NCBI GenBank assembly: GCA_022801715.1
Contig: JAAWSV010000005.1
Span: 1 to 64,000, forward strand
Source of the DNA: Oscillospiraceae bacterium
GTDB taxonomy: Bacteria; Bacillota; Clostridia; Oscillospirales; Oscillospiraceae
Direction of reading: 5' to 3'
Length of the DNA stretch: 64,000 nt
This document shows, one piece after another, positions 1 through 64,000 of this stretch. The position numbers were made by a program, and so were the translations under genes. The first letter of the stretch is position 1; each line of letters starts with the position of its first letter. A model generated the notes under the pieces. The model did not search any database and was not told where the DNA came from. It saw only the letters and a list, made by a program, of their open reading frames with translations.

Positions 1-387
1 GCTCTGAAGGACGAGAAGGGCAACCCCACCAACTACATCAAGCTCCGGGACCTGGCCCAAATCCTCAGCGGCACCGAGGCCCAGTTTGCTGTGGGCTATA
101 ACAACGCCGCCAAGGCCATCTCCGTCACCACCGGCGAGGCCTACACCCCCAACGGCTCGGAGATGCAGACCCCCTTCTCCGGCGACCGCTCCTACACCGG
201 CGGCGCCAAGAGCGTCACCGTGGACGGCGAGGCGGTGGAGCTGACCGCCATCACCCTCACTGACGACGCCGGCGGCGGGTACACCTACTTCAAGCTCCGG
301 GATTTAGGCAAGGCCTTGGGCTTCAACACCGGCTGGACCCGTGAGCAGGGCGTCTTTGTGGAGAGCAACAAGCCCTACACCGAATAA
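1..387 (+). CDS. C-terminal fragment of a secreted stalk-domain (copper amine oxidase N-domain-like) protein; 5' end outside window
   Basis: Open frame from base 1; repeated YxKLRDLxxxL motifs typical of stalk/Cu-amine-oxidase-N repeats. Confidence 0.6.
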   Translation, partial: ALKDEKGNPTNYIKLRDLAQILSGTEAQFAVGYNNAAKAISVTTGEAYTPNGSEMQTPFSGDRSYTGGAKSVTVDGEAVELTAITLTDDAGGGYTYFKLRDLGKALGFNTGWTREQGVFVESNKPYTE

Positions 388-456
388 TTCCTCTAAATAT
401 ACAAACCGAATTGGATTTTCTCCTGTGGGAAACACAAAAGCGAATTGGGACAACCT

Positions 457-494
457 AAAAAGGATGGAGTATGGTGCCATACTCCATCCTTTTT
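457..494. terminator. Bidirectional rho-independent terminator
   Basis: aaaaaggatggagtatgg-tg-ccatactccatccttttt, perfect stem with A/T flanks. Confidence 0.85.
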
Positions 495-510
495 ATCCTG
501 TTTGAGGGGC

Positions 511-1767
511 TTACTTCCCGCCCTTCTTCGCCTTGCGCATGGCCAAAATACGGTTCATCTCGTTGTAGACGATCATGAAGCCCTCATCCACGCCCATGCC
601 GGGCTTGGCCAGGATCTGATCCGGCTGGGCGGCCATGGCGCAGTGGACACAGACCTGGGCACTGCGGTCGGTCTCGTTGCAGGTGCCGCCCTGATAGGCG
701 CCGATGCCCTTCTGCTTGCAGTAGAGCACCGCCTCAATGGTGTTGTTGATGCCGCCCAAATCCGGGGTCTTGATCTGCACCATGTGCCCCGCCTTGTGGT
801 CGGCAAAGAGCTTGATGTCCTCCAGCGTGTTGCACCATTCGTCAGCCACCAGCTCCACATCGCAGCCCCGCCTGTCTAACTCGGCGGTGAGGCCCGCCAG
901 CGCGGTGAGCTGGGTCTCCCGGTCGCTGTCGCAGTCCATAGGGCCCTCGATACGCAGGTGGAAGGGCTTGGCGATTCTCCCCAGCTCCTCGATGTAGTCG
1001 GCCATGGCGGCGTAGTTGTTGTTGCCGAAGGCGGCGCCAATGGTGCCGTAGACATCCATGTGCATCACGGGCATATAGCTCTCATCCGGGCGGTTCTGCA
1101 AAATCCGGTCCCGCAGCCAGGCCACGTACTCCGCCAGCTTCTCCCCCTTGGGCCCCAGCTTGGTCTCCACGTGGTTAATGAGAGCGTGGGGCAGCACCTG
1201 AGCCCCCTTGAGGATCATCTTGTCCGCGTTGTCATACCGGTCATCGCCGGACTGGGTGAAGATGGGCACCGGCCTGTCGGAGACGGTGCAGCCGTACTCG
1301 TCGGCCACCACCTCGCACATGAGACGGCCGGTGGCCTTGGCCACGGCGTCCAAAATCGCCTGACTGACGCCGTAGCGGATGGCGGTGTGGAGCCGCTTGC
1401 CCTCCACCTGAATGGCCTCCATCATGGCGCAGAGGCCCCGGAAGTCGTTGGCCTCCCTGCCCACCAGCTCCGGCTTGATGTACTGGTCGATGACGGGGAT
1501 GAAGTCCTCCGCCAGAAACAGCGGATCCCGCCCGCCGGCCCCGGAGTACTGCACGGCGGCGCAGTCGCCGTAGGCAATCTGCCCGTCCTCCAGTACGATC
1601 ATCACGGAGATGGACTCCCCGGCCTGCCGGATGGCCTTAAACCCCTCGGTGACGGGTGCCCCCACGTAGAACACGCCGTCGTGGCCGGCGCCGCGCTTGA
1701 TGGCCCGCTGGTCGTCAAAGTAGAACCCGGTCCGCCCGGCGGAGCATACGACATCGGTAATCTTCAT
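511..1767 (-). CDS. mal: Methylaspartate ammonia-lyase
   Basis: 418 aa; start MKITDVVCSAGRTGFYFDDQRAIKRGAGHDG; next to glutamate mutase genes. Confidence 0.93.
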   Translation of the reverse strand: MKITDVVCSAGRTGFYFDDQRAIKRGAGHDGVFYVGAPVTEGFKAIRQAGESISVMIVLEDGQIAYGDCAAVQYSGAGGRDPLFLAEDFIPVIDQYIKPELVGREANDFRGLCAMMEAIQVEGKRLHTAIRYGVSQAILDAVAKATGRLMCEVVADEYGCTVSDRPVPIFTQSGDDRYDNADKMILKGAQVLPHALINHVETKLGPKGEKLAEYVAWLRDRILQNRPDESYMPVMHMDVYGTIGAAFGNNNYAAMADYIEELGRIAKPFHLRIEGPMDCDSDRETQLTALAGLTAELDRRGCDVELVADEWCNTLEDIKLFADHKAGHMVQIKTPDLGGINNTIEAVLYCKQKGIGAYQGGTCNETDRSAQVCVHCAMAAQPDQILAKPGMGVDEGFMIVYNEMNRILAMRKAKKGGK

Positions 1768-1884
1768 AGCAATTCTTCTCCTTCTTATGACTCGTTTTTC
1801 CCCATTGACAGCAATATTTCCAATAGCAAACCCTACCGCTGCGGGCGGCCGCAGGCCGCCCCTACAGAATTTTCAGGCGAAATT

Positions 1885-3342
1885 TCAGCGGGGTCTGCCA
1901 ACTAAGCGGCCCTTGCCGATGGCGTACACATCGTCAATGACCATCTGGAAGGAGGCCTTGCGCTTCTCGGCGGCGGCCCGCTCCTCCACCTTGCCCCGGT
2001 GGAAGTCAATCAGCTCCTGATCGAAGGGCAGGTGGCCCGGATTCAAAATCCGCACTGCGCCGTTGTTGTCCCGGCAGGGGAGCATCAGTCCGGCGTTGAA
2101 CCGGCAGGGGGCAAAGGGCACGTCCAGCACCCCGGCCTCCACGCCCCGGCACACGCCCACGGCGATGTCGCCCTCGCCCAGCTCGAAGCACTTGTCCACA
2201 ATGGCCTGGGTCTCCAAGCGGATGATCCGCTCCTCCTCCGCCACGTGGGCGTCGTGGAAGGGCTGGTCGGCGAACATGTTCACCACCTGCTTGGTGCACC
2301 GGAGCCCCTCGGCGTTGGCCTCCATAGTGGGGATGCCCACCGCCTCGTGGGGGGTCTTGACAATGACCTTGGTGGCCTTGGCCAGAGAGGCGGTGAGACT
2401 GCCCGAGGAGATCACGCCAAAGGCCTTGGCCTCGTCGGCGGGGAAGCCCCCCATCCACTGGTGGAGCACCGTGGTCACCGCCACACCGCTGTAGCCGTAC
2501 TTCTCCAGGTACTCGTCGGTGAGGGACTGGAGGGTGCGGATGGCGGCCACGTCCTGAATCAGGTTGCCGCACTGACCGTATCCCACGGTGATGTTCTTCA
2601 CCCCCTGCTCCGCGGCCAGAAGCGCCTCAATGATGGCGGCGGCGTGGGAGATGCAGGGGGGCACCAAGGTGCCGGTGAGGGGACCGTAGGGCTCCCGGTT
2701 GATGGAGACGCCCATCTCCTCGTAGAGGCCGGTGAGCCGGTCCACGTACTGCCAGTCCCGGATGGTCCGCTCCATGGGGATGTTCTTGCAGTAGGGCAGG
2801 TTGTAGGAGATGCCGCCGCCCTCGTAGCTGGTGAAGCCGCCGGCGTAGGTAATCTCGGTCAAAAGCCGGGCATCGGGGGTGCCGTGGCGGACCTGCATGG
2901 GGACACGGACGCTCTCCACCACCCGGCGGCAGTTCATGACGCCGTGGTTCACCGCCGGGAAGCCGTTGAGCATGGCCCGGCCCAAGCGGATGGACTCGGC
3001 AATGCCGTTCTCCGCCTCCTCATACCGGTTCTGCCGGGTGTAGCTGTCGATGGTGGAGGGCAGGAGATCCGCCTCGCCCTCCTTCTCCAGATACTGCATC
3101 AGCTTGATGTGCTCCTCGATCACCGGCACACCGGCCCGGGGCTGGACCAGGGTCCGTCCGTCCCGCTTGGCGTTCAGGAGCTTCTGGGAGAAGTTCCGGG
3201 AGGCGGGCATGGCCTTGTGGTAGGCGGCGGCCTCCTCCAGGTCCACGTCCTTGCCCGTGGGCCACTGCTTCAAGACCTCTTGGCGCAGCTGGGCAAACTC
3301 GCCGTCAGAGAGGCGTTTATTCTGAATATCCATGATATGCAA
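1885..3342 (-). CDS. glmE: Methylaspartate (glutamate) mutase subunit E
   Basis: 485 aa; B12-dependent mutase catalytic subunit sequence; adjacent to glmL/glmS. Confidence 0.93.
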
Positions 3343-4708
3343 GCTCCTTTTTCATGATTCGCAGGGCAGTTTGTGGATAGTGGGCGGAGAGGAGGCCCAT
3401 GGCGGAGAGGATATACCGCCGGTCCACCCGGATCTCCGCCGCCTTGGGCCGCAGGGAGGCGGGGACCGCCGGATCGTACAGGGCGTGGGCGGCGATCTCC
3501 CCGGTGCGCCTCGTGTGGATCAGGCTGCCGCCGGTGACCACCACCTGCCCCACATCCGTGAGATTCTTCCCCTCCTGAACGAAGGTCTGGCCCATCATGG
3601 TGTAGGTTTCGGTGATGGTGCCGGCGTGGCGGCGCACCGCCTCCTCAATGGCGCAGGAGGCCAGAGCAAAGTCCAGCTGCTCCAGCTCCCCGCCCTCCTC
3701 CGGGACCAAGTCCGGGTGGGTGCGGATCTCTGCCGTCAGGGCGATAAGGCGCTCCTCGCTGAGACCGGAGAGGGCGCTGAGACGGGGGAGCCCCGCGGCA
3801 TCCACGATGCCCTGTGCGCTGTAGCGCATCCCGATGTCTCCCTCCACCGTCCGCTTGGCGTAGGGCTCGGGGAGGCCCTTGTACACGGTGTTCATCTGCT
3901 GGGGCATCCCGTCGGCGATGGAGTAGACATCGGTGGTGGCCCCGCCTACGTCCACGGCCAGAAGCTCCCCGATCCCACTCTCCCCCTCACAGCCCTTGGC
4001 GAGGAGCTCCATCGCGAGGAGCACCGCCGAGGGGGTGGGCATCATGATGTCGGAGAGCAGCTCCGCCGCCCGGCTCAGGCCCTTGGCCTGGATGATCCTG
4101 CGGAGGAAAATCTCCCGGATCTTGCTCTGTGTGGGCTCTATGTTCAGCACGCCGAACTTGGGCATCACATTGGGGCAGACGTGGACCTCAAAGCCCTCCA
4201 AGAGCCTCTGGCACTGTCGGGCGGCGGTGCGATTTCCCGCCACGATCACCGGGAAGTCCGGGGGGAGCTTGGCGAGCATGGCCGCGTTGTGGAGGATACA
4301 CTCGGTGTTCCCCCCGTCGGTGCCCCCCACCAGGAGGAAGATGTCCGGCCGCGCGGCCCGGATATCCTCGATGTCGTCCTCTGTCAGCTGGAAGGCGTAG
4401 ATCCCGGCCACCTTGGCCCCGGCCCCCAAGCTGGCCAGCTTGGCCGCCTCCCCGGTGAGCTCCGGCACCAAGCCGCTGGTGATCATCCGAAGCCCCCCGG
4501 CGGCGGAGGAGCAGGCGTAGCACGCCTCGTAGTCCACCGGTCCGGTCTGGGCCTCCAAGAGCCGCCGGGCCTCCGTCAAACCGTCGCCAATGTCGGTCTC
4601 CACCGTGGTGTAGGCCGCGGCGGTGCCCAACAGGGTCTCCGCCTCCACATCCACAGCGGTGAGCTTGGTATAGGTGCTGCCAAAGTCGATGAGCAGGACC
4701 GCTCTCAT
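3317..4708 (-). CDS. glmL: Glutamate mutase activator/chaperone MutL-like protein (ASKHA ATPase)
   Basis: 463 aa; [20 protein letters not shown] and [11 protein letters not shown] nucleotide-binding motifs; between glmE and glmS. Confidence 0.9.
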
Positions 4709-5157
4709 GCGTCCCCACCATCCATATGCAGCAGCTCCCGCAGCGCCTCGATGGTGGTCTCCGGCGTGGTGCCCGGGGGAAAGGCCCGGTCGAAGCCCAT
4801 GGCCTTGAACCGGGGTTCCACATCCTCAAACCGCTGCTTGCCGATGACTATGTTGCCCCCCACCAGCAGGGGAATGCCCTTTAAGCCCGCCTCATCGCAC
4901 TTCTCCCGCAGGCCCCGGCAGTCCAGCTCCCCCTGACCGTACAGGGAGGAGACCACAATGGCGTCCGCGTCAGACTCGATGGCTGCCGCGATGTACTCCT
5001 CTTGGGAGACCATCACACCCAAGTTCACCACCTCGAACCCCGCCTCTGTGAAGGCGTGGTAGAGGATCTTGTTTCCCACGGCATGTACATCGGCCCCGAT
5101 GACACCGATGACAATGACCTTTTTTTCTCGCTGCTCCATCTCAGCACCTCGTTCCAT
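4705..5157 (-). CDS. glmS: Methylaspartate mutase small (sigma, B12-binding) subunit
   Basis: [10 protein letters not shown]12-binding motif; [16 protein letters not shown]. Confidence 0.93.
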
Positions 5158-5306
5158 AAATTTGCAGGCTCTCCACAGATTGTTCTGTACCTATATACTA
5201 TAATAGTCTATACCATATGTCAAGAACCAAAGCGGTCCTTGCCACATTTTTTCCCAGCTCTGCCGGAACACGCCTCTGCTGTCCGCTTATTGAGAACAAA
5301 AGGCTG

Positions 5307-6275
5307 TCAAATCGTCTTTTCTTCCCGTATGCGCTGGATTTTAGCCTCCAAATACAGCAGGGACCCCTCGTCCATCTCATAGCGGCAGTCGATCCGCTCC
5401 CCCGAAAAGCGGTGGAGGGCGTCCATGGTGGAGGCGGCGAAGTATCGCTCGCAGGACTCGGGCACCAGCACGGCATCCTTGTCCTGAAGATAGTCGCCGG
5501 CGCCCTCCTCCCCGGTGATGGGGCTGCCCAGCACCACCCCCTCGGCGTAGGCCTGACAGGTGGCGTGAAGGAGCTGGGCAAAGCGGAGGCTGTAGCCGAT
5601 GATGCCCAAGCGGGTGCCGCCGCGGAGCTTGATGATCCGGGAGAGGCAGGCGGGGCTGGGTCGCAGGGCCACCTGCGCGATGCGCTTTTTAGCGGAGAGG
5701 GTGCCCTCCAAAAACCCGGCGTGGGCTGCGGTGGTGACAATGAGATCAAAGTCCTCCAGCTGATAGGGGTAGGCCCGGACATTCTCCACCGGGTAAGCGT
5801 ACAGATCAACGCCCTCCTTCCGCCGGAGCTGGGCGGACATTTGGGAGAGGTTTTCCGGATTGCACTCCACCACCGCCACCTTGACGCTGGCCTCCTGATC
5901 CGCCCGCTCCCGCAGCTTCAAGTTGAGAAAGATGCTGATCTCGGCCATGCTGAGCCCCATCCCCTCCAGCTGGTCCAGCATGGCATCAATGGCCTGCATA
6001 GCCTGCTCCTTCCGACTGCCGGAGCTGGCGGGCTGATAGCGCACAAAGGTGCCCCGCCCCTGAACCTTCTCCACCAGCCCGCCCCGCTCCAGCTCATCAT
6101 AGGCCCGCTTAATGGTCCCCCGGGCCACACATAGGCTCTCCGTCACCTCCTGCACGGTGGGCAGCTGCTGTCCCGCCGTCAGCTCCCCCTTCCGAATCGC
6201 CGTACCAATGGCATCAGAGAGCTGCCGATAGATGGGAACATCCAGCTCGGGGTTGATGTGAATTGAAAGTTCCAT
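5307..6275 (-). CDS. GntR-family transcriptional regulator with C-terminal ligand-binding region
   Basis: MELSIHINPELDVPIYRQLSDAIGTAIRKGELTAGQQLPTVQEV GntR wHTH; start placed at 6275, not the upstream ORF-track start. Confidence 0.85.
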   Translation of the reverse strand: MELSIHINPELDVPIYRQLSDAIGTAIRKGELTAGQQLPTVQEVTESLCVARGTIKRAYDELERGGLVEKVQGRGTFVRYQPASSGSRKEQAMQAIDAMLDQLEGMGLSMAEISIFLNLKLRERADQEASVKVAVVECNPENLSQMSAQLRRKEGVDLYAYPVENVRAYPYQLEDFDLIVTTAAHAGFLEGTLSAKKRIAQVALRPSPACLSRIIKLRGGTRLGIIGYSLRFAQLLHATCQAYAEGVVLGSPITGEEGAGDYLQDKDAVLVPESCERYFAASTMDALHRFSGERIDCRYEMDEGSLLYLEAKIQRIREEKTI

Positions 6276-6345
6276 GCAAACACCACTTTCTTCCATGAGG
6301 AATGGGGAATTGTTCCCCTTTGCGCTCATTCCTAACTCCGAAGTC

Positions 6346-6903
6346 CTAATTCTCCGCAAGGTACGCCGCCCGCCCGGCTTGGTAGAGGTTGCCGCCCTCG
6401 CTGTCGATGACCACAATGGCGGGGAAGTCCTCCACCTCCAAGCGGCGGATGGCCTCGGCGCCCAAGTCCTCGTAGGCCACCACCTCCGCCTTCTTGATGC
6501 ACTTGCTGAGCAGCGCGCCGCAGCCGCCGATGGCGCCGAAGTACACCGCGCCGTGTTCCCGCATGGCGCTGACCACCTCCTCGTTCCGCTTGCCCTTGCC
6601 GATCATGCCGGTGAGCCCCTGGGCGATGAGCAGGGGGCTGTAGGCGTCCATGCGGTAGGAGGTGGTGGGGCCGGCGGAGCCGATGGCCTGGCCGGGCTTG
6701 GCCGGGGTGGGACCCACGAAGTAGATGATGGCGTCCCTCAGGTCGATGGGAAGGGGCTCCCCCTTCTCCAACAGCTCGCACAGGCGCTTGTGGGCGGCGT
6801 CCCGGGCGGTGTAGATCACGCCGGAGATGAGGCAGCTGTCCCCCGAGCGCAGGCGGCGGGCGTCCTCCGGGGTGAAGGGCGTCTTGATCCGAATGTTCGA
6901 CAT
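6346..6903 (-). CDS. Fe-S hydro-lyase beta subunit, fumarase/tartrate-dehydratase family (probable mesaconase/citramalate dehydratase)
   Basis: GPTPAKPGQAIGSAGPTTSYRMD family motif; placement in methylaspartate cluster. Confidence 0.85.
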   Translation of the reverse strand: MSNIRIKTPFTPEDARRLRSGDSCLISGVIYTARDAAHKRLCELLEKGEPLPIDLRDAIIYFVGPTPAKPGQAIGSAGPTTSYRMDAYSPLLIAQGLTGMIGKGKRNEEVVSAMREHGAVYFGAIGGCGALLSKCIKKAEVVAYEDLGAEAIRRLEVEDFPAIVVIDSEGGNLYQAGRAAYLAEN

Positions 6904-6904
6904 C

Positions 6905-7744
6905 TTAAAGCACCTCCGTCTTGTGTCTGGTCACGTGGCAGTTGATGTTCACCGCCACGGGAAGGCCGGCAATGTGGGTGGGCAAAGTCTCAATGTTCAC
7001 CGCCAAGGCCGTGGTCCGGCCGCCAAAGCCCTGCGGCCCGATGCCCAGGGCGTTGATGGCGGCGAGCAGCTCCTCCTCCAGCTCCGCATAGAAGGGGTCG
7101 GCGTTTCGCTCCTCCACGCTGCGCAGCAGCGCCCGTTTGGATAGGTACGCCGCCTTGTCAAAGGTGCCGCCAATGCCCACGCCCACCACAATGGGCGGGC
7201 AGGGGTTGGGCCCCGCGTCCTCCACCACCCGCAGGACAAAGTCCTTTACCCCCTGAAGGCCGTCGGAGGGACGGAGCATCTTGATCTGGCTCATATTCTC
7301 GCTGCCAAAGCCCTTGGGGGCCACGGTGATCTCGATCTGATCGCCGGGGACCAAGTCGTAGTAGAGGAAGGCGGGGGTGTTGTCCCCGGTGTTCACCCGG
7401 CGCAGGGGGTCTCTCACCACGCTCTTGCGCAGATACCCCTCACTGTAGCCCTGGCGGACGCCCTCGTTGACAGCGTCGGTGATGTCGCCGGTGACGTGGA
7501 CCTCCTGACCGATTTTCAAAAACACGCAGGCCGCGCCGGTGTCCTGACAGACGGGCTGGTCCTGCGCGTCGGCAATCTGGTAGTTCTCCATGATCCGCTC
7601 TAAAATCTCCCTGGCCTGGGGCCAGGTCTCCTGCTCCCGGCACTGGGCAATGCGGGACTTGATGTCCCCGCTCAGGTGGCAGTTGGTGTGGATGCACAGC
7701 CGCTTCACCGCCTCGGTGATCTGCTGCGCGCTGATCTCTCGCAT
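6905..7744 (-). CDS. Fe-S hydro-lyase alpha subunit, fumarase/tartrate-dehydratase family (probable mesaconase/citramalate dehydratase)
   Basis: CQDTGAACVFLKIG and KGFGSENMSQIKML motifs. Confidence 0.85.
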   Translation of the reverse strand: MREISAQQITEAVKRLCIHTNCHLSGDIKSRIAQCREQETWPQAREILERIMENYQIADAQDQPVCQDTGAACVFLKIGQEVHVTGDITDAVNEGVRQGYSEGYLRKSVVRDPLRRVNTGDNTPAFLYYDLVPGDQIEITVAPKGFGSENMSQIKMLRPSDGLQGVKDFVLRVVEDAGPNPCPPIVVGVGIGGTFDKAAYLSKRALLRSVEERNADPFYAELEEELLAAINALGIGPQGFGGRTTALAVNIETLPTHIAGLPVAVNINCHVTRHKTEVL

Positions 7745-7779
7745 AGCCGCTCCTCCTTCTGGTTTTTATGCCTTTATCG

Positions 7780-7814
7780 CCCTGTAGGGACGGACAGCAT
7801 CCGCCCCTACAGGG
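7780..7814. repeat. Dispersed TAGGGGCG-type hairpin repeat
   Basis: ccctgtagggacggacagcatccgcccctacaggg, near-perfect inverted repeat; related copies elsewhere in the window. Confidence 0.8.
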
Positions 7815-7824
7815 CCGTTTTATT

Positions 7825-9237
7825 CTAACGATTCCCGGGGAGAGTATAGATGGTGTCCAGCAGCTCCCCCTCCCGGCTGATGACCTTGGCCGCGACCCGG
7901 TCCCCCTTGGGGAGGGCCTTCGGCTTTCCGGTGATGGCCTCCGCCCGCTCTTTCAGCTCGTGGATGTCCACCACCGGCAGACCGGCCTGTTCCAGACGCT
8001 CCCGCAGCGCCGCCTGCCGTGGGTTCACCGCCACGCCGGCCTGGGTCACCAGCACGTCGATGTCCTGGCCGGGGGTGGAGATGCAGGTCACACGGTCGGT
8101 GACAATGGGCATCCGGGCCCGAAACAGCGGGGCAATGATCATGGCCAGCTTGCTCCCGGCGGCGGTGTCGCTGTGCCCGCCGGAGCCGCCCATGATGGAG
8201 CCGTTGGAGTCGGTGTGGACATTGACATTGAAGTCCGTGTCAATCTCCGTGGCCCCGAGGATCACCACGTCCAAGCTGTCCACCACCGCGCCCCGCTCAC
8301 CGGGGGCGGCATACTGCATGGCGGAGATCTCCTGGTGCCGGGGGTCCTCCCGCAGGGACTCCACCGCCTTGAGGTCGAAGCACTGGACGTCCATCAGCGA
8401 GCGGAAGCACCCCGCCCGGAGCATATCCACCAAGTACCCGGTGATGCCGCCGGAGGCGAAGCTGCCCTGAATCCCTTCCCGGAGCATGATGTCCTTCAAG
8501 AACCGGGCCGCCGCCAAGGAGGCCCCGCCGGCCCCGGTCTGGAAGGAGAAGCCCTCCTTCAGAAGCCCGGAGGCCTGGATCACCTTGGCCGCTTGGGCGG
8601 CCATCACCAGCCCCACCGGGTCCCGCGTCACCTGCGTGGTGCCGGAAACGATGCCCTTGGGGTCGCCGATGGCGTCCACCGTGACCACATAGTCCACATA
8701 GCTCTCCGGGATGGACCACCCCTGCAGGGGGTAGGGCACTATATTGTCGGTGATCACCACCACATGCTTGGCGTGCATGGCGTCGGCAAAGGCGTAGCCC
8801 AGGCTGCCGCAGGTGGACTTGCCGACCCGGCCGGTGCAGTTGCCCATGGGGTCCGCGGCGGGGGCGGCGATGAAGGCCACGTCGATGGGCGTCCGTCCCA
8901 TGGCGATGTCCTTAGGCCGTCCCCCGTGGGTGCGAAACTCCACCGGCGCCTCCAGCGCCCCCCGTGAGATGGCCCGCCCTAAACCGGCGGAGATATAGTT
9001 GGCCGCAAGATGGGTGACCACGCGGTTCTCTATGTGCCCCAGCAGGGGGGTGTGGACATCGAAGAGGGCGCTGGCGTTCACCGTCAGATCCCGAATCCCC
9101 ATCCCGGCGATCTCGTCCATCACGAAATTCAAGACGAAGTCCCCGTTGCGCAGGTGGTGGTGGAAGGAGACGGTCATCCCGTCCCGCAGCCCCGCCAGCG
9201 CGATGGCCTCCCGGAGGCTCTTTATAACCTTGCTCAT
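7825..9237 (-). CDS. citF: Citrate lyase alpha-subunit family (probable citramalate CoA-transferase)
   Basis: 470 aa CitF-like; followed by CitE/CitD homologues. Confidence 0.88.
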   Translation of the reverse strand: MSKVIKSLREAIALAGLRDGMTVSFHHHLRNGDFVLNFVMDEIAGMGIRDLTVNASALFDVHTPLLGHIENRVVTHLAANYISAGLGRAISRGALEAPVEFRTHGGRPKDIAMGRTPIDVAFIAAPAADPMGNCTGRVGKSTCGSLGYAFADAMHAKHVVVITDNIVPYPLQGWSIPESYVDYVVTVDAIGDPKGIVSGTTQVTRDPVGLVMAAQAAKVIQASGLLKEGFSFQTGAGGASLAAARFLKDIMLREGIQGSFASGGITGYLVDMLRAGCFRSLMDVQCFDLKAVESLREDPRHQEISAMQYAAPGERGAVVDSLDVVILGATEIDTDFNVNVHTDSNGSIMGGSGGHSDTAAGSKLAMIIAPLFRARMPIVTDRVTCISTPGQDIDVLVTQAGVAVNPRQAALRERLEQAGLPVVDIHELKERAEAITGKPKALPKGDRVAAKVISREGELLDTIYTLPGNR

Positions 9238-10112
9238 GCCGTCACCTCCCTCGAAATCCCCAGTGCCTCCGCCATGGCGATGGTCCGCTGGGCCCGGGAG
9301 ACAATGGGCGCGTCCACCATCTTGCCGTGGAGGGCAATGGCCCCCTTGCCCTGCGCCTTGGCCTCGGCAATGGCATCCATCACCTCATAGGCGTACCGGA
9401 TCTCCTCCGGCGACGGGCTGAATACCCGGTTGATTACCTCCACGTGCCGGGGGGAGATGGAGGACTTCCCGGAGAAGCCCAGGGCCTTGGCCAGAGCGGC
9501 GTCGGCCTCGATCCCCTCGTCGTCGTTCACGTTGGTGAAGGGGGTGTCGTAGACCTCCACCCCGGCGGCCCGGGCGGCCATCACCAGCCGGGTCCGGGCG
9601 TACTCGATCTCCCGCCCCCCCTTGGTGCGTTTGCACTGCAAATCGGCGGTCAGGTCCTCCGCCCCCAAAAAAAGCGCCTCCACCCTCGGACAGCAGGCGG
9701 CGATGGAGAAGGCGTTCTCCACGCCCAGGGCCGTCTCAATGAGGGGCATCAGCGCGGCCCGCTTTTGAAGCCCCAGCCGCTCCTCCACCTGCGCCATGGC
9801 CGCATCCGCCGCCTGTACCTCCTCCGCTGTGCCGGCCTTGGGCAGGAGGAGCATATCCGGTCCCTCCGGCAGGATGGCCTCCAGATCCGCGGCAAAGTAG
9901 GGGGTGTCCACGGCGTTGACCCGAACAATGCGCTCACAGCCCTGGAAGTCCATATACCGCATGGTATTGCGCACCAGAATCCGGGCGGCGTCCTTCTCCG
10001 CCGGGGACACCGCGTCCTCCAGATCGAAGATCACCGCGTCGGCCCCCAGACAGCTCCCGTTGATCAGCATGTTGGGGTTGTTCCCCGGCAAAAACAGCAT
10101 GCTTCTGCGCAT
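9234..10112 (-). CDS. citE: Citrate/citramalate lyase beta subunit
   Basis: MRRSMLFLPGNNPNMLINGSCLGADAVIFDLEDAV HpcH/HpaI-like; start placed at 10112. Confidence 0.9.
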   Translation of the reverse strand: MRRSMLFLPGNNPNMLINGSCLGADAVIFDLEDAVSPAEKDAARILVRNTMRYMDFQGCERIVRVNAVDTPYFAADLEAILPEGPDMLLLPKAGTAEEVQAADAAMAQVEERLGLQKRAALMPLIETALGVENAFSIAACCPRVEALFLGAEDLTADLQCKRTKGGREIEYARTRLVMAARAAGVEVYDTPFTNVNDDEGIEADAALAKALGFSGKSSISPRHVEVINRVFSPSPEEIRYAYEVMDAIAEAKAQGKGAIALHGKMVDAPIVSRAQRTIAMAEALGISREVTA

Positions 10113-10381
10113 CAGCACTCCCCCCTTCCCCGGCGGACAGCGGTCTCCACACGGGCCCGGATCACGCAGTCCAGGGCCCCACGGTCCACCACGCGGACAC
10201 AGGCGTCCGCCACACGCAGCTCCTCCAGCACCTCCTGAACCGTCTCCCGGATGGCCTCCCCAAAGCGCTCCAGGACGACGGACTCCAGGTGGATCTGAAT
10301 TCCCCCCTCGCTGGGCTCGATCTCCACATAGGCGTCGCTGGATTCCAGTGTTCCCGCAGACGCCGGACGCAGACTGTCCAT
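10112..10381 (-). CDS. citD: Citrate/citramalate lyase acyl carrier protein (gamma subunit)
   Basis: 89 aa; ESSDAYVEIEPSEGGIQIHLESVV; one-base overlap with citE. Confidence 0.85.
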   Translation of the reverse strand: MDSLRPASAGTLESSDAYVEIEPSEGGIQIHLESVVLERFGEAIRETVQEVLEELRVADACVRVVDRGALDCVIRARVETAVRRGRGEC

Positions 10382-10435
10382 TGTTTGACCGCCTCCTTTT
10401 CATGTTATTTTGGAAAGTTGCTGTAACAATGTGGT

Positions 10436-10466
10436 GATATTATATAATACCATTTGGGGAAATGCA
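10436..10466 (-). promoter_or_regulatory. Sigma-70-like promoter for the citDEF/hydratase/glm operon
   Basis: minus strand TTGCAT-N17-TATAAT upstream of citD. Confidence 0.6.
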
Positions 10467-10533
10467 ATTCTTTTTATCGCACGTGTGGGGGAGACCGTCT
10501 GTGATCCGCCGCTGAAAATGTCGTTTTTCTGTT

Positions 10534-10647
10534 TTACGCTCCCATCCGCCGCAGCAATACAACCCCAGCCCAGATCATCGCCACCACACCGAACACGCCC
10601 GCCATCCCCTCGGCCAAAATCCTGAGTGTCACAATAAATTCTGCCAT
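10534..10647 (-). CDS. OadG-like 37-aa single-pass membrane protein (not in the ORF track)
   Basis: MAEFIVTLRILAEGMAGVFGVVAMIWAGVVLLRRMGA*; directly downstream of the OadB homologue. Confidence 0.6.
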   Translation of the reverse strand: MAEFIVTLRILAEGMAGVFGVVAMIWAGVVLLRRMGA

Positions 10648-10688
10648 ATCCAATTACTCCTATCTCAAATCATATCGGAAAGCCCATC

Positions 10689-11789
10689 TCATACCAGCGG
10701 CGCGACCAAGGAGAGGATCATTCCTCCGGCGATCACCGAGGCGATCTGTCCGCCGACGTTTGCCCCCGCTGCCTGCATCAGGAGGAAGTTGTAGGGGTCC
10801 TCCTGCAGGCCCATCCTGTGTACCGTGCGGGAGGCCATGGGAAAGGCGGAGATCCCCGCCGCGCCGATCATGGGATTTACCTTCCTTTTGCAGAACAGAT
10901 TCAGCCCCTTGGCAAACAGCACCCCGCCGGCGGTGTCCAGCAGAAAGGCCAGCAGGCCCAGCCCTAAGATCATCAGCGTCTCCCAAGTGACAAACAGCTC
11001 CGCGCGCATCTGGAACGCCACCGTCAGCCCCAGCAGCAGCGTGACGAGGTTGGCCAGCTCGTGCTGGGCACTCTGGCTCAGGCTCTCCAGCACACCGCAC
11101 TCCCGAATCAGGTTGCCGAACATCAAAAATCCGATGAGCTCCGCGCTCTTAGGCGCCGCCGCCCCGGCCAGCACCGTCACCAGAATGGGAAACAGGATTC
11201 TGGTGGACTTGGACACGCTTTTGGGGGCGTACTCCATGCGGATTCTCCGCTCCTCCTCTGTGGTCAAAAGACGGATCACCGGCGGCTGGACGATAGGCAC
11301 CAGCGCCATGTAGCTGTAGGCCGCCACCATAATGGCCCCCTGATACCGGCTCTGGAAGTAGTTGGCCACATAGATGCTGGTGGGGCCATCCGCCGCGCCG
11401 ATGATGCCGATGGAGGCGGCATCCCGCAGATCAAAGCCCAGCAGCACCGCCGCCGACAGCGTGAGAAATACCCCCAGCTGGGCCGCCGCGCCGAAGAGCA
11501 GCAGCTTGGGGTCGCTGAGGAGGGGGCCGAAGTCGATCATGGCCCCCACCCCGATGAAAAGCAGCAGCGGAAAGAGCTCGCTGGCAATCCCGGCCTCAAA
11601 CAGCGTTTCCAGCGCCGGCACCTCCGACAGGGGCAGATTCACCAGAATAGCCCCAAAGCCCATAGGCAGCAGCAGCGCCGGCTCCATCCCCCGCCTGACC
11701 GCCAGATAGATCAGCGTCAGGCCGATGAGGATCATGATTCCCTGCTGGGGCGTGAAGGCAAGAAGATTGGAAAATACAGTGTGTTCCAT
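10689..11789 (-). CDS. Sodium ion-translocating decarboxylase beta subunit (OadB/GcdB/MmdB family)
   Basis: GIIGAADGPTSIYVANYF and NPMIGAAGISAFPMASRTV family motifs. Confidence 0.92.
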   Translation of the reverse strand: MEHTVFSNLLAFTPQQGIMILIGLTLIYLAVRRGMEPALLLPMGFGAILVNLPLSEVPALETLFEAGIASELFPLLLFIGVGAMIDFGPLLSDPKLLLFGAAAQLGVFLTLSAAVLLGFDLRDAASIGIIGAADGPTSIYVANYFQSRYQGAIMVAAYSYMALVPIVQPPVIRLLTTEEERRIRMEYAPKSVSKSTRILFPILVTVLAGAAAPKSAELIGFLMFGNLIRECGVLESLSQSAQHELANLVTLLLGLTVAFQMRAELFVTWETLMILGLGLLAFLLDTAGGVLFAKGLNLFCKRKVNPMIGAAGISAFPMASRTVHRMGLQEDPYNFLLMQAAGANVGGQIASVIAGGMILSLVAPLV

Positions 11790-11799
11790 AGAAAAAACC

Positions 11800-11854
11800 T
11801 CCTGAAAATAAAAAGAGAGACTTTTACAGCGCCGTTACGCACTGTAAAAGTCTC
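11800..11854 (-). terminator. Intrinsic terminator of the riboswitch expression platform
   Basis: minus strand gagacttttacag-N12-ctgtaaaagtctc followed by TCTTTTTATTTT; 5' arm overlaps the aptamer P1 3' strand. Confidence 0.85.
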
Positions 11855-11937
11855 ATCATTTCAGACAAAGCCGGGCCCGCGGCCGTACTGACGTGCTTTG
11901 CCGCGCCCCATAGGGACGCCGACTACTCCCTTTTGGC
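11842..11937 (-). ncRNA. yybP-ykoY-type (Mn2+) riboswitch aptamer
   Basis: minus strand AAAAGGGAGUAG...GGCAAAGCACGUCAGUACGG...CCGGCUUUGUCUGA...GAUGAGACUUUU, matching the yybP-ykoY conserved core. Confidence 0.82.
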
Positions 11938-11939
11938 CC

Positions 11940-11968
11940 ATGATATGCCAGAGAGCCGCTCTTGTCAA
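11940..11968 (-). promoter_or_regulatory. Promoter of the riboswitch/oadB transcript
   Basis: minus strand TTGACA (11963-11968)-N17-TATCAT (11940-11945). Confidence 0.7.
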
Positions 11969-11998
11969 CTATCCAAAGGCAGCCTTAACGGCCCCTTG

Positions 11999-12763
11999 TC
12001 ATCCCCGGTCGGCGGCAATGACCCGCTTCAGGGCCTCCACTCCCACCCGGACAGCGGCGGAGGTGTCCTTGCTCATCGTCTGGTCCAGACCGGCGGCCTC
12101 CCGCTCCTGATTCCAGATCACGTGGAAGCAGGAGCCGCAACGGACCCCCCGGGCGGCGGCCACGGTGAACAGCGCCGCGGACTCCATCTCGCTGGCCTTC
12201 ACCCCGAGGCGTTTCCAAGCCTCCCACTTCTCCAAAAGCTCGGCGCTGACGGGCATTCTGCCGGGGCTGTGCTGACCGTAGAAGCTGTCCTTGCACTGGA
12301 CCACCCCGGCGTGGCAGGTCTTGCCCAAGGCCTTGGCGGCGTCGATGAGGGCGGCGGTGAGGGTAAAATCCGGCACGGCGGGGTACTCGATGGGGGCGTA
12401 CTCCCGGCTGGTGCCCTCCTGCCGCACGGCCCCGGTGGCCACCACGATGTTCCCGGACTGGACGGAGAGGGCAATGCCGCCGCAGGTGCCCACCCGGATA
12501 AAGGTGTCCGTGCCGATATTCGTGAGCTCCTCCATGGCGATGGCGGCAGAGGGCCCGCCGATGCCGGTAGAGCAGACCGAGACCTTCTCTCCCAAGAGGG
12601 TGCCGGTGTAGACGGTGTACTCCCGGTTCTGGGCCACCAGCTCCGCGCCGTCAAACAGCGCCGCAATGGACGCGCAGCGTCCCGGATCCCCGGGGAGGAT
12701 GCAGTAGCGGCCCACGTCGCCGCTCCGACAGTTGATGTGAAACTCTCTCTCTAATTCCTGCAT
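11999..12763 (-). CDS. Uridine phosphorylase-like nucleoside phosphorylase
   Basis: [29 protein letters not shown]; phosphorylase family motifs; start placed at 12763. Confidence 0.85.
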
Positions 12764-12905
12764 GGCGATACCTCCTTTTAAGGCTATTGTAGCAGGTCGC
12801 CGTCCCGGACGCAAGGAAATCTTTGGCCGTCCTCCTTGCGGCGAAACTTGCAAAACCGAGGAGAAGCCTCTATAATGGGTACCATCCCTTTTTCGGAGGC
12901 TGAAA

Positions 12906-13436
12906 ATGGACTTTTTGGATGTGGGCGCAAGAATTCAAGCGTGGGGCGTCAAGATAAGGCCCGCCGTGCCGCTGGAAAAAATCCGGGCATTAGAGGGACA
13001 GCTTGGAATAGAACTTCCCGAGGAGTACGTATCGTTTTTAACGCAGACAGGAGACGGCTGGGAGAAGCAGGTTGTCAGATGCGCGCTCTGGCCGGAGATG
13101 AAGTCCCTGCTTGCCTGATAGGACACCCGCCTGCTCCGTGAGCCCTTTCCCTACACAGACGCCTGGGTCTGGGAAAACCAAGAGACCAACCCTCTGCCGG
13201 GCGAGAGCGACGAGGCTTGGAACGCGCGGGTGAAGGGGCTGCTGCACCCCACCCATCTTGGCAATATCTGTCTGCTGCGCGGCAGCGGTGGGGAAAAATT
13301 CCATCTCATACTGCACGGGGCCTGCGCGGGAGAGATCTGGCAGTTCACAGATGTGGGAATCGCGCCCTGTGCGCCCCGCTGTACCTTTTCCCGGTGGCTC
13401 ACCTCGTGGCTCGCGGACAAGATGGCCCTCCGTTAA
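12906..13436 (+). pseudogene. SMI1/KNR4-family protein interrupted by two consecutive in-frame stops
   Basis: PLEKIRALEGQLGIELPEEYVSFLTQTGDG SMI1 motif; TGA TAG at 13116-13121; same frame continues DTRLLREPFPYTDAWVWENQE... to 13436. Confidence 0.75.
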
Positions 13437-13462
13437 CCCTCTCTGCTTGAAAACCGTTAAAA

Positions 13463-13504
13463 CAGCACCCCCGTCCAGGGGCCGCGGCCCGGACAGGGGT
13501 GCTG
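13463..13504 (-). terminator. Terminator downstream of the M23 peptidase gene
   Basis: acagcaccccc...ggggtgctgt stem; minus-strand TTTTAAC tail. Confidence 0.65.
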
Positions 13505-13520
13505 TCTGCTCCGATTCTGT

Positions 13521-14264
13521 TTACTGCCCCAAGTAGTCCGCCGGGTCCACAGGAACATTGTCCTTGGTCACGGCGAAGTGCAGGTGGGCCCCCAGGGCGG
13601 ACTCGGTGAGGGTGGTGTTGCCCACGGTGCCCACTTGGGCTCCGGCGGAGACGCTGTCCCCCTCGGTTACGGACACCTCCTCCTGAAGGCCCGCGTAGGT
13701 GGTCACATACCCGTCCCTGTGGGAGATCACCACGGTGGTGCCCAGCCGGTCATCCACGGCCACGGACTGCACCGTACCGGCGGCGGCGGCCACCACGGTG
13801 GTACCGGCGGGGGCGCTGATATCCACGCCCTCATGGGTGCGCCAGTCCCTGGTGGTCTCGTTGTACACCGGCATATCCGCGGAGAAGGCGCCCACCGTCT
13901 CCCCGGCCAAGGGGGAGACAATCAGCGCCGGCGGCTCCGGCTCCACCGGCGGCGCGGTCACTGCCGGCGGGGTCTCCCGCTCGGGCATTACCACTGTTAC
14001 CGGATTCTCCACCTCCTTGACAGTCGGCTCCGGATTGACCACCTCCACCGGCGGGTTAGTGGTCACAGGATTGTCCACCTCCGTCACCGGCGGAGGATCA
14101 CTGACCGGATCCGCGGCCTCGTTCCCGGCAAACAGCCAGAAGTACCCGCCTACACCGGCGGCCAGCACACATAGCAGCAGGGCTATGTAGAAGCCCGCGC
14201 CGCCGAAGATGGAGGCCTGATGTTTTCCACGTTCCATACTTGCTCCCAAGCCGCTTTCCGGCAT
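13521..14264 (-). CDS. Membrane-anchored M23 (LytM/SpoIIQ-like) peptidase-domain protein
   Basis: N-terminal TM segment, Pro-rich linker, HEGVDISAPAGTTVVAAAAGTV...GAHLHFAV. Confidence 0.88.
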   Translation of the reverse strand: MPESGLGASMERGKHQASIFGGAGFYIALLLCVLAAGVGGYFWLFAGNEAADPVSDPPPVTEVDNPVTTNPPVEVVNPEPTVKEVENPVTVVMPERETPPAVTAPPVEPEPPALIVSPLAGETVGAFSADMPVYNETTRDWRTHEGVDISAPAGTTVVAAAAGTVQSVAVDDRLGTTVVISHRDGYVTTYAGLQEEVSVTEGDSVSAGAQVGTVGNTTLTESALGAHLHFAVTKDNVPVDPADYLGQ

Positions 14265-14344
14265 ACGGCACGCCGAAATAAGGAATTTCCTCCACCGGTA
14301 GTTTCACCAGCGGAGGAAATTTTTATACGGCAGATCTGCGGTTA

Positions 14345-14385
14345 AATAAAAAATCGGGCGCTCCCCGAAAGAAGCGCCCAAAAGT
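14345..14385 (-). terminator. Terminator downstream of hpf
   Basis: gggcgct...agcgccc stem; minus-strand TTTTTTAT tail. Confidence 0.75.
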
Positions 14386-14428
14386 ATTCGCCAATCTACT
14401 TCTCATGAAGCGGTGCACAAGCAAACTC

Positions 14429-14971
14429 TCAAACGAGATCCCCGTTTGTTTCAATCAGACCATAGCCGCCGCTCTTGCGCTGGTAGACAATGCAGATCAC
14501 GTCCTCCATGTTGCGGAACACGAAGAAGTCATGGTCCAAGAGATTCATCTGCATGATGGCCTCCTCAATGCTCATGGGCTTGACAGCGATGTGCTTGGTG
14601 CGGACCACCTCAAACTCCTTCTCCTCGCTGACATCAAACTCGGCGGGGATGTCGGGGACAAAGGCGTCCTGGCGCAGACGCTTGGAGAGGCGGGTCTTGT
14701 TCTTGCGGATCTGCCGGTCAATGGTGGTGCAGGCCGCGTCGATGGCGCCGCGCATGTCGCCGTCCTTGGACTCCTCCTGTGCGCGGAAGAGGGTGCTGCC
14801 GCTGCGGATGGTGATCTCCACCACACAGCGGTGGTCCTTCTCCACAAGGAAGGTGACAGCGGCGTCGGCCTCGTCCTGGAAGTAGCGATCCAGCTTGCCG
14901 ATCTTCTTTTCAGCGTAGGCCTTGATGGAATCGTTGAGGTTAACTTTCTTGCAGGTAAATGTAAATTTCAT
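14429..14971 (-). CDS. hpf: Ribosome hibernation promoting factor, long form
   Basis: MKFTFTCKKVNLNDSIKAYAEKKIGKLDRYF; C-terminal HPF domain; start placed at 14971. Confidence 0.92.
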   Translation of the reverse strand: MKFTFTCKKVNLNDSIKAYAEKKIGKLDRYFQDEADAAVTFLVEKDHRCVVEITIRSGSTLFRAQEESKDGDMRGAIDAACTTIDRQIRKNKTRLSKRLRQDAFVPDIPAEFDVSEEKEFEVVRTKHIAVKPMSIEEAIMQMNLLDHDFFVFRNMEDVICIVYQRKSGGYGLIETNGDLV

Positions 14972-15141
14972 TGGTGTCGCTCCTTTCCATTTCTGGATAG
15001 TGGGTATTTGCATTGTAGCATATATACAAGCATTCGTCCAGTAAAACTTTTCTCTGTTAGCGAAAATAAACAATTTTTCTGTTTTTAACCGGGAGACGAC
15101 AAAAGTATGGCTTTTTCCGCAAAAACCTGCAAAACTTCCTA

Positions 15142-15247
15142 TTTACAAAGGGGGACAAGTTTAGTATTATACTTATCGGAAGCTTTCCAATATCCCACCC
15201 GCTTGGGCCGCTGATGAGGGGTTTGCCTCACGGCGGCTCCTTTTTTT
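15142..15247 (+). ncRNA. Candidate small RNA (promoter-terminator pair, ~70 nt)
   Basis: TTTACA-N17-TATTAT (15142-15170) then gccgctgatgagg...cctcacggcggc-TCCTTTTTTT ending 15247; no ORF between. Confidence 0.5.
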
Positions 15248-15865
15248 GTGCCCGGCAGGGCGGGAGGGGGCCGCCGCGTCCCGCGGCGGGGACGGGGGGA
15301 CGGGGGTTTCGCCCCCCGGGGCGACTGGGACTGGGGACCTTTGTCCCCAGTCCCAGCAGAGTTCGGCATACTGCCGAACTCTGTCGCCTGCGGGCGGGTG
15401 ATTGAACGTGAAGGTAAAACCTACGGTTTTCCTTCACACATCCTTTCCCTTTTGTGCTTTTGAGCAATCCGGCAAGAGGCTGCTTAGGGGGACTGGTGCG
15501 AGGATTTACTGCGCAGCTTCGGACGCGGCGGCGGTGGCTCTCGCTTAGCAGGACGGTACTGGCGAGCGTGCCCCCGTCTTTAGCCTTGCTGTAGGCGTCC
15601 GCTGCCGCTCTGCCTGCCTCGCTTCGACTTGCCCCCGGGACTTGCAGGTTGTTTCGCTGTTCGGAGTTGGTAAAGGCCGCCGTACTTTTCGGTGTTGTTT
15701 CGGTATACCGTGTGTAGGGGCGGCCTGTGGCCGCCCGTTCTATCGAAACCCACCGCACTGGGGGAGGGCGGGCGCACGGTGTGCGCCCCTATACCTGTTT
15801 TCGTGAGCTATGTCCGATGACCCAACCCCGTAGGGCGCGACGACCTCGGCGCGCCGTCCCTCGGG
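15241..15865. repeat. Composite intergenic repeat, copy A
   Basis: Ordered conserved blocks shared with 39262-39832. Confidence 0.8.
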
Positions 15866-15962
15866 ACACTCCAATAAACTGGAAACATTATCGTCTGCCG
15901 ATACGCCCCAATAAAACAACAGGGGCCTCCTGTTCGGGAAGCCCCTGCTGCTCCGTTTTCGA

Positions 15963-17087
15963 TTATTTCTTTAGCTCTCCCACTGCGTTTGCCGTCAGAT
16001 ACGCGGTAATAAAGCCGTCTAAATCCCCGTCCATGACGCCGTTCACGTTGCTGGTCTCATACCCGGTGCGGGTGTCCTTTACCAGCTGATAGGGCATGAA
16101 CACATAGGAGCGGATCTGGCTGCCCCACTCGATCTTCATCTGCACACCCTTGATGTCGCTGATCTTCTCCGCGTGCTGCTGGGCCTTCATCTCCATCAGT
16201 TTGGCCCGGAGCATACGCATGCAGTTGTCCCGGTTCTGGAACTGGCTGCGCTCCGTCTGGCAGGAGACTACCACGCCTGTGGGCAGGTGGATGAGGCGCA
16301 CCGCCGAGGAGGTCTTATTTACGTGCTGGCCGCCGGCGCCGGAGGAGCGGAAGACCTGCATCTCAATCTCCTCCGGCCGGATCTCGATGGAGTTGTCGTC
16401 GGGCAGGTCCGGCATCACCTCCAGCGCGGCGAAGGAGGTCTGCCGCCGGGCGTTGGCGTCGAAGGGGGAGACCCGGACCAAGCGGTGGACACCGTTCTCG
16501 CTCTTCAGGTAGCCGTAGGCGTTCTCCCCCTCAATGGAGATGGAGGCGGACTTGATCCCCGCCTCGTCGCCGTCCTCATAGTCCATGATCTGGTAGGTAA
16601 AGCCGTGGCGCTCGGCCCAGCGGGTGTACATCCGGTAGAGCATCTGGCACCAATCCTGGGCCTCGGTGCCGCCGGCCCCGGCGTGGAAGGTCAATATGGC
16701 GTTGTTGGCGTCGTACTCCCCGGAGAGAAGGGTGGCCAGGTTCGCCTCCTCCACCGCGGACTCCAGGGCGGTATAGCTCTCTGTGACCTCCTCCAAGAGG
16801 GAGTCGTCCTCCTCCTCGATGGCCATCTCCACCAAGGTGGTCAAATCCTCCCACTGGCCGACTAAGCGGTCGTACCTGGCGACCTTGTTTTGCAGCTGCT
16901 TGGTGCGCTGGAGGACCTTCTGGCTGTTCTCCCGGTCATTCCAGAAGCCGTCCACCGCGGCCTCCGCCTCTAAACGGGCGATCTCGTGGCGGGCGCTGTC
17001 CAAGTTCAGGGCGGCGGAGAGCTTCTGAAGCTCCGGCTCCATGGCGGAGAGCTTCTGCTTATAGGTATCATATTCAATGATGGGCAT
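15963..17087 (-). CDS. prfB: Peptide chain release factor 2
   Basis: MPIIEYDTYKQKLSAMEPELQKL...GGQHVNKTSSAVRL; start placed at 17087. Confidence 0.95.
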   Translation of the reverse strand: MPIIEYDTYKQKLSAMEPELQKLSAALNLDSARHEIARLEAEAAVDGFWNDRENSQKVLQRTKQLQNKVARYDRLVGQWEDLTTLVEMAIEEEDDSLLEEVTESYTALESAVEEANLATLLSGEYDANNAILTFHAGAGGTEAQDWCQMLYRMYTRWAERHGFTYQIMDYEDGDEAGIKSASISIEGENAYGYLKSENGVHRLVRVSPFDANARRQTSFAALEVMPDLPDDNSIEIRPEEIEMQVFRSSGAGGQHVNKTSSAVRLIHLPTGVVVSCQTERSQFQNRDNCMRMLRAKLMEMKAQQHAEKISDIKGVQMKIEWGSQIRSYVFMPYQLVKDTRTGYETSNVNGVMDGDLDGFITAYLTANAVGELKK

Positions 17088-17191
17088 AGTGATTTTTCTC
17101 CAATACACAATAATTTAGCCTATTATATCCAAAATCAGCCCGTCTGTAAAGGGGGAATGCGCAGAGGAGCGCAGCGCAAACCCCTAAAAAG

Positions 17192-17224
17192 GGGGGAGAG
17201 GCACCGCCTCTCCCCCCTTTTTTT
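17192..17224. terminator. Bidirectional terminator between mreB and prfB
   Basis: aaaaaggggggagaggc-acc-gcctctccccccttttttt. Confidence 0.85.
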
Positions 17225-18252
17225 CAGTTCATCTGCTTTCTTCTGGACAAATTCATGGTGCCGTCCTGCATGGAACTCACCGAGTCCAGGCTCTTGCCGG
17301 TGCCGATGGCCACGCACTGGATGGCATTCTCCGCCACCTGCGTGTGGATGCCCGTCCGGGACTCCACCAAGCGGTCAAAGCCGTCCACCAGACTGCCGCC
17401 GCCGGTCATGACAATGCCGTTGGTGGAGATGTCCGCCACCAGCTCCGGGGGCGTCCGCTCCAGCACGGAGTGGATGGCCTCCAAGATCCGCTCGGTGGGT
17501 TCCTCAAAGGCCTCCAGCATCTCCGAGGAGGTCACCGTGATGGTCTTGGGCAGGCCCGTCAGGAGGCACCGGCCCTTGATCTCCATGGAGTTCTCCTCCT
17601 CCTTGGGGTAGACGCAGCCGATGGTCATCTTCATCTCCTCGGCGGTGCGCTCGCCCAAGAGGATGTTGTGCTTGCGGCGCATGTACTTCACCACGTACTC
17701 GTTGAACTGGTCCCCGGCCACCTTGATGGAGGCGGACTCCACCACGCCGGAGAGGGAGATCACCGCAATGTCGCTGGTGCCGCCGCCGATGTCCACCACC
17801 ATGTGGCCGTCGGGCTTGCTGATGTCGATCCCCGCGCCGATAGCCGCCGCCACAGGCTCCTCAATAAGGTACACCTTCCTGGCCCCGGCCTGGATTCCCG
17901 CGTCGATAACAGCGCGCTCCTCCACCTCGGTGATGCCCGAGGGGACGCAGATGATCACCCGGGGCTTGAAGAGCATGAAGCCGCTGACCTTGCGGATAAA
18001 CTCCCGGAGCATCCGCTCGGTCATGTCGTAGTCGGAGATGACCCCCTCCCGCAGAGGGCGGATAGCCACGATGTTCCCCGGTGTACGGCCCAGCATCTGC
18101 CGGGCGTCCTCGCCCACCTTCAGGAGCTTCCCGGTGTTCTTGTCCATGGCCACCACAGAGGGCTCATTCAGAATAACCCCCTTGCCCTTGATATAGACCA
18201 AAACAGAAGCGGTACCCAAGTCGATACCGATATCCTTCGCCAATGCGCACAT
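17224..18252 (-). CDS. mreB: MreB/Mbl rod-shape determining protein
   Basis: MCALAKDIGIDLGTASVLVYIKGKGVILNEPSVVA; DIGGGTSDIAV. Confidence 0.94.
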   Translation of the reverse strand: MCALAKDIGIDLGTASVLVYIKGKGVILNEPSVVAMDKNTGKLLKVGEDARQMLGRTPGNIVAIRPLREGVISDYDMTERMLREFIRKVSGFMLFKPRVIICVPSGITEVEERAVIDAGIQAGARKVYLIEEPVAAAIGAGIDISKPDGHMVVDIGGGTSDIAVISLSGVVESASIKVAGDQFNEYVVKYMRRKHNILLGERTAEEMKMTIGCVYPKEEENSMEIKGRCLLTGLPKTITVTSSEMLEAFEEPTERILEAIHSVLERTPPELVADISTNGIVMTGGGSLVDGFDRLVESRTGIHTQVAENAIQCVAIGTGKSLDSVSSMQDGTMNLSRRKQMN

Positions 18253-18365
18253 ACTGTCCACCTCGCTGTATAATCTCTTTCTATTGTAAGCAAAAATGCC
18301 TGCTTATACTCCTAAGAATCCATTATAAACATACCTATTTGATTTTGCAAGAAAATAATTGCAAT

Positions 18366-19067
18366 TCACGGTTTGTTTTCAAAATTTCCCCCTTGGACAG
18401 CGTGATCCCCCTGGTTCGCCCCCTGATCAGGCGCGGCCAAGGCGGCGCAGACCACCGACGCGGCCCCGGCGGACCGCAGGGCTTCCGCGGCGGCGGCCAT
18501 GGTGCTGCCGGTGGTAACTACGTCGTCCACCAGCAAAAACCGGCGTCCGATGACTCTCTCCGCTGACAGCACCGTATAGGCTCCGTCGATGTTCTGCCGC
18601 CGTGCCGCCGCGTCCTTCAGGCTGGACTGGGCCTTGGTGTGGCGCACCTTCCGCAGGGTGGCCTCCGCCCGGGTGTCCCAGTGCCGCGCCATGGCGTCGG
18701 CGAGGAGCCGGGCTTGGTCGTAGCCCCGCTCCCGCAGCCGCTTGGGGCTGACGGGAACATAGGTGACAGCGTCGAACTGACCGGAGAGATGCTCGGCGGC
18801 GGCTTGAACCAGATAGGGCGCCAAAGCCCTGAGGGCACTCTGCCGTCCGTGGAATTTGCAGGCGCGAATGGCGTCGCGGACGCCTCCCTCGTAGCGAAAG
18901 GCCACAGCACAGAGGCCGTAGGGCCCCCTGCGGAGGATCTGATCATCGGACAGAAGGGGCAGGTCCTCCGCGCAGGCGGGACAGGGATTGACCCTCCACC
19001 GCTCCAGCACCCGGCCGCAACAGGCGCACTTGGACGGAAAGAGGAGGTCCAGCAGAGAGCCGATCAT
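18366..19067 (-). CDS. ComF-family phosphoribosyltransferase
   Basis: CxxC zinc motif; LLVDDVVTTGSTMAA PRTase motif. Confidence 0.88.
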   Translation of the reverse strand: MIGSLLDLLFPSKCACCGRVLERWRVNPCPACAEDLPLLSDDQILRRGPYGLCAVAFRYEGGVRDAIRACKFHGRQSALRALAPYLVQAAAEHLSGQFDAVTYVPVSPKRLRERGYDQARLLADAMARHWDTRAEATLRKVRHTKAQSSLKDAAARRQNIDGAYTVLSAERVIGRRFLLVDDVVTTGSTMAAAAEALRSAGAASVVCAALAAPDQGANQGDHAVQGGNFENKP

Positions 19068-19291
19068 CTCCGCTTCCTCCGCGGATAGGGCCGCGGGTCA
19101 TCGGTGCGACCTAAGAGGTAGTCAACGCTGGTCTGGTAAATTTCCGCCAGCTGAATCAAAATTGCTGTGGGGACGTCGTTTTCGCCGGTCTCATATTTGG
19201 AATAGCCCGTCTGGGACATACCTAACTTTTGCGCCAGTTCGGTCTGGCTCCAGTCGTGATCTTCCCGCATAGCGCGGAGCATTGGATACAT
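19064..19291 (-). CDS. XRE-family HTH regulator
   Basis: MLRAMREDHDWSQTELAQKLGMSQTGYSKYETGENDVP. Confidence 0.9.
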   Translation of the reverse strand: MYPMLRAMREDHDWSQTELAQKLGMSQTGYSKYETGENDVPTAILIQLAEIYQTSVDYLLGRTDDPRPYPRRKRR

Positions 19292-19318
19292 ATATTTCTC
19301 ACCTCGGTGAGGAGTATA

Positions 19319-19365
19319 TCTTAACCTGATTTAGGTTTGCTATTATAACCTATATCAGGTTAAGA
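19319..19365. promoter_or_regulatory. Paired operator dyads upstream of the XRE gene
   Basis: Two AACCT-N5-AGGTT dyads (19323-19337, 19347-19361) inside a larger TCTTAACCTGA...TCAGGTTAAGA palindrome. Confidence 0.65.
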
Positions 19366-19384
19366 TGGAGCTGAAATGTATAAA

Positions 19385-19416
19385 AACCGCTCTGGAGCAT
19401 ATGCTCCAGAGCGGTT
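19385..19416. terminator. Perfect 32-bp loopless palindrome, possible minus-strand terminator
   Basis: aaccgctctggagcat|atgctccagagcggtt; on the minus strand followed by TTTATA. Confidence 0.6.
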
Positions 19417-19420
19417 CAAT

Positions 19421-19449
19421 TTGACAAAAACCGACAGCGCCGATATAAT
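19421..19449 (+). promoter_or_regulatory. Consensus sigma-70 promoter of the toxin mRNA
   Basis: TTGACA-N17-TATAAT exact consensus. Confidence 0.85.
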
Positions 19450-19534
19450 GACAGCAAGCAGCAGGGCGCTGCACAAACGGCAGGCGGTTGGTCCCTCGTT
19501 TTGGGGGATGCACCTCATCCCCCGGAAAGGGGGG

Positions 19535-19627
19535 ATGGCTATGGTTACATATGGCGAGCTTATTGCTTATACCATCATGCTAATCAGCTTTGCATCTCTG
19601 GTTCTCCAGATATGCAAAAGGAAATGA
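19535..19627 (+). CDS. Putative holin-like toxin (Hol-Tox family) small membrane protein
   Basis: MAMVTYGELIAYTIMLISFASLVLQICKRK*; MVTYGEL + TM + basic tail; SD aaagggggg. Confidence 0.78.
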   Translation: MAMVTYGELIAYTIMLISFASLVLQICKRK

Positions 19628-19656
19628 CCGCCCAGCCCCAAACTGACGGTCATTTC
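19622..19656. terminator. Bidirectional hairpin at the toxin 3' end
   Basis: aaatgaccg...cggtcattt stem. Confidence 0.65.
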
Positions 19657-19701
19657 TTTGACATACAGTAGGGACTAACCGCTTGTCGCAGCCGCCCTTC
19701 T
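19622..19701 (-). ncRNA. Candidate antisense RNA antitoxin
   Basis: Minus-strand promoter with predicted start ~19701 converging on the toxin 3' end; 3' end uncertain (19622 or 19385). Confidence 0.6.
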
Positions 19702-19707
19702 GCTTTT

Positions 19708-19736
19708 ATTATAGCGGCGCCCCGCTCCCTTGTCAA
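19708..19736 (-). promoter_or_regulatory. Consensus sigma-70 promoter of the antisense RNA
   Basis: minus strand TTGACA-N17-TATAAT exact consensus. Confidence 0.82.
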
Positions 19737-19816
19737 GCGCCTATCCGTATAAATCGCCTGAATGGCCGCCGGCCAAGCCGCCAGAAAAGGCGCACCGCAG
19801 AGCGGTGCGCCTTTTC

Positions 19817-19891
19817 TGGTGACCCGTACGAGACTCGAACTCGTGTTACCGCCGTGAAAGGGCGGTGTCTTAACCACTTGACCAACGGGCC
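19817..19891 (-). tRNA. tRNA-Glu (UUC)
   Basis: ggcccgttggtcaagtggttaagacaccgccctTTCacggcggtaacacgagttcgagtctcgtacgggtcacca. Confidence 0.95.
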
Positions 19892-19928
19892 ATATATGTA
19901 AACCTGCCATACGGCAGGTTTACAGTAC

Positions 19929-20005
19929 TGGTAGCGGCGACTGGATTTGAACCGGTGACACTTCGGGTATGAACCGAATGCTCTAGCCAACTGAGCTACG
20001 CCGCC
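19929..20005 (-). tRNA. tRNA-Met (CAU)
   Basis: ggcggcgtagctcagttggctagagcattcggttCATaccgaagtgtcaccggttcaaatccagtcgccgctacca. Confidence 0.92.
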
Positions 20006-20338
20006 ATAGATTGTCTCCCGAACGGGCAGGAATTATGATACCCAAAATTTCGCCATTTGTCAATAGGTTTCCTAAATATATTTTTCAACCCCTGTTTCAA
20101 ACGCGCTGGACGCCCCTCCTGAACCGGCCGAAAGGGCATAGAAGCCCCTCCAACCGGGGCCTGTTCCCTTTCCATCGGGGCCTTCTCGGCGTTTTTGCAC
20201 AATTCCCCGGCTTTTTTGCAAAATCCTATTGACTTTCCCAAAGATTCCTATATAATAATAAAGCTTGCGTTTTGCAGGCAATATCCTTGCTCCCGCCGTC
20301 GAGCGGGGGCCATCCGTCCAAAAGGAGGTGCAACAACA

Positions 20339-20635
20339 ATGGCAAAAGTATCCGCGAATTATGAGGTCGTCTATATCATCGACCCCGCCCAGGGCGAGGA
20401 GGCCGTGGCCGCCACGGTGGAGAAGTTCAAGACCCTCGCTGAGCAGAACGCTACCGCTGTTGAGGTTGAGGAGTGGGGCAAGCGCCGCTTGGCCTACGCC
20501 ATCAACTACAAGACCGAGGGCCACTATGTCCTCATGTCCTTCACCAGCGAGCCCGACTTCCCCAGAGAGCTGGACCGTGTCTTAGGGATTACCGATGGTA
20601 TCCTGCGTTCCATGATCGTCTGCAAGGACCTGTAA
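20339..20635 (+). CDS. rpsF: 30S ribosomal protein S6
   Basis: MAKVSANYEVVYIIDPAQGEEAVAATVEKF; followed by ssb-rpsR. Confidence 0.95.
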   Translation: MAKVSANYEVVYIIDPAQGEEAVAATVEKFKTLAEQNATAVEVEEWGKRRLAYAINYKTEGHYVLMSFTSEPDFPRELDRVLGITDGILRSMIVCKDL

Positions 20636-20648
20636 GGGGAGGCACACT

Positions 20649-21110
20649 ATGTCGCTCAACCGCATCATCCTCATGGGCCGCCTGACCCGTGACCCTGAGC
20701 TGCGTCACACCCAGAGCAATATCCCTGTAACCTCCTTCTCCTTGGCCGTGGACCGGGATTTCAAGAGCCAGAGCGGCGAGAAGGAGACCGATTTCATCGA
20801 CATTGTGGCTTGGCGCCAGACGGCGGAGTTCGTCTGCAAGTACTTCACCAAGGGCCGTATGGCCGTGGTGGAGGGACGCCTGCAGATCCGCGACTGGACC
20901 GACCGGGAGGGGAACAAGCGCCGCAGCGCCGAGGTCTACGCCGACAATGTGTACTTCGGCGACTCCAAGCGCGACAGCGCACCGGGGGGCTACGATGCTC
21001 CCCCTGCCTACGGCTCCGCCCCCGCCTACAGTGCCCCCAACAGCGGCTATAACGCCGCGCCCTCCGGCTTTGCGGAGCTGGATGATCAGGATGGCGAGCT
21101 GCCGTTCTGA
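20649..21110 (+). CDS. ssb: Single-stranded DNA-binding protein
   Basis: MSLNRIILMGRLTRDPELRHTQSNIPVTSFSLAV; DDQDGELPF tail. Confidence 0.96.
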   Translation: MSLNRIILMGRLTRDPELRHTQSNIPVTSFSLAVDRDFKSQSGEKETDFIDIVAWRQTAEFVCKYFTKGRMAVVEGRLQIRDWTDREGNKRRSAEVYADNVYFGDSKRDSAPGGYDAPPAYGSAPAYSAPNSGYNAAPSGFAELDDQDGELPF

Positions 21111-21139
21111 ACCAAACTTTTGAATAGGAGGAACCTTCC

Positions 21140-21391
21140 ATGGCTATGGAACGCGAAAATAGACCCGCCCGTCCCATGAACCGCAAGCGCAAAAAGGTCT
21201 GCCAGTTCTGCGTGGACAAGTGCGAGCACATCGACTATAAGGACGCCGCCAAGCTGCGCCGCTTTATCTCCGAGCGCTCCAAGATCCTGCCCCGCCGGAC
21301 CACCGGCACCTGCGCCATGCACCAGCGCCAGCTGACCGAGGCCATCAAGCGCGCCCGTCAGATCGCCCTGCTGCCCTACGTGACAGAGTAA
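21140..21391 (+). CDS. rpsR: 30S ribosomal protein S18
   Basis: [45 protein letters not shown]. Confidence 0.96.
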
Positions 21392-21394
21392 AGG

Positions 21395-21428
21395 AAAACA
21401 GGCCGCCCATAGGGCGGCCTGTTTTTTT
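21395..21428 (+). terminator. Terminator of rpsF-ssb-rpsR
   Basis: aaacaggccgccc-atag-ggcggcctgttttttt. Confidence 0.9.
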
Positions 21429-21429
21429 G

Positions 21430-21996
21430 CTACGTCGTCCAAAACTCCACCGCCGCCTCGTACTCTGACGGGGCAGCCCGCCCGTTTTGAACATAGGCGA
21501 CAGCAAATAAAATCTCCGCCATGGACCGATCCAGCAGGCGGAAGGAGAAGCCCCCGCAGTCCGCCAGACGCTCCAAGGTGTACCCTATGAAGCTGCTCTC
21601 GTCGTAGGGCTCAACGGCCTCCCCAGCCGCCAGCCTTTGGACGGCCTGCCGGATTTTCTCCTCATCGTTGGGGTCGTAGGCCCCAATGGCGATGCTGTAC
21701 CCGCGGAGGGTCCCTGAGACGGCCTCCGTGTGCTCATCACTGCCCCCGAAGTGCAGAGGGGCACCCAAAAGGCGCGCAGAGTAGGTGTGCCCAATCGTCA
21801 GCGCACTGGTGGGGACGCAGAGCAGATAGTTGGCGTCCGGCCGAAGCGCCTCCTCCTGTCTGGTGCCATAGAAAAGGGAGTAAACCGGATTGTACGGGTT
21901 CTCCCGCAGGGAGAAGGGAACCCACCGCCCCGTCTCATCCATCACCGCGATAGCTCCGCAGGGAGTCGGCAGATAGTCCATAGAGCTGTCTGTCAT
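21430..21996 (-). CDS. Hypothetical protein
   Basis: 188-aa ORF with in-family codon usage; no domain recognised. Confidence 0.6.
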   Translation of the reverse strand: MTDSSMDYLPTPCGAIAVMDETGRWVPFSLRENPYNPVYSLFYGTRQEEALRPDANYLLCVPTSALTIGHTYSARLLGAPLHFGGSDEHTEAVSGTLRGYSIAIGAYDPNDEEKIRQAVQRLAAGEAVEPYDESSFIGYTLERLADCGGFSFRLLDRSMAEILFAVAYVQNGRAAPSEYEAAVEFWTT

Positions 21997-22132
21997 ATAC
22001 CTCCGTCCCTCCTTTGGGATCCGCTTTTTTCCGATCCCATGTAAAATTTTATTATACCAACCGCCCTGTGCATTATCAAGGCGGGGATGGCATTTTGACA
22101 ATCTGCCCAAAATATGTGGCATAAATTATCTG

Positions 22133-22161
22133 TTTACAAACGCAGAAAAATATGTTATACT
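22133..22161 (+). promoter_or_regulatory. Promoter upstream of the cobalamin riboswitch
   Basis: TTTACA-N17-TATACT. Confidence 0.65.
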
Positions 22162-22177
22162 ATTAAAAAATAAATCA

Positions 22178-22285
22178 TATGTCGTCCGCGCACTGTGGAA
22201 TAGGGTGAAAGTCCCTGCGAGTCGGTCACTGTGAAGCCTCCTAAGAGAGGATCAGCCAGATACACAGGCGGAGGATCTCTTTTCT
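22178..22285 (+). ncRNA. Cobalamin riboswitch
   Basis: GTGGAATAGGGTGAAAGTCCCTGCGAGTCGGTCACTGTGAAG...AGCCAGATAC matches cobalamin aptamer conserved segments. Confidence 0.8.
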
Positions 22286-22589
22286 GCCGAAACCGGAAAA
22301 TGCGTCTTGTTTCGGCCTTGCTGTCACCAGCGGGGCTGTTTTCGCGTGCGCCGGACTGTCAGGCGGACGCGATTTTTGTTAGGTTTCCACTGCGGACCGA
22401 TGGGGCGGTCCGCGGAAACAATAGTACCTTCAACTGTCTATATGAAACCATTTAAGCGGACGACTGGAGTTTTAAGACCTCTCCGGATGTCCGCTTTGAT
22501 GGTTTTCCTAGGGGCACCCATGGTGCGCCTGCCCTGCCGTCGTCCGCCGGAGCGGAGTGGGCCGCGGTCAAAAAAACGCAGACTTTTCC

Positions 22590-22618
22590 TTGACAAACAG
22601 GACAAAAAGCGGTATTCT
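22590..22618 (+). promoter_or_regulatory. Promoter of the met leader/metY transcript
   Basis: TTGACA-N17-TATTCT. Confidence 0.7.
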
Positions 22619-22649
22619 TATAGCAACTTGAGGGAAGGGAGGGCTCTCC

Positions 22650-22709
22650 ATGAAGAACAGCGTCTACATGTGCATGATGATGTTCAGGACTGCCCTCAGC
22701 CTTCGGTGA
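22650..22709 (+). CDS. Methionine-rich 19-aa leader peptide
   Basis: ATG AAG AAC AGC GTC TAC ATG TGC ATG ATG ATG TTC AGG ACT GCC CTC AGC CTT CGG TGA = MKNSVYMCMMMFRTALSLR*; SD gaagggaggg. Confidence 0.65.
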   Translation: MKNSVYMCMMMFRTALSLR

Positions 22710-22755
22710 GGTCCGGTCCCGGCTCTCATGCCCGGACGGTCCTAAGTGGTTGACG

Positions 22756-22788
22756 GCAGTCTGATTCTCAGACTGCTTTTCTTTTTTT
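22756..22788 (+). terminator. Intrinsic terminator (attenuator) before metY
   Basis: gcagtctga-ttc-tcagactgc-TTTTCTTTTTTT. Confidence 0.85.
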
Positions 22789-22822
22789 CCGCGACTATTT
22801 ATTTTACAGGAGGAAGCGCACC

Positions 22823-24103
22823 ATGTCCAATCAGCACATTGAAACCACTTGCGTCCAAGGGGGCTACCGCCCCGGCAACGGTGAGCCCCGGCAGATCCCC
22901 ATCGTCCAGTCCACCACCTTCAAATATGACACCAGCGAGGATATGGGCAAGCTCTTCGACTTGGAGGCCAGCGGCTACTTCTACAGCCGCCTCCAGAACC
23001 CCACCTGCGACTATGTGGCCAATAAGATCTGTGAGCTGGAGGGGGGCGCCGCCGCCATGCTCACCTCCTCCGGCCAGGCCGCCAACTTCTACGCTGTCTT
23101 TAACATCGCCTCCTGCGGCGACCACGTGGTCTCCAGCAGCAGCATCTACGGCGGCACCTACAACCTCTTCGCCGTGACCATGAAGCGCATGGGCGTGGAA
23201 TTCACCTTTGTGGCCCCCGACTGCACCGAGGAGGAGCTGGAGGCCGCCTTCCGCCCCAACACCAAGGCTGTCTTTGGCGAGACCATCGCCAACCCCGCCC
23301 TCACCGTGCTGGATATAGAGAAGTTCGCCAAGGCCGCCCACGCCCACGGGGTGCCCCTGATCATGGACAACACCTTCGCCACACCGGTGCTCTGCCACCC
23401 CTTTGAGTTCGGCTGTGACATCGTCACCCACTCCACCACCAAGTACATGGACGGCCACGCCAGCGCCTTGGGCGGGGCCATCGTGGACAGCGGAAACTTC
23501 GACTGGAGCAGGTACCCTGACAAGTTCCCCGGCCTTACTACCCCCGACGACAGCTACCACGGCGTCACCTACACCCAGCGCTTCGGCAAGGCCGCCTATA
23601 TCACCAAGGCCACCGTCCAGCTCATGCGGGATTTGGGTTCCTCCCCCTCCCCCCAAAGCGCCTTCCTGCTGAACTTGGGCTTAGAAAGCCTCCACATCCG
23701 CATGGAGCGCCACTGCGAAAACGCCTTGGCCGTCGCCCAGTATCTCCAGAGCCACCCCAAGATCGCTTGGGTGAAGTACAGCGGCCTCCCCGGCGACGCC
23801 TACTACGAGACCGCCCGGAAGTACCTGCCCAAGGGTTCCTGCGGCGTGGTGTCCTTCGGTGTAAAGGGCGGGCGCAAGGCGGCGGAGACCTTCATGAAGT
23901 CCCTGCGCCTGGGTGCCATCGCCACCCACGTAGCTGACGCCCGCACCTGCTGCCTCCACCCGGCCAGCTCCACCCACCGCCAGATGAACGACGCGGAGCT
24001 CATCGCCGCCGGCGTCTCGGCGGACCTTGTCCGCCTGAGTGTAGGCTTAGAGAGCAAGGAGGACCTGATCGCCGATCTGGCCCAGGCGCTGGAGCAGGTG
24101 TAA
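22823..24103 (+). CDS. metY: O-acetylhomoserine aminocarboxypropyltransferase / sulfhydrylase
   Basis: PLP Cys/Met metabolism family; SGQAANFYAVFNIASCGDHVV...HSTTKYMDGH. Confidence 0.92.
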   Translation: MSNQHIETTCVQGGYRPGNGEPRQIPIVQSTTFKYDTSEDMGKLFDLEASGYFYSRLQNPTCDYVANKICELEGGAAAMLTSSGQAANFYAVFNIASCGDHVVSSSSIYGGTYNLFAVTMKRMGVEFTFVAPDCTEEELEAAFRPNTKAVFGETIANPALTVLDIEKFAKAAHAHGVPLIMDNTFATPVLCHPFEFGCDIVTHSTTKYMDGHASALGGAIVDSGNFDWSRYPDKFPGLTTPDDSYHGVTYTQRFGKAAYITKATVQLMRDLGSSPSPQSAFLLNLGLESLHIRMERHCENALAVAQYLQSHPKIAWVKYSGLPGDAYYETARKYLPKGSCGVVSFGVKGGRKAAETFMKSLRLGAIATHVADARTCCLHPASSTHRQMNDAELIAAGVSADLVRLSVGLESKEDLIADLAQALEQV

Positions 24104-24237
24104 GGGGCCCTGAGAGCACAAGCGAGCCCCACAAGGGTCCTATTCAAGCTGCCGCGCTGCCCGATTCCCGCTGCGTGGGACACCAGAATTCCTAACTCCT
24201 AATTTTATCCCCACTCTCAAAACGAAGGAGGCCCACC

Positions 24238-25155
24238 ATGCCCATCCGAATCCCCAACGAGCTGCCCGCCACCCAGACACTGACCAACGAGAATATCTTC
24301 GTGATGACAGAGACCCGGGCCATGACCCAGGACATCCGCCCGCTGAAGATTGCCCTCCTAAACCTGATGCCCACTAAGATCGACACGGAGACCCAGCTGG
24401 CCCGCCTGCTCAGCAACACCCCCCTCCAGGTGGAGCTGGAGCTGATCTGCCCCGCCGGCCACGTGCCCAAGAACACCCCGCAGGAGCACATGCTGGCCTT
24501 CTACAAGCACTTTGCCGACATCCGTGAGAGGAACTTCGACGGCCTCATCATCACCGGTGCGCCAGTGGAGCAGATGCCCTTCGAGGAGGTGGCGTACTGG
24601 GGGGAGCTGTGCGAGATCATGGAGTGGTCCAAGTCCCATGTCCACTCCACCTTCCACATCTGCTGGGGCGCGCAGGCGGGCCTCTACTACCACTACGGCA
24701 TCAACAAGGTCCCTCTCCCTGAAAAGATGTTCGGTGTCTTTCCCCACGTGGTGGAGCGGCGGAGCAACATGCTCTTCCGGGGCTTTGACGACACCTTCAT
24801 GGTCCCCCACTCCCGCCACACCACGGTGCTCCGGGAGGACATCGAGCGGGCGGGCTGCCTGAAGATCCTGGCCTCCTCCCCGGAGGCGGGGGTCTACGCC
24901 ATGAGCACAGAAAACGGCCGTCAGATCTTCATCACCGGCCACAGTGAGTACGACCCCCGGACGCTGGAGAAGGAGTATCTCCGGGACAAGAACGCGGGCC
25001 TCCCCATCGCCGTTCCCAAGAACTACTACCCAGACGACGACGACACCCAGCCCCCCAAGGTCACTTGGCGTTCCTGCGCCAACCTGCTCTACAGCAACTG
25101 GCTCAACTATTTCGTCTACCAGACCACCCCCTACGATTTGGGCGAGCTCAAATGA
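24238..25155 (+). CDS. metA: Homoserine O-acyltransferase (MetA family)
   Basis: [66 protein letters not shown]. Confidence 0.95.
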
Positions 25156-25157
25156 CA

Positions 25158-25189
25158 CAAAACGGCCGCGGTTTCCCGCGGCCGTTTTT
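25158..25189 (+). terminator. Terminator of metY-metA
   Basis: aaaacggccgcgg-tttc-ccgcggccgttttt. Confidence 0.9.
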
Positions 25190-25589
25190 GCCGCAGAAAA
25201 CTTTCGCCGCCGTCGTCACATTTTCTCCGGACCGTGCGTCTTAATAGACAACAGCGGGATGTCGGGGGAAGCGGGCGCACACTACCCGCAAGGGGGACGC
25301 CGCATCCGTAAACGGCAGAGCCGCCAACGGCTGCGCTGTGTGTGCCCCTATGGGTGTCCTGCCGGATCGTTCCGGGCAGCAGGGACGGCGCGCCGAGGTT
25401 GTCGCGCCCTACAGGTGCCCTGTCGGTAATGCGGTGGGCGTCGTAAAACGGGCATACAATGTGCGCCCCTACGGGGCCTGATGCAAGCCATATCGCCTCC
25501 GATCTCTAACCGCACATTCAAATCGTCCCGCTGCGCGGGACACCACAACTCCTGATGTCTAATTCCTAACTCAAAAAGGGGGGTTCCCC

Positions 25590-26603
25590 ATGCCGCACAA
25601 GCCGCTCCTCGCCCTGTACAGCCTCACCCACCTGGCGGTGGACTTCACCTGTGCCTTTCTCCTCTTCCGACTCGCCGCCGGCGCGCCGGACTGGGCCTTG
25701 GCCCTTCTGCTCTACAACTTCTGCGCCTTCGCCATGCAGATGCCCTTGGGGGCCATAGCGGACCGCCTCAACCGCAACGGCGTCCTCGCCGCCGCCGGCT
25801 GTGCGCTGACAGCCCTGTCCGCCCTGATGCCCGCCCCGCTCCCCTTGGCCATAGCGGCGGGCCTCGGCAACGCCCTGTTCCACTTGGGCGGGGGCTTGGA
25901 CACCCTCAACGACAGCACGAAGAAGGCCGCCGCCCTGGGCATCTTCGTCTCCCCCGGCGCCCTGGGCCTCGCCTTAGGCACCCTCTGCGGAAAGGCCGGC
26001 CTCCTCCCCTTGGCTCTCCCGCCCCTGATCCTGCTCGTCTTGGCCGTCGCCATCCTGCTCCTCTGCCGCCGGACCTACGGCTCCCTGCGCTATAGGAATG
26101 CTCCGCCGGAGCTGACCTGCGCCGGCCGTCCCGCCGCCATAGTGCCGCTGTTTCTGGTGGTGGTGCTCCGCTCCTACATGGGGATGCAGCAGTCCTTCCC
26201 ATGGAAGGCGGACTGGGCCCTTCTCCTGACGCTGATGCTGGTGCTGGGGAAGGCGTCTGGCGGCTTCCTCTCCGACCGTTTGGGCCCCCGGCGGGCCTCG
26301 ATGGTGTCCCTGACCGGGGCGGGGCTGCTGTATTTCGCCTGCGTCCTCCCTCTGCCGGGCCTTCTGGCGGTGCTGCTGTTCAACATGACCATGCCCATCA
26401 CCCTCTGGGCGGCGGCCCGGCTGCTGCCGGGGGCCAAGGGCTTCACCTTCGGCCTTCTGACCTTCGCGCTGTTCCTCGGCTTTTTGCCCTCCTACATGGG
26501 CTGGCCCCCGCTGCTCACCTCGCCGGCGGCCTATGTGGCGGTGACGGCAATCTCCATGGGCCTTTTGGGCTTGGGACTGATGGGGGAGGGGAGGACATGC
26601 TGA
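25590..26603 (+). CDS. MFS-type membrane transporter
   Basis: Multi-TM; GAIADRLNRNG and SDRLGPRR loops. Confidence 0.7.
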   Translation: MPHKPLLALYSLTHLAVDFTCAFLLFRLAAGAPDWALALLLYNFCAFAMQMPLGAIADRLNRNGVLAAAGCALTALSALMPAPLPLAIAAGLGNALFHLGGGLDTLNDSTKKAAALGIFVSPGALGLALGTLCGKAGLLPLALPPLILLVLAVAILLLCRRTYGSLRYRNAPPELTCAGRPAAIVPLFLVVVLRSYMGMQQSFPWKADWALLLTLMLVLGKASGGFLSDRLGPRRASMVSLTGAGLLYFACVLPLPGLLAVLLFNMTMPITLWAAARLLPGAKGFTFGLLTFALFLGFLPSYMGWPPLLTSPAAYVAVTAISMGLLGLGLMGEGRTC

Positions 26604-26932
26604 TTCCCTTCCTCGTCCCGCTGGCGCTGACCATCCTCTTGGAGGAGGGCTTCGCCCTGCTCTGGGGCCTCCGGGGCCGGCGGCAGCTGTGGCTGGTGGC
26701 CTTGGTGAACTGCCTCACCAACCCCCCGGTAAACCTGCTCTACAGCATCCTCACCACCCTCCGGGGACTGTCCCCGCTGCCGGTGACGGCATTTTTGGAG
26801 ACGGTGGTGGTGCTGGTGGAGTGGATGTGCTACCGGCACTTGGACAGCGGCGTCCGCCGCCCCTTCCTGCTGTCCCTGTGCGCCAACGCCTTCTCCTACG
26901 CGGCAGGGTATCTGCTGCAAATCCTACTGTAA
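26597..26932 (+). CDS. Small polytopic membrane protein
   Basis: MLIPFLVPLALTILLEEGFALLWGLRGRRQLWLVALVNCLTNPPVNLLYSIL; overlaps the MFS stop. Confidence 0.65.
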   Translation: MLIPFLVPLALTILLEEGFALLWGLRGRRQLWLVALVNCLTNPPVNLLYSILTTLRGLSPLPVTAFLETVVVLVEWMCYRHLDSGVRRPFLLSLCANAFSYAAGYLLQILL

Positions 26933-26949
26933 ATCGGGAGGAATCACAC

Positions 26950-27120
26950 ATGAAACGGACATTTTTGCTCATCCTCGCCCTCGCCGCCCTCCTCAGCGCC
27001 ACGGCCTACGCCGACATCATCGGGCCGGGGGAGATGCTGGTGCGCTCCGGCGCGCTGCCGGCGGTGCTGGTCATCGCCGCCGCAGTGGTCACAGCCCTGA
27101 TCCTGCGGCGGAAGAAGTGA
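26950..27120 (+). CDS. Small secreted/membrane protein with signal peptide and C-terminal TM
   Basis: MKRTFLLILALAALLSATAYADIIGPGEMLVRSGALPAVLVIAAAVVTALILRRKK. Confidence 0.6.
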   Translation: MKRTFLLILALAALLSATAYADIIGPGEMLVRSGALPAVLVIAAAVVTALILRRKK

Positions 27121-27132
27121 GGGGGTGGGGGA

Positions 27133-28002
27133 GTGACCAGAAAGCGTCTCGCCGCCCTGCTTCTGACAGCCCTGCTGGCGTTGTCCCTCACCATCCCCGC
27201 CTCCGCCGACGGTATCTGGGAGCTGGACAACGGCTTCTACCAGCGCCACCAAGAGGAGTGCGTCCCCCATGGGAAATACTACCTGACCAACAGTCCCCAA
27301 GGTTACTGCAACATCCGCTCCGCCCCCAACGGCCGGGTAATCTGCCAAGAGAAAAATGGGGCGGAGGTGCTGATCTACCAGACCTACAAAAACTGGGGCG
27401 TTCTCGAATTCTGGCCCGACTCCGGCCCGATCATGTGGGGCTGGGTGTCCATGAAGGATCTGGCCCCGCTCTACGACTACCGCGCCTTCGCCCAGGAGTA
27501 CGCCGATCAAATTCTTCCCGCCGACCCGGCGGTGACAGAGCCTCTTTTAGCGGCCTACCTCCAGTCTGGCCGGACCGCCTTGGTGATCTGGCCCTACCCC
27601 AACGCGCGGGAGGCGTCCTACTGCTACGAGGAGGCCCCTCGGGGCTTGCAGACGCTCCAAATGAGAGGCTTCGGCAGGACCTTTACCGACGAAGAGGGGC
27701 ACCTCTGGGCCCAAGGCAATCAGCATATCGGCGGCCGGTTTGACAACTGCTGGTTTCTCTTGGACGACTTGGGCGCCGGGGACGGCGTGTACCTCCCGCC
27801 GGAGGGCGTGGAGAGCACCGTCGGTGAGCGGATTGTCTCCGTCCGGGAGGTGCCGGAGGTGACCATGTACCCCGCCAAGGAACCGACGCCGCCGATAGAA
27901 AACTACCTCCCGGCAATCCTGTCAGCCGCCGCAGTGCTCCTTAGCGCCGCCGCCCTGCGGTTCTTCTACGGGAAAAAGCGAAACAAAGGAGGTGCAGCAT
28001 GA
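27133..28002 (+). CDS. SH3-like secreted, C-terminally membrane-anchored protein, paralog 1
   Basis: GTG start; signal peptide; NIRSAPNGRV; IVSVREVPE; TM + FFYGKKRNKGG tail. Confidence 0.7.
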   Translation: MTRKRLAALLLTALLALSLTIPASADGIWELDNGFYQRHQEECVPHGKYYLTNSPQGYCNIRSAPNGRVICQEKNGAEVLIYQTYKNWGVLEFWPDSGPIMWGWVSMKDLAPLYDYRAFAQEYADQILPADPAVTEPLLAAYLQSGRTALVIWPYPNAREASYCYEEAPRGLQTLQMRGFGRTFTDEEGHLWAQGNQHIGGRFDNCWFLLDDLGAGDGVYLPPEGVESTVGERIVSVREVPEVTMYPAKEPTPPIENYLPAILSAAAVLLSAAALRFFYGKKRNKGGAA

Positions 28003-28856
28003 GACAGGTGAAACGAATCGCGCTTCTCCTTGCCCTGCTGCTTTCGCTGACTTTGACTGCACCGGTCTGGGCCGATGTCATCGACGAGCCGCCCAACGAC
28101 TTCTTCGTGACACATGAGGCGGCCTGCGAATATGACCGCCGCTGGTACTGCGCCAACAGTCCCCGGGGCTATGTGAACTTCCGGGAGGCCCCGGGGGGCC
28201 GGGTGACCGAGCAGGCGGAAAACGGGGCGCGGGTCCTCAGCACCGTGCTGTATCAGGACTGGGTCCTTGTCGAGTACTACGGCGACGTCTACTGGGAGGG
28301 CTGGGCCCCCCGCAGCGAGCTGTCCGTGGTCTATGACGATATTTCTTTTATTGAGGAGTGTGGCAGCCAGTTCGTCCCCTGCGACCGGGAGCTGGTGGAT
28401 GCGCTGCTCTCGGCGCGGGAGAGCCGCTATGTGGTGTACTGGCCCTATCCCAACGCGGAGCGGGCTCGCGACGTTCAGTGGAAGACGGATGAGTCCATTG
28501 CGAACATGGCCGACCACATCACCGCCCTCTACACCGACCCGGAGGGCTATGTCTGGGGACAGACCCGCATGTTCGACTACTGGGTCTGCCTCTCCGCCTT
28601 GGACGGCGGGGACGGACAGGTGACGTTTGATCTCCCGGGCGGCGCCACCACGCCCTATCCCAAGCCCCGGGTGGTCTCTGTGCGGGAGCTTCCACCCATC
28701 GAATTTTACCCCGCCCAAGAGCCGAAGCCGCCCCTCGCTAACTATCTTCCCGCCCTGCTGGTACTTCTGGCGGTGCTCCTCAGCGGTACCGCCCTGTGGT
28801 TCTTCTACGGAAAAAAGCGAAACAAAGGAGGCACACCATGCGACACACCAAACTGA
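27999..28856 (+). CDS. SH3-like secreted, C-terminally membrane-anchored protein, paralog 2
   Basis: Signal peptide; VNFREAPGGRV; VVSVRELPPIEFYPAQEPKPPLANYLPALL; FFYGKKRNKGG. Confidence 0.7.
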   Translation: MRQVKRIALLLALLLSLTLTAPVWADVIDEPPNDFFVTHEAACEYDRRWYCANSPRGYVNFREAPGGRVTEQAENGARVLSTVLYQDWVLVEYYGDVYWEGWAPRSELSVVYDDISFIEECGSQFVPCDRELVDALLSARESRYVVYWPYPNAERARDVQWKTDESIANMADHITALYTDPEGYVWGQTRMFDYWVCLSALDGGDGQVTFDLPGGATTPYPKPRVVSVRELPPIEFYPAQEPKPPLANYLPALLVLLAVLLSGTALWFFYGKKRNKGGTPCDTPN

Positions 28857-29695
28857 CCGCCCTGTTCCTTGCGCTGCTCCTCGCCCTCTCCCTGACCCTG
28901 CCGGCCTCCGCCGACGTCCTCTGGGAGCCGGACAACCGGTTCTACGAGAACCACCAGGGCGACTGCGAGTACCACAACCGCAACTACCTCGCCAACAGCC
29001 CCGAGGGCTACGTGGCCCTCCGCAGCGCCCCCAACGGCACTGTCACCGCCCAGGTGGAGAATGGCCAGCGATTGAACGTCTACTTCCTCTATCAGGACTG
29101 GGGCTACGTCAACACCGCCAGCACCGAGGGCTGGGCCCCCCTCTCGGACCTCGCCCTCATCTACGACTACCGCTCCTTTGAGGAGGAGCACGGCGATGAA
29201 ATCCTCCCCGTGGACAAGGTGGTGACGGACCCTCTCTTTGACGCCTACCTCCAGACCGGCAAGACCACCCTCGTCATCTGGTCCTACCCCAACGCGGAGC
29301 ATTTCAGCCACTACTACACCGGCGACCAAGGGCTGGAGCTGCTGAATGCGCTGAAGGAGTACGGCGTCTTCACCTACACCGACGAGGAGGGCCACCTCTG
29401 GGGCTACTGCTCCTACCTCTACGGCCACCGGAACTTCTGGGTCCTTTTAGACGACCCCAGCGCCGGTGACGGCGTTCCTCCGGCCCCCGAGGACATTCCA
29501 AACAGCGAGATAGGGGATCGGATCGTCTCCGTGCGGGAGATCCCCGAGATCCCCCTCGTCCCCGCCCGGAAGCCGCCCCTGCCCCCCACCGCCACCCTGC
29601 TGACTACGGGGCTGGTCATCGCCGCGGCGGCCCTCAGCGCCGCCGCCCTCTGGCTGTTCTACGGCAAAAAGTGGCAGGGCAAGCCGGCACTGTGA
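28838..29695 (+). CDS. SH3-like secreted, C-terminally membrane-anchored protein, paralog 3
   Basis: Signal peptide; VALRSAPNGTV; IVSVREIPEIPLVPARKPP; LFYGKKWQGKP. Confidence 0.7.
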   Translation: MRHTKLTALFLALLLALSLTLPASADVLWEPDNRFYENHQGDCEYHNRNYLANSPEGYVALRSAPNGTVTAQVENGQRLNVYFLYQDWGYVNTASTEGWAPLSDLALIYDYRSFEEEHGDEILPVDKVVTDPLFDAYLQTGKTTLVIWSYPNAEHFSHYYTGDQGLELLNALKEYGVFTYTDEEGHLWGYCSYLYGHRNFWVLLDDPSAGDGVPPAPEDIPNSEIGDRIVSVREIPEIPLVPARKPPLPPTATLLTTGLVIAAAALSAAALWLFYGKKWQGKPAL

Positions 29696-29770
29696 GCCGC
29701 CCCGCGTGGGGGACTTACAGCACAAGAAGCAGCCCCGCTGTGAAATATTTATATTTGTCGATGTATAACA

Positions 29771-29805
29771 AAAAAGCAGGACAGGTTTTACCTGTCCTGC
29801 TTTTT
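29771..29805. terminator. Bidirectional terminator
   Basis: aaaaagcaggacagg-tttta-cctgtcctgcttttt. Confidence 0.9.
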
Positions 29806-29817
29806 GCGTTTAGCCGA

Positions 29818-30906
29818 TCAGATGGTCACAATCCAGTTCATATCGTCCTTGACGGTCCCGGTCTGCATACCATAGATGCTGTCATACAGCTTCTGGCTCA
29901 CAGGTCCCACGCCGCCGCCGTTGATCACAATGTCCTCGCCCTTGTAGCGCAGCACGCCGATGGGGGAGATGACGCAGGCGGTGCCGGTGGCCCAGACCTC
30001 CTGCAGGGTGCCGTCCTTGCTGGCCTTGGCCACGTCCTCAATGGCCAGCCGCCGCTCGGACACCTTGTAGCCCCACTTGCGCAGCAGGGTGATGGTGCTG
30101 TCCCGGGTGACGCCGGGGAGGATGGACCCGCCCAAGGGGGCGGTGATCACCTCGTTGTCGATCATAAAGAAGGCGTTGGAGGTGCCCACCTCCTCTACAT
30201 ACTTGTGCTCGAAGGCATCCAGCCACAGGACCTCCTTGCAGCCGTTCTCCAGGGCCTTCTTGGTGGCCTTCATGCCGCCGGCGTAGTTGCCGCCCACCTT
30301 GGCGAAGCCGGTGCCGCCCACCGCCGCGCGGATGAACTCGTCCTCCACGTAGATGTGGCTGCCGGTGAGTCCGCCCCGGTTGATGTCGTAGTAGGCGCCC
30401 ACGGCGCAAAGGATAATGATGAAGTGGTAGTGCTTGGCCGGCTCCACGGAGAAGGAGACCTCATCGGAGATGATGTAGGGCCGGATGTACAGCGCGGTGC
30501 CGGGGGCGCTGGGAATCCAGTCCGCGTCGGCCTTCACCGTGGCCTTCACCGCCTCCACAAACAGCTCCTCGTCCATGGGGGGGATGCACATGCGGTCATT
30601 GGTGCGGTTGAGGCGCTTGGCGTTCATGTCCGGGCGGAAGAGGTTGATCTTCCCCTCGGGGGTGAGGTAGGCCTTCATACCCTCAAACATCATCTGGGCG
30701 TAGTGGAGCACGCAGGAGGCCGGGTCCAGGCTGATGGGCCCGTAGGGGACGATCTTGCCGTCGTGCCAGCCCTGCCCCTCGTCGTAGTCCATGATGAACA
30801 TGTGGTCAGTGAAGTACTTGCCGAAGCCGAGGTTAGACTGATCCGGCTTGGGCTTGGGCTGGGTGGTGCGGGTTACAGGAAAATTGTAGGACATAGTAGT
30901 TGCCAC
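29818..30906 (-). CDS. ilvE: Branched-chain amino acid aminotransferase
   Basis: 362 aa; class IV aminotransferase; CGTACVISPIG-like ATGTACVISPIGVLRYKG. Confidence 0.93.
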   Translation of the reverse strand: MATTMSYNFPVTRTTQPKPKPDQSNLGFGKYFTDHMFIMDYDEGQGWHDGKIVPYGPISLDPASCVLHYAQMMFEGMKAYLTPEGKINLFRPDMNAKRLNRTNDRMCIPPMDEELFVEAVKATVKADADWIPSAPGTALYIRPYIISDEVSFSVEPAKHYHFIIILCAVGAYYDINRGGLTGSHIYVEDEFIRAAVGGTGFAKVGGNYAGGMKATKKALENGCKEVLWLDAFEHKYVEEVGTSNAFFMIDNEVITAPLGGSILPGVTRDSTITLLRKWGYKVSERRLAIEDVAKASKDGTLQEVWATGTACVISPIGVLRYKGEDIVINGGGVGPVSQKLYDSIYGMQTGTVKDDMNWIVTI

Positions 30907-30936
30907 CTTTCAATTTTTTGATGAATTAAATTGATT

Positions 30937-31013
30937 CCGTAGGGGCCGGTGTCCTCACCGGCCCGTTCATCAAGGCCGGGGGACGAGCCGATGCGGACAT
31001 CGGCCCCTGCGGG
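30937..31013. repeat. Two facing TAGGGGCG-type hairpin repeats
   Basis: gtaggggccggtgtcctcaccggcccg and gccgatgcggacatcggcccctgcggg. Confidence 0.7.
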
Positions 31014-31018
31014 CGGTA

Positions 31019-31807
31019 TTACGAAATATGATACAATTCCGGCCTCCGGTCCCGGAACACATTGATGCCGTTCCGGATGCCCTCCAGCACGCCGAAGTCC
31101 GCCTCGGCGGTGATGACCTCCTCCTCATCTCTGGCCCAGGCTAAATACTCGCCCCAAGGGTCGATCACCGCGCTGCCGCCGCCGCACCTGGTGCTTCCGG
31201 CGGTGCCCACGCTGTTGCAGAGCACCAAAAACATCTGGTTCTCAATGGCTCTCGCCCTCGCCAGCGTCTGGAGGTGCATGCTCCGCTTGTCAGGCCACTG
31301 GGCGGGGACGAACAGCAGATCCAGCCCCTCCACCGCCAGCGTCCGCGTCAGCTCGGGAAACCGGAGGTCATAGCAGATAATGAGAGCGCACCTCTGCCCG
31401 TCCAAGGTGAACCGGCACAGGTGGTCCCCCGGCTGAAAGTGCTCCTCCTCCTTGGCGTAGGTAAAGAGGTGGATCTTGTCATACTCCGCCGCGACCTCGC
31501 CGGAGCGGTCAAACACATAGGCGGTGTTGTAGATGCCGCCCTTCTTCCGGTTGGCCACGCTGCCGCAGACGATGTTGACATTCAGCTCCTTGGCCAGCGC
31601 GGAGAACTCCGCCTTGGTCCGCGCCCCGTCCTGGTCGGCGGCGGCAAACAGGTCCTCGGGATAGTATCCGGTGTTCCAGGTCTCCGGCAGCACCACCGTG
31701 TCCGGGTGCTCCCGCCCCGCCGTCTCCCGGATCAGCGCCGCGGCGTGGGCGTAGTTGTAGTCCACCTCCCCCAGGCGCATATCCATCTGGATACAGGAAA
31801 TTTTCAT
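31019..31807 (-). CDS. Carbon-nitrogen hydrolase (nitrilase/omega-amidase-like)
   Basis: MKISCIQMDMRLGEVDYN; VVLPETWNTGYYPEDL; ALIICYDLRFPEL. Confidence 0.88.
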   Translation of the reverse strand: MKISCIQMDMRLGEVDYNYAHAAALIRETAGREHPDTVVLPETWNTGYYPEDLFAAADQDGARTKAEFSALAKELNVNIVCGSVANRKKGGIYNTAYVFDRSGEVAAEYDKIHLFTYAKEEEHFQPGDHLCRFTLDGQRCALIICYDLRFPELTRTLAVEGLDLLFVPAQWPDKRSMHLQTLARARAIENQMFLVLCNSVGTAGSTRCGGGSAVIDPWGEYLAWARDEEEVITAEADFGVLEGIRNGINVFRDRRPELYHIS

Positions 31808-31820
31808 AGGATGCCTCCTT

Positions 31821-31896
31821 TGCAGGGGCGGATATTATCCGCCTGTTTTACAGGGGCGGCTAAGCCCGCGGGCGGCCACAGGCCGCCCCTACAGGC
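31821..31896. repeat. Cluster of TAGGGGCG-type hairpin repeats
   Basis: gcaggggcggatattatccgcc; gggcggccacaggccgcccctacagg. Confidence 0.7.
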
Positions 31897-32635
31897 GTAT
31901 GGCCGCCTCTAAGGCGATTTGCAAAATCCGTTCATACTCGCCGTCCGGCGTACAGCCCCAGGTGCGGCCCTCCCAGACCGCCCCGGCCAGACTGTCCTCG
32001 GCGTACAGGAACTGGTACACCGGCCTGCCCCGAAACTGCCCCGCGGCCATCAGGGACGCGCACTCCATCTCCACCGACAGACAGCCCTCCTCCCGCCGCG
32101 CCGCCGCCTTGTTCTCCGTCTCCCGGTAGATGGCGTCGGTGGTCCAGGTTTTCCCTTGGACGTAGGGCAGACCCAGCGCGTCAAAGCACTCCGCCAGCCG
32201 GCAGGCGGTGGGGATCTCCACATAGTCCTCCGGGGGCAGGTAGTGGAAGCTGGTCCCCTCGTCCCGATAGGCGGCAGTGGGGACAATCAGATGCCCGGCG
32301 GTGAGCTGGGGGACCAGCGCGCCGCAGCTTCCGAACACCAGCAGCGTCCGCGCCCCCTTCACCCACACCTCCTCCGCCATCGCCGCCGCCGCGGGACCGC
32401 CCACGGTGGCGAGGAACAGCCCCAGGGGCTTTCCCCGCCACGCAAAGCGGTAGATGGGACTGACGAAGCTGTCCCCCAAGGTGCTCACCACCTCCGCCTC
32501 CGGACAAAGGCGCAAAAGCGCCTCCACCGCTTGGTGCTGGAAGGTGACAAGCACCGTCTCCGGGAACCCCGCCACCGGCACGGTGGTGTCCGTGGGCCGC
32601 AGGATGGCCGGGCTGCCGTCAAAAGTAAGGCTCAC
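31889..32635 (-). CDS. Nucleoside phosphorylase family protein
   Basis: LVFGSCGALVPQLTAGHLIVPTAAYRDEGTS; EMECASLMAAGQF. Confidence 0.82.
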   Translation of the reverse strand: MSLTFDGSPAILRPTDTTVPVAGFPETVLVTFQHQAVEALLRLCPEAEVVSTLGDSFVSPIYRFAWRGKPLGLFLATVGGPAAAAMAEEVWVKGARTLLVFGSCGALVPQLTAGHLIVPTAAYRDEGTSFHYLPPEDYVEIPTACRLAECFDALGLPYVQGKTWTTDAIYRETENKAAARREEGCLSVEMECASLMAAGQFRGRPVYQFLYAEDSLAGAVWEGRTWGCTPDGEYERILQIALEAAIRL

Positions 32636-33171
32636 CCGGCGTAGTCCCGGCCGGCCTCCAGGGCCTTCATGTTGAGCCCCACCAGCTCCGGCTTCTTGGC
32701 GGGTACCAGCTTCTGCACGGTGACCTCCGTGCCCTCGAAGGAGAGCTCCGGGTTATTTTTCAGCACATGGCCCATCATGATCATGTTGGCCAGCGTGCCC
32801 ACCCCGGCGTCCTTGGCCATCTGGGTGGCGGGGATGTAGTAGGCAGTGACGTCGGTGCGCAGCACCTTCTCGTCGATGAGGGTGCTGTCCACATAGATCT
32901 GTCCGCCGGGAACCACCGCGTCCACATACTTCTGCAAGCTGGGCAGGTTCATCACAATCAGCACGTCCGGTCGGGTAATAATCGGGGAGCCCACAGGGTC
33001 GTCGGACAAAATCACGCTGCAATTGGCGGTGCCCCCCCGCATCTCCGGACCGTAGGAGGGGAGCCAGCTCACTTGGAGATCCTCCAGCAGCCCCTTGTAG
33101 GCCAAAAACTTCCCGGCAAACAGGATGCCCTGCCCGCCGAAGCCGGCGATCAAAATCTGGGTCGTCTTCAT
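32632..33171 (-). CDS. 2-oxoacid:ferredoxin oxidoreductase gamma subunit
   Basis: [59 protein letters not shown]. Confidence 0.92.
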
Positions 33172-33929
33172 TTGCTCTCAGCCTCCTTTGCCGCGCTCCG
33201 GTCCTTGTACACGCCCAAGGGGTAGTAGGGGAGCATATCGCTCTCCACCCATTTCAGCGCCTGCTGGGGCGTCATCCCCCAGTTGGTGGGACAGGCGGAA
33301 ACCACCTCGATAAGGCTGAACCCCTTCTTGTCCACCTGGTTCTGGAAGGCCTTCAGGATGGCCTTTCCGGCGCTCTTTACGTTCTTCACGTTGTTCACCG
33401 CCACGCGGGCCACGTACTCCGGTCCCTCCAGCGTGGCCAGCAGCTCACAGACCCGGATGGGCCAGCCGCAGTGGTCCACATCCCGTCCATAGGGAGAGGT
33501 CTGGGTCACCTGACCCGGCAGGGAGGTGGGGGCCATCTGCCCGCCGGTCATGCCATAGATGGCGTTGTTGACGAAGATAACGGTGATATTCTCATTCCGC
33601 GCCGCGGCGTGGACGGTCTCCGCCATACCGATGGAGGCTAAATCCCCGTCCCCCTGATAGGTAAAGACGATGTTGTCCGGACGGCACCGCTTGATGCCGG
33701 TGGCGGTGGCGGGAGCCCGGCCGTGGGCGGCCTCGATCATGTCGCAGGCGAAGTAGTCGTAGGCCATCACCGCGCAGCCCACCGGGGCCACGCCGATGGT
33801 CTTGCCCTCGATGCCTAAGGTGTCGATAGCCTCGGCCACCAGCCGGTGGATGATGCCGTGGGGGCATCCGGGGCAGTAGTGGAGAACGGCGTCGGTAAGT
33901 GCCTTGGGCTTTTCAAATACGATTGCCAT
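33168..33929 (-). CDS. 2-oxoacid:ferredoxin oxidoreductase beta (TPP) subunit
   Basis: [72 protein letters not shown]. Confidence 0.92.
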
Positions 33930-33930
33930 A

Positions 33931-34992
33931 TCAGTTGCCTCCTTTCACGGCAGCGTGGATGCTTTGGAGCACCTGCTCCGGGCTGGGGATCATGCCGCCC
34001 ACCCGGTTGCACAGGGTCACAGGCCGTTTGCACTCCGTGGACAGGCGGATGTCCTCGATCATCTGGCCCATATTCAGCTCCACGCTGACAAAGGCCTTCA
34101 CCTGTTCCGCCGCGTCCCTGAGCACCTGCTTGGGGAAGGGCCACAGCGTGATGGGCCGGATCAGCCCCGCCTTGATCCCCTCGGCCCGTGCGGCCGCCAC
34201 GGCGTTCTTGGCCACGCGGGCGGCGATGCCGAAGGCCACCACGCCGATCTCCGCGTCGTCCATCATGTACGTCTCATAGAGGACCTCGCTGGCCTCCACG
34301 GCCTTGTACTTCTCATACCGCTCGAAGTTCTTCTGCTCCAGGACCTCGGGATTTAAGTACAGAGAGTTTACAATATTGTGCTTCCGCTTCCCCTCCGTCC
34401 CGGTGAGGGCCCAAGGCTTCGGGTAGTGCTCCACAGCCACATCCTCAAAGGAGATGGGTTCCATCATCTGCCCGATGGTCCCGTCGGCCAGGATCATGGA
34501 GAGCATACTGTACTTGTCCGCCAGATTGAACCCCTTCACCGTGAGACTTGCCATCTCCTGCACAGAGGCGGGGGCCAGCACGATCATGCGGTAATCCCCG
34601 TGCCCGCCACCCTTGGTGGACTGGAAGTAGTCCGACTGACTGGGCTGAATGCCGCCAAGGCCCGGGCCGCCCCGCTGGACATTCACCACGAAGGCGGGCA
34701 CATCAGACCCGGCGATGTAGCTGAGTCCCTCTCCCTTCAGGGAGATTCCGGGGCTGGAGGAGGAGGTCATCACCCGCATCCCCGCCGCCGCGGCGCCGTA
34801 GACCATGTTGATGGACGCGATCTCGCTCTCCGCCTGAAGGAACACCCCGCCGATCTTGGGCATCTTCTTGGCCATGTAGGCGGCGATCTCCGTCTGGGGT
34901 GTGATGGGATAGCCGAAGTAGTGGCGGCAGCCGGCCTGAATAGCGGCCTCCGCGATGGCCTCATTGCCCTTCATCAAAATTCTTTCTGCCAT
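33931..34992 (-). CDS. 2-oxoacid:ferredoxin oxidoreductase alpha subunit (VorB-like)
   Basis: [45 protein letters not shown]. Confidence 0.92.
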
Positions 34993-35002
34993 GTTGACCT
35001 CC

Positions 35003-35209
35003 TCACTTTTCCACTGTAATAACGCAGTCGGGGCACATGGTGGCGCAGAAGGCGCAGCCGATACAGGCCTCCTGATCCGTCATCTCCGCGGGGGAATACC
35101 CCTTCTTGTTGATCTTCCCCTGGGCGATCACGAGAATGTGCTTGGGACAAGCCTCCACACACAGCCCGCAGCCCTTGCAAAGATCAGTCTGAAACGTTAC
35201 CTTTGCCAT
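35003..35209 (-). CDS. 4Fe-4S ferredoxin subunit of the 2-oxoacid oxidoreductase
   Basis: CKGCGLCVEACP and CIGCAFCATMCP clusters. Confidence 0.92.
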   Translation of the reverse strand: MAKVTFQTDLCKGCGLCVEACPKHILVIAQGKINKKGYSPAEMTDQEACIGCAFCATMCPDCVITVEK

Positions 35210-35362
35210 TGGTGGGACCTCCTTTTTATTTCAACTTGATGATTCTGATGAGAGTGATGCGAATGAGTTAGGAGTTGGAAGTTGTGGTATTCACCTGCGG
35301 CGAATAGAATTAAAGATAACTTTCAAATCGTCCGCCGTAAGCCGGACGCATTCACGCCTGCC

Positions 35363-36058
35363 TCAACAAAAGGGTTTGCCTCGCTGTTCCGGCAGCGCAA
35401 AATACTTCTCCTGCAATTTCATCGCCAGCAGAGCCTCCACCCGCCCCCTCAGCGCCTCCGCCACCCTCTCCTCCGCGCAGGTGAGCCAGATGGGCAGGCC
35501 GCTGAGGCGGCTCAGCTCCTCCATGTAGGGTGCCGCCGACAGCACAGTCTCCGCTGTGGTCTCGTGGGCCAGATTGGCGTTGTTCACAATGGCTGTGAAG
35601 GGCAGGTGCCCCGCCGCCTCGATCTCCCGCATGACCTCCAGCGCATCTTGGGGCGTTCTGGTGAGGGGACGGCAGGGGTTGGCCACGAAGGCCATGCGGT
35701 AGTTGTTCTCCTCTAAGATCATCGGCGCGTAGCGTCCCAAGGCGTAGGCCCCCCGGTCGTCGCCGCCGATGTCCATGACGGCGTAGGCGCTCCGGTCCTC
35801 CACCAGGCTGTAGGCCTCCGCCGGCAGGGCCGGCAGGTCCACATTGGTGTTGGCGAACCGGGAGGAGATGAGCCGCACCCCCGCCGCCTCCAGTTCCGCC
35901 GCGCTGTCCCTGGTGCGGAAGTAGGGGTTGACGATATCGAGGTCGGCAATGGACACCCGCTTTCCCTCCCCCGCCAGCAGCAGGGCATAATTCACGGCAA
36001 TATTGGTCTTGCCGGAGCCGTAGTGCCCGGCAAACAGGGTAACTCGCTTGTGGTCCAT
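35363..36058 (-). CDS. ParA/CobQ-like P-loop ATPase
   Basis: GHYGSGKTNIAVNYA Walker A; VSIADLDIVNPYFRTRD. Confidence 0.75.
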   Translation of the reverse strand: MDHKRVTLFAGHYGSGKTNIAVNYALLLAGEGKRVSIADLDIVNPYFRTRDSAAELEAAGVRLISSRFANTNVDLPALPAEAYSLVEDRSAYAVMDIGGDDRGAYALGRYAPMILEENNYRMAFVANPCRPLTRTPQDALEVMREIEAAGHLPFTAIVNNANLAHETTAETVLSAAPYMEELSRLSGLPIWLTCAEERVAEALRGRVEALLAMKLQEKYFALPEQRGKPFC

Positions 36059-36079
36059 AAAAAGTCCTCTTTTTACGCT

Positions 36080-36544
36080 TTACAGCGGCTTTTCCATGAT
36101 TTCATATACCAGTACCACACCGTTTTCCACCGGCCAACGCTCGTGCCGGATCGTGCGGTACCCCCTGTGCTCGTACATCTGACAGGCCGGGAGGGAGGCG
36201 TCCAGCCGGAGGGCGGGATGCTCCCCGGCGGCCTGACCCTCCAGCGCGTCCATCAGCAGCGTCCCATAGCCCCGGCCCTGAAAGGAGGGCAGGACGTACA
36301 CCCTGCTGATACACGCCCCCCGCCGGGTCCCGGTGCCGATCAGCTCGCCGTCCAGCCACAGGCCCAGCACGCCGCCCTGCCGGATGTCCTCCAAAACCGC
36401 TGCGGCACTGTGGAGGCGGCAGAAGGCGTCCACGATCTCCGGCAGGTAGTACCGGGGGTATACCTCCCGGACAGTCCGGCCCACCAGCGCCGCGATCTGC
36501 TCCGCGTGGCGCTCCTCCGCCCACTCAATCGTGACCTGTCCCAT
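36080..36544 (-). CDS. GNAT acetyltransferase
   Basis: VYVLPSFQGRGYGTLLMDALE. Confidence 0.85.
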   Translation of the reverse strand: MGQVTIEWAEERHAEQIAALVGRTVREVYPRYYLPEIVDAFCRLHSAAAVLEDIRQGGVLGLWLDGELIGTGTRRGACISRVYVLPSFQGRGYGTLLMDALEGQAAGEHPALRLDASLPACQMYEHRGYRTIRHERWPVENGVVLVYEIMEKPL

Positions 36545-36547
36545 TGC

Positions 36548-38836
36548 TTATAGTCTGCTGCGGATAATTTTCCCGCTGGTGGTTTTCGGCAATTCATCCT
36601 TAAACACCACGATCCTCGGGTACTTATACGGCGCGGTGTGCTGCTTGACGTAGGTCTGAATCTCCTTCTTCAGTGCCTCCGTCCCCTCGGTCCCCTTGGT
36701 GAGCACAATACTGGCCTTCACCACCTGCCCCCGGATCTCATCCGGGGCGGCGCTGACGCCGCACTCCAGCACATAGGGCAGCTCCATAATGACGCTCTCG
36801 ATCTCAAAGGGCCCGATCCGGTAGCCGCTGGACTTGATGAGATCGTCCACCCGGCCCACATACCAGAAGTACCCGTCCTCGTCCCGCCACGCGGTGTCCC
36901 CGGTGTGGTACAGCCCGTCATGCCAGGCGGCGTCGGTGCCCTCGGGATTGTTGTAGTATCCGCGGAACAGCCCGCAGATATCCTCCCGCTCCGCCCGGAT
37001 GACAATCTCGCCCACCTGACCCACCGGCACACTCTCGCCCTCGGCATCCACCAGGTCCACCGGGTAGAGGGGCACAGGCTTGCCCATGGACCCCACCTTG
37101 GGACTCATGCCGATGAGGTTGCCGATCATCACCGTGGTCTCGCTCTGACCGAAGCCCTCCATGACGCTGAGGCCCGTGGCCTTCTGGAACTGGTGGAACA
37201 CCTCCGGGTTCAGCGCCTCCCCGGCGATGGTGGCGTGCTGGATGCTGGAGAGGTCGTACTTCCCGATGTCCTCCTTGATAAGCATCCGGTACATCGTCGG
37301 CGGCGCGCAGAAGGTGGTGATATGGTACTTCTCAAACATGGGCAGGATGTCGTGGGCATCGAAACGGTCGAAGTCGTAGACGAAAACGGCCGCCTCGTTG
37401 AGCCACTGGCCGTAGAGCTTGCCCCACATGCTCTTGGCCCAGCCGGTGTCGCTGATGGTGAGGTGGAGCCCCTCCGGGTCCACGCAGTGCCAGTACTTGG
37501 CGGTGATGAAGTGCCCCAGGGGATATTTGTGGCAGTGGGCCGCGGCCTTGGGATAGCCGGTGGTGCCGGAGGTAAAGAACATCAGCATCAGGTCCTCCCC
37601 CTGAGGCGCGTCCTCGGCGCGGGGGAAGGAGGAGCGGAACATGGCGTACTCGCTGTCGAAGTCGTGCCACCCCTCCCGGCCGCCGTTGACCAGAATCTTG
37701 GTCATCCCGGGACAGACCGCCGCCGCGGCCTCCTCCACGTGCTCAGGCACCTGATCGTCTCCGGTGGCCACCACAGCGGTGATGCCGGCGGCCTTGAACC
37801 GGTACTCTAAATCGTGGGAGAGCATCTGGTTGGACGCCAGCAGCGCCACAGCCCCCAGCTTGTTGAGGCCCATCATGGCGATCCAGAACTGGTAGTGCCG
37901 CTTCAGGATCAGCAGCACCCGGTCCCCCCGCCGGATGCCCAGACTCTTAAAATAGTTGGCCGCCCGATTGCTGGCCCTTGAGATGTCCTCGAAGGTGAAG
38001 CGCCGCTCCACCTTATTCTTGTCCACATGGAGCAGAGCCAGCTTCTCCGGCTTCCGCCGGGCCAGCTCATCCACCACGTCGAAGGCGAAGTTGAAGTGGT
38101 CCGGGTCCTTGAAGGAGATGGACTGGAGGGACCCGTCCTCCCCCTCGGCCACGTCGATGAAGTCCTCCCAGATCCGCTTCTCCCGCTCCTCGCCGGGGAC
38201 CGCCCGCCGCTCCAGCTTCTTCTCCTTGGCGGGGAGGGGGATGTCCTCGGCGGAGTTTAAGACGATGGCATAGAAGATGCAGTCCTTCCCGCCGGTGGCG
38301 ATCATGCCGTGGGGGGCGGTGGAGTTGTAGTAGATGGTGTCGCCGGGGTTCAGGATCTCAATGTGTTCCCCCACCTGCACCTTTAACTGCCCCTGTAAAA
38401 CGATGTCGCACTCCTGCCCCTCGTGGCTGGTGACCTCGATGGGCCGCAGCTGGGCCTCGTCGCTGTACTCCGCCAGCACGTACAGCGGCTCCGCCACCCT
38501 CTTTTTGAAGTGAGGCGCCATGTTGAAATAGGTCATGCCGTGGGCGTGCTCGATGTGCTGGCCCTCCCCGGCCCGTGTGAGGGTGTAGTTGGCGAGGCGC
38601 GGACTGGAGCCCTCAATGATGTCCGTCACATCCACCCGGAAAATCTGGGCGCAGCGATAGATGAAGGCGAAGTTCAGATCGCACTCCCCGGCCTCACAGG
38701 CGCGGTACTCCTCCAGCGAGACGCCGGTCTCCTCCGCCATATAGGTCTCGGTGAGCCCCTCGATCTCCCTTAGATCCCGGATGCGCCCGGCCATCTCTTG
38801 GAGCTTCAGGTCAAGGCTGTTCATGGTAGGTTTCAT
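36548..38836 (-). CDS. HTH(XRE)-cupin-acyl-CoA synthetase (AMP-binding) fusion, copy 1
   Basis: N-term IRDLREIEGLTETYMAEETGVSLEEYRACEAG HTH; cupin HEGQECDIVLQGQLKVQVGEHIEILNPGDTIYYNSTAPHGM; MFFTSGTTGYPKAAAH and SGYRIGPFEIESV; start placed at 38836. Confidence 0.88.
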   Translation of the reverse strand: MKPTMNSLDLKLQEMAGRIRDLREIEGLTETYMAEETGVSLEEYRACEAGECDLNFAFIYRCAQIFRVDVTDIIEGSSPRLANYTLTRAGEGQHIEHAHGMTYFNMAPHFKKRVAEPLYVLAEYSDEAQLRPIEVTSHEGQECDIVLQGQLKVQVGEHIEILNPGDTIYYNSTAPHGMIATGGKDCIFYAIVLNSAEDIPLPAKEKKLERRAVPGEEREKRIWEDFIDVAEGEDGSLQSISFKDPDHFNFAFDVVDELARRKPEKLALLHVDKNKVERRFTFEDISRASNRAANYFKSLGIRRGDRVLLILKRHYQFWIAMMGLNKLGAVALLASNQMLSHDLEYRFKAAGITAVVATGDDQVPEHVEEAAAAVCPGMTKILVNGGREGWHDFDSEYAMFRSSFPRAEDAPQGEDLMLMFFTSGTTGYPKAAAHCHKYPLGHFITAKYWHCVDPEGLHLTISDTGWAKSMWGKLYGQWLNEAAVFVYDFDRFDAHDILPMFEKYHITTFCAPPTMYRMLIKEDIGKYDLSSIQHATIAGEALNPEVFHQFQKATGLSVMEGFGQSETTVMIGNLIGMSPKVGSMGKPVPLYPVDLVDAEGESVPVGQVGEIVIRAEREDICGLFRGYYNNPEGTDAAWHDGLYHTGDTAWRDEDGYFWYVGRVDDLIKSSGYRIGPFEIESVIMELPYVLECGVSAAPDEIRGQVVKASIVLTKGTEGTEALKKEIQTYVKQHTAPYKYPRIVVFKDELPKTTSGKIIRSRL

Positions 38837-38864
38837 AGACTTCCTCCTGTCCTCCCCGGGACGA

Positions 38865-39151
38865 CAAAAAACCCGTCCCAAAGATATGGTAAAATCTTTG
38901 AGACGAGTAAGATAAAACATTACCCGCGGTACCACTCAAATTGCGCGCCAGACGGCGCACCGCTCGTCGGGCTCCAGCAAGCCCTATGCCTTCACGCAGC
39001 AGTCACGGGAAGGGTCTACTGGCACGGCAAAAGCCGCGGGTTCTTCCTTCCAGCTCAGGAGTTACAAACCTGCGGAGCGTTCCTTGTGGCTTGCACCAAC
39101 CGCCACTTCTCTGAAGGACGCGCTGCGCTGTCCTCTCCATCATTGCTTTTA
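38865..39151 (-). ncRNA. T-box leader upstream of copy 1
   Basis: minus strand GAGTGGTACCGCGGG T-box, GGTTGGTGCAAGCC stem I apical motif, terminator CTCGTCTCAAAGAT..ATCTTTGGGACGGGTTTTTT. Confidence 0.88.
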
Positions 39152-39261
39152 TTTTATTTGATTGTGGTATGATGTTACCATATCTTTTGCTGGAGGTCAA
39201 GTGTTAATTTTTGCGCCGACGGGCGCGGGACGTTCTTTTGGTACTGCGGCGCAGTACGATA

Positions 39262-39832
39262 GCTTTTTCCGCCCGGCAGGGCGTGGTGCTTTTTTTTGTA
39301 CTGCGGAGCAGTACACAGGCTTTTATTCCGCGCCGCCACGGCGCGGGGAGGGGGACGGGGGGTTCGCCCCCGGGGCGACTGACTTTTGGCACAGCCCAAA
39401 AGTCAGCAAAAGGCTGCTTAGGTGTCCGCTCAGGCGGGCCTTAGCCCCCGCAGGGGGCACGGCTCTTATTCGCTCCCCCCTAAGAACCCCAAGCCGCGCG
39501 CTCCTTCGGTAGACCGGTGCATCGTCCAACTCTGGCACTTCGGACGCGGCGGCGGTAGCTCTCGCAAAGCAGACGGTGTCCTGAGGGCGTCCCCCCGTCT
39601 TTGGCCCTTTGGTAAACCGCCGCTGCCGCTCTGCCTGCGTCGCCCGACTTGTCCCCGAAACTTGCGGGTTGCTTCGCTGGCGGGGGTGCCGCAAATGCCG
39701 CCGTGCTTGGTGGCAATGTTGGTATACCGTGTGTAGGGGCGCGCAGTGCGCGCCCGTTCTGCCGATGCCCTCCGCTGGATCGTCAAACCATCCGTAGGGC
39801 GCGACGACCCCGGCGCGCCGTCCCCCGTCAGC
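39262..39832. repeat. Composite intergenic repeat, copy B
   Basis: Same ordered blocks as 15241-15865. Confidence 0.8.
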
Positions 39833-39913
39833 CGGGACGGTCCGATCAACCACCCGTAGGGGCGGCCTGTAGCCGTCTGCTCTCCCGTCCTTCGCCGCAC
39901 ATTCCCTCTCACA

Positions 39914-42184
39914 TCACAATTTATTCCGCTGAATCTTCCCGCTGATGGTCTTGGGCAGCTCGTCCCTGAACACCACAATCCGCGGATACTTATACGGCGC
40001 GGTGTGCTTTTTGACGTAGCTCTGAATCTCCTTCTTCAGCTCCTCCGTCCCCTCCGTGCCCTTCACCAGCACGATGCTGGCCTTGACCACCTGCCCGCGG
40101 AGCTCGTCCGGGGCGGCGGACACGCCGCACTCCAGCACATAGGGCAGCTCCATAATGACGCTCTCAATCTCAAAGGGCCCGATCCGGTAGCCGCTGGACT
40201 TGATCACATCGTCCCGCCGGCCCACGTACCAGAGGTAGCCGTCCTCGTCCTGCCACGCCACATCTCTTGTGTGGTACAGTCCGTCGTGCCAGACCTCCTT
40301 AGTCTGCCCCTCGTCCCGGTAGTACCCGGCGAAGAGGCCGCAGGGCAGTTCCCCGTCCTTGGCCCGGATGCAGATCTCGCCGTTCTCGCCGGGGGCCACC
40401 GGCTCGCCGTTCTCGTCCACCAGTACCAGATCGTAGGTGGGGATGGGCTTGCCCATGGACCCGATCTTCTGCTTGTTGCCAATGAGATTGCCGATGGTCA
40501 GCGTGGTCTCCGTCTGGCCGAAGCCCTCGTAGATCTGGAGCCCGGTCTGGGCCTCGAACTGGCGGAAGACCTCCGGGTTCAGGGCCTCGCCGGCGGTGGT
40601 GGCGTGCCGGATGCTGCTCAGATCATACTTGCTGAGATCGTCCTTGATAAACATCCGGTACATGGTCGGCGGCGCGCAGAAGGTGGTGATGTTGTACTTT
40701 TTGAACATGGGCAGGATATCCGCCGCGTCGAAGCGGTCGAAGTCGTAGGTGAACACCGCCCCCTCACACAGCCACTGGCCGTAGAGCTTGCCCCACAGGG
40801 CCTTCCCCCAGCCGGTCTCGCTGATGGTGAAGTGGAGGCCGTCGGCGTGGACGCAGTGCCAGTACTTGGCGGTGATGTAGTGCCCCAGGGCGTACTTATA
40901 GCTGTGGGCGGCAATCTTGGGATAGCCGGTGGTGCCGGAGGTGAAGAACATCAGCATGAGGTCGTCCCCGCAGGGGGCGTCCTCGCCCCGGGGGAAGTGG
41001 GAGCGGTACATGGTGTACTCCTCGTCGAAGTCATGCCACCCCTCCCGCTGGCCGCCCACCAGAATTTTCAGCTTTAAGCTGGGACTCTCCCGCTGGGCGA
41101 TATCCACCTGCTGGGCGGTGTCCCCGTCGGCGGTGCAGACGATGGCGCTGACCTCCGCGGCGTTGAAGCGGTAGGAGAAGTCGTGCTCCTGGAGCTGGTT
41201 TGTGGCGGGGATGGCGATGGCCCCCAGCTTGTGGAGCCCCAGAATGGCGAACCAGAACTGGTAGTGGCGCTTGAGCACCAGCATCACCCGATCCCCCCGC
41301 TTGATGCCCAGGGCCTTGAAGTAGTTGGCGGCCCGGCTGGAGGCCCGGGAGATGTCGGAGAAGGTGAGGCGCCGTTCGTTCTTGTCCCGGTCCAGATGGA
41401 GCATGGCCAGCTTCTCCGGGTACTTGGCGGCGATGGCGTCCACGCAGTCGAAGGCGAAGTTGAAGCGGTCCGCGTTGGGGAAGTCAAGGGACTGGAGCAC
41501 CCCGTGCTCGTCCTCCTTGGCGCTGATAAAGTCCTTGCAGACGTACTCGGCGCTGGACCGGGCCTCCACGATGGAGCGGCGGACGGACATCTCCTCCGCC
41601 TTCTCCCCGGAGATGACCACCGCGCAGAACACGCAGGGCCGCCCGCCTACGGCGATCATGCCGTGGGGGGTGGAGGAGTTGTAGAGGATGCTGTCCCCCT
41701 CGCCGAGGATCTCCGTGTTCTCCCCCACCTGCACCTTGAGCTGGCCGGAGAGGATGATGTCGAACTCCTGCCCGGCGTGTGTGGTGAGATGGATGGGCAT
41801 CCGCTGCTGGGCCTCGTCGTACTCATAGGTGCAGTAGTAGGGCTCCGCCAGCTTGTTGCGGAAGAAGGGGGCCAGGTTGGAGATCTCGATGCCCTCCTCC
41901 TTGGCGGTCTGCTGGCCCTCCCCCCGGCGGGTGACGGTGTAGCTGCGCAGGTTGGCGCTGTGGCCCTCCAGCAGGTCGGTAATGCCGATACCGAAGGCCA
42001 GCGCGCACTTGTGGATGAAGGTGAAGGGCAGGTCCGCCCGGCCGGCCTCATAGGTCAGGTACTCGGCCATGGTGGTGTCGGTTTTCTGGGACATCTCCTC
42101 CTCGGTGAAGCCGCAGATCCCCCGCATCTCCTTGATCCGGAAGGCCACCTCGGCCAGCTGATTTGCCACGCGGTTGGGTTCCAT
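39914..42184 (-). CDS. HTH(XRE)-cupin-acyl-CoA synthetase (AMP-binding) fusion, copy 2
   Basis: Same architecture, close paralog of 36548-38836. Confidence 0.88.
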   Translation of the reverse strand: MEPNRVANQLAEVAFRIKEMRGICGFTEEEMSQKTDTTMAEYLTYEAGRADLPFTFIHKCALAFGIGITDLLEGHSANLRSYTVTRRGEGQQTAKEEGIEISNLAPFFRNKLAEPYYCTYEYDEAQQRMPIHLTTHAGQEFDIILSGQLKVQVGENTEILGEGDSILYNSSTPHGMIAVGGRPCVFCAVVISGEKAEEMSVRRSIVEARSSAEYVCKDFISAKEDEHGVLQSLDFPNADRFNFAFDCVDAIAAKYPEKLAMLHLDRDKNERRLTFSDISRASSRAANYFKALGIKRGDRVMLVLKRHYQFWFAILGLHKLGAIAIPATNQLQEHDFSYRFNAAEVSAIVCTADGDTAQQVDIAQRESPSLKLKILVGGQREGWHDFDEEYTMYRSHFPRGEDAPCGDDLMLMFFTSGTTGYPKIAAHSYKYALGHYITAKYWHCVHADGLHFTISETGWGKALWGKLYGQWLCEGAVFTYDFDRFDAADILPMFKKYNITTFCAPPTMYRMFIKDDLSKYDLSSIRHATTAGEALNPEVFRQFEAQTGLQIYEGFGQTETTLTIGNLIGNKQKIGSMGKPIPTYDLVLVDENGEPVAPGENGEICIRAKDGELPCGLFAGYYRDEGQTKEVWHDGLYHTRDVAWQDEDGYLWYVGRRDDVIKSSGYRIGPFEIESVIMELPYVLECGVSAAPDELRGQVVKASIVLVKGTEGTEELKKEIQSYVKKHTAPYKYPRIVVFRDELPKTISGKIQRNKL

Positions 42185-42254
42185 ATTGGGTCATCCTCCT
42201 TACAACTTGTCTCGAACTGAGGGTCAAGAGCCGTGTTTCTGACGCCAAAACAGC

Positions 42255-42539
42255 AAAAACCCGTCCCAAAGATTTCTCTTTGAGACGAGTTCATAACAAA
42301 AGCTATGTACCCGCGGTACCACTCAAATTGCACCCCCCAAGGGGGATACCACTCCTCGGGCTCCAGCAAGCCCTATGCCTTGACGCGGCAGTCACGGGAG
42401 CATCCTACTTGGCGTGCCGCGCGGTTCGGACCTCCAGCTCGGAAGGGATAGGACCTTGGACACCGCCGCCGCCGGGCTTCCACCATCCCCGACTCTCTGC
42501 ACGCGCGCCGCGCCCGTCCGTCTTCGTCATCGCTTTTTT
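42255..42539 (-). ncRNA. T-box leader upstream of copy 2
   Basis: minus strand GAGTGGTACCGCGGG; AGAGAGTCGGGGATGGTGGAAGCCC stem I; terminator CGTCTCAAAGAGAAATCTTTGGGACGGGTTTTT. Confidence 0.88.
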
Positions 42540-42955
42540 TGATTCAGTTCGAGGGAATTTTACTACAAAGGCAGGCGGATGTCAAGAAAAATTTTGCACC
42601 AAGGCACCCGGTGCCCCCATCTTATGCGGCCTCGCCCTCTGTCGTCCCCCCCAAAAAACCGTTATCCCGCCGGATGGCAAAAATACCACTGGAAATCCCC
42701 GTTCCCATATACTATAATAGACCCCACAAGACCCTAATTGGGGGCCGGCAGGCACTCCCCGCCGGCCCCCTATCTGATCGCGGCGCGCCCGGCGCGGGGC
42801 ACAGGGCTGCGCGGGTCGTGTAGAGATCGCCGGACGCCTCGCCGCGTACTGTATCCTATGTCTCAGCCGCCGCCGCCGTGCCCCTGAGCCAGAGCGTCCC
42901 CTGGGCCTGACCGGCCTGTATAGCCGCCATTTACGTGAGAAAGGACAGAAAGAAC

Positions 42956-43600
42956 ATGGTGAAAATCGCCCCCTCCATCCTCTCCGCGGATTTTGCGAAT
43001 TTAGCGCAGGAGATCCGCCGCATTGAGACCGCCGACTACGTCCACGTGGACGTGATGGACGGCGCCTTCGTCCCCAACATCACCGTGGGCCTGCCCGTGG
43101 TCCGCTGCCTGCGCCCCGTCACCCGGATGCCCCTGGATGTCCACCTGATGGTGGACCGCCCCATCCGCTACGTGGAGCAGTTCTGCGACGCCGGGGCCGA
43201 CATCGTCACCGTCCACGTGGAGGCGGACACACCGGAGAACACCGCCCTGGCCTTGGAAAAAATTCACGCCAAGGGCAAGCGGGCCGGCGTGGTCCTCCGC
43301 CCCAAGACCCCCGCCGAGGCGGCCCGCCCCTACCTGAAGGCCTGCGATATGATCCTGGTGATGACCGTGGAGCCGGGCTTTGGCGGACAGAAGTTCATGG
43401 CGGACATGATGCCCAAGCTCCGCACCCTTCGGGACTGGATCGACCAGGAGAACCCGGCCTGTGAGCTGGAGGTGGACGGCGGCGTGGACCCGGTGACGGC
43501 CAAGGTGGTCATCGAGAACGGCGCCAACGTCCTGGTGGCCGGCAGCGCGGTCTACGGCGCGGCGGACATCCCGAGCCGGATCGCGGAGCTGAGGGGGTAG
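42956..43600 (+). CDS. rpe: Ribulose-phosphate 3-epimerase
   Basis: MVKIAPSILSADFANLAQEI; VHVDVMDGAFVPN; EPGFGGQKF; start placed at 42956. Confidence 0.95.
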   Translation: MVKIAPSILSADFANLAQEIRRIETADYVHVDVMDGAFVPNITVGLPVVRCLRPVTRMPLDVHLMVDRPIRYVEQFCDAGADIVTVHVEADTPENTALALEKIHAKGKRAGVVLRPKTPAEAARPYLKACDMILVMTVEPGFGGQKFMADMMPKLRTLRDWIDQENPACELEVDGGVDPVTAKVVIENGANVLVAGSAVYGAADIPSRIAELRG

Positions 43601-43606
43601 AGGCCG

Positions 43607-44206
43607 ATGGAGTATTTTCCCGCACCGCTGGAGAACCTGGTGGAGCAGTTTCGCAAGCTGCCGGGGATCGGCGGCAAGTCCGCCCAGCGTCTGGCCTTCC
43701 ACCTGCTGAGCCTCCCCGACGCCGAGGCGGAGGCCTTCGCCGCCGCCATCCTGGAGGCCAGGCGCACCGTCACCTGCTGCCCGGTTTGCCAGAACCTCAC
43801 CGCCGGGGGCCTGTGCCCCATCTGCGCCTCCCCCCGCCGGGACCAGAATGTGATCTGCGTGGTGGCGGACCCCCGGGACGTGGTGGCCATGGAGCGGTCC
43901 AAGGAGTACCGGGGGGTCTACCACGTGCTCCACGGGGTGATCAGCCCCATGAACCACGTGGGCCCCGACGATCTGCACATCAAGTCCCTGCTGGACCGGG
44001 TGGCGGAGGGCACGGCGGAGGAGGTCATCATGGCCACCAACCCGGACACCGAGGGGGAGGCCACCGCCATGTACCTGGCCCGCCTGCTGCGCCCCTTCGG
44101 CGTAAAGGTTACCCGCTTGGCCTACGGCATCCCTGTGGGCAGCCACCTGGAGTTCGCCGACGACGCCACCCTCATGCGCGCCCTGGAGGGCCGGCAGGAG
44201 ATATAA
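43607..44206 (+). CDS. recR: Recombination protein RecR
   Basis: KLPGIGGKSAQRLAFHLL; CCPVCQNLTAGGLCPIC; TOPRIM. Confidence 0.95.
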   Translation: MEYFPAPLENLVEQFRKLPGIGGKSAQRLAFHLLSLPDAEAEAFAAAILEARRTVTCCPVCQNLTAGGLCPICASPRRDQNVICVVADPRDVVAMERSKEYRGVYHVLHGVISPMNHVGPDDLHIKSLLDRVAEGTAEEVIMATNPDTEGEATAMYLARLLRPFGVKVTRLAYGIPVGSHLEFADDATLMRALEGRQEI

Positions 44207-44208
44207 GG

Positions 44209-44240
44209 AAAACCGGCCTGTGTAAACAGGCCGGTTTTTT
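44209..44240 (+). terminator. Terminator of rpe-recR
   Basis: aaaccggcctg-tgtaaa-caggccggtttttt. Confidence 0.9.
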
Positions 44241-44245
44241 GCGTC

Positions 44246-45295
44246 TCAATTCCCCTGCGTCTCCTCCAGCGCATAGCTCTCCCCGCCGTCCAGCGGATAG
44301 ACCATGCCCTCATAGACCACGGCAATCACCTCGCTGAAGTCCTGGACGCTGCGGAACCGCCAGTAGTATTTATAGTGCCATAAGTCATCGTCGCTGCTTC
44401 TGCCGCTGCCGCTGGCCCCACCAATGTCCAGCTCCCAGAGGTTCGTCAGCGTGCCGTCCTCCCACAGGACCGACACAGGGGGCATGGTTTTGCGCTTTTT
44501 AAGGTCTCTCCGTTCCTCCTGTGTCTCCTCCACCACGTACTCCACCCACACCGACAGGGGGGACAGCCGGACCTTGTAGACACCCGGCGCCTCCTCCATC
44601 TCGGCCAGCGACACCGTCACCGAGGGCACCCGGTTCACGTCAAAGCGGAGCCACACATCGTCGTCCATGGTGCTCAGGTGGACCGACACCTGCCGCCAGA
44701 GCGCCGGCCCCATGTCCATGGACACGTCCACCTGTACACTGTCCGTCTCCGGGTCATACCCTTTAAAGCTCGAGCTCATGTTCTGCCAGCCGACCCAAGA
44801 GGCGGAGAGGGCGATAGGCCCAAAGCCGTTGGCCCACTGCAGCACACTCTCCGGGTTGGTGAGGCTGTAAAAGTCCTCTGAGGCCAGAACCTCCCGGGCC
44901 TCCTCCGTCTCCGGCCTGATCTCCAGGGTGAACAGCGCCCGGCTGTCGTCGGCCACGGAGCTGGTGACGGTCATGGTGTAGCCGTTGCTGCTCACCGACT
45001 TGGGCTCCATATCCACCAGACTCAGGGCGTACTCCGAGGGCTCCGCGTCCCGGAGCATCCCGCTGAACACGCTGTACTCCGACAGCGTGCCCCCCGCCGC
45101 CGCCGTAACCGTCAGCAGCACCAATACCGCCGCCAGAGCGCCGGCCCACCGGACCGCCCTGTGCAGCCGGAGGGACCGGCGGGGCACCGCCTCCGCCATC
45201 ACCCGCCGCAGGACCCGCCGTCTGTCCGGCAGGGGACAGGCCGCCTGCCGCGGCACCGTCCTTCTCCACAGCTTCTTCAGTCGATCGCCCATCAA
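44246..45295 (-). CDS. Single-pass membrane protein, probable anti-sigma factor
   Basis: N-terminal cytoplasmic region, one TM, extracellular domain; stop overlaps ECF sigma gene order. Confidence 0.65.
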   Translation of the reverse strand: MMGDRLKKLWRRTVPRQAACPLPDRRRVLRRVMAEAVPRRSLRLHRAVRWAGALAAVLVLLTVTAAAGGTLSEYSVFSGMLRDAEPSEYALSLVDMEPKSVSSNGYTMTVTSSVADDSRALFTLEIRPETEEAREVLASEDFYSLTNPESVLQWANGFGPIALSASWVGWQNMSSSFKGYDPETDSVQVDVSMDMGPALWRQVSVHLSTMDDDVWLRFDVNRVPSVTVSLAEMEEAPGVYKVRLSPLSVWVEYVVEETQEERRDLKKRKTMPPVSVLWEDGTLTNLWELDIGGASGSGRSSDDDLWHYKYYWRFRSVQDFSEVIAVVYEGMVYPLDGGESYALEETQGN

Positions 45296-45852
45296 AGCTC
45301 TCCTCCTTCCGACAGCGCCTTCTTCAGGGCCTTCCGTCCCCGATGCAGCCGCTGCTTGGCCGCGCCGGGGCTCATACCCAGCTCCTTTGCCACGGTTTTC
45401 AGCTTGTCCTCCTCATAGTAGTAGCGGACAAACAGCGTGGTGTCCGGCTCCCCTAGGGCCTCCACGGCCTGCCAGAGCCGGTGGCTCCACTCCCGCTGTA
45501 CCGCCTGCTGCTCCGGCCCGTCCCGGGGGTCCGCCGCCGCCTCGGGGAGCTCCCCGGCGGGCCGCTGCCGCCGGCGAAAGTCCACCGCGGCGTTCCGGGC
45601 GATGGCCCCGATGTAGGCCCGAAGCCCCTCCTCCTCCCGGAGGGCCTCCGCGTGCCGCCACAGGCTCAAAAACACGTCCGCCGTGATCTCCTCCATATCC
45701 TCCCGGGAGACCTGACCGGAGAGGGTGCGGCAGATCACCGTCCCCACATAGGGGGTGTACCGCTTCACCGCCAGCTCCAGCGCCCGGACACTCCCCCGGC
45801 TCAGTCCCCGCGCCATGGCCCGCTCATCCATCGCTGCCCCTCCTCTCGGCAT
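45292..45852 (-). CDS. ECF-type RNA polymerase sigma factor
   Basis: sigma region 2 and 4 motifs: EDMEEITADVFLSLWRH; LGMSPGAAKQRLHRGRKALKKAL. Confidence 0.88.
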   Translation of the reverse strand: MPRGGAAMDERAMARGLSRGSVRALELAVKRYTPYVGTVICRTLSGQVSREDMEEITADVFLSLWRHAEALREEEGLRAYIGAIARNAAVDFRRRQRPAGELPEAAADPRDGPEQQAVQREWSHRLWQAVEALGEPDTTLFVRYYYEEDKLKTVAKELGMSPGAAKQRLHRGRKALKKALSEGGEL

Positions 45853-45972
45853 AGCCGCTCTTTTTTATGATATACGGACGCCGCCGGCCGGCGGTTACAA
45901 ATTTCTCCCATATTTTTGCCGCACACCACGGGGACGACAAAATATAACAGGAGCCATACCACCTTTAACAGC

Positions 45973-46001
45973 TTGCTCCCCGCGTATTTTTGCGCTATAA
46001 T
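45973..46001 (+). promoter_or_regulatory. Promoter of the Crp-like regulator gene
   Basis: TTGCTC-N17-TATAAT. Confidence 0.6.
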
Positions 46002-46126
46002 ATTACTTCCGAACGAAAAGGTCGGAAGTAATTATGTGCCATGTTTTGCGGCTGCCGCCGTAACGGCGGCGAGCAAAACGGCTCAAATCCAATGTATTAT
46101 TTCCGATTTTTTCATTCGGAAATAAT
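46002..46126. repeat. ~125-bp nested palindrome
   Basis: attacttccga...tcggaagtaat and attatttccga...tcggaaataat flank gttttgc..gccgccg-taa-cggcggc..gcaaaac. Confidence 0.75.
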
Positions 46127-46192
46127 ACCATCCATATAGTGCGCCTCCTTGGCCCCTCCGGCCGGGACCGCACACCCAAAGGGGGTACTTCC

Positions 46193-46852
46193 ATGGAATT
46201 TGCCGACTGCTTCCCCATCTGGGACCGGCTGACGCCCACTCAGCGGCAGACCCTCACCGGCGCCGCGGCGGAGCGGCAGGTCCGCAAGGGCGCGGTGCTC
46301 CACCGGGGGAGCCTGAACTGCACCGGACTGGTGGTGGTCCGCTCCGGCCAGCTCCGGGCCTATATCCTCTCGGAGGAGGGGCGGGAGATCACCATCTACC
46401 GCCTGCTGGAGGGGGACATCTGCCTGTTCTCCGCCTCCTGCGTCCTGCGCAGCATCCAGTTTGAGATCTCCGTGGAGGCGGAGCGGGACAGCGAGGTCTG
46501 GGTGGTGCCGCCGGATGTCTGCGGCGCGCTGACGGAGGCCTCCGCCCCCATGGCCAATTTTGTCAGCGACCTGATGGCCTCCCGCTTCTCAGAGGTCATG
46601 TGGCTGATGGAGCAGATCATGTGGCGGAGCTTCGACCAGCGCCTGTCGGAGTTCCTTTTGCAGGAGAGCGCCCTGGAGGGCTCCCCCGTGCTGCCCATCA
46701 CCCACGAGCGGATCGCCAACCACCTGGGCTCCGCCCGGGAGGTGGTCACCCGAATGCTCCGCTACTTCCAGAGCGAGGGCCTGGTGGAGCTGTCCCGGGG
46801 CCATGTGACGCTGACGGATGAGGAGGGGCTGGCCCGCCTGTGCGGCAGGTAG
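46193..46852 (+). CDS. Crp/Fnr-family transcriptional regulator
   Basis: cNMP-like domain plus ITHERIANHLGSAREVVTRMLRYFQSEGLVELSRGHV HTH_Crp; start placed at 46193. Confidence 0.9.
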   Translation: MEFADCFPIWDRLTPTQRQTLTGAAAERQVRKGAVLHRGSLNCTGLVVVRSGQLRAYILSEEGREITIYRLLEGDICLFSASCVLRSIQFEISVEAERDSEVWVVPPDVCGALTEASAPMANFVSDLMASRFSEVMWLMEQIMWRSFDQRLSEFLLQESALEGSPVLPITHERIANHLGSAREVVTRMLRYFQSEGLVELSRGHVTLTDEEGLARLCGR

Positions 46853-46906
46853 GCGGAGAAAATGCGGTTCCGCCCGCCGGAACATCCGGCGGGCGGCGCT
46901 TTCTGA

Positions 46907-47221
46907 CTATGACAGCAGGGAGAGGATCTGCTCCTTGGGACGGGCCCCCACGCTCTGGCGGACGACCTTTCCGTCCTGAAATACCATCAGGGCGGGGATG
47001 CTCATGATCTGGAAGGCGGCGGCCAGCTCCTGCTGCTCGGTGACGTTCACCTTGCCCACCTTGATATCCGGGCGCTCCCCGGCGATCTCGTCCACCACGG
47101 GCCCCATCATCTGGCAGGGAGTGCACCAGTCGGCCCAGAAGTCCAGAAGAACCGGCTTATCGCTCTCCACCACCTCCTGGCGGAAATTGTCCTTGGTGAT
47201 ATTGATTACAGACATATGCAA
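46907..47221 (-). CDS. trxA: Thioredoxin
   Basis: DFWADWCTPCQMMGPVVDE (WCTPC). Confidence 0.9.
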   Translation of the reverse strand: MHMSVINITKDNFRQEVVESDKPVLLDFWADWCTPCQMMGPVVDEIAGERPDIKVGKVNVTEQQELAAAFQIMSIPALMVFQDGKVVRQSVGARPKEQILSLLS

Positions 47222-47285
47222 ACCTCCTTGTTTTCTTTTGATGGCATCAGTATACCCAATTTTCTCCCGTACTTCCGTGACAAAC

Positions 47286-47867
47286 TCACACTTTGCCGTT
47301 CCGCGCCCGGCAGATCAGCTGCGTCATGGTGCCCATGGGGCAGTAGACGCACCAGCTGCGGGGCTTGAAGAGCACCATGGTGATCAGCCCCAGCACCGTG
47401 GAGGTGAGCATCACGCTGTAGAACCCGAAGGCGAACTGCGCCGTGCCGGGATGGAACAGCGTCCCCCGGTAGGCCCAGTGCCAGGGCAGCTTGAAGGTCC
47501 ACAGCAGCGTCACCACCTGCCGCAGGTCCTGCGCGCCGGCGAACACCAGGTATGTATTCCACAGCATCAGGAAGAACATGGCGAAGAAAAAGACCAGAAA
47601 TCCGTACCGAAAGGCCCGGCTTTTCATCCACCGGGGCACGTCCCTTCTGCGGGACAGACCAAACCGCCCGCCGAGGAGGGCGAACAGCTGCCCCCGGCCG
47701 CAGTAGCGGTTGCAGTAGGCCTTGTTCCCCCTGATGATGGCGATAAGCAGCGGGATAAAGAAGCACAGCAGACCCAGCCAGGCGAAGAGGATGTTAAAAA
47801 AGCCCAGAATCAGATAGGTGAGAGAGGCGATCCACAGATAGTCATACCACTTTTTTGTCCGATTCAT
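47286..47867 (-). CDS. Membrane 4Fe-4S-binding protein (NapH/NosR-like)
   Basis: Multi-TM; CNRYCGRGQ and WCVYCPMGTMTQ motifs; start placed at 47867. Confidence 0.8.
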   Translation of the reverse strand: MNRTKKWYDYLWIASLTYLILGFFNILFAWLGLLCFFIPLLIAIIRGNKAYCNRYCGRGQLFALLGGRFGLSRRRDVPRWMKSRAFRYGFLVFFFAMFFLMLWNTYLVFAGAQDLRQVVTLLWTFKLPWHWAYRGTLFHPGTAQFAFGFYSVMLTSTVLGLITMVLFKPRSWCVYCPMGTMTQLICRARNGKV

Positions 47868-48076
47868 GCCGTCGCCTCCTCTATGGTGATCACGCTGGCG
47901 GGGCACTCCTTGGCGCACTTGCCGCAGCCCACGCACCTCTCCTTGTCCACTTGGGCGGTGATCCCCTTGACCACCTGAATGGCGGACAGGGGGCAGACCC
48001 TGACGCAGCACCCGCAGGCCACGCAGCTCCCTTGGTCCACCGAGGCCCGCCTCCTCCTCCGAACAGCAGCACCCAT
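47864..48076 (-). CDS. 2x[4Fe-4S] ferredoxin
   Basis: CVACGCCVRVCP and CVGCGKCAKECP; 4-bp overlap with next gene; start placed at 48076. Confidence 0.9.
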   Translation of the reverse strand: MGAAVRRRRRASVDQGSCVACGCCVRVCPLSAIQVVKGITAQVDKERCVGCGKCAKECPASVITIEEATA

Positions 48077-48159
48077 TGCGAAAAGCCTCCTTGCGTTTGA
48101 TATAAACACAGTATAGCACCCCCGCGGCGGCGCCACCGTGACAAGATCACCATAGCCCC

Positions 48160-48408
48160 TCAGCCGCCGCCGTCCAGCCCCCAAAAGAACTCGTCATAGG
48201 AGCACCCATACAGCCTGCGCAGCTCAATCAGGACGCTGGCCCGGATATTCAGCTGCCCCGCCTCATACTTGGCGTAGGTGGTCCTCCCGATGTCGCACCC
48301 CCGGCGCTGCAGCTCCGCGCACAGCTTCTCCTGGGAGAGCCGATGAGCCTCCCTCAGCCGCCGCAGATTCCCGCCCATGTTCCGATCCCGCCGAATCTTC
48401 TGCTCCAT
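48160..48408 (-). CDS. XRE-family HTH regulator
   Basis: GGNLRRLREAHRLSQEKLCAELQRRGCDIGRTTYAKYEAGQ; start placed at 48408. Confidence 0.85.
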   Translation of the reverse strand: MEQKIRRDRNMGGNLRRLREAHRLSQEKLCAELQRRGCDIGRTTYAKYEAGQLNIRASVLIELRRLYGCSYDEFFWGLDGGG

Positions 48409-48661
48409 TTCCTCACCCCGCTCAACAGCCATCCCGTATTGACTGCCATTATAGCACAGCGCGGGGCAGAAGGCAAAGTGATCGTCCGCGATAATGGTCA
48501 AAGCCCGAGATTCCCCAAATTTTCCGGAGAGGATGTGGGAGGGGTGCCGCCGAGGAATAAAAATCCTGTTTCGGCCAATCCTGTATAGTTATGGACGACT
48601 TGGAGGCTGTAGCAGCGCCAAAAGGATACAGCTTCTTACGATGAAAAAGGAGGTTTTCCCT

Positions 48662-49177
48662 ATGCTCTACAGACCTGACAAACGGATTCTGACCGACGAA
48701 TTTATCAACACCTTTTTGATCACCGCCGCCGAGGAGGTGGAGTTCTTCCGAAGCGATCAACCGGACTACAGCGCCTTTGAGAAGCAGCGGAGCAGCTGGA
48801 ACAACACCCTGTCGGGCTTGGGCGAGTCGCTGCTGCGGGAGTACGACAGCGCCGTGCACCGGGCTTTTATCGACTATCAGGAGCTTTTAGAGAACTATTT
48901 CATCGTCAAGGGCCTGACGGAGGGCCTTGGCGGGCAGATCAAGCCCCCGCCGGAGGGGGAGACAGCCGCCATCCCCGGCTTGGAGGAGGCGGAGCGGAGG
49001 CTCCTTCTGGCCTGCCGGCAGTTCGTGGGCCGCTTGGACGAGAAGGCCGGCGCCCAGTGCGTCGAGTATCTCCAGGTGCGCAAGCAGATTGTGGACACAG
49101 GCGGAGCCCTCTGCCAGCGATGCGGCGCGGAGCTGGCCGAGGCGCTTTTGAAGAAATCCGGCCTGCTGAGCAGTTAA
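48662..49177 (+). CDS. Hypothetical protein
   Basis: MLYRPDKRILTDEFINTFLITAAEEVEFF; good RBS; no domain recognised. Confidence 0.6.
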   Translation: MLYRPDKRILTDEFINTFLITAAEEVEFFRSDQPDYSAFEKQRSSWNNTLSGLGESLLREYDSAVHRAFIDYQELLENYFIVKGLTEGLGGQIKPPPEGETAAIPGLEEAERRLLLACRQFVGRLDEKAGAQCVEYLQVRKQIVDTGGALCQRCGAELAEALLKKSGLLSS

Positions 49178-49179
49178 AC

Positions 49180-49204
49180 AGGAGGAGGCCAAAGGCCTCC
49201 TCCT
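49180..49204. terminator. Bidirectional terminator-like hairpin
   Basis: aggaggaggcc-aaa-ggcctcctcct. Confidence 0.7.
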
Positions 49205-49616
49205 ATTTCTTCGCCAGCTGATTGGTATCAATGGAGTCCCGGAACACCACAAAGCGGTCATAGAGGAACTCCAGCACAAAGTTCAGCACCATATTGATGC
49301 CGGTGACAAGGTACTCGTTCCACCCCAGCCCGTCGGCCAAATAGTGGCCCAGGCCGGTGGACAGGGGCGTGAACACGCAGTAGAAGGCGAACACCAGCGC
49401 CATGGCCTTGGGCACATTGCTGGCCGACTGGAAGGTGTAGCGCCGGTTCAGCGTAAAATTCCACAGCACCGACAGCGTCAGGGCGATCAGGTAGCAGGGC
49501 CAGTAGCGCCAGGCCGTCAGCTCGTTGAGCAGGGAGAAGGCCCCGATCTCAATGAGCCCCGCGGAGAGGGAGAACAGGAGGAATTTAAGGGAGCGCACAA
49601 GCTCCTTGTGTCTCAT
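49203..49616 (-). CDS. GtrA-family membrane protein
   Basis: 4 TM; LIEIGAFSLLNELT...LWNFTLNRRYTF...YDRFVVF. Confidence 0.85.
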   Translation of the reverse strand: MRHKELVRSLKFLLFSLSAGLIEIGAFSLLNELTAWRYWPCYLIALTLSVLWNFTLNRRYTFQSASNVPKAMALVFAFYCVFTPLSTGLGHYLADGLGWNEYLVTGINMVLNFVLEFLYDRFVVFRDSIDTNQLAKK

Positions 49617-49632
49617 AGCCGGACGCCCCTTT

Positions 49633-51219
49633 CTATCCGTTCAGCGCCCGGAACTGGGCGCGGTTGGCGGCGTAGAGCTTTTTGAACACGGCGTAGCTCT
49701 TGTCGTACACCGCCCGGTGGGCGCCGTTGGGCTGATAGACCGCCGCCGCCGGGATCAGTGCCCCCACTGCGTCCAAGTCCGGCACCAGGCCGAGGCCCAC
49801 CGCCATCACCGCCGCCGCCCCTACGCTGCCCACGTTCTGGGGACTGTCCACCGTCTCAATCCGCCGGTCGGTGATGTCGGCGAGCATCTGGGCCGTCACC
49901 GGCGACAGCGCCCCGCCGCCCACAAAGCGGACGGGATCGGAGGTGGGCACCTTTTTGGCCTCCGCCTCCAGCATCCACCGGAGGTGGAAGCACACCCCCT
50001 CCAGCACCGCCCGGATCAGCTCCGTCTTGCCGGTGTCAAGGCGGATGTTGAAAAACATCCCCGCCGCCGCCGGGTCCTCAAAGGGGCACCGGTTCCCGTG
50101 GAGCCAGGGGGTAAAGATCACGCCCCCCGCCCCCGGCGGAACGCGGCCCACCGTCTCGGTGAGATAGTCATAGAGGCTCTGGTACACCGTCTCCTGACTG
50201 CCCGCCACGTCCTTCTTCTCCAGATAGACCCCGATCTCGTCCAGCGCCAGGTGGTCCTTTACCCACTCCAGACACTTGCCGGCGGTCTCCATCTCGGCAA
50301 AGTAGTTGTACCGCCCCCGCTGGGCCCCGGCGATGGCGGCGATCATGGCGGTGACATCCACCCGCTGCCGGTCTGTCACCGTGATCACCCAGCCAGAGGT
50401 GCCGCAGTAGATGTGTGTGGCGCCCACCGCTGTGGCGCCGGCCCCCACGCCGATGAGGGCCGCGTCCCCGCCGCCGGCGAACACCGGCGTGCCGGCGGGG
50501 AGCCCAAGGTCCGCCGCTGCGGCCTCGGTCAGGCCCCCCACCTGGTCTGTGGACTGAACAATAGGGGGCAGGTGGGCGGTGTTCACGCCGAACATCCGGC
50601 AAAGGGCCTCGCTCCAGCCCCGCCGCCGCGTGTCATAGAGCAGTGTGGCGTAGGCGGAGTCCTCGGTCATCACCGCCCGGCCGGTGCACCGGAGGAGCAG
50701 GTACTCCTTCACGTCCAGCCACTTGTTCGCCCGGGCGAAGAGGGCGGGCTCGTGGGCCTCCACCCACTTGTACTTCCAAACCGGGTCCTTCACGCTGCTG
50801 GGCACCGCCCCGGTGGCCCGCAGGCACCGGAGGAGCTTATAGACGTTGGCCCCGGCGATCTGGGGAGCGTGGGCCAGCCCCCGCCGCAGCTCCGCCCCCG
50901 CCCGCTGGTCCATGTAGCTCATGGCCCGGCGCACCGGCGCGCCGCCGCGGTCCACCAGCACCAGCCCCTGCATCTGGGAGCAGAAGGACACCCCGGACAC
51001 CGCCTCCGGCGCGATCTCCACCTGGGAGAACAGCGCCCTTGTGGTGCGGCACATGGCCTGCCACCACTCCTCCGGCTCCTGCTCCGCGCCGCCGTTCTTC
51101 AGGAGATAGAGCCCGTACCCCTCCTGCGTGCTGGCGCACAGGGTGATGCGGTCCGTCAGGGAAAAGAGGCAGGTTTTCACCCCCGTGGTGCCGATGTCAT
51201 AGGCCAGAACATAGGTCAT
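49633..51219 (-). CDS. FGGY-family carbohydrate kinase (xylulokinase-like)
   Basis: MTYVLAYDIGTTGVKTCLF; FGGY domains. Confidence 0.88.
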   Translation of the reverse strand: MTYVLAYDIGTTGVKTCLFSLTDRITLCASTQEGYGLYLLKNGGAEQEPEEWWQAMCRTTRALFSQVEIAPEAVSGVSFCSQMQGLVLVDRGGAPVRRAMSYMDQRAGAELRRGLAHAPQIAGANVYKLLRCLRATGAVPSSVKDPVWKYKWVEAHEPALFARANKWLDVKEYLLLRCTGRAVMTEDSAYATLLYDTRRRGWSEALCRMFGVNTAHLPPIVQSTDQVGGLTEAAAADLGLPAGTPVFAGGGDAALIGVGAGATAVGATHIYCGTSGWVITVTDRQRVDVTAMIAAIAGAQRGRYNYFAEMETAGKCLEWVKDHLALDEIGVYLEKKDVAGSQETVYQSLYDYLTETVGRVPPGAGGVIFTPWLHGNRCPFEDPAAAGMFFNIRLDTGKTELIRAVLEGVCFHLRWMLEAEAKKVPTSDPVRFVGGGALSPVTAQMLADITDRRIETVDSPQNVGSVGAAAVMAVGLGLVPDLDAVGALIPAAAVYQPNGAHRAVYDKSYAVFKKLYAANRAQFRALNG

Positions 51220-51887
51220 ATTTCTTCCTCCCCCCTGGGGCCCCTGTGGGGGACCTCAGCCTCCGAAAACGTAAAGGCGGACGTTAAAAACTTCAAAAGC
51301 TCCCCCTCCATCCGTTCCTCCTGCTCCGCCAGATCCCCGCCGCAGTAGAGGCGGTAGCGCGCCCTGTAGTAGTCGCAGCATCCGGCAAACTGCACCATCA
51401 TCAGAAGGCTGTCAAAGAGGAGGGCGAACACCGCCGGGTCCATGTCCCGCCGCAGATCTCCCGCCGCCTGTCCGGCGGCAATGGTCCGGGTGTACAGCGC
51501 CGCGGTGATCCCCTCGATCTCCTTGGCCAGCGCCGCCGCCTCCGGTCCCCCGGCGGCGGCGAGGGTGCAGTAGAGCCGCACATAGGCGCCGTGCTCCCGG
51601 GAGAAGCGCAGCAGGGCTTGGATAATCCGGCGGGCGTACTCCCGAAAGCCCGCCGGCTCCGCCGTCACGTGGGCGAGGGTCTCCCGGAGGGCCTCCATGC
51701 TGCGGCTCAGGCAGGCCGTAAAGAGCCCCTCCTTGTCGCCGTAGTACTTGTACAGCGCCCCCACGCTGATGCCGGCCCGGTGGGCGATGGCGCGCATATT
51801 CGCCCCCTCCCGGCCCCGGAGGGCGAACTCCTCCACCCCGGCCCGCAGCAGCGCCTCCAGCCGCTCATCGGACAGCCGCCTCAGCAT
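51216..51887 (-). CDS. TetR/AcrR-family regulator
   Basis: LSDERLEALLRAGVEEFALRGREGANMRAIAHRAGISVGALYKYYGDKEGLF; start placed at 51887. Confidence 0.88.
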   Translation of the reverse strand: MLRRLSDERLEALLRAGVEEFALRGREGANMRAIAHRAGISVGALYKYYGDKEGLFTACLSRSMEALRETLAHVTAEPAGFREYARRIIQALLRFSREHGAYVRLYCTLAAAGGPEAAALAKEIEGITAALYTRTIAAGQAAGDLRRDMDPAVFALLFDSLLMMVQFAGCCDYYRARYRLYCGGDLAEQEERMEGELLKFLTSAFTFSEAEVPHRGPRGEEEI

Positions 51888-52987
51888 TGGTCCCGGCGCT
51901 TGGCGTAGGACCGCTGGAAGAGCAGACGCTGAAACTGGGCGTCCACAGGGCTGAGGGGCCGGCACCGGGGCTCCTCTTTGGCGTAGAGGGCCGCGGCGCA
52001 GCCCTTCCTCAGCAGGGCCCGGACAGCCTGCACATCGTCTTCGCTCTCCCCGGCGCAGAGGGCCCCGGTGCCCCGCAGCAGAACCGCGTTCCGCCGCCGG
52101 AGGGCCCGCTCCACCGCCGGCGGCTCTGCCGGCACACACCGGAGGTCAATCCCGGCAATCTGGGCCAGATCGTCCATATAGGGGCGCAGAGTCTGCCCCC
52201 AGCCGCTGACGGCGCGGACCTCCTCAGCGGCCTCGTAGGCGGCAAACTGGAAGGGCCCCGCCCGGTACACCGCCGCGTGGAGAGCGGCGGCAGGGGGCAG
52301 GATGCCCCCCTGGATGGGGTAGAGCTGGCGGGTGTCGTTGGCCTCCAGCCAGAAGGACTCCCCCTGCCGCTGGCTGACGCCCAGCTGGAGCAGGGCCGGC
52401 GGGGCCTCCACCGGCCCGGTCAGATCCAGGACCCGCTCTTGGGAGACCTCCTCCAGCGCCTGCGCGGCGGCGAAGGCGTCCTCTATATCCCGGCCCAGGC
52501 AGAGCGCCCCATGGCTGCGCATCAGGAAGGCCCGGCAGTCCGGCCAAGCGGAGATCTCCGCCTCCACGGCCCTCCGCAGGCGCTTGGTCCCCGGCAGGCC
52601 GTAGGCGGCGCAGGGGACCCGCTTCCCCAGAAGGGGGTGGCGGAACCCGGTCAGCGCCGCCCCGGAGGTCCCCACAATAGAGGCCCAATATTGATGGGTG
52701 TGAATGACAAAATTGACCTCCGACCGCAGCCGGTAGGCGTCCGCGTGGATGCCCCGCTCGCTGGAGGGCTTGATTGTCCCCGTGTAGGACCCGTCGCTCA
52801 GGTCCACCAGCACCAGCTGATCCTCCCGCAGGGTGTTGTAGCCAAGGCCGCTGGGGGTGATGATCATCTGCGTCTCAGACACGCGGGCGCTGATGTTGCC
52901 CCAGGTCCGCTCGATCAGCTCCCGGGCGGTGAGCAGGGCCGCCGCCTGCAAAATCTGCTCCCTGCACCGTACCTCTGTCGTCGTCAT
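51881..52987 (-). CDS. Class II aldolase/adducin-domain protein, apparently with a second C-terminal aldolase-like segment
   Basis: ERTWGNISARV...IKPSSERGIHADAYRLRSEVNFVIHTHQYWAS...LMRSHGALCLG; C-term RNAVLLRGTGALCAGESEDDVQAVRALL. Confidence 0.8.
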   Translation of the reverse strand: MTTTEVRCREQILQAAALLTARELIERTWGNISARVSETQMIITPSGLGYNTLREDQLVLVDLSDGSYTGTIKPSSERGIHADAYRLRSEVNFVIHTHQYWASIVGTSGAALTGFRHPLLGKRVPCAAYGLPGTKRLRRAVEAEISAWPDCRAFLMRSHGALCLGRDIEDAFAAAQALEEVSQERVLDLTGPVEAPPALLQLGVSQRQGESFWLEANDTRQLYPIQGGILPPAAALHAAVYRAGPFQFAAYEAAEEVRAVSGWGQTLRPYMDDLAQIAGIDLRCVPAEPPAVERALRRRNAVLLRGTGALCAGESEDDVQAVRALLRKGCAAALYAKEEPRCRPLSPVDAQFQRLLFQRSYAKRRDQC

Positions 52988-54492
52988 ACCTTTCCCTCCA
53001 TCGGTCCGCAGTTGGCCAGCACCCGGTCAAAGCGGTCCAGCACGTCATCAATCATCCCCTCGTCATAGGCCGCGCTGGTGTACAGCCGGGAGCCGGCCAG
53101 CGTGACGATGCCCTCGGCCATGTAGGCGGCCCCCATGTGTTCCATCTCCCGCTGCCTGCGGCCGGTTTCCTTCAAGATCCGCGGGATATCCCAGGGCTTT
53201 TTCCAGTCGATGGAAAAGTGCATGGTCCCCACACTGTCCAGGTGGCAGATGGACCCCTGATTGAAGGCCACAAAGGGCAGATGGTACTTGGCAATCCGCT
53301 CCTGAAGCCCCTTGGTCAGCCGGTCCCCCATGCGCCCCGCCTGTTCGCAGGCGTTGGTGCGCTCAATCTCGCAGAGGGTGTAGTACCCCGCCGCGCAGGA
53401 GAGGGGGGTGGCCGCCATGGTGCCGCCGCACATGGCCTTGGGCACCTTCTTCCCGGAGCTGTCCAGCCCGGCCCCCAGATGGGCCATGCAGTCGGCGTGC
53501 CCCCCCACGCCGCCGGCGCCCGGATAGCCCCCGGCGATGATCTTCCCGAATACCGTCAGATCCGGGTCCACACCGAAGAACCCCTGCGCCCCGCTGAGCC
53601 CAATGCGGAACCCCGTTACCACCTCGTCAAAGATGAGCAGCGCCCCATACTGCTTGGTCAGCTTGGCCGCCCCCCGGACAAACTCCCGGCTGACGGGCCG
53701 CGTGCCGCTCTCCGGCCCCATAGGTTCCAAATACACCGCCGCGGTGCCCCCATTCAGCCGATTGGCCCGGAGCTTCCGCTCCAAATCCTCTATATCGTTG
53801 GGAAAGAACTCGTCGGTGTGCTGAAACACAAAGCCAGGCACCCCCTTGGAGAGCAGCCCCTTGGTGCCGGGCACCCGCATCCCATAGGCCAGCTGGTCGG
53901 ACCAGCCGTGGTAGGCCCCGCCCATCTTGAGGATATTCTTCTTCCCGGTTTTCAGCCGGGCGATCCGGGCCGCGCACATGGCCGCCTCCGTCCCGGAGCC
54001 CAGCATCCGGAACATCTCCACCGAGGGCACCAGATCGGAGATCTTCCTGGCCAGCTTGTACTCAAACTCATGAAACAGCCCCGTGGAGGGCCCGCAGGTG
54101 TTCAGGAGCTCCACCACCTGCCCCCGGACCTCCGGCACGTTGCTGCCTAAGATCGTAGGCCCCCCGGCCTGGAGCAGGTCATAGTACCAGTTGCCGTCGA
54201 TGTCCCACAGTTTAGCCCCCTCGGCCCTGGTGATAACGATAGGGAAGGGGTAGTTGAAGGCCAGATTGTGCTGCACCCCGCCGGGAATGACCTTCCGCGC
54301 CGAAGCGATCATCTCCCTGGACCGGGGACATTTGGCGTGGAAGTAGTGCTCCACATACTCCTCCAGCTTGTCCCGCCGAATGGACCAAGGGGCCTGCGCA
54401 ATCAGCGCGTCCAGCTGCGCCGTCACCGCTGCCGCGTCCAAATACTGATCAATGGCAAATCCGTTGTAGGGCATGGCTGTTTTTCCTCCCAT
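52984..54492 (-). CDS. Class III aminotransferase (glutamate-1-semialdehyde aminomutase-like)
   Basis: LLIFDEVVTGFRIGLSGAQGFFGVDPDLTVFGKIIAGGYPGAGGVGG PLP motif. Confidence 0.9.
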   Translation of the reverse strand: MGGKTAMPYNGFAIDQYLDAAAVTAQLDALIAQAPWSIRRDKLEEYVEHYFHAKCPRSREMIASARKVIPGGVQHNLAFNYPFPIVITRAEGAKLWDIDGNWYYDLLQAGGPTILGSNVPEVRGQVVELLNTCGPSTGLFHEFEYKLARKISDLVPSVEMFRMLGSGTEAAMCAARIARLKTGKKNILKMGGAYHGWSDQLAYGMRVPGTKGLLSKGVPGFVFQHTDEFFPNDIEDLERKLRANRLNGGTAAVYLEPMGPESGTRPVSREFVRGAAKLTKQYGALLIFDEVVTGFRIGLSGAQGFFGVDPDLTVFGKIIAGGYPGAGGVGGHADCMAHLGAGLDSSGKKVPKAMCGGTMAATPLSCAAGYYTLCEIERTNACEQAGRMGDRLTKGLQERIAKYHLPFVAFNQGSICHLDSVGTMHFSIDWKKPWDIPRILKETGRRQREMEHMGAAYMAEGIVTLAGSRLYTSAAYDEGMIDDVLDRFDRVLANCGPMEGKV

Positions 54493-54574
54493 CTTGTGAA
54501 CAAGAATTCACGTCCTGGAATTCAGGGTAACATACAATAAGGGGATTGTCAATCAACACAGGGCTTTCCCCCTG

Positions 54575-55168
54575 TCAATTGTACCGATTCTGCGCCTCGC
54601 CAACCCCCTTCTCCACGACGCACTCCACCGCCTCTGTCACCCGCTCCAGCGCCTGCCGCACCACCTTTTTCTCTTCGCCGGAGAAATTCCCGATCACCCA
54701 GTCCACCATTTCGTGCTCCGGATGGGCCGGGGCGCCCACGCCCACCTTGATTCTGGGGAAGGCATCCGTCCCCAGATGGGCGATGATATTCTTCAGCCCA
54801 TTGTGCCCGCCGGCGCTGCCGGAGGCACGGATGCGCAGCTTGCCCAGGGGCAGGGACACATCGTCGGAGATCACCAGCACCCGCTCCGGGGGAACCTTGT
54901 AGAACCCCCCGGCCAGCTTCACCGCCTCACCGCTGAGGTTCATATAGGTCTGGGGCTTGATCACCAGCACCCGCGCGCCCCCCAAGGTCATCTCACCGGT
55001 GAGGGCGCGGTAGCGCAGCTTGTTCAGCTTAACCCCCTCCCGCTCCGAGAGCAGATCCGCCGCCATAAAGCCGATATTGTGCCGGGTATTCTCATACTGC
55101 TTCCCCGGATTCCCGAGACACACCAACAGCCACTCCACCGGCCCGGATTTTTTCAAAAACCCCATCAA
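54575..55168 (-). CDS. pth: Peptidyl-tRNA hydrolase
   Basis: LLVCLGNPGKQYENTRHNIGF; AGGHNGLKNIIAHLG. Confidence 0.95.
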   Translation of the reverse strand: MMGFLKKSGPVEWLLVCLGNPGKQYENTRHNIGFMAADLLSEREGVKLNKLRYRALTGEMTLGGARVLVIKPQTYMNLSGEAVKLAGGFYKVPPERVLVISDDVSLPLGKLRIRASGSAGGHNGLKNIIAHLGTDAFPRIKVGVGAPAHPEHEMVDWVIGNFSGEEKKVVRQALERVTEAVECVVEKGVGEAQNRYN

Positions 55169-55525
55169 ACCCCTCCAAATCCAATTCCATCAACCTATAT
55201 AGTCCGCGGATTCAAAAGCAGCTCCAGCCCCTCCGCCGCAGTCCATATTTGCGGGAATCTCCAGTTAAAAATTCATCCTCCGCATTATACCAGCAAAACC
55301 AAGTGGTGACAAGAGCCGATCAGAGGCCGCCCCGCCACCCGCCCGAATTTGCGGCCCCAGCCGCAAAGAGCCCCCCGGGAGGGTTTGCGGCCCGCAGGCC
55401 GCAAATAAATTCAAATCATTTTTCTGGAAACCGCGTTTTCGGAAAAAATACTTCTCAGCCGACAAGCGTGCGAACCCTCCGCCCTCGGCGGAGGGCGAGT
55501 GCGACGCAGGCGGCTGCAATCCCCC

Positions 55526-55643
55526 TCGCTTGAAATCCGCAGATTTCAAGCGAACAAAAGTCCCTCCCCAACGGGGAGGGATTTTTGTGAGGCGCAGAGC
55601 GCAGCGCAATCCTTCTCGTTTGAAATCCGCAGATTTCAAACGA
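55526..55643. repeat. Twin palindromes flanking a terminator-like hairpin
   Basis: tcgCttgaaatccgcagatttcaaGcga and tcgTttgaaatccgcagatttcaaAcga around ccctccccaacggggaggg. Confidence 0.8.
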
Positions 55644-55647
55644 AATT

Positions 55648-56607
55648 CTATATAAATAGCTTCGCCATAGAGATCTCCTGATAGATCCGCTCGATGGCCT
55701 CGGCAAACATGGGCGCCACGGTGAGGTACTTGATCTTGTCGCTGAGCCCCTCGGCAATGGGGGGGATCGTGTCCAAAAACGCCAGCTCCGTGATCACGCT
55801 GTTGTTGATCCGCTCAATGGCCGGCCCGGAGAGGACCGCATGGGAGGCGCAGGCGTAGACCTTCGTGGCGCCGCCCACCTCCATGATGGCCTTGGCCGCG
55901 TTGCAGAGGCTCCCCGCCGTGTCCACCATGTCGTCGAAGATGATGCACTCCTTGCCGGCCACGTCGCCGATGACGTTCATCACCTCGCACTGGTTGGCCT
56001 TCTGCCGCCGCTTGTCGACAATGGCCAGGTTCATGTGCAGCTTCTGGGCAAAGGTCCGGGCCCGGGCCACGCTGCCCACGTCCGGGGAGACCACGATCAT
56101 ATCCTCGCACTTGCTGCCAAACTTCTTGGCGTAGTAGTCCACAAAGATGGGGTTGCCCAAGAGCACGTCCACAGGGACATCAAAAAAGCCCTGAATCTGG
56201 GAGGCGTGGAGATCCATGGTGAGCACCCGGTCCGCGCCGCTGGCCACCACCATGTTGGCCACCAGCTTGGCGCTGATGGGGTCGCGGCTCTTGGCCTTCC
56301 GGTCCTGCCGGGCATAGCCGAAGTAGGGGATCACCGCGGTGATCCGGCCGGCGCTGGCCCGCTTCATGGCGTCCACCATGATCAAAAGTTCCATCAGGTG
56401 GTCGTTCACCGGACTGCAGGTGGACTGGATGAGAAAGACGTCGCTGCCGCGGACCGTCTCGTAGATGGAGGCGAAGGTCTCCCCGTCGGAGAAGCGGCCC
56501 ACCTCGCTCTCGCCCAGCTTGATGCCGATGTACTTGCAGATCTCCGCAGCCAGTTTAGGGTTGGCGTTGCCGGAAAAAACCTTGATATCTTTACCTCTTG
56601 AAATCAT
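55648..56607 (-). CDS. prs: Ribose-phosphate pyrophosphokinase
   Basis: FSGNANPKLAAEICKYIGIKLGESEVGRFSDGE; GYARQDRKAKSRDPISAKLVA. Confidence 0.96.
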   Translation of the reverse strand: MISRGKDIKVFSGNANPKLAAEICKYIGIKLGESEVGRFSDGETFASIYETVRGSDVFLIQSTCSPVNDHLMELLIMVDAMKRASAGRITAVIPYFGYARQDRKAKSRDPISAKLVANMVVASGADRVLTMDLHASQIQGFFDVPVDVLLGNPIFVDYYAKKFGSKCEDMIVVSPDVGSVARARTFAQKLHMNLAIVDKRRQKANQCEVMNVIGDVAGKECIIFDDMVDTAGSLCNAAKAIMEVGGATKVYACASHAVLSGPAIERINNSVITELAFLDTIPPIAEGLSDKIKYLTVAPMFAEAIERIYQEISMAKLFI

Positions 56608-56739
56608 AAGACAATTTCCTCTTTCCTTTTATCCGTTGCCCCATACGGCGGCTTCTCTTCGCGCCAATACACACAGCCGCTGAACGCCGTTTAAGCGGTT
56701 TCCCCGCCCGCACAGCCTCCCCGGCCCTGCTGCAGGCGC

Positions 56740-57762
56740 TTACTTCTCCTTCATCTCCCGGTTGCGCTTGGCCCAGCCGTCCTTATTCTCCTGCCGGACG
56801 CGGCTGATGGCCAGCGCGTCCGCCGGCACGTCCCGGGTCACCGTGGTGCCCGCGGCGATATAGGCCCCGTCGTGTACCTCCACCGGCGGCACCAGGCTGG
56901 TGTGGCAGCCCACGAACACGCCGCTGCCGATGACCGTGCGGCTCTTCTTAAAGCCGTCGTAGTTGCACGTGACACTGCCGCAGCCGAAGTTCACATGGTC
57001 CCCCACGTCGGCGTCGCCGATGTAGCTCAGGTGGGGCAGTTTGGTCCCCTCGCCCAGGTGGCTGTTCTTCAGCTGGGTAAAGGCCCCGATCTTGCAGTTT
57101 TTCTCCACCACACAGCCCGGACGGATGTGGGCGTAGGGTCCCACCATGACGCCCTCCTTCAGCTCGCTCTCCGTCACCTGGGAGGAGTTCACCTGCACGT
57201 TGTCGCCGATGACGCAGGAGGTGATTACCGCATTGGGGCCGATCTCGCAGTCCCGGCCGATGACGGTTTCGCCCCGCAGGATGGTGTTGGGCAGAATGAT
57301 GGTGCCCTCGCCCACCTCCACACGGGGGTCGATGTAGGCGGTGTTGGGGTCCATCACCCGGACGCCCCGGCTCTGGAGCTGGGCGATCACCGAGTCGTGA
57401 CAGGCCACCTGGAGCTGGTTCAGCTCCGTCATGGAGTGGAAGGAGATCATCAGGTTCCCCAGGGGCATCACCGGCTCCTTGCTCTCCTCAATGCGCCATC
57501 CCTCGTCCATCAGCTCCTTGGCGTGGGTCCGCCAGTCGGCCTCGGTGCCCCGGCGGATGTCCGCGCCCTCCGGGAAGCAGCTCAAAATGGCCTCGGAGCA
57601 CTCGCCCACAAGGAAAAACCGCTGGACCCCACGCGCTGCCCATGCCCGGGTGCACCAGGTGAGCACCGGACAAAACATCACATTCTGAAGTATCAGCGGT
57701 TTTCCATGATAGTTCTCTTTCTCGTCAGTCGGCAAATAGATCGCCACACAGGTTCGATTCAT
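56740..57762 (-). CDS. GlmU-like left-handed beta-helix protein with short, atypical N-terminal domain
   Basis: VGPYAHIRPGCVVEKNCKIGAFTQLKNSHLGEGTKLPHLSYIGDADVG; N-terminus lacks LAAGxGTRM; start placed at 57762. Confidence 0.8.
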   Translation of the reverse strand: MNRTCVAIYLPTDEKENYHGKPLILQNVMFCPVLTWCTRAWAARGVQRFFLVGECSEAILSCFPEGADIRRGTEADWRTHAKELMDEGWRIEESKEPVMPLGNLMISFHSMTELNQLQVACHDSVIAQLQSRGVRVMDPNTAYIDPRVEVGEGTIILPNTILRGETVIGRDCEIGPNAVITSCVIGDNVQVNSSQVTESELKEGVMVGPYAHIRPGCVVEKNCKIGAFTQLKNSHLGEGTKLPHLSYIGDADVGDHVNFGCGSVTCNYDGFKKSRTVIGSGVFVGCHTSLVPPVEVHDGAYIAAGTTVTRDVPADALAISRVRQENKDGWAKRNREMKEK

Positions 57763-58116
57763 GGTCAAGCCCCTTTCGTCCTCGTTTTTTCCATCTGTCG
57801 CGCTGTCGCTTTTTGCGGTTGCCACTATTATATACATCACAAAGCGCAAATACAAGGGGGCTGGCCCCTATTTTTCGGGAATTTCGCCCCCCTGCCTCCA
57901 CTTTCCACCTTCTTCGGGAAAGATATGACGATTCGTACAAGAATTTTGACCTTGAGCGGCAAGCCGCCCCCCAAGGGACTCCTAAGCGCTTTCATGAGGT
58001 CAATCCCCAATTTTTTGTCGGCATTTTCCACTTTTTCTATTGAAATTCTCGTTCTTTTATATTACAATAGGGGGCGATTTCCAGTCAGCGCGGTCGGAGA
58101 AGGGGGGAGCACCCAC

Positions 58117-58614
58117 ATGCTGCACATTGTCTTGGTGGAGCCGGAGATTCCGCAGAACTGCGGCAACATCGCCCGCACCTGCGCCGCCACCGGCAGCACC
58201 CTGCACCTGATCCGCCCCCTTGGCTTCGACATCTCCGACCGGGCGGTAAAGCGGGCCGGCTTGGATTACTGGCACCTGGTGGACGTGCGGGACTACGAGG
58301 ACCTCCCGGACTTCTTCCGGCAAAACCCCGCGGCGGCGGAGAACCTGTGGCTTGCCACCACCAAGGCCCCCCGCCCCTACTGCGAGGCCCGTTTCACCGA
58401 CGGCTGCTACCTGCTCTTCGGCAAGGAGACGGCGGGCCTGCCCTTGGCCCTGCGGGAGCAATACCGCGACCGCTGCCTCCGCCTCCCCATGCGCGGGGAG
58501 GCCCGCAGCCTGAACCTGAGCAACAGCGTAGCCGTCATAGCCTACGAGGCCCTCCGCCAGCAAAACTTCCCCGGCCTGACCGGCAGAGGAGAGATGGCGG
58601 AGAGCAGGGAATGA
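58117..58614 (+). CDS. trmL: tRNA (cytidine(34)-2'-O)-methyltransferase
   Basis: MLHIVLVEPEIPQNCGNIARTCAATGSTLHLIRPLGF; start placed at 58117. Confidence 0.93.
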   Translation: MLHIVLVEPEIPQNCGNIARTCAATGSTLHLIRPLGFDISDRAVKRAGLDYWHLVDVRDYEDLPDFFRQNPAAAENLWLATTKAPRPYCEARFTDGCYLLFGKETAGLPLALREQYRDRCLRLPMRGEARSLNLSNSVAVIAYEALRQQNFPGLTGRGEMAESRE

Positions 58615-58707
58615 AGAACGAGGAAGTATCCCCGTTCCCCATTCCTGAGTTATCAACAGCCTTTAAGCCAACCAACTATCTTTCATATAAGGTTAGGAGG
58701 AAATGCC

Positions 58708-59976
58708 ATGAATTACAACAAGAAAACTGTGAAAGACGTGGATGTTAAGGGGAAGAAGGTCCTGCTCCGCTGTGACTTCAATGTTCCTCAGGATAAGGTC
58801 ACCGGTGCGATTACCGATGATAAGCGCATCCGCGCCGCCCTGCCCACCATCCAGTACCTGCTGGACAACGGCGCTTCGGTGATTGCCTGCTCCCATTTAG
58901 GTAAGCCGGAGGCCAGCTTTGACAAGTGGGTGAAGAAGCAGACCGAGAAGGGCAAGGACCCCGCCTCCCTCACGGAGGAGAAGTGGAAGAAGTCCCTGGA
59001 CGCCCTGCGCATGGAGCCCGTGGCGGAGCGTTTAAGCCAGCTGCTGGGCAGAGAGGTTATCCTGGCCGCCGATGTGGTGGGCCCCGACGCCAAGGCCAAG
59101 GCCGCCGCCCTCCAGCCCGGTCAGGTGATGCTCCTCCAGAACACCCGCTTTGAGAAGGGGGAGACCAAGAACGACCCCGACCTGGCCAAGGCCATGGCCG
59201 ACATGGCGGAGCTCTACGTGTCCGATGCCTTCGGCTCCGTCCACCGGGCCCACGCCTCCACTGCCGGCGTGGCCGCCTATCTCCCTGCCGTCAGCGGCTT
59301 TTTGATCGCCAAGGAGCTGGAGATCATGGGCGGCGCCCTGGCCAGCCCCAAGCGCCCCTTGGTGGCCATCTTGGGCGGCAGCAAGGTCTCCTCCAAGATC
59401 GGCGTGATCAATAACCTCCTGGACATTGCCGACACCATTATCATCGGCGGCGGCATGGCCTACACCTTTGCCAGGGCCCAGGGTGGCAGCGTGGGCAAGA
59501 GCCTTTTAGAGGCCGACTGGCTGGACTACTGCAATGACATGCTGAAAAAGGCGGCGGAGAAGGGCGTCAAGTTCCTCCTGCCTGTGGATAACCTCTGCGC
59601 CGCCGAGTTTTCCGCCGACGCCCAGCCGGTGCTCCACGGGGCCATGGACATCCCCGAGGACATGATGGGCATGGATATCGGCCCCAAGACCGTGGCCGCC
59701 TACACCGAGGCGGTCAAGGACGCGGGGACGGTGATCTGGAACGGCCCCATGGGCGTCTTTGAGTTCCCCGCCTTTGCCGAGGGCACCCGTGCGGTGGCCT
59801 CCGCCCTGGCGGAGACCGACGCCATCACCATCATCGGCGGCGGCGACAGCGCCGCGGCGGTGGCCCAGCTGGGCTACGCCGACAAGATGACCCACATCTC
59901 CACCGGCGGCGGCGCCTCCCTCGAATTCCTCGAGGGGAAGGAGCTGCCGGGTGTAGCTTGTCTGCTGGACGCCTGA
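58708..59976 (+). CDS. pgk: Phosphoglycerate kinase
   Basis: [32 protein letters not shown]. Confidence 0.96.
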
Positions 59977-60276
59977 TGGCGTCCAGTTCAAGGGGGGACA
60001 GGTCCCCCCTTGAGATTCCCCCTCACCAGTGTGCGCACTGGTGTGCGCGCCCACGGCGCGCGGGTCGGGGTATTTTTCCGAAAAGCGCGGTTTCCGAAAA
60101 AATGATTTTAATTTATTTCGTTTGCGGAGCAAACGAAACCAACAGGGGGCTGCGCCCCCTTGGATACCCCCGGCCTGTGGGGCGGGGGCGGATTGGATAG
60201 TTTGCTGGGTTGCTCCGGCTGCTATAAATTGCGTTTGATACCATTATAATAACTAACAAACAGGAGAAGAATCGTC

Positions 60277-61050
60277 ATGAACCGTAGATATCGCAAGACC
60301 ATTATCGCCGGCAACTGGAAGATGAACAAGACCGCCACGGAGACAAAGAAGTTCGCGGAGGACCTGAAGGCCATCATGCCCAAGGCCAAGTGGTGCGACG
60401 TGGTGATCTGCTGCCCCTTCGTCAATATTCCTGCCGCCCTGCGCGCTTTTAAGGATCTGCGCATCGCCGTGGGCGCCGAGAACCTCTTCTATGAGCCCAG
60501 CGGCGCCTATACCGGTGAGGTCTCCGCCGATATGCTCAAGGACTTAGGGGTCAAGTACGTCATCATCGGCCACTCCGAGCGCCGCCAGTATTTCGGCGAG
60601 ACCGACGTCACCGTCAACAAGAAGGTCCACGCCGCCCTGGAGGCGGGCCTCCACCCCATCATCTGCGTGGGCGAGAGCCTGGAGCAGCGTGAGATGAACA
60701 TCACCATGGACCTGATCGCCCTTCAGGTGAAGTCCGCCTTCGCCGGCGTGCCCGCGGAGAAGGCCCGCAAGTGCGTGGTGGCCTACGAGCCCATCTGGGC
60801 CATCGGCACCGGCAAGACCGCCACCGCCGAGCAGGCCAACGAGGTCTGCAACGCCATCCGCGCCACCATCCGCCATCTCTACGGCGCCCGTGTGGCCCGC
60901 AGCGTCACCATCCAGTACGGCGGCTCCATGAACCCCAAGAACGCGGCGGAGCTGCTGGCCCAGCCCGATGTAGACGGCGGCCTCATCGGCGGCGCCGCCC
61001 TGAAGCCCGACCAGTTCGTGGAGATCATCAACGCCGCGAACCAGGAGTAA
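60277..61050 (+). CDS. tpiA: Triosephosphate isomerase
   Basis: [34 protein letters not shown]. Confidence 0.97.
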
Positions 61051-61067
61051 GCTCCGCCGAGGCGGGG

Positions 61068-61237
61068 CAGATAGGAGTTAGGAGGTAGGAGCTGGGGGGT
61101 TTTCCATAGAAACCTTCTGCTTCTGCCCCTGTACTCCCCCCTTGCTCCGTCCCGCCGGAATCATACAGTTAGGAAGAGGAGAACCGGAGGCTCCCGCTGG
61201 GAATCACTCCAAACTCCAAACGCCTAACTCCTATCTG
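61068..61237. repeat. 170-bp segment with 15-bp perfect terminal inverted repeats
   Basis: cagataggagttagg ... cctaactcctatctg between tpiA and gpmI. Confidence 0.65.
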
Positions 61238-61254
61238 AAAAGAGGGGGTTTCTT

Positions 61255-62763
61255 TTGAAAACGCCAACAACACTGATCATTATGGACGGCTACGGTCTGA
61301 CAGGGCCGGGGGCGGGGAACGCCGTGGTAAATGCCAGCACGCCGGTGCTGGATCAGCTCTTTGCCAACAATCCCCATACCACACTCTCCGCCAGCGGGCT
61401 GGACGTGGGCCTGCCCGACGGGCAGATGGGGAACAGCGAGGTGGGGCACACCAACATCGGCGGCGGCCGGGTGGTGTTCCAGGACCTGCCCCGGATCTCC
61501 CGCGCCATTGAGGACGGCAGCTTCTTTGAGAACGCCGCCTACGTCAGCGCCATGGACGCGTGCCTGAAAAACGACGCCGCCCTCCACCTCTTCGGCCTGC
61601 TCAGCGACGGCGGAGTCCACTCCCACAACACCCACCTCTGGGCCCTTCTGAAGATGGCCAAGATCCGCGGCCTCCGCCGCGTGTATATCCACGCCTTCCT
61701 GGACGGCCGGGACGTGTCCCCCACCAGCGGCAAGGACTTTGTGGCCGAGACCGTGGAGAAGTGCAGGGAGATCGGCGTGGGCAAAATCGCCACCGTGATG
61801 GGGCGGTACTACGCCATGGACCGTGACAAGAGATGGGACCGGGTGGAGCGGGCCTACGACGCCTTGGTCTACGGTACCGGGGTGATGAACAGCGACCCGG
61901 TGGACGCGGTGGCCCGGAGCTACAAGGCCGGCGTCACCGACGAGTTTGTGGAGCCGGTAGTCTGCGACAAGGACGGCATGGTCTCCGACAACGACAGCAT
62001 TATCTTCTTCAACTACCGGCCCGACCGGGCCCGTGAGATCACCCGCTGCTTCGTGGACCCGGAGTTTGACGGCTTCAACCGCCAGTTCTTCCCTCTGACC
62101 TATATCTGCACCACGGAGTACGACGCCTCTATGCCCAATGTACAGGTGGCCTTCCCCCGGCTGAAGGTAGCCAACGGCCTGGGCGAGTACCTGAGCAAGA
62201 TGGGTATGCGCCAGCTGCGCATCGCGGAGACGGAGAAGTACGCCCATGTGACCTTCTTCTTCAACGGCGGCGTGGAAACGGTGTACCCCGGGGAGGACCG
62301 GGTGCTGGTGAACTCCCCCAAGGTGGCCACCTACGATCTCCAGCCGGAGATGAGCGCCGTGGAGGTCACAGACCGCTGTGTGGAGCGCATCGAGTCCGGG
62401 GAGTACGACGTGATCATCCTGAACTTCGCCAACTGCGACATGGTGGGCCACACCGGCATCTATGACGCGGCGGTGAAGGCGGTGGAGACGGTGGACGTGT
62501 GCGTAGGCCGCGTGATCGAGGCCACCCGCGCCATGGGCGGCATCGCCATGGTCACCGCCGACCACGGCAACGCCGAGGAGATGGCAAAGCCCGACGGCTC
62601 CCCCATGACGGCCCACACCACCAATCTGGTGCCCTTCATCGTAGTGGGCGCGGCGGTAGAGCTCCAGCCGGGCCGCTTAGCGGACATCGCACCGACCCTG
62701 CTGGACCTGATGGGCTTAGAGTGCCCGCCAGAGATGGACGGCAAGAGCCTGATCAAAAAATAA
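61255..62763 (+). CDS. gpmI: 2,3-bisphosphoglycerate-independent phosphoglycerate mutase
   Basis: LIIMDGYGL; MGNSEVGHTNIGGGRVV; HGNAEEM. Confidence 0.97.
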   Translation: MKTPTTLIIMDGYGLTGPGAGNAVVNASTPVLDQLFANNPHTTLSASGLDVGLPDGQMGNSEVGHTNIGGGRVVFQDLPRISRAIEDGSFFENAAYVSAMDACLKNDAALHLFGLLSDGGVHSHNTHLWALLKMAKIRGLRRVYIHAFLDGRDVSPTSGKDFVAETVEKCREIGVGKIATVMGRYYAMDRDKRWDRVERAYDALVYGTGVMNSDPVDAVARSYKAGVTDEFVEPVVCDKDGMVSDNDSIIFFNYRPDRAREITRCFVDPEFDGFNRQFFPLTYICTTEYDASMPNVQVAFPRLKVANGLGEYLSKMGMRQLRIAETEKYAHVTFFFNGGVETVYPGEDRVLVNSPKVATYDLQPEMSAVEVTDRCVERIESGEYDVIILNFANCDMVGHTGIYDAAVKAVETVDVCVGRVIEATRAMGGIAMVTADHGNAEEMAKPDGSPMTAHTTNLVPFIVVGAAVELQPGRLADIAPTLLDLMGLECPPEMDGKSLIKK

Positions 62764-62773
62764 AAGAGTAGGG

Positions 62774-62800
62774 AGAGGCTTCGCCTCTCCCCGCTTTTTT
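62774..62800 (+). terminator. Terminator of gpmI
   Basis: gggagaggc-ttc-gcctctcccc-GCTTTTTTA. Confidence 0.8.
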
Positions 62801-62830
62801 ATACACCAGAGGATGTATCTCCGTTCCCCC

Positions 62831-63322
62831 CTACACCCTCTTCTGCCGCAAATTCCCCGCATAAGCCCCATCGTCACAGGTCCCCGCAAACACATACCCC
62901 TGCGCCTCATAATAGCGATTCAGCGGCCCATTATCCACCGCGCAGTCCAGGCGCATATACACCTTCCCCCGCCGCCGCGCCAGCTCCTCACACCGCCGCA
63001 GCATCTCCCGCCCCGCGCCGGGCGCGGCCAGATCGGTGGCCAGATGGTGCATGTAGAAGGCCGGCGGCGTGCAGTCCGGCCACCGGGGATCACTCTCATA
63101 GAGGGCGGCCCCCGCCGCTAAAATCCCGTCGCTCTCCCGGCGGAGGATGTAGAACTCCCCCCGCCTTGTCAGCGCCTCATAGTGGGCCTCCGGGTATACC
63201 TCCCAGTAGTCGGTGGTGTTCCACTGCTGGATTCCCCTCTCATCCATCCAGGCGATCCGGGCGCTAATCAGCTCATAGAACCGTGGCAGGTCGGCAAGCG
63301 TGCCTTGGGCGAAGGTGTACAT
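62831..63322 (-). CDS. GNAT acetyltransferase
   Basis: FYMHHLATDLAAPGAGREMLRRCEELARRRGKVYMRLDC; start placed at 63322. Confidence 0.8.
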   Translation of the reverse strand: MYTFAQGTLADLPRFYELISARIAWMDERGIQQWNTTDYWEVYPEAHYEALTRRGEFYILRRESDGILAAGAALYESDPRWPDCTPPAFYMHHLATDLAAPGAGREMLRRCEELARRRGKVYMRLDCAVDNGPLNRYYEAQGYVFAGTCDDGAYAGNLRQKRV

Positions 63323-63489
63323 GGACAATTTCCTCCTGCGTATCCATACTTTGTTCCCATTGTAGCACACCGGCCGCCGCCGGGGCAAGCCCCTTTCCGC
63401 CGCCGCCCGGCCCTGCCGGAAAAAATCGGCCTTTACGGATGGGGATTTTTCATGTAGAATAGGGGGGAAACAAAGGGAAGGAGCGGCCT

Positions 63490-64000
63490 ATGCGTATCCA
63501 CCTCTCGGAAGAAGAGAATATTGTCCTCTCCGCCGCCGCGGTGCGGCGGCTTGTGGCCTCGGGCAGCTCCGACGCCGCCATGCTCTACCTGACGCTGCTC
63601 CTCCACCACGGCAGTCTCTCCCCGGAGAAGCTCAGCGGGGAGCTGCGCTGGTCTGAGGAGAGACTGCGCCAGGCGGAGAGCGCCCTCCTCGCCAGCGGCC
63701 TGGTGAACAGCCGCCGCCCGGCGGTGCCGGAGAGCGGAGGGGAGGAGCGGCCGGACTACACCCGGGAGGACGTGGGCCGCCAGCTGGAGAGCGACCAGCG
63801 CTTCGCCCAGCTTACCGGCAACGTGGAGCAGCTTTTAGGGAAGAAGCTCTCCACGCCGGATCTGAACATCCTGCTGGGCCTCTACGACTATATCGGCCTC
63901 CCCTGTGACGTGATCTTTCTGCTGGTGAGCCACTGTACCCAGCGTCTTCAGGAGCGGTACGGGGAGGGCCGCCGCCCCACCCTGCGCCAGATCGAGCAGG
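63490..64000 (+). CDS. DnaD-domain protein, 5' part; runs off window (not in the ORF track)
   Basis: Open frame from ATG 63490: MRIHLSEEENIVLSAAAVRRLVASGSSDAAMLYLTLLLHHG... KLSTPDLNILLGLYDYIGLPCDVIFLLVSHC. Confidence 0.75.
   Translation, partial: MRIHLSEEENIVLSAAAVRRLVASGSSDAAMLYLTLLLHHGSLSPEKLSGELRWSEERLRQAESALLASGLVNSRRPAVPESGGEERPDYTREDVGRQLESDQRFAQLTGNVEQLLGKKLSTPDLNILLGLYDYIGLPCDVIFLLVSHCTQRLQERYGEGRRPTLRQIEQ

Follow-up and report, generated by a model that had tools for sequence, protein, structure and literature searches.

In the genome of an Oscillospiraceae bacterium, a gene of the OadB family, annotated as the beta subunit of a Na+-pump decarboxylase, is preceded on the minus strand by a leader that resembles a manganese riboswitch. 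This raises the question whether the leader belongs to the yybP-ykoY class of Mn2+ riboswitches and, if so, what such an RNA does in front of an OadB gene. We consider it highly probable that the leader is a Mn2+-sensing transcriptional ON switch of the yybP-ykoY class, and that it stands ahead of a non-canonical OadB protein most likely serving the response to excess Mn2+.

The leader and its class

The window, i.e. the whole stretch of DNA that was analysed (64 kb), contains the complete regulatory layout on the minus strand. The promoter, the core strings of the aptamer, the terminator with its T tail and the start of oadB at 11789 had all been pointed out in the preliminary description, and each is present where it was placed. 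The features are the following:

11940-11968, minus strand: sigma-70-type promoter TTGACA-N17-TATCAT, with 11 of 12 consensus matches (1 site found, 0.5 expected in shuffles)
11846-11934, minus strand: aptamer of the yybP-ykoY (Mn2+) class in a three-way form without the P4 hairpin (match to covariance model R2 with 79 bits, E = 3.7e-20, and covariation)
11924-11929, minus strand: L1 core GGAGUA, invariant in 31 of 31 OadB-linked and 41 of 41 MntP-linked leaders of alignment A4
11889-11893, minus strand: L3 core CGUCA (CGUCA or CGACA in 29 alignable OadB-linked leaders)
11846-11850, minus strand: 3' strand CUUUU of the switch helix (P1.1 in the literature), pairing with AAAAG at 11934-11930 (structure counts of helix 1)
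11817-11854, minus strand: intrinsic terminator of 16 pairs, then TCTTTTTATT (fold z -8.7; arrangement kept in 32 of 32 OadB-linked leaders)
11798-11803, minus strand: Shine-Dalgarno sequence AGGAGG, read from the sequence
10689-11789, minus strand: orphan OadB-family gene of 366 amino acids, member of the E71/D285/Q348 clade (TIGR01109, 406.9 bits; separate clade; structure model with pLDDT 91.8 and TM 0.90 to 6iww)

The promoter is the sole promoter-like site in the scanned region 10300-12060, and a leader from the same genus (L004) has TTGACA-N17-TATAAT at the equivalent position, as read from the sequence. The open reading frame downstream starts with an ATG and is assigned to the Na_pump_decarbB family by its profile match to TIGR01109. 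Beyond oadB, at 4705-10403 on the same strand, there are citD/citE/citF-like genes, a two-part fumarase-like hydratase, a GntR regulator and methylaspartate mutase S. This set suggests glutamate fermentation by the methylaspartate route, with citramalate lyase and mesaconase, and not citrate fermentation. At two loci from the same genus, the OadB leader has about 130 nt away, in divergent orientation, an M-box (Mg2+) riboswitch that precedes a MgtE-like gene (L004:1213-1376, minus strand; L005:1365-1528, plus strand).

The assignment to the yybP-ykoY (Mn2+) class had been made from the sequence of the window, with a search using the Rfam model RF00080 proposed as the check. That search gave nothing: with the gathering score as threshold the leader stayed unmatched in the window and in its own genome, and in small stretches it stayed so at E <= 10. 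Further leaders from the order, one of them ahead of mntP, likewise fall below the 45-bit cut-off of RF00080, and the missing match is therefore uninformative about membership. We read it as a sensitivity gap of the Rfam model, and RF00080 was dropped as a membership test because of its poor reach in this order. The current model misses the class throughout a bacterial order, mntP leaders included, so that manganese regulation is under-annotated there.

Two covariance models built from relatives give a different picture. R1, built from eight leaders of the same genus, has matches in 96 of the 394 genomes of the order and in all 11 of the genus. R2, built from leaders of this order only, recovers the leader of E. 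coli mntP with E = 2.8e-6 and, weakly, that of alx with E = 0.022, both at the correct position; within the window it gives one match only, the aptamer listed above. In the opposite direction, RF00080 gives sub-threshold scores to two elements found with R1 and R2, and it also scores a leader of an orphan oadB (L015). This two-way bridge argues for yybP-ykoY membership despite the missed Rfam cut-off. The class assignment is thus borne out by comparison with E. coli mntP and with leaders of standard Mn exporters through our own models, and not by RF00080.

The structure of the aptamer is supported in the same comparative way. BLASTN recovered the leader from seven further genomes of the genus, there too ahead of the same type of gene. 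In the eight same-genus leaders, with a structure drawn by hand, 94.4% of the cells pair and eight pairs have changed on both sides. Among 101 leaders, 28 of 29 pairs have changed on both sides, and the covariation score is 0.670, compared with 0.246 in shuffles and 0.12 or less when the structure is slid, in an alignment whose fitting to the covariance model biases it towards the structure. A set of 25 OadB-linked leaders from other genera only still scores 0.577 against 0.200 in shuffles. The features of the class, covarying helices with an invariant L1 GGAGUA and an invariant adenine in L3, are present here. Relative to dinucleotide shuffles, the folding energy of leader plus terminator is lower by 5 SD (z -5.1) and that of the isolated terminator by 8.7 SD, but for the aptamer alone no unusual stability is seen (z -0.66). 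It is the comparative evidence that places the aptamer beyond chance.

The leader resembles the E. coli mntP switch and the transcriptional switch of L. lactis (RF00080) in L1 GGAGUA, in an L3 of the form C-purine-N-CA and in helix order, as well as in a switch helix shared with the terminator and in the association with Mn exporters. It differs from these systems in lacking the P4 hairpin, in being unmatched by RF00080 and in its OadB-family target.

Genes behind the RNA and the separate OadB clade

When the first genes behind 127 matches of R1 and R2 were clustered, MntP was found in 49 cases, OadB in 33, a P-type Mn/Ca ATPase in 25 and CaCA antiporters in 6, followed by small groups; the cluster names, except OadB, were assigned by eye from sequence motifs. 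In the whole phylum, the best matches precede GDT1/UPF0016, MntP, ATPase and CaCA genes. The association with Mn-export genes that marks the class is accordingly present behind matches of the same model (MntP, P-type ATPase and GDT1). With 33 of the 127 first genes, an OadB-type target is unusual yet recurrent, and comparison of the neighbourhoods, which had been suggested as a check, shows the pairing of aptamer and oadB across related genomes.

The preliminary description had also remarked that an OadB-family target is not canonical for this class. No report linking a Mn2+ riboswitch to oadB was found among open-access publications, although an earlier mention in the primary 2015 yybP-ykoY or 2019 streptococcal papers or their supplements is possible. 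Riboswitch targets have repeatedly exposed the roles of unknown transporters. In this case a sensor of a known type links manganese to a large clade that, in many gut and anaerobic bacteria, carries the annotation of a Na+-pump decarboxylase subunit, and this gives a direct hypothesis about the role of the clade. The recurrent pairing in related gut bacteria suggests, at the level of sequence, an unrecognised role of the protein in manganese handling.

MntP (PF02659), the only other Mn exporter surveyed in the own genome, was undetected in that genome (G000) and in its sister G001, two incomplete genomes of one lineage, and was present in the other 34 genomes examined. This would fit with OadB sharing in Mn2+ efflux in G000 and G001.

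Several other genes are also preceded by leaders of this class. The own genome has a second Mn-type aptamer (C81:46195-46286, plus strand; locus L057:1501-1592; 49 bits with R1) about 250 nt ahead of a gene that by reading resembles a Na/Pi cotransporter of the NptA/PhoU type, and the same pair is found in the sister genome G001 (L058). Leaders ahead of a TetR-like regulator gene were found at four loci (L038, L072, L089 and L110), and three or four stand ahead of an ArsB/NhaD-like permease (L140, L141, L142 and, by BLASTN, L009). At L027, two Mn-type aptamers on the minus strand (1501-1585 and 2752-2836) have the same direction and are about 1.2 kb apart.

The target had been taken for the beta subunit of a Na+-pump decarboxylase. 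It is instead a separate OadB paralogue, and the canonical copy is encoded elsewhere: a different contig of the own genome carries another OadB, adjacent to OadA and a biotin carrier, and most genomes examined are alike in this. In a tree, the switch-linked proteins form a clade apart from canonical OadB with a support of 100/100. Residues E71, I85, A132, D285, A310 and Q348 are fixed or nearly fixed differences of the clade, and D134, N305, S314, R321 and N344, the Na+-site and catalytic residues, are common to the clade and canonical OadB. The AlphaFold model (pLDDT 91.8) has a TM score of 0.90 to 6iww and distant matches to Na+/H+ antiporters and CitS. The switch-linked protein thus has the fold and the Na+-site residues of a beta subunit, with 43% identity to OadB (6iva/6iww), but it belongs to a separate clade with its own residues (E71/I85/A132/D285/Q348), is shorter and is not beside OadA in this genome.

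These shared features leave room for a reading in which the RNA does sense Mn2+, yet the encoded protein is a normal Na+-pump beta subunit working with OadA and a biotin carrier from other loci, and Mn2+ thereby tunes the decarboxylase. We regard this as possible, though on balance doubtful. It agrees with the retained D134, N305, S314, R321 and N344, and most genomes with the gene have OadA as well. In the own genome, the orphan oadB lies away from OadA and the biotin carrier, both encoded elsewhere. A biotin carrier also adjoins clade members at L271, L274, L279, L226 and L298. Two of these (L271 and L279), from lactic acid bacteria, have OadA nearby as well, and with these and the three other loci the clade is not uniformly orphaned. 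However, in most of these genomes, the own included, a canonical OadB already stands beside OadA. In three nearly complete genomes carrying the clade gene (G165, G075 and G226) OadA was not found and the gene stands alone among unrelated genes; in G165 there were zero matches to the Biotin_lipoyl domain, which is present in 14 of 14 control genomes. Partner genes within 5 kb were found at none of the 32 aptamer-linked loci, as compared with 5 of 48 aptamer-less loci, a difference that is not significant alone (P = 0.08).

At L226 and L298, a canonical oadB adjoins the clade-type oadB, with the biotin carrier upstream. E71 and D285 were considered as proof of metal transport and rejected, since both residues also occur in those clade members of lactic acid bacteria that adjoin a biotin carrier.

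A role in the response to excess Mn2+ is the reading we prefer, and export of Mn2+ by the product is plausible. Tentatively, the E71/D285/Q348 clade in Clostridia might be an unrecognised family of exporters for Mn2+ (or divalent cations) that arose from a Na+-pump beta subunit, lost its biotin-dependent partners and was captured by the riboswitch at least twice.

The proposed switch and its probable ligand

From an overlap of the 5' arm of the terminator with the 3' strand of P1, the preliminary description had deduced an ON switch, and this logic holds in the comparison. In the window leader, the switch-helix strand at 11850-11846 falls inside the 5' arm of the terminator. The 5' arm uses this strand in all 32 OadB-linked leaders, as compared with 18 of 320 with shuffled downstream sequence, and the same overlap is found in 47 of 48 MntP-linked leaders. 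The ON switch of L. lactis works in this way: helix P1.1 is stabilised by Mn2+, and failing that its 3' strand becomes part of the terminator (PMC11087558). By analogy, control at this locus should be transcriptional and ON with ligand.

At low Mn2+, the CUUUU strand would pair into the terminator and transcription would stop ahead of oadB. Mn2+ bound between L1 (GGAGUA) and L3 (CGUCA) would hold the switch helix AAAAG/CUUUU, the terminator would be blocked and oadB transcribed. The product of the OadB clade would then most likely serve when Mn2+ is in excess, and it is plausibly a cation transporter built on the elevator fold of OadB. Mn2+ control of the orphan oadB is well supported by the comparative evidence; that Mn2+ is the ligand of this particular copy, and that it turns the gene on, is what we infer from the relatives.

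L3 is found in two subtypes. In alignment A4, it is CGUCA or CGACA in 29 OadB leaders and CAACA in 39 of 41 MntP leaders, the latter form being found also in E. coli mntP. The L3 of most OadB leaders thus differs from that of the MntP leaders of the same genomes, and the two forms might differ in affinity or in the ion that they prefer. CAACA is carried by four OadB leaders from a separate lineage. Because both subtypes are found ahead of OadB genes, these sequences indicate that the gene family was probably recruited to this riboswitch class at least twice. By our own alignment to the L. lactis RNA, we take the last A of CGUCA in the window to correspond to the Mn2+-binding A41. In L. lactis, the change A41U abolishes Mn2+ binding (PMC11087558).

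With such a difference in L3, the OadB-linked leaders might be a variant of the yybP fold with a changed ligand, e.g. Ca2+ or another divalent ion, and not mainly a Mn2+ switch. This is unlikely: the adenine of L3 is invariant, as is L1, one OadB lineage has the CAACA form of E. coli mntP, and the L3 of the streptococcal SSRC10 RNA reads CGUCA as well, as does that of the L. lactis Mn2+ riboswitch. On the other side, Sherlock and Breaker expect variants with altered ion specificity (PMC7266159), and tighter in vitro binding of Ca2+ than of Mn2+ has been reported for the streptococcal mgtA switch (PMC9495176). A plain terminator or attenuator without ligand, resembling an aptamer by chance, would fit the ordinary stability of the aptamer alone but is very improbable in view of the strong covariation, the invariant core and the recurrent link to Mn exporters. 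A Na+-I (DUF1646) riboswitch, likewise an ion riboswitch raising expression and known before some oxaloacetate decarboxylase genes, has two extended hairpins (PMC9337991) where the window leader has a junction, and this identity was rejected as next to impossible, being also unmatched up to E = 10 in a scan of all Rfam (a library taken to include the motif).

Related elements and spread within the clade

The only notable Rfam match of the leader is SSRC10 (RF02617), with 22.7 bits and E = 0.034 at 11812-11932 on the minus strand, and relatives reach up to 36 bits. The two have the L3 CGUCA in common and the SSRC10 consensus likewise lacks the P4 hairpin, but the window score is under the family cut-off of 56 bits and SSRC10 is filed in Rfam as an sRNA. 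In Streptococcus, this RNA precedes a putative calcium transporter (PMC3675131). With that gene downstream and the core of a Mn2+ riboswitch, SSRC10 looks like a misfiled riboswitch, and we infer that it is the streptococcal Mn2+ switch. An independent sRNA of the SSRC10 type was rejected for the window because promoter, terminator and gene stand in line with the matched leader.

The aptamer is unevenly distributed among the OadB genes. It stands directly upstream at about 32 of 80 named clade loci (about 40%), and at none of 31 canonical OadB loci. The named loci include Marasmitruncus massiliensis, Neobittarella massiliensis, Pseudoflavonifractor capillosus and [Clostridium] symbiosum; the weakest two of the roughly 32 matches, with E of about 0.002, are those in C. 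symbiosum and C. transplantifaecale. Among 60 further clade members in the order, missed by a stricter scan, 18 have the aptamer. A count of 43 aptamer-linked genes among 85 is biased upward, as it sets all linked genes against a mere sample of unlinked ones, and about 40% is fairer. About 60% of the clade is thus without the aptamer, which counts against the preferred reading, and in the sets checked no other Rfam regulatory elements were found directly upstream of these members. As judged from the sequences, the aptamer is often gained or lost within the clade. Three clade members of the same genus (L208, L209 and L210) are without a recognisable aptamer; at L210, a degenerate AAAAUGGAGGAAUCGGCGUC follows a good promoter and resembles a decayed leader.

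Follow-up and report, generated by a model that had tools for sequence, protein, structure and literature searches.

A Met-rich leader peptide and candidate Met-tRNA-sensing transcription attenuator ahead of metY-metA in Oscillospiraceae

The window analyzed here, a 64,000-nucleotide stretch of DNA from an Oscillospiraceae bacterium, carries the genes metY and metA behind a compact upstream region. An earlier note on this DNA had described a promoter, a Shine-Dalgarno (SD) sequence, a Met-rich ORF of 19 amino acids, and a terminator ahead of metY and had read them as a leader-peptide attenuator. When we re-read the locus, each of these elements was present at the positions given there, and the sequence features matched the description base for base. 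The features of the locus, followed by two from elsewhere in the same genome (G000), are the following:

22590 to 22618, + strand: sigma-70-type promoter, TTGACA (22590-22595), 17-nt spacer, TATTCT (22613-22618)
22637 to 22644, + strand: leader SD sequence GGGAGGG(C), also region 1; SD-like GGGAGGG at 22637-22643, GAGGGC pairing with GCCCTC at 22692-22697
22650 to 22709, + strand: leader ORF of 19 codons, MKNSVYMCMMMFRTALSLR, Met at codons 7, 9, 10, and 11, with homologues and analogues in relatives
22668 to 22682, + strand: regulatory codons ATG TGC ATG ATG ATG (Met7 at 22668-22670, Met9-11 at 22674-22682)
22687 to 22701, + strand: region 2, predicted antiterminator 5' arm GGACTGCC-c-TCAGCC, from the pairing, recoding, and covariation analyses
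22710 to 22742, + strand: hairpin between regions 2 and 3, GGTCCGG...CCGGACGGTCC, seen in the fold
22748 to 22764, + strand: region 3, GGTTGA-c-GGCAGTCTGA, 3' arm of the antiterminator and 5' arm of the terminator
22756 to 22788, + strand: intrinsic terminator GCAGTCTGA-TTC-TCAGACTGC-T4CT7, stem of -12.9 kcal/mol
22808 to 22813, + strand: SD sequence AGGAGG of metY itself
22823 to 24103, + strand: metY, O-acetylhomoserine sulfhydrylase (TIGR01326, 587 bits, cut-off 495)
24238 to 25155, + strand: metA, homoserine O-acetyltransferase (NF047918, 490.9 bits, cut-off 460.5)
C61 (contig of the window), SD at 67669 to about 67500, - strand: metG leader MGCSCYMCMMMLRTALSHL, ~3.6 kb beyond the window end
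G000:C110:7097-7190: SAM-I riboswitch before metK

The terminator hairpin (22756-22776) begins 46 nt past the leader stop codon and runs into T4CT7 (22777-22788), which places an intrinsic terminator between the leader ORF and the first gene. The complementarity that the earlier note had described between gactgcc (22688-22694) and ggcagtc (22755-22761) is present, but its extent had been underestimated: these 7 bp are the core of a longer helix in which GGACTGCC-c-TCAGCC (22687-22701) pairs with GGTTGA-c-GGCAGTCT (22748-22762) through 8+6 bp with one mismatch and a duplex energy of about -24.4 kcal/mol. This antiterminator would exclude the terminator, and its pairing is clear in G000 and the leader types with three consecutive Met codons (MMM) and weaker in G005 and G010, which carry the type II leaders described below. 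With a ribosome stalled at Met7, the transcript in front of it is predicted to fold into a structure that contains the antiterminator; folded from beyond the leader stop codon, it is predicted to contain the terminator. When the window leader was recoded synonymously in 1000 trials, the pairing energy of the antiterminator was reached in 0.5% of them (p 0.005 for G000). A terminator scan on its own was not above chance (3 found versus 3.7 expected); the significance comes from comparing relatives. The hairpin at 22710-22742 could possibly act as a pause or spacer hairpin.

Our sample of the genus comprised 11 genomes with nine metY copies whose upstream DNA was readable, and all nine have a promoter, an SD sequence, a Met-rich leader ORF, and a terminator in front of the gene. 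At the window locus and in relatives, the promoter is followed by a short ORF with its own SD sequence, and a TTGACA-17/18-TATRAT-like promoter lies at the equivalent position in those relatives whose upstream DNA was read. Each leader has 3 to 8 internal Met codons, i.e., a codon run for the amino acid that is made or loaded by the downstream product. The genus has two peptide types, YMCMMM-RTAL (type I) and MxMxxMCxxCR[S/A/T]H (type II), with type I in G000 itself, G001 (MKNSVYMYMMMLRTALSLR), and G002 (MKNALYMCMMMRRTALNRM) and type II in G004, G005, G006, G008, G009, and G010 (for example, MARTMMMEMMAMHMCSMCLSCRAHRRVQSSR). A coding test of these ORFs is limited by the small number of synonymous changes; in the best case, G004 and G006 differ at five codons, three of them synonymously (Ser TCC/AGC, TGC/TGT, and CGC/CGT), a pattern as expected for an ORF that is translated. 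A search of 401 family genomes with a DNA pattern for type II returned the genus members carrying this type plus one chance match in G193, which adjoins an aldo/keto-reductase-like gene. Between the attenuator terminator and metY, the loci L089 (G002) and L083 (G010) have in common an element of ~170 nt with three hairpins and no Rfam match, which sits in the same place despite leaders of types I and II, respectively.

Analogous Met leaders precede metY in seven more genera of the family (G106 and G182; G109; G075; G136 and G202; G255; G073; G132). These were found via the upstream DNA of family metY genes and an MMM-type pattern search, and their peptides are MKMNMVSSMMMPCAVFGCF, MKQNMLSSMMMPSAAFAAS, MLKRTYNGFYMMMPITVFSRF, MSLIHHRAVMMMRSAVFGRTSDKRS, MNMIHRAVMMMCDTACVNAL, MKTVYTHTTMMMRSTACV, MNMAYDFNMMMPCTVFGSLVC, MNALSMRAVMMMPNTVFGRFQNR, and MVISSMKNKMMAMMMRMYLSMCFFLHAHQIVQ. 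A further Met leader lies on contig L002 of Clostridia bacterium RGIG4571, and the leader of L006, labeled Oscillospiraceae by its depositors, is identical to that of G182. Most leaders of the other genera carry MMM at codons 9-13, and with the window's own genus included this arrangement is found in leaders of 18-25 codons from seven genera. Type I and several leaders of a third type (type III) have MMM at codons 9-11 in an ORF of 19 codons; in type III, MMM starts at codon 9, 10, or 11, the region 2 stretch RCCGYCT follows two codons on, and the 5' parts differ. Outside type II, the peptides have little in common except MMM and the region 2 codons. The peptide of L225 (G132; MVISSMKNKMMAMMMRMYLSMCFFLHAHQIVQ) is type II-like in another genus, its MC..HAH..VQ resembling the type II peptides described above.

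The earlier note had proposed searching relatives for Met-run leader ORFs before metY/metA and had regarded a Met run or complementarity that is not conserved as grounds for abandoning its reading. Such ORFs occur throughout the genus and in other genera, and the Met run is conserved in all nine metY leaders of the genus and in independent sequences from seven other genera. In the 401 family genomes, the MMM-type pattern added two real leaders, those of G255 and G073, and the other matches whose context was read were due to chance. The same pattern found no leader outside the family among 394 genomes of the order, where every match lay inside a long open frame or in DNA that lacks the architecture of a leader. 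Most of the family's metY genes that were read are immediately preceded by a promoter, with no leader in between. Upstream of metY at L127 in another genus (G104, MetY 87% identical), a promoter is followed by a terminator-like hairpin, GGGCGGTCTGAGGGTCCTATCAGACTGCCC, without a leader ORF, which is possibly a decayed attenuator.

The complementarity of regions 2 and 3 is likewise conserved among relatives, with covariation. Across ten lineages, only 2 of 200,000 permutations paired regions 2 and 3 as well as the cognate combinations (200 of 200,000 for type III alone and 157 of 50,000 for type II), and 24 of 200,000 did so for the SD region and region 2, though these counts are not exact probabilities because the lineages are related to each other. 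In type III, three lineages have G-C as pair 1 and the others have A-U, and five cells of type III regions 2 and 3 changed on both sides compared to 2.2 in shuffles. The protector pairing of the SD region with region 2 (1:2) is found in types I and III and covaries, e.g., GAGGGC/GCCCTC at the window locus, GAGGGCAG/CTGCCCTC before metG, AAAGGACGGT/ACCGTCTTT in G109, and GGGCGGT/ACCGCCT in G202; in the predicted fold of type II, the Met-codon stretch takes the place of the SD region and folds onto region 2. Synonymous recoding of single loci in this GC-rich DNA gave modest results (p 0.000-0.43 in MMM leaders besides G000) and did not reach significance in RGIG4571 or in several type II leaders, G005 and G010 in particular; as these p-values are too weak alone, we used the permutations between lineages. 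In several lineages, region 3 has a U pairing with region 2 while the 3' arm of the terminator keeps its G, leaving a wobble pair in the terminator. That region 3 is matched to region 2 at the cost of a tolerated wobble suggests selection for the antiterminator itself.

A scan of the window's own genome for an SD sequence, ATG, and ATGATG found one leader besides that of metY; four further places were read and discarded, and the metY and metG leaders were the only ones recognized among those listed. The metG leader shares GGACTGCCCTCAGCC and GGTTGACGGCAGTC, i.e., the region 2 and 3 sequences, with the metY leader and is followed by a terminator and a 674-residue open frame, which we take to be methionyl-tRNA synthetase (metG) from the characteristic start of this family, as judged by eye. 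The nearest relative, G001, also has a metG leader (MGNSRCMCMMMLRTALSHL), in which a U-A to U-G change keeps the terminator stem. Apart from these two, metG was read at six further loci of the genus and at 27 from other genera in the family, and neither the same filter nor inspection by eye showed a Met leader there. Leaders thus stand before genes for making Met and before the gene for loading it onto tRNA, and the paralogous leader before metG in these two genomes points to Met-tRNA as the probable signal. Together, the metG copy and the metY-metA leader would form a small Met-tRNA regulon.

The usual controls of Met genes in Firmicutes are the SAM-I riboswitch (RF00162) and the T-box (RF00230). 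Neither the window leader nor any of 20 leader loci has an Rfam match: RF00162 is absent from the leaders, with the single match of the window's genome before metK, and RF00230 is absent at 22590-22790 and before metG, with none of the ten T-box matches of that genome (four above the curated threshold) at metY or metG. These negative Rfam results rule out a SAM riboswitch or T-box as the control at the metY and metG leaders. One SAM-I riboswitch is present in each of nine of the 11 genus genomes, and it precedes metK at all four loci whose context was read, so that separate sensors seem to serve SAM synthesis and Met synthesis. Elsewhere in the window, T-box leaders at 38896-39152 (- strand, 81.8 bits) and 42278-42539 (- strand, 56.2 bits), both below the Rfam threshold of 93, precede ORFs 38935-36551 and 42190-39917, whose N-terminal parts appear XRE-like by eye; this is an unusual place for a T-box.

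We consider it very probable that the region before metY-metA is a ribosome-mediated leader-peptide transcription attenuator sensing charged methionyl-tRNA. This reading, which the earlier note had put forward, gains support at the sequence level from conservation, covariation, and the metG copy; conservation and the metG copy also rule out a chance ORF as the explanation of the leader. It builds on the anatomy, conservation, covariation, and gene context of the leaders, from which we infer translation of the ORF, ribosome stalling, Met-dependent termination, and a role for the SD pairing. RNA polymerase would transcribe the 19-codon leader with a ribosome behind it. If elongator Met-tRNA were scarce, the ribosome would stall at Met7 or Met9-11 and leave region 2 (22687-22701) free for region 3 (22748-22762), a pairing that would sequester the terminator 5' arm and allow transcription of metY-metA. 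If Met-tRNA were plentiful, the ribosome would proceed to the stop codon and cover region 2, and the terminator (22756-22788) would form. On an untranslated leader, the SD region (region 1) would pair with region 2, hiding the leader SD and leaving region 3 to the terminator, so that termination would be favored; this pairing would complete a trp-like 1:2:3:4 set. The same device would govern metG.

The geometry can be estimated from standard ribosome footprints, with region 2 at ORF nt 38-52 in type I and starting no earlier than nt 40 in type III. A ribosome with its A site at codon 9 would extend forward to about ORF nt 37-38, up to the border of region 2, and one with its A site at the stop codon would have its trailing edge near nt 42 and cover most of region 2, the antiterminator 5' arm. 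Since a stall at codon 11 (Met11) would cover part of region 2, early stalls in the run should matter most. Several points count against the attenuator. One enzyme charges both the initiator and the elongator tRNA, so Met starvation should lower initiation on the leader as well, and in the rest of the family most metY genes do without a leader. Moreover, B. subtilis RNA polymerase reportedly outruns the ribosome (PMC9226507, citing Johnson 2020), and this would oppose attenuation unless the polymerase pauses or these Clostridia differ.

Other readings of the same anatomy are conceivable. Cys codons stand beside Met (MCMMM, MHMCSMCLSCRAH), and the leader could sense Cys-tRNA or both amino acids, or the nascent peptide could itself arrest the ribosome. 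MetY uses sulfide, Cys is present in most leaders, the metG leader of G000 and most type II peptides of the genus having three each, and the C-terminal part MCxxCR[S/A/T]H of type II is kept among species. However, Met occurs in every leader and in runs, while Cys is absent from the metY leader of G001 and from those of G182, G109, G075, and G073; control of metG fits Met-tRNA but not Cys, and outside type II the peptides show scant likeness beyond MMM and the region 2 codons. We therefore regard a sulfur-amino-acid or nascent-chain sensor as improbable.

A metabolite riboswitch or protein-bound RNA that escapes recognition, with an accidental short ORF, would account for the terminator, the alternative hairpin, and the strong folding between regions 2 and 3. 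It is very unlikely given that no Rfam family matches, that the genera have the ORF, SD sequence, Met run, and mutually exclusive pairings in common, and that MMM recurs at codons 9-13 of 18-25-codon leaders in seven genera including the window's own. Hardly any weight falls on the last reading, a terminator that constitutively dampens transcription behind a Met run that is a chance feature or decayed relic, with no Met response. G104, which lacks a leader ORF despite having a promoter and terminator, and the many relatives with neither would suit it, yet conservation with covariation over ten lineages and the metG copy speak against it.

If the region is a Met-tRNA attenuator, its use of the leader SD as region 1 raises a further idea, which we hold only tentatively and think is more probably wrong than right. 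A family-level attenuator of this kind would read initiation (initiator fMet-tRNA) and elongation (elongator Met-tRNA) on one ORF and decide how scarce Met is split between both; it would have arisen or been rebuilt repeatedly, as types I, II, and III, and been copied to metG.

Leader-peptide attenuation, the textbook example of transcription coupled to translation, is uncommon in the bacterial group studied here, and riboswitches and T-boxes are the controls normally assigned to Firmicute Met genes. Met is special in that the synthetase charging elongator tRNA also charges the initiator, so that starvation should halt leader initiation, and a working Met attenuator would make this conflict testable. 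It would also probe transcription-translation coupling in Clostridia versus the reportedly uncoupled B. subtilis, and it predicts a Met response of metY-metA and metG in gut Clostridia that have been little studied. Small ORFs missed by annotation could furthermore be sought with the rule of MMM at codons 9-13 together with an antiterminator.

Among known systems, the leaders resemble the enterobacterial trp, his, thr, ilv, leu, and pheA/pheST attenuators in having a short ORF with a codon run for the product amino acid, an antiterminator and a terminator that exclude each other, and 1:2 pairing; pheST, with a tRNA synthetase as the target of attenuation, parallels metG. Unlike these, they use Met codons and occur in Clostridia, their region 2 is located within the ORF and would be covered by the rear of the ribosome at the stop codon, and the leader's SD region doubles as region 1 in types I and III, whereas type II, with its Met-codon stretch on region 2, has the classical trp layout. 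Like SAM-I riboswitches and T-boxes they would control Met genes by termination, and a T-box would likewise read tRNA charging; unlike Met genes under such control, these leaders have neither element, SAM-I serving metK and T-boxes other genes here. Leader-peptide attenuation in Gram-positive bacteria, including at a tRNA-synthetase-type gene (the hisS paralogue), has precedents in the His leaders of Firmicutes hisS/hisZ and his operons (PMC2965389 and PMC9413887) and in the Leu-rich ilvD leader of Staphylococcus aureus (PMC5794164), which concern other amino acids and genes and are alike by mechanism. For Met, the open-access literature yielded no paper on leader-peptide attenuation of metY, metA, or metG, and a survey of Actinobacteria reported no such attenuator for Met (PMC1262725). 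The sole earlier Met leader found there is metL of Streptomyces lividans, a predicted peptide (MSTTSDRTPATEATTTPGARCMCRRMCAF) before metNIQ that similarly precedes a Met gene set and mixes Met and Cys codons but belongs to an actinobacterium, has a leaderless transcript, lacks a Met run and a typical Rho-independent terminator, comes with no account of conservation in the passages cited, and controls Met uptake rather than metY-metA or metG (PMC8079986). All defining features of a classical leader-peptide attenuator that can be tested on sequence were found here, and on that basis the leaders are a Met-specific version of this device, new in being Met-specific, in Clostridia, and apparently serving biosynthesis genes plus methionyl-tRNA synthetase.
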